10,396 nt of DNA from positions 1 through 10,396 of the forward strand of contig CAMLNG010000089.1 in the NCBI GenBank assembly GCA_946481195.1. Reading direction: 5' to 3'. The notes beneath the pieces were generated by a model. The model saw only the letters and a program-made list of their open reading frames with translations, ran no database searches and was not told where the DNA came from. The DNA comes from an uncultured Chromatiaceae bacterium (GTDB lineage: Bacteria; Pseudomonadota; Gammaproteobacteria; Enterobacterales; Alteromonadaceae). Positions 1-10,396 of this stretch are shown here, in pieces. Numbering within the stretch: the first letter of the stretch is position 1; the number at the start of each line of letters is the position of its first letter. The translations under genes were made by a program, and so were the position numbers.

Positions 1-1840
1 CGCCGTCGATATCGATGCTGGTGAAAGAACTGTTTAACTGCAACTGTTCGGTCAGACTGCCGGCCAGCTCCAGTTCAAAACCTTTGCTTTGGATGCCATC
101 AGCAGTGCGGTACACCTGATACAAGCCCTGCACCGGGTCTGACACGGTTTTATCAAATACCGCCAGATTTTGCTGTTCGATATCAAAAGCGGCGAATGAC
201 AGTAGCGCTTTGTCATCAAACAGGCTGGCTTTAAGGCCCAATTCCAGCGCTTTACCGTCGATAGCAGGTAATAAGCGGCGGTTTTCGTCGCGTTCTTTTT
301 GTGGCTGGAAAATCGCGGTATGGCTGGCGTACAGGCTGATTTGCGGCGTCAATTCATACACGGCGCCGATGTAAGGCACCACGCCGTCGTCGGCCATGGT
401 CTGGTCGACGCCATAAGAAGTACCGGCCACTTCGGCGTCAATCCAGCGCGCGCCGGTAATGAGTTTCAGGCTGTCGGCTAAGTCCCAGCGCACTACGCTG
501 TACAGTGCTTTTTGGTCAGCATCGACGGCACTGCCGTTCTGGCCATCTTTAAAGCTTGGCAGTGGTGTGTTGCCATCCCAGCTGGTCAGTGCCGGCATCG
601 CCGGGAAACCCAGGCCTGTGCTGAAATCATATAAAGAGATATCGGTGTATTCACGGTCGGCGATATTGAGGCCGGTGACTAATTCGTGCTGACGGCCAGC
701 AAGGCTGAATTTGCCCTGCAGATAGATATCGCCAAACTGGGTGTTTTCGTCTTTGCCATAAAAACTGCCGTAGCCGGTGCTACCTAAACCGGTTTTCGGG
801 TCAATGCCGTTGGGCGCACTGACATAAACATAAAACAGGTCACCGGCCTCTTCGACTTTCATCAGCTGGTATGAAGTGACCAGCTTCCAGTCGTCATTGA
901 GCTGATGAGCCAGTTCAACAAAAGAGCGGTTGTCTTTGACCTGCCAGTAGGACCAGTTGGCCGATGTGCTGGCTGAGCGGTCGTAGTCAATCCGGCTGCC
1001 ATCGCCATAATGCAGCGTCAAAGCACCCCACATGCCGCCGTTGCCCTGGCTGTCCTGTGCGCTGTGGCCAAAGGTTAGTTGCGTGTTGTCGCCAAGGGCG
1101 GCGCTTGCCACCACATAACCGACGGTTTTGTCGTGGTTGTAGCGGTCAAGGTATGAATCTTTGTCTTCTTTCACCAACACAGCGCGGGCGTTCAGGCCTT
1201 CAGTTAAAGCGCCTTGGACATCACCTTCAATGCGGGTGTTGGCCCAGGAGCCATAACTTGCTTTGACCATGGCGGCGAAATCCGCGCCTGGGCGTTTGCG
1301 TACCATATTGACGGTGGCAGAAGGATTACCAACACCAGACATTAAACCGTTGGCGCCACGGATAATTTCGATGCGCTCATAAAGCGCCGTGTCCAAATCA
1401 CCTTCAATACCGCCGCCGGTGAACGGCAGCCCCAGGCCGTCGACCTGGAAGTTGGTGATATCAAAACCGCGTGCGTTGTAATAAGTGCGGTCGGTTTCGA
1501 TGCGTTCCACATTGACGCCGGTGGCTTGATCCAGTGCCTGGTTGATGTTGGTCAGGCCAAAATCCTGCAGCTGCTCTGCTGACAAAATACTGATGGCTTG
1601 TGGCGTGTCTTTGAGTGCCAGATCAAGCTTAGTCGCACTGCTGTTTTGGTTGACCAGATAGCCTTGGCTGCGGCTGCCGGTGACTTCAATCCGTTCGACA
1701 TTCCGATCCGCCGCGCTGGCGTTGTCGTCGGCAGCGAGCAACTGCGGGCTGAACAGTGCGGTAGCAATAGCCAGTGCCAGTACTGAAGGAGATGCGATTA
1801 CCGTGGCGTGTTGAGACTTTACATCAGCAGATTTAGACAT
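1..1840 (-). CDS. TonB-dependent siderophore receptor, C-terminus cut off by the window edge
   Basis: Outer-membrane, TonB/ExbBD-energised ferric-siderophore importer of the TIGR01783 type (FhuE/FpvA-like). About 613 residues are visible, and roughly 100 C-terminal residues with the last beta strands lie outside the window. A signal peptide (hydrophobic stretch 18-35) probably ends at LLA-A36. A TonB-box-like segment, RIEVTGSR, follows at about 50-57. The plug then shows KDTPQAISILSAEQL, QATGVNVERIETDRTYYNARGF, ERIEIIRGANGLMSGVGNPSATVN and RKRP, which are hallmark plug motifs. The rest looks like a beta-barrel. There is no N-terminal STN signalling domain, so sigma/anti-sigma surface signalling as in FpvA is not expected. 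The start ATG at 1840 has AGG at 1849-1851 and an in-frame TAG just upstream. The gene is divergent from the PepSY gene and has a Fur box at its promoter. The substrate cannot be read from the sequence, but ferric hydroxamate or catecholate siderophore is likely. Confidence 0.93.
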   Translation of the reverse strand, partial: MSKSADVKSQHATVIASPSVLALAIATALFSPQLLAADDNASAADRNVERIEVTGSRSQGYLVNQNSSATKLDLALKDTPQAISILSAEQLQDFGLTNINQALDQATGVNVERIETDRTYYNARGFDITNFQVDGLGLPFTGGGIEGDLDTALYERIEIIRGANGLMSGVGNPSATVNMVRKRPGADFAAMVKASYGSWANTRIEGDVQGALTEGLNARAVLVKEDKDSYLDRYNHDKTVGYVVASAALGDNTQLTFGHSAQDSQGNGGMWGALTLHYGDGSRIDYDRSASTSANWSYWQVKDNRSFVELAHQLNDDWKLVTSYQLMKVEEAGDLFYVYVSAPNGIDPKTGLGSTGYGSFYGKDENTQFGDIYLQGKFSLAGRQHELVTGLNIADREYTDISLYDFSTGLGFPAMPALTSWDGNTPLPSFKDGQNGSAVDADQKALYSVVRWDLADSLKLITGARWIDAEVAGTSYGVDQTMADDGVVPYIGAVYELTPQISLYASHTAIFQPQKERDENRRLLPAIDGKALELGLKASLFDDKALLSFAAFDIEQQNLAVFDKTVSDPVQGLYQVYRTADGIQSKGFELELAGSLTEQLQLNSSFTSIDIDG

Positions 1841-1867
1841 GTGAAAAACCTATGTTGACTACGCAAA

Positions 1868-1882
1868 TAAGAATTATTATCA
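1868..1882 (-). promoter_or_regulatory. Fur box over the siderophore-receptor promoter
   Basis: On the plus strand the 15-mer TAAGAATTATTATCA matches 12 of 14 informative positions of the 7-1-7 Fur consensus TGATAATnATTATCA, and its right half is perfect. On the minus strand the same bases contain a candidate extended -10, TGTGATAAT, with hexamer GATAAT at 1881-1876. That would give a leader of about 29 bases before the receptor ATG at 1840. Fur-Fe(II) binding would cover the -10 directly. The promoter hexamer is inferred; the -35 is weak. Confidence 0.72.
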
Positions 1883-1890
1883 CATGTGAT
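1879..1890. repeat. 12-bp perfect palindrome next to the Fur box
   Basis: ATCACATGTGAT is its own reverse complement and overlaps the right edge of the Fur box. Its half-sites are in the opposite order to a CRP site (TGTGA-N6-TCACA), so it is not a normal CRP operator. It may be a second regulator site at the receptor promoter or chance. Confidence 0.4.
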
Positions 1891-1977
1891 TTTGCTAAAT
1901 TCGACTGTTTTATTTTTGCTTGATATCTAAGTTATTGTTTTTAATTGGAATTAATGACCATATTTTGCAAATCTTAA

Positions 1978-2028
1978 CACGAATAGTTCTCAGATCTATT
2001 TGAGTGGGCTGAATAAATCAGGTACATT
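1978..2028 (+). promoter_or_regulatory. Possible weak Fur-like site and promoter for the PepSY gene
   Basis: CACGAATAGTTCTCA at 1978-1992 matches the 7-1-7 Fur consensus at only 8 of 14 positions, but it is 12/15 identical to the much better Fur box at 5200-5214. Downstream, TTGAGT (2000-2005) and TACATT (2023-2028) are 17 bases apart and could serve as -35 and -10, each 4/6. The remaining leader to the PepSY ATG at 2111 is unstructured apart from short T runs. Both calls are tentative. Nothing else is visible in this 270-base divergent gap apart from the receptor-side sites. Confidence 0.3.
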
Positions 2029-2110
2029 GCGTTTTTTTTGCGGTTGTTGTCTTGCGGCAGGGCACAACTGTCAGCGTGACGTAGCACCGCCACAGTGCAG
2101 GTAGGGTTCG

Positions 2111-3322
2111 ATGAAAATCTCGCAAAAATTCTGGTTTCAGTTGCATGGCTGGTGTTCGTTGCCCGTGTGGCTGATTTTTACTGCGGTCTGCCTGACCGGC
2201 ACTATCGCGGTATTAAGCCATGAGCTGACCTGGTTGTTTAACGAAAATGCCCGGGCTTACAACCCAGAGAACTTGCCGGCAAAACCGCTGGCCGAATTGG
2301 TGGCGGCAGTTGAGCAGGCCGAACCGACGGCGGCAGTCACTTCAGTGATGGTGCTGGAGCCTTACCTGGTCACTGCGGTGTTGTTCACCACAGAAACCAT
2401 GCCAGCGGCTATTGCTTATGTGAACCCCTACACCGGCGTGGTGCAGGAGATTAACCCCGGCATTAACTTCATCACTTTTATGCGCAGTTTGCACGGCTGG
2501 TTATTGTTCCCCTGGCAGCACAGTTATAGCGTCGGTTATTACCTGGTCAGCGCCATGTCGTTGCTGATGCTCGGCGCTTTAATCACTGGTCTTATCATCT
2601 ACAAGCGTTTCTGGCAGTCCTTCACTGCACCGAAACTGCGGTTACATCAGGGCAAAAAAACCGTGCTGGCGGACCTGCACCGCTTAGCCGGAGTTTGGTC
2701 GCTGTGGTTTTTACTGCTGATGTCGCTGACCGGTTTGTGGTATCTGATCCAGGCGGTGCTGTGGCATAACGACGTCGAGTTTTATCACGAAGTTGAACCG
2801 TTAAGCGCTTTGTATGTACCGGCGCCGGCCGCTGACGGCAAAGTGCCGGCGATGATCCCACTGGCGCAGGCGATCACCAGGGCGCAGCAATTTTTACCTG
2901 AATTAAAACCTGCCTTTGTCGCCATGCCGGAACACCCGCGCGATTATTACCGCATTGCAGGCTATGGCGATTCGGTTTGGTTTGATCAGTATTCTTACAA
3001 CGTCTGGATCAACCCCTGGACCGGCGAAGTGGCGGATGCCCGCGTACCGGCTCAAATGGGCGGGCTGGAAACAGTGATGTCGGTGGCGGACCCTTTGCAT
3101 TACGGCACTATCGGCGGGCTTTGGACTAAAGCCATCTGGTTTGTGTTTGGCTTGCTGGTCAGCGGCATGGCCATCACTGGTTTTATGATTTGGGGCAGCA
3201 GGACTATTCGCGGCGCAGCCGGCCGTGAAGCGCGGGCACGGGTGGAACAGGCGATGTCAGCCACACTGCCGCTGCAGACTTTATCTGGCGCAACAGACCA
3301 CACCGCAGGAGCCAAACAATGA
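2111..3322 (+). CDS. PepSY-associated transmembrane (PepSY_TM) protein, siderophore-linked
   Basis: Inner-membrane protein of 403 residues with four predicted helices (about 17-39, 143-165, 193-215, 335-362) and two periplasmic segments. These carry the PepSY-like turns NPYTGVVQE (105-113) and NPWTGEVAD (301-309). Conserved helix-proximal histidines are visible: LHGW at 11-14, H37, SLHGWLLFPW from 127, LHRLAGVWSLWF from 189, and DPLH at 327-330. Members of this family (PiuB/FoxB type) sit beside siderophore receptors. FoxB-type proteins are haem-containing inner-membrane proteins linked to siderophore iron reduction. That role here rests on family knowledge and context, not on anything proven in the sequence. 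The start is supported by CAGG at 2098-2101. The gene overlaps the next gene by ATGA, implying translational coupling, and is divergent from the siderophore receptor. Confidence 0.88.
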   Translation: MKISQKFWFQLHGWCSLPVWLIFTAVCLTGTIAVLSHELTWLFNENARAYNPENLPAKPLAELVAAVEQAEPTAAVTSVMVLEPYLVTAVLFTTETMPAAIAYVNPYTGVVQEINPGINFITFMRSLHGWLLFPWQHSYSVGYYLVSAMSLLMLGALITGLIIYKRFWQSFTAPKLRLHQGKKTVLADLHRLAGVWSLWFLLLMSLTGLWYLIQAVLWHNDVEFYHEVEPLSALYVPAPAADGKVPAMIPLAQAITRAQQFLPELKPAFVAMPEHPRDYYRIAGYGDSVWFDQYSYNVWINPWTGEVADARVPAQMGGLETVMSVADPLHYGTIGGLWTKAIWFVFGLLVSGMAITGFMIWGSRTIRGAAGREARARVEQAMSATLPLQTLSGATDHTAGAKQ

Positions 3323-3774
3323 CCCAGCCACATGGATTGCAGCAGTTTTGGGCGCGGCATAAATTTAAACTCAATGGCGTGGTGCTGGTGCTGCCATTCT
3401 GGTTTTTGTATCAATCACTGGATCTGCAATTCCCGCCGGCATTGCCAAAAGCCCAACTCGGGCCTTATGAAGTGACGGCGATGCCGCTAAGTAGCGACGG
3501 CCCCTACGCCCATCATGGTGAGTGGGTGAAAGACTATTACCTGCAGTGGTGTAGCGGCTGTGTCGAAAAAATCCGTCAGGGCTTTTTGCTGGTCAGCGAC
3601 ACAGAACCGGACCTCAAAAGTTTAAGCCGCGACCATAGCAGCCTGCTGCACGGCAATAAACATGGTCTGCATGTGCATGCGCGCACACCGCAGCAACTGA
3701 AAGCCGGCGATAAACTCTGGCTGGTGATCGAAGACTGGCAGGGCCGGATCTACTCGCATCATTGGGTGTTATAA
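3319..3774 (+). CDS. Small His-rich, CSGC-containing membrane-anchored protein, unknown function
   Basis: 151 residues. The short basic N-terminus (ARHKFKLNG) is followed by one hydrophobic helix at about 19-34, which predicts an inner-membrane anchor with the remaining ~115 residues in the periplasm. I do not recognise the family. The soluble part has a CSGC motif at 78-81 and many histidines (H65, H66, H106, H111, H115, H118, H120, H147, H148), including an HGNKHGLHVH cluster at 111-120. This composition suits metal or haem binding, or a redox-active CxxC, but neither is shown. The ATG overlaps the PepSY stop (ATGA), so the two are probably co-translated. Its TAA interlocks with the stop of the convergent TauE/SafE gene. 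Most likely an accessory subunit of the PepSY protein in iron handling. Confidence 0.8.
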   Translation: MTQPHGLQQFWARHKFKLNGVVLVLPFWFLYQSLDLQFPPALPKAQLGPYEVTAMPLSSDGPYAHHGEWVKDYYLQWCSGCVEKIRQGFLLVSDTEPDLKSLSRDHSSLLHGNKHGLHVHARTPQQLKAGDKLWLVIEDWQGRIYSHHWVL

Positions 3775-4494
3775 GCCGCAGATAGGCTTTATACCCTGCC
3801 ACAGCAGATGCAGCGCCAGCAGGGTCAGTGCGGTTTTCATCAACAACAGATAACGGGCATTATGACCGGCAGGCCGGATCCGGCTGCCAAGCCAGGAACC
3901 GGCGATGGCGCCAATGCAGAGTGCCAGCAAAGGCCAGAGATAGTCACTGTAGATAAAACCTAAAGCGCCAAACAACAGGACTTTGCACAGATGACTCACC
4001 GTCATCAGCAAAGCGCTGGTGGCGATGATTTGGTTCTGATCCTGTGTTTTCTTTAGCAGCGCAGTCATCGTCAGTGGCCCGGTGGCGCCAACAAAAAGGC
4101 CAAGACCGGTCTGGAGAAAACCCAGCATCACGAAGTTTTCGGCCCGGCCGGTCAGGCGTTTAAACCCGGGATGCCACAGATTCAGCAACATGTAACTGCC
4201 AATCAGCAACGGCAGCATGGCCAGCGGCAAACGGCTTAACAGCAAATAACCTGCGGCGACACCCAGCGCAGAGCCCAGTAAAAACGCGGGCAATACTGAC
4301 CAATGCACGTCCTTCGGCGCAAACAAGGCGCGTGAACTGTTACTGGCTAACTGCGCTGTACCATGCAGTGGGATTAAGGCTGCCGCCGGCAGAAAAAACG
4401 GCAATACAGCGAGTAATAACATACCGCCGCCAAAGCCAATCAGCGCGGCAAGCAACGAAGTGAGCAGGGCGGTAACAGCCAAGAGGATAAGCAT
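3769..4494 (-). CDS. TauE/SafE-family membrane permease
   Basis: 241 residues, almost entirely hydrophobic, with about seven to eight predicted helices and the usual length for the TauE/SafE (YfcA-like) family. The two repeat-type signatures are visible: GFGGGMLLL at about 20-28 in the first half, and LQTGLGLFVGATGPLT from about 127 in the second half. PLHGTAQLASNSSR follows the first signature, as is common in the family. Proteins of this family export sulfite, sulfoacetate or other organosulfur anions, but most members have unknown substrates and this sequence does not settle it. The start follows an in-frame TGA and the ribosome binding site is weak. It lies 85 bases downstream of the TPR-like gene on the same strand with no convincing terminator between, so it may be the last gene of the Fur-box operon. 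Confidence 0.87.
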   Translation of the reverse strand: MLILLAVTALLTSLLAALIGFGGGMLLLAVLPFFLPAAALIPLHGTAQLASNSSRALFAPKDVHWSVLPAFLLGSALGVAAGYLLLSRLPLAMLPLLIGSYMLLNLWHPGFKRLTGRAENFVMLGFLQTGLGLFVGATGPLTMTALLKKTQDQNQIIATSALLMTVSHLCKVLLFGALGFIYSDYLWPLLALCIGAIAGSWLGSRIRPAGHNARYLLLMKTALTLLALHLLWQGIKPICGL

Positions 4495-4579
4495 CAGGCA
4501 TTCAGGTCAGAGAAAAGATTTTACCTTGCCATCTGGGTGGAAGTTAGGCAAGCAGCAAACCCGCTATCTTCATAGAGGC

Positions 4580-5017
4580 TTAATGCAGCATGTGGGACGG
4601 TTCAATGTGCGATTGTTGATGTTTTTCAGCAGCAGGCAACAACGCCTCCTGCAAATCAGCCTGCAGGTTTAACAAACTGGCGTAGAGCGCCGCAGGTAAT
4701 TTGGGTTGCTGCAGCGCACAGCAGAACCAGCGCTGGGTTTGTTTCAGCAAGGCACGGCTTCGGCCTGGCTGGCCGGCGGCACGATGGCAATTGGCTAAAT
4801 TGCGCACAGTGACAACAAGGCAACAACTGGGTAAACAAAGTTCGTCGTCTGGTAGAGCCTGTAAAGTACCGGCTTCAGCTGCTGCACCCAGTGTGCTCTC
4901 CAGCCAGACCGGCCAGACATCCTGCATGGCCTGCTGATAACAATGCTGCGCCTGTGGCCAGTCTTGAGCGAAATATGCCTGATTGCCCAGTTCCATCCAA
5001 TATTGCCAAATCTGCAT
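4580..5017 (-). CDS. Cys-rich TPR-like protein, unknown function
   Basis: 145 residues. ELGNQAYFAQDWPQAQHCYQQAM (about 9-31) fits a tetratricopeptide helix pair, and VRNLANCHRAAGQPGRSRALLKQTQRWF (about 71-98) resembles a second one. There is no signal peptide, so it is probably cytoplasmic. Seven cysteines (C26, C61, C65, C66, C77, C99, C100) and a His-rich tail (H133, H137, H142, H145) are unusual for a plain TPR adaptor and could bind metal. I chose the ATG at 5017 because AGGAGG lies 4 bases upstream. A longer in-frame start at 5128 would add 37 residues that overlap the upstream small gene and look unlike protein. It lies 28 bases downstream of the 36-residue gene, so the two are very likely co-transcribed. 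Function unknown; it could be a scaffold for the membrane proteins of the locus. Confidence 0.75.
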   Translation of the reverse strand: MQIWQYWMELGNQAYFAQDWPQAQHCYQQAMQDVWPVWLESTLGAAAEAGTLQALPDDELCLPSCCLVVTVRNLANCHRAAGQPGRSRALLKQTQRWFCCALQQPKLPAALYASLLNLQADLQEALLPAAEKHQQSHIEPSHMLH

Positions 5018-5045
5018 GCGGCCTCCTGTTGCTACGAAGCTGAAC

Positions 5046-5156
5046 TCAGCCGCTGACAACCTGGGTCGGAAACCACTGACAATGCTGATTGACCAGCAAA
5101 AAAGTGCTGACCAGTGCGACAGTGCCAAGCGGGGCGATTTTTTTGCGAAAGTTCAT
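5046..5156 (-). CDS. 36-residue single-helix membrane protein, unknown function
   Basis: The short frame encodes 36 residues. It begins MNFRKKIAPLG (positive N-terminus), continues with a hydrophobic helix at about 8-23, and ends with a tail carrying H25, C26 and W28. AGAGGA lies 7 bases before the ATG, a near-ideal ribosome binding site. The gene sits between a strong Fur-overlapped promoter (5188-5215) and the TPR-like gene, whose own strong AGGAGG starts 23 bases after this stop. The layout (promoter, SD, positive-inside helix) makes a real small membrane protein likely, though no family is recognised. It could be a small subunit or regulator of the TauE-type permease, or simply a leader peptide. 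Confidence 0.6.
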   Translation of the reverse strand: MNFRKKIAPLGTVALVSTFLLVNQHCQWFPTQVVSG

Positions 5157-5187
5157 CCGGCATTCCTCTGAAAACAACCATATTTGC

Positions 5188-5215
5188 AGTATAACTAAAT
5201 GCGAATAGTTATCAA
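5188..5215 (-). promoter_or_regulatory. Near-consensus promoter overlapped by a Fur box
   Basis: On the minus strand TTGATA (5215-5210, 5/6 to TTGACA) and TATACT (5193-5188, 5/6 to TATAAT) are 16 bases apart and point to the 36-residue gene at 5156. The predicted start of transcription is near 5181. On the plus strand TGCGAATAGTTATCA at 5200-5214 matches 11 of 14 informative positions of the 7-1-7 Fur consensus and covers the -35 and most of the spacer. Classic Fur repression of the 36-residue/TPR/TauE run is the simplest reading. Confidence 0.7.
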
Positions 5216-5281
5216 TAACAAAAATAAATCAATGTCAGTGGAAAAATTGCTGCAATGCCGCCACCGTGAATACTGACATTT

Positions 5282-5296
5282 TGTGATACTATCACG
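5282..5296 (+). promoter_or_regulatory. Zur-like operator on an extended -10 before the CobW-family gene
   Basis: TGTGATACTATCACG contains a perfect 6-1-6 inverted repeat (GTGATA-C-TATCAC, 5283-5295). It matches 11 of 14 positions of the gammaproteobacterial Zur core TGTTATAnTATAACA. The same bases hold a candidate extended -10, TGATACTAT (5284-5292), so a bound repressor would block the promoter. The ATG follows at 5329, with CGGAG at 5319-5323 as ribosome binding site. COG0523 genes are often Zur-controlled, which fits. No good -35 is seen. Confidence 0.55.
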
Positions 5297-5328
5297 TTGT
5301 TTTTAACAGTCATTGCCCCGGAGTTTTT

Positions 5329-6381
5329 ATGCGCCATGAACGTATCCCGCTGATTTTATTAACTGGTTTTTTGGGCAGTGGCAAAACCACCTTATTAAAT
5401 CAGCTGGTGCAGTTGCCGGAATTCAGCCGCACGCTGGTTATCATCAACGAATTTGGTGAAACCAGCCTGGACCATTTGCTGGTCAGTAAAAGCAGCGATG
5501 AGCAGATTGTTGAGCTGTCGAGCGGTTGTATCTGCTGCACCATTCGCGGTGATTTGGCCAAGACCTTAAGCGACGCCACCTGGCGTTTTGCCCGCAACGG
5601 TGTGCGCCAGTTTGACCGGGTCGTGATTGAAACCACGGGCCTCGCCGAGCCGACGCCGATTCTGCAAATCATCAGCAACACACCCAAACTTTATGACAGC
5701 TACCGCATGCAGGGCACTGTTACTGTAGTGGACGCAGTGAATGGCGCAGGTACCTTGGCCGCTCATCCGGAAGCGCAAAAACAGGTGGCGGTGGCGGATT
5801 TATTGCTGCTGAGCAAAACCGACCTCGCTACAGATACTCAACAAGCCGCCACGCGCGACGCGATGGCGCAGCTGAACCCAACAGCGCCGGTGCAGCTGGT
5901 GCTGCAGGGCCAAACGCAGGTCAACGAGATTTTAGCGCTGGACCATGCTGAACCTGTGCAATCGACAGCACCGCTGCACAGCTGGCTGCCAACAGAACAG
6001 CTGAGCTTTGCACCGGTCAGCGGCAAACGCGGCTTGCTGCGGGCAGACTCAACCAGCACAGCGCCGGTGGACGTCAACCGCCACAACGACCGCATCCGGG
6101 CTTATTGTTATGTGCTGGAACATCCGGTCACCGCCGCGCAAATCGACCAGTGGCTGGATGCACTGATGCCGGAACTGGGGCCGCAGCTGTTGCGCCTGAA
6201 AGCGATTTTAAATGTGGTGGGGTTTCCGGGGCCGCTGGTGGTGCACGCCGTACAACATCTGCTGCATCCGGCCGGCTTACTGACCGAATGGCCAGATGCC
6301 GACCGGCGCTGCAAGCTGGTGTTTATCACCGACAACTTAAGTGCCGAAACTATCGAACAAAGCCTGCAGTTTTTGCAATAA
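5329..6381 (+). CDS. COG0523 / CobW-family GTPase metallochaperone, probably zinc-related
   Basis: 350-residue cytoplasmic P-loop GTPase of the G3E class. Visible motifs in order: Walker A GFLGSGKT (13-20), NEFGE (40-44), the diagnostic metal-binding GCICC (C67, C69, C70), ETTGLAEP (101-108) as the Walker-B/Mg region, SKTD (162-165) as base-recognition motif, and a CobW C-terminal domain from about 252 (RHNDRIRAYCYVLEHP onward). Length and order are normal and no key residue is missing. Family members (ZigA, YeiR, ZNG1-like, CobW, nitrile-hydratase activators) insert or ration Zn, Co or Fe. The lack of neighbouring cobalamin, urease or nitrile-hydratase genes and the Zur-like operator favour zinc allocation under zinc shortage, which is an inference. 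There is no long His-rich linker. It is transcribed alone and converges on the AraC gene, with 9 bases between the stops. Confidence 0.9.
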   Translation: MRHERIPLILLTGFLGSGKTTLLNQLVQLPEFSRTLVIINEFGETSLDHLLVSKSSDEQIVELSSGCICCTIRGDLAKTLSDATWRFARNGVRQFDRVVIETTGLAEPTPILQIISNTPKLYDSYRMQGTVTVVDAVNGAGTLAAHPEAQKQVAVADLLLLSKTDLATDTQQAATRDAMAQLNPTAPVQLVLQGQTQVNEILALDHAEPVQSTAPLHSWLPTEQLSFAPVSGKRGLLRADSTSTAPVDVNRHNDRIRAYCYVLEHPVTAAQIDQWLDALMPELGPQLLRLKAILNVVGFPGPLVVHAVQHLLHPAGLLTEWPDADRRCKLVFITDNLSAETIEQSLQFLQ

Positions 6382-6390
6382 ACGACAGGC

Positions 6391-7587
6391 TTATTTGCCA
6401 GAGAGTGCTCTGGGGGCTGATGACGCCTGGTTTTGCTCCCGGAACTGGCTGGGCGTCACTCCTTCCAGCCGCTTAAAGAAGGTGTTAAACACTGATTTGC
6501 TGTTAAAACCGACGGCAAAATAAATGTCGGTAATGGTCTTGGCGGCAGGGCCATGCTCAGCCAGCAGCCGTTTGGCCTCCGCGATGCGGTAGCTGTTGAT
6601 GTACTCATAAAAATTCTGCTGATAGCGCTGCTTGATAGTCAGAGACACTTTTTTCGCCGGATAACCGGCCGCATCAGCCAGTTTATCCAGCGTAATATCC
6701 GGGTTGGCGTAAAAGCGCTGCTGCGTCATCAGCTTGTCCAGCTGCACCGCAATGGCGTCGTCATACAACACTGTGGTTTCTTCTTTGGCTTCAAACAGCG
6801 GCTGCTCACGCACCGGTTTGACGCCGACAAAAGAGGTAAAACGCAGGAAAATCAAAATATTCAGCGCGACAAAGTTCAGGTAATAACTGGACAGCCCCAC
6901 CACGTTCAGCAGGTCCATATTAAAATCGTTCGCCAGGAATCCATAAAGTTTCAGGCACACCAGCACAGTATCCAGCGTAAAAATGGTCAGGAAACTGAGC
7001 AGCATCAGCTTCAGCCAATACATATCTGTGGTTTTTAAATCAGCCTGTTCATGGCGGATCTGTTCGCGGTAGCGCCATACCAGCAGAAAACACCACAGCA
7101 CATAACCGGCGCGGACAAAACGCCCCAGCGTTTCTACATACAAATGCGGCGACGAATAAGCGATGTGCTGGCTGTGAATAAGCTGCGTCTGGCTTTGCTG
7201 GTCCAGCGCATAAAAATTCCACACCATATGCAGCAGATAAATGACCAGCGGAACCAGATGCCAGCTGTGTTTTGGCCGCAGCTGTACGTCTTTGTACAAC
7301 AACGCACGGACAAAGAAATACAACAACGGGCCGTCAAGGTAATAAGCAAAACTGAAGATAAAAAACAGGTCCGGTGAAATTTCCAGCAACCAGATACGGA
7401 ACTGTTTGCCCCAGAACATCAGTTCGTGCAGCGGGATCAGGCAATGACATAACAAAAACGCCACCAGCAGCGCATTACTGAGGCTTGGTTTTTTCGCGGA
7501 CGCGGCCAGTAACAACGCCAGCAGCAAACATTCAAATGCCGTCAGCACCATCAGCAGGTCGTGGAAATTAAACAGAATGGTATCCAT
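6391..7587 (-). CDS. Membrane-anchored AraC-family transcriptional regulator
   Basis: 398 residues. The N-terminal ~255 residues contain about seven hydrophobic helices (roughly 9-29, 37-54, 72-95, 108-126, 158-172, 192-213, 228-250). The C-terminus is a canonical AraC DNA-binding domain. Its first helix-turn-helix is around 299-320 (TLDKLADAAGYPAKKVS) and the second is TITDIYFAVGFNSKSVFNTFFKRLEGVTPSQFR (351-383), which includes the family signature. It presumably senses a ligand or membrane state through the helical domain and activates or represses nearby genes. The divergent TonB-dependent receptor is the obvious target by context. I chose the ATG at 7587, with AAGAAG about 5 bases upstream and the hydrophobic start MDTILFNFHDLLMV. 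A longer frame from 7674 would add 29 basic, Cys-rich residues without family character. Confidence 0.88.
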   Translation of the reverse strand: MDTILFNFHDLLMVLTAFECLLLALLLAASAKKPSLSNALLVAFLLCHCLIPLHELMFWGKQFRIWLLEISPDLFFIFSFAYYLDGPLLYFFVRALLYKDVQLRPKHSWHLVPLVIYLLHMVWNFYALDQQSQTQLIHSQHIAYSSPHLYVETLGRFVRAGYVLWCFLLVWRYREQIRHEQADLKTTDMYWLKLMLLSFLTIFTLDTVLVCLKLYGFLANDFNMDLLNVVGLSSYYLNFVALNILIFLRFTSFVGVKPVREQPLFEAKEETTVLYDDAIAVQLDKLMTQQRFYANPDITLDKLADAAGYPAKKVSLTIKQRYQQNFYEYINSYRIAEAKRLLAEHGPAAKTITDIYFAVGFNSKSVFNTFFKRLEGVTPSQFREQNQASSAPRALSGK

Positions 7588-7730
7588 ACAACTTCTTTTT
7601 GCAGGCGTTATCAAGGATGCACTAATGCAGTGCAGCTTTCTTTTTACTATGCGACAGCAGGCCTGTACCAGCAAGCGAATTTTCGGTAGCTAGTGCTCTT
7701 TCCATTTAATTGTGACCGATTCAGTCGGAA

Positions 7731-7815
7731 TTAAAATGCCCACAGGCGAGGCGGCTGCTTGCAGGTTTAGTGGCGCTAAATCAAAAGCAGGCAACGACGT
7801 CTGTGGGCATTTTAA
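7731..7815. repeat. Left hairpin of the element
   Basis: TTAAAATGCCCACAG at 7731-7745 is the exact reverse complement of 7801-7815 (15 bp). The stem can be extended inward by G7746-T7800, C7747-G7799 and G7748-C7798. The large loop contains a small hairpin (TTTAG / CTAAA, 7766-7780) and the segments that are complementary to the loop of the right hairpin. Confidence 0.8.
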
Positions 7816-7827
7816 ACCGACCCTGCG

Positions 7828-7926
7828 GGCGAGTGTCAGGACCTTCAGGACTGCGTTGCCTCGTTTCGACAGAGCGCCACTATGCCTTCAACGAGCCGCC
7901 TTGCCCTGAAGGCCCTGACGCTCGCT
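7828..7926. repeat. Right hairpin of the element
   Basis: Positions 7828-7849 pair with 7905-7926 over 22 positions, with one mismatch (A7841/C7913) and two G-T pairs. The core is CCTTCAGG (7842-7849) with CCTGAAGG (7905-7912). Its loop carries the reverse complements of three segments in the left hairpin loop. Confidence 0.8.
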
Positions 7927-7960
7927 GAACTCGTCAGAATTAAGTGGAAAGAGCACTGGC

Positions 7961-8125
7961 CCCGGACCTTGGTCTTATAGCTCTGGTACGTGTTTCTGTT
8001 ATGGTGTTTTCTGCAGCGCTAAACCTGTGGTGATGGCAAAAATCAGCAACAGGTCAGAGCTGTATAGTTTAAAAAATAAGTATCTACATCTTATTGAAAA
8101 ATAACAAAAAGTTCTCATGAAAACG
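7961..8125. other. AT-rich spacer before the structured leader
   Basis: No gene and no convincing operator is visible. TATAGT at 8063-8068 is a 5/6 -10 hexamer but has no matching -35. A promoter for the receptor at 8310 probably lies in this stretch, because the hairpins follow it directly. Confidence 0.3.
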
Positions 8126-8287
8126 CGTTTGAATAAAGTCGAACCTGGAAAAAACATCTTTTTTTGCAGGTATGACCTGATTCAAACGACAAAGCGCCGG
8201 CCTGGCGTTAAGCATGATGATGGCACTCGGGCTAAGACCCTTTGCAGGGTTAAGGCCCGACACAATAACAGATGCAGTGCCGGCATC
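8126..8287 (+). promoter_or_regulatory. Four-hairpin untranslated leader of the second TonB receptor
   Basis: Four consecutive inverted repeats precede the receptor ribosome binding site. Hairpin 1 (8126-8188) has outer stem CGTTTGAAT/ATTCAAACG, then GTC/GAC, then ACCTG/CAGGT, with an A-run facing a T-run at the tip. Hairpin 2 is short and GC-rich (about 8194-8207, CGCC/GGCG). Hairpin 3 (8228-8259) is CGGGC-taag-ACCCT-ttgc-AGGGT-taag-GCCCG, with a symmetrical TAAG/TAAG internal loop. Hairpin 4 (8271-8287) is GATGC/GCATC, ending 8 bases before AAGGA. None is followed by a T-tract, so simple termination is not indicated. A cis-regulatory RNA controlling translation of the receptor is plausible. 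I recognise no known riboswitch class. Confidence 0.5.
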
Positions 8288-8309
8288 AGCAGGATAAGGA
8301 AGACACACC

Positions 8310-10396
8310 ATGCAGAAAACCAGACTGAGCCGCGCTGTGGCGCAAGTGCTCGGCGTGGCCGTCGGCGTCAGCATGCTCCCGATGACAGGACATGCGCAAC
8401 AAGCCAAAGCCAGCAATACACAAAACGACAAAGACCAGATTGAAGTGATTTCGGTGACCGGTATCCGCCGCAGTATGGAAACCACTATCGACATTAAAAA
8501 AGCCGAAACCGCCATCGTCGAAGCGGTATCCGCTGAAGACATCGGTAAATTACCGGACCAGAGTATCGCCGAATCTTTAACCCGCTTGTCTGGCCTTGCC
8601 GGTCAGCGCGTCAATGGCCGGGTGCAGGTGATTTCAATTCGCGGCCTGGCGCCGGATTTCTCTACCACCACGTTAAATGGCCGGCAACAGGCCAGTGCTG
8701 GTGATAACCGTGCGGTCGAATACGACCAATACCCATCAGAGCTGATAAACGGCGCTGTGGTGTATAAAAGTTCGGACGTCGGCATCGCCGGCATGGGCTT
8801 GTCCGGTACCGTCGATATGCGCACCATCCGGCCGCTGGCGCACGGCGAGCAGGCCGTGGTGTTTAATCTGCGCAGTGAAACCGGCTCTATCGATCAGCTG
8901 CACCCGGAAGTGTCGAAAAATGGCTGGCGCGGCAGTGCGTCTTACATTGACCAGTTTGCCGACGACACTATCGGTGTGGCCATCGGCTACGCCCATATGG
9001 ATACACCGACGCAGGTCCAGCATTACAAAGCATGGGAATGGAATACCGTTGAAAACGCTTTAGCCGGCACCAGTAACGATGACGCGCTGGGTTTGGTCGG
9101 GCAGGAAGTCACAGCGGTAGCACGGAATCAGGTGCGTGACGGCGTGATGGCGGTGCTGGAATACAAACCGAATGACAGTTTCCACAGCATCGTTGATGCC
9201 TATTATTCCAAATTCTCGCAAGATGAAGTGATGCGCGGCGCCATGTGGTTCAGCAACCAGTGGACCGGTGATGGCATGGAGTTTTTAAATCCGCAGTTTG
9301 ATAACTTCGGCGGCACTAAAGTCGTGCGCAGCGGCGTGGCCACCAATATCAGACCCGTGCTGCGCAACGATTTGAACACGCGCGACGATGAACTCAAAGC
9401 GCTGGGCTGGAACAACAAATGGAAACTGGACCGTTGGACCATCGACGCCGACTTGTCTTATTCCGGTTCAGAACGCGACGAGCAGGTGCTGGAAACTTAC
9501 GCCGGTTTAGTGCCAACCGGCAGTTTTGACAACATCGGCTTTGCGCTGGAACCTGAAGGTTTCCCGGTGTACACGCCGGGCATTGATTACACCGACGTCA
9601 ATAAAGTGCAGCTCAGCGACCCGGCACCATGGGGCGGTTGGGGCCATGACGGCGCTATCCGCTTCCCGCATGTCAAAGAAACTATCAAAGAGGCCGAACT
9701 GAATGCGCGTTACGAATTAAGCGACGGCGCGTTCAGCAGCGTTGATATCGGTGCCAACTACACCAAACGGCAAAAAGACAAAGAAGTCGACGACAACGAC
9801 CTGTTCCTGAAAAACAACAGAGCACCGGTCAAAGTCGACCCGTCGTTGCTGGTGTCGCCAACCTCGTTGAGTTTTGCCGGCATCAAAGGCGTGATTTCTT
9901 ACGACATCATGCCGACGGTGAACCGCTACTACGATATCAAACCTATTCTCGACACCAACCGCTGGAATAAAGCCTGGGGCGTCGAAGAAGAAGTGCTGAC
10001 CAGTTTTATCAAACTGAATATCGACACTGAGCTGTGGGGCAAACCGCTGAAAGGCAATATCGGCAGCCAGTTTGTCCGCACCGATCAAAGCTCAAGCGGT
10101 TTCCTTGCCAGCGATTACAAACCGGGCAATCCGTCCACGCTGACTCAGGTTGAAGCCGGTAAAAGTTATAACGACGTGCTGCCGGCGCTGAACCTGTCGA
10201 TGGAAGTACTGGATGACCAGTTTGTCCGGCTGGCGGCCGGTAAAACCATGGCCAGACCGCGGATGGACGAAATGCGCGCCAACATCACCGCCGGGGTCGG
10301 CGTGGATTCACGGCGCTGGAGTGGCAACTCAGGCAACCCTGAACTGGAGCCGTGGCGCGCCAAAGCGCTGGATCTGACGTACGAAGTGTACCTCAA
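8310..10396 (+). CDS. TonB-dependent receptor, TonB-Xanth-Caul (carbohydrate-type), C-terminus cut off
   Basis: Outer-membrane TonB-dependent importer; about 695 residues are visible and the last barrel strands run past the right edge. The signal peptide probably ends at GHA29-Q30. IEVISV (43-48) is the TonB box, followed by TGIRRSM. The plug has the TIGR01782 hallmarks: EDIGKLPDQSIAESLTRLSG, ISIRGLAPDFSTTTLNGRQ, YDQYPSELINGAVVYKSSD and GLSGTVDMRTIRPL. Late motifs FVRLAAGKTMARPRMDEMR and SGNPELEPWRAKALDL confirm the family to the edge. Receptors of this group usually import oligosaccharides or other plant/algal or microbial polymers, sometimes peptides or other nutrients; the substrate here is unknown. 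AAGGA at 8296-8300 supports the ATG, 9 bases before it. It is divergent from the membrane AraC regulator, its likely controller. No Fur box is visible, unlike the first receptor. Confidence 0.92.
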   Translation, partial: MQKTRLSRAVAQVLGVAVGVSMLPMTGHAQQAKASNTQNDKDQIEVISVTGIRRSMETTIDIKKAETAIVEAVSAEDIGKLPDQSIAESLTRLSGLAGQRVNGRVQVISIRGLAPDFSTTTLNGRQQASAGDNRAVEYDQYPSELINGAVVYKSSDVGIAGMGLSGTVDMRTIRPLAHGEQAVVFNLRSETGSIDQLHPEVSKNGWRGSASYIDQFADDTIGVAIGYAHMDTPTQVQHYKAWEWNTVENALAGTSNDDALGLVGQEVTAVARNQVRDGVMAVLEYKPNDSFHSIVDAYYSKFSQDEVMRGAMWFSNQWTGDGMEFLNPQFDNFGGTKVVRSGVATNIRPVLRNDLNTRDDELKALGWNNKWKLDRWTIDADLSYSGSERDEQVLETYAGLVPTGSFDNIGFALEPEGFPVYTPGIDYTDVNKVQLSDPAPWGGWGHDGAIRFPHVKETIKEAELNARYELSDGAFSSVDIGANYTKRQKDKEVDDNDLFLKNNRAPVKVDPSLLVSPTSLSFAGIKGVISYDIMPTVNRYYDIKPILDTNRWNKAWGVEEEVLTSFIKLNIDTELWGKPLKGNIGSQFVRTDQSSSGFLASDYKPGNPSTLTQVEAGKSYNDVLPALNLSMEVLDDQFVRLAAGKTMARPRMDEMRANITAGVGVDSRRWSGNSGNPELEPWRAKALDLTYEVYL

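Follow-up and report, generated by a model that had tools for sequence, protein, structure and literature searches.

The window, that is, the whole stretch of 10,396 nucleotides of DNA that was analysed, contains TonB-dependent receptor genes at 2–1840 and 8310–10394. The genes lying between these two encode a PepSY-TM protein, a TauE-type transporter and a CobW-type GTPase, and the neighbourhood is metal- or cofactor-uptake-like. A palindromic element of approximately 270 bp lies at positions 7690–7959, between the divergent genes of an AraC-type regulator and a TonB-dependent receptor, and consists of terminal inverted repeats of about 35 bp enclosing two long hairpins. With its terminal inverted repeats, a length below 500 bp and the lack of a transposase, the element has the features of a MITE. 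Its sole internal ORF of at least 60 aa has 65 aa (7712–7909) and was rejected as a coding sequence, being merely a product of the mechanical ORF listing.

An inverted-repeat search located the outer arms at 7689–7724/7925–7960 (36 nt, 83%), the stem B/B' of the first hairpin at 7731–7748/7798–7815 (18 nt, 94%), the stem F/F' of the second at 7829–7849/7905–7925 (21 nt, 90%), and a loop-to-loop complementarity, C-D-E/E'-D'-C', at 7745–7801/7849–7905 (57 nt, 75%). The terminal repeats, two hairpins and complementary loops described in the initial annotation are thus all present. The left terminal inverted repeat (7690–7724, + strand) starts with CTAGTGCTCTTTCCA, its outermost bases differing among copies, and the right one (7925–7959, − strand) ends with GAGCACTGG. 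An 11-bp direct repeat is found on the + strand at 7724–7734 (GTCGGAATTAA) and 7933–7943 (GTCAGAATTAA).

Comparison of the two hairpins showed that both are versions of one unit of approximately 100 nt, here called motif M, with u1 at 7722–7821 on the + strand and u2 at 7829–7927 on the − strand. The loops are complementary to each other because both hairpins carry M in opposite orientations; the loops of the two hairpins are alike, and the outer stems, B in one and F in the other, show no sequence relationship. In u1, the conserved internal loop has its 5' side at 7745–7752 (GGCGAGGC; CAAGGC in the family; alignment columns 24–31) and its 3' side at 7793–7796 (AACG; columns 72–75), and the apical hairpin P3, containing TAGTGGCGCT, is at 7764–7782 (columns 43–61), all on the + strand. 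The 5' side of the internal loop of u2 is at 7898–7905 and reads GGCAAGGC on the − strand. The two units are separated by a 7-nt spacer, CCTGCGG (7822–7828); the spacer is 7 nt long in 55 of 68 facing pairs of units and is commonly CCNNNGG. Relatives were searched for with two covariance models, R1 built from seven units, including u1 and u2, and R2 built from 24. R1 matched u1 with 99.4 bits and u2 with 88.8 bits, values obtained for two members of its own training set.

Copies, ends and genomic positions of the elements

The nearest relative of the locus was found in a Rheinheimera MAG (G001), where the AraC-type regulator is 96% identical in a protein scan. At this orthologous locus (L001), only the outer palindrome of about 60 bp exists, and the interior is absent between the 11-bp direct repeat. 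Elsewhere the same genome carries three near-identical copies (L002, L003 and L004) with the same ends in different surroundings, two of which are truncated at the end of a contig. This supports a mobile, multicopy element with terminal inverted repeats. A plasmid collection searched with the element gave no match. Within L002 (G001:C83), at 35–127, a second element with CTAGAGCACC ends lies about 290 bp from a copy of the 7690–7959 type; its interior looks like half of one unit joined to half of the other, and it is apparently a deletion product.

Palindromes of 53–72 bp that lack M and are essentially the element ends alone were also found at L218, L222, L223, L228 and L229, at distinct sites and with other ends. 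Since such shells recur, the interior seems to be commonly lost as one block, and their existence at these five loci and at L001 implies that an element can be present without M.

The results for a sister type with TATACCC ends showed one filled site (L045 in G014) and the same TATA site empty in the seven genomes listed, the best empty site being that of G007, which shows that the element inserted at TATA. The target duplication at L045 is ambiguous, as the target is TATA-rich and the right flank of the empty site differs from that of the filled site by 4 nt; in the 7690–7959 type the outermost bases vary, and no target duplication was evident for the 7690–7959 copy itself. In the genus, TATACCC ends were present in 28 of the 38 elements listed (four of these being single-unit elements), and AGAGCACC and AGTGCTC also occurred. 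Outside the genus, other TATACC forms were seen; of the 22 pairs that were taken from the searches of the class and the phylum, several had CTAG-, AGGG- and further types of ends. The ends TATACCCAAGT were observed at L119, L122 and L129, in three genomes, each time just upstream of a similar cysteinyl-tRNA-synthetase-type gene as judged by eye; perhaps these are the remnant of an old shared insertion.

No autonomous partner with the ends of the 7690–7959 element was found among the loci compared, and the single TATACCC ends inspected in the genus were, by eye, ERIC copies or truncated elements. There was no end pair of transposon size: the elements with both ends measured approximately 262–295 bp or 53–72 bp, and some ends were single (L221, at a contig end, and L224). 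The pattern TAGRGNNTGTTGANNTTT was found in 6 of 10 genomes. Transposases of the PF13340 type were present in 4 of 18 genomes, with one locus showing end similarity: in G001, the terminus of an insertion sequence that encodes a PF13340 transposase agrees at 17 of 23 bases with the end of an M element from G318.

Among 178 matches (83 + 95) there were 68 facing pairs and not a single diverging pair. There were also five same-strand neighbours, among them some for which the model had matched the reverse strand of a unit with a low score. The 42 unpaired matches were those at contig ends, those whose partner was truncated or weak, single-unit elements and reverse-strand matches. None of the 62 distinct elements with enough flank lay inside an ORF of at least 110 aa. 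The flanking genes at these 62 sites were tandem in 26 cases, divergent in 21, convergent in 13 and unresolved in two, and thus the elements have no terminator-like position. A role as transcription terminator was rejected on this lack of convergent preference and on the position of the 7690–7959 element between divergent genes.

Motif M as a conserved structure

Units of M were found widely. With R1, matches were obtained in 13 of 22 genomes of the genus (E ≤ 0.1), 117 of 196 of the family and 105 of 295 of the order (both E ≤ 0.01); with R2, in 123 of 369 genomes of the class at E ≤ 0.001 (112 at E ≤ 1e-6) and in 97 of 398 of the phylum at E ≤ 1e-6. The samples overlap, G001 being in each and the larger ones containing the smaller groups, and the large searches scored the best 10–20 candidates per genome, so that copy numbers are lower bounds; E-values are rough. 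The spread is at the level of the class, and the matches in the phylum sample may all lie in the class Gammaproteobacteria. Most of the distant matches that were checked (10 class loci with 18 matches and 25 phylum loci with 42) contained CAAGGCG..CAACGC or a close variant, and AGGC..AAC was at the expected place in 199 of 238 matches (alignments A2, A3, A6 and A7), the misses including spurious reverse-strand matches and divergent copies. Weak matches were excluded from our claims because plain palindromes reach 25 bits with R1 and R2 (L133). Rfam gave no match at the element up to E 1 and none in the whole window at gathering thresholds; for 40 loci with relatives it returned five rows, all below gathering scores (E 0.11–0.42). 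A known Rfam RNA was therefore rejected.

When the units were aligned without gaps, M appeared as an outer stem P1 that is free in sequence, an internal loop CAAGGC/AAC(G), a stem P2, a loop GNA/RA, and a stem P3 with an apical AGTGG..CT. Already with seven units, 30 of the 40 pairs showed two-sided changes. A sequence-only MAFFT alignment without gaps (A5), restricted to 24 units of 100 nt that are less than 80% identical and leaving out L052, which needed a gap, raised this to 36 of 40 pairs with the internal loops fixed, and 90.0% of the cells assigned to pairs were paired, as compared with 59.5% after shuffling and 33–43% in slid registers. Because R1, the model with which these 24 units were found, favours pairing, part of the covariation may reflect hit selection; the effect size and the fixed unpaired loops argue against hit selection being the whole cause. 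The covariance-model check proposed in the initial annotation thus yielded both homologues and strong covariation, which speaks against the outcome considered there of a decayed remnant. The pairs 29–77, 30–76 and 31–75 of the assumed structure hold poorly (unpaired in 15, 6 and 8 of the 24 units), and the internal loop beside these columns is therefore probably larger than drawn.

Template-switch correction can make the arms of a palindrome co-vary without any function. The possibility exists that the element is an ordinary MITE whose arms are kept complementary in this way, at the DNA level, and whose motif is shared through common descent and hitch-hiking; functionless covariation could then arise, and the near-identical copies within one genome and the absence of copies from longer ORFs fit such an element as well. 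The shell does behave like that of an ordinary MITE, an outcome also foreseen earlier, but the explanation does not cover the conserved cargo. Correction of this kind would be expected to remove internal loops, but the best conserved columns of M include CAAGGC/AAC and parts of GNA/RA; M is moreover widely spread.

The mismatches bear on the same question. On the strand that carries M, the ratio of G-T to A-C was 163:47 in 76 representatives, less than 75% identical and drawn from the 158 of 238 rows scoring at least about 59 bits (G-T more frequent in 59, less frequent in 4 and equal in 13), and 317:128 over 151 distinct rows. The ratio was 22:10 in P1, 11:2 in P2 and 15:6 in P3, and reversed (2:7) in the three columns beside the internal loop. 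In the terminal repeats it was 28:28, counted in the 19 of 38 representative stems that were at least 60% paired. The earlier statement that mismatches in the long stems are mostly G-T hence holds for the hairpin stems across the family and fails for the terminal repeats. Detection with a covariance model favours G-U pairs, and part of the G-T excess may reflect hit selection. Because G-T exceeds A-C on the M strand, M seems, as far as sequence comparison can tell, to be selected as a folded single strand. Taking the fixed loops, the wide spread and the difference between hairpins and terminal repeats (163:47 versus 28:28) together, we regard the ordinary MITE as improbable.

Folding of 7689–7960 as RNA, on both strands as had been suggested, gave −150.4 kcal/mol for the + strand (z = −11.8) and −142.8 kcal/mol for the − strand (z = −11.2). 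None of 200 shuffles was as good for either strand, and thus the fold is far beyond chance.

It had further been proposed that the element is a bistable switch, in DNA or RNA, in which the two hairpins compete with one long C-D-E helix. In the 7690–7959 copy this is feasible: when the extended loop–loop fold was scored by soft penalties, it reached −144.7 kcal/mol as RNA, 5.7 kcal/mol worse than the hairpin fold (11.5 worse as DNA). The gap for the two units alone, 10.8 kcal/mol, is the smallest among 26 elements chosen as representatives of 63. Over these 26, the extended fold of a unit with its own partner (mean −53.8 kcal/mol) was no better than that with a unit of another element (−54.8 kcal/mol; 120 cross combinations, p = 0.86), and the mean of the hairpin fold was far lower (−88.6 kcal/mol). 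In the 10 elements whose two units are both 100 nt long, the units of one element averaged 35% identity at stem columns, as compared with 77% in the core. Since the long loop–loop helix is not maintained in relatives, a maintained bistable fold was rejected, and the switch is a most implausible account of the element.

Putative role of the paired hairpins

On balance, we favour the explanation that the element is a non-autonomous, MITE-like element, and that several kinds of MITE carry M, a conserved hairpin that is probably formed in RNA, as a paired cargo. The explanation starts from what was directly observed, namely the anatomy, the copies at different sites, the filled and empty sites of the sister type, the covariation, the strand asymmetry and the different ends around the same cargo; from these we infer RNA as the molecule, a host factor and a benefit. 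The terminal inverted repeats would serve some transposase in trans, and the interior would be conserved cargo made of two inverted copies of the hairpin. Judging from the sequences, selection seems to preserve the fold of M in a single strand, most probably in RNA that arises when transcription from a neighbouring gene runs through the element. Owing to the inversion of the copies, transcripts entering from the left and from the right alike hold exactly one correctly oriented M, a property absent from the single-unit elements at L023, L024, L034 and L035. M would then be bound by an RNase or some other factor that is widespread among hosts, and would in this way control what becomes of the RNA next to the insertion, which would make insertions tolerable.

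M could also work as single-stranded DNA that is recognised by the machinery of transposition or replication, as REP hairpins probably are by RAYT transposases, the inverted pair providing one M per strand. The strand asymmetry fits a DNA function equally well, and the G-T excess by itself does not tell the two molecules apart, as it could arise in single-stranded DNA too. Inverted hairpin doublets also recall REPINs (PMC3116915). The same M is found in shells with different ends, however, and therefore one end-specific transposase cannot explain it; the shell-only palindromes at several sites and the hairpin length of about 100 nt likewise speak against a function in single-stranded DNA, which we consider unlikely.

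M is a concrete and testable motif, in which fixed internal loops are combined with freely co-varying stems, and which recurs in different shells and in 112 of the 369 genomes sampled from the class and 97 of the 398 sampled from the phylum. It raises the questions of what binds M and whether M-bearing insertions spare neighbouring transcripts. R2 is a model with which such elements can be annotated.

Relation to known repeat families

ERIC-like repeats were first described around 1990–91. ERIC (IRU, RU-1) resembles the M elements in being palindromic and intergenic, and its ends in the genus nearly match the commonest M-element shell there (TATACCC). The TATACCC..GGGTATA ends of ERIC are present in the sister elements but not in the 7690–7959 element (CTAGTGCTC../..GAGCACTGG), and ERIC is a single hairpin of approximately 127 bp, whereas the latter has two hairpins in about 270 bp. 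The genus copies were identified as ERIC by eye, from an ERIC sequence the core of which matches 5375 of 5426 E. coli genomes. AGGCG..CAAC occurred in 12 of 13 ERIC copies, as compared with 84 of 5000 background stretches; the copies form one family and thus count as little more than a single independent observation (p of roughly 0.02). The match extended to a second CAAC in some copies, with a nearer CAAC present by eye. Unfiltered searches with R1 and R2 placed the ERIC copy L124 on the same loop with E-values of 0.23 and 0.12, respectively, which are the best ERIC values and not significant. A kinship between ERIC and M appears likely from these sequence comparisons. At L025 (1501–1595) and L062 (1558–1652) there are palindromes with one hairpin that contain CTCAAGGCG..CAACGC and differ in the apical stem, possibly intermediates between ERIC and M.

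We take the core of the Correia elements (CREE/nemis) of Neisseria to contain CAAGGCG and CAACGC. Like M elements, they are small with inverted-repeat ends, and RNase III acts on the hairpin in their transcripts, according to the accessible part of PMC2649163, which describes no double hairpin. Pae-1 of Pseudomonas, as described in part of PMC2267715, is a pair of adjacent stem-loops and in this resembles M elements, but its model length is 84, versus about 270 bp. The text available from PMC2718517 presents two P. fluorescens repeats as MITE-like, R6 of 177 bp, with inverted ends of 34 bp, and R200 of 320 bp. Going by these partial descriptions, some Pseudomonas repeats (Pae-1, R6, R200) could be M elements.

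As for insertion sequences, the ends of the 7690–7959 element match none that was found. The terminus resembling the M-element end of G318 (17/23) belongs to a PF13340-transposase insertion sequence that we assign to the IS5 family. REPINs and BIMEs consist of two inverted hairpins with a short spacer, as do M elements. REPs are GTAG- or CGTC-tagged palindromes of 20–40 bp according to the part of PMC3733652 available, while M is about 100 nt long with conserved internal loops and lies inside long terminal repeats.

Inverted ends, TA termini and RNase-mediated effects on mRNA are attributed to ERIC, YPAL, Correia and the P. fluorescens repeats in the portions available of PMC10969869, PMC2759123, PMC2267715, PMC2649163, PMC2718517 and PMC2229807, the last a review that describes movement of such repeats as lacking experimental support. 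In this partly covered literature we found neither a shared hairpin core nor the present double form; Pae-1, the P. fluorescens repeats and Zo 2011, on ERIC divergence, might overlap with our results. We tentatively propose, with more doubt than confidence, that M is a structured RNA so far missing from the catalogues, which belongs to the class Gammaproteobacteria and possibly to a wider group and moves as paired, orientation-independent cargo between the shells of unrelated MITEs. ERIC, and perhaps Correia, would then be reduced single-hairpin members, and several classic bacterial repeats would have spread by means of a common RNA motif and the receptor for it in the host.
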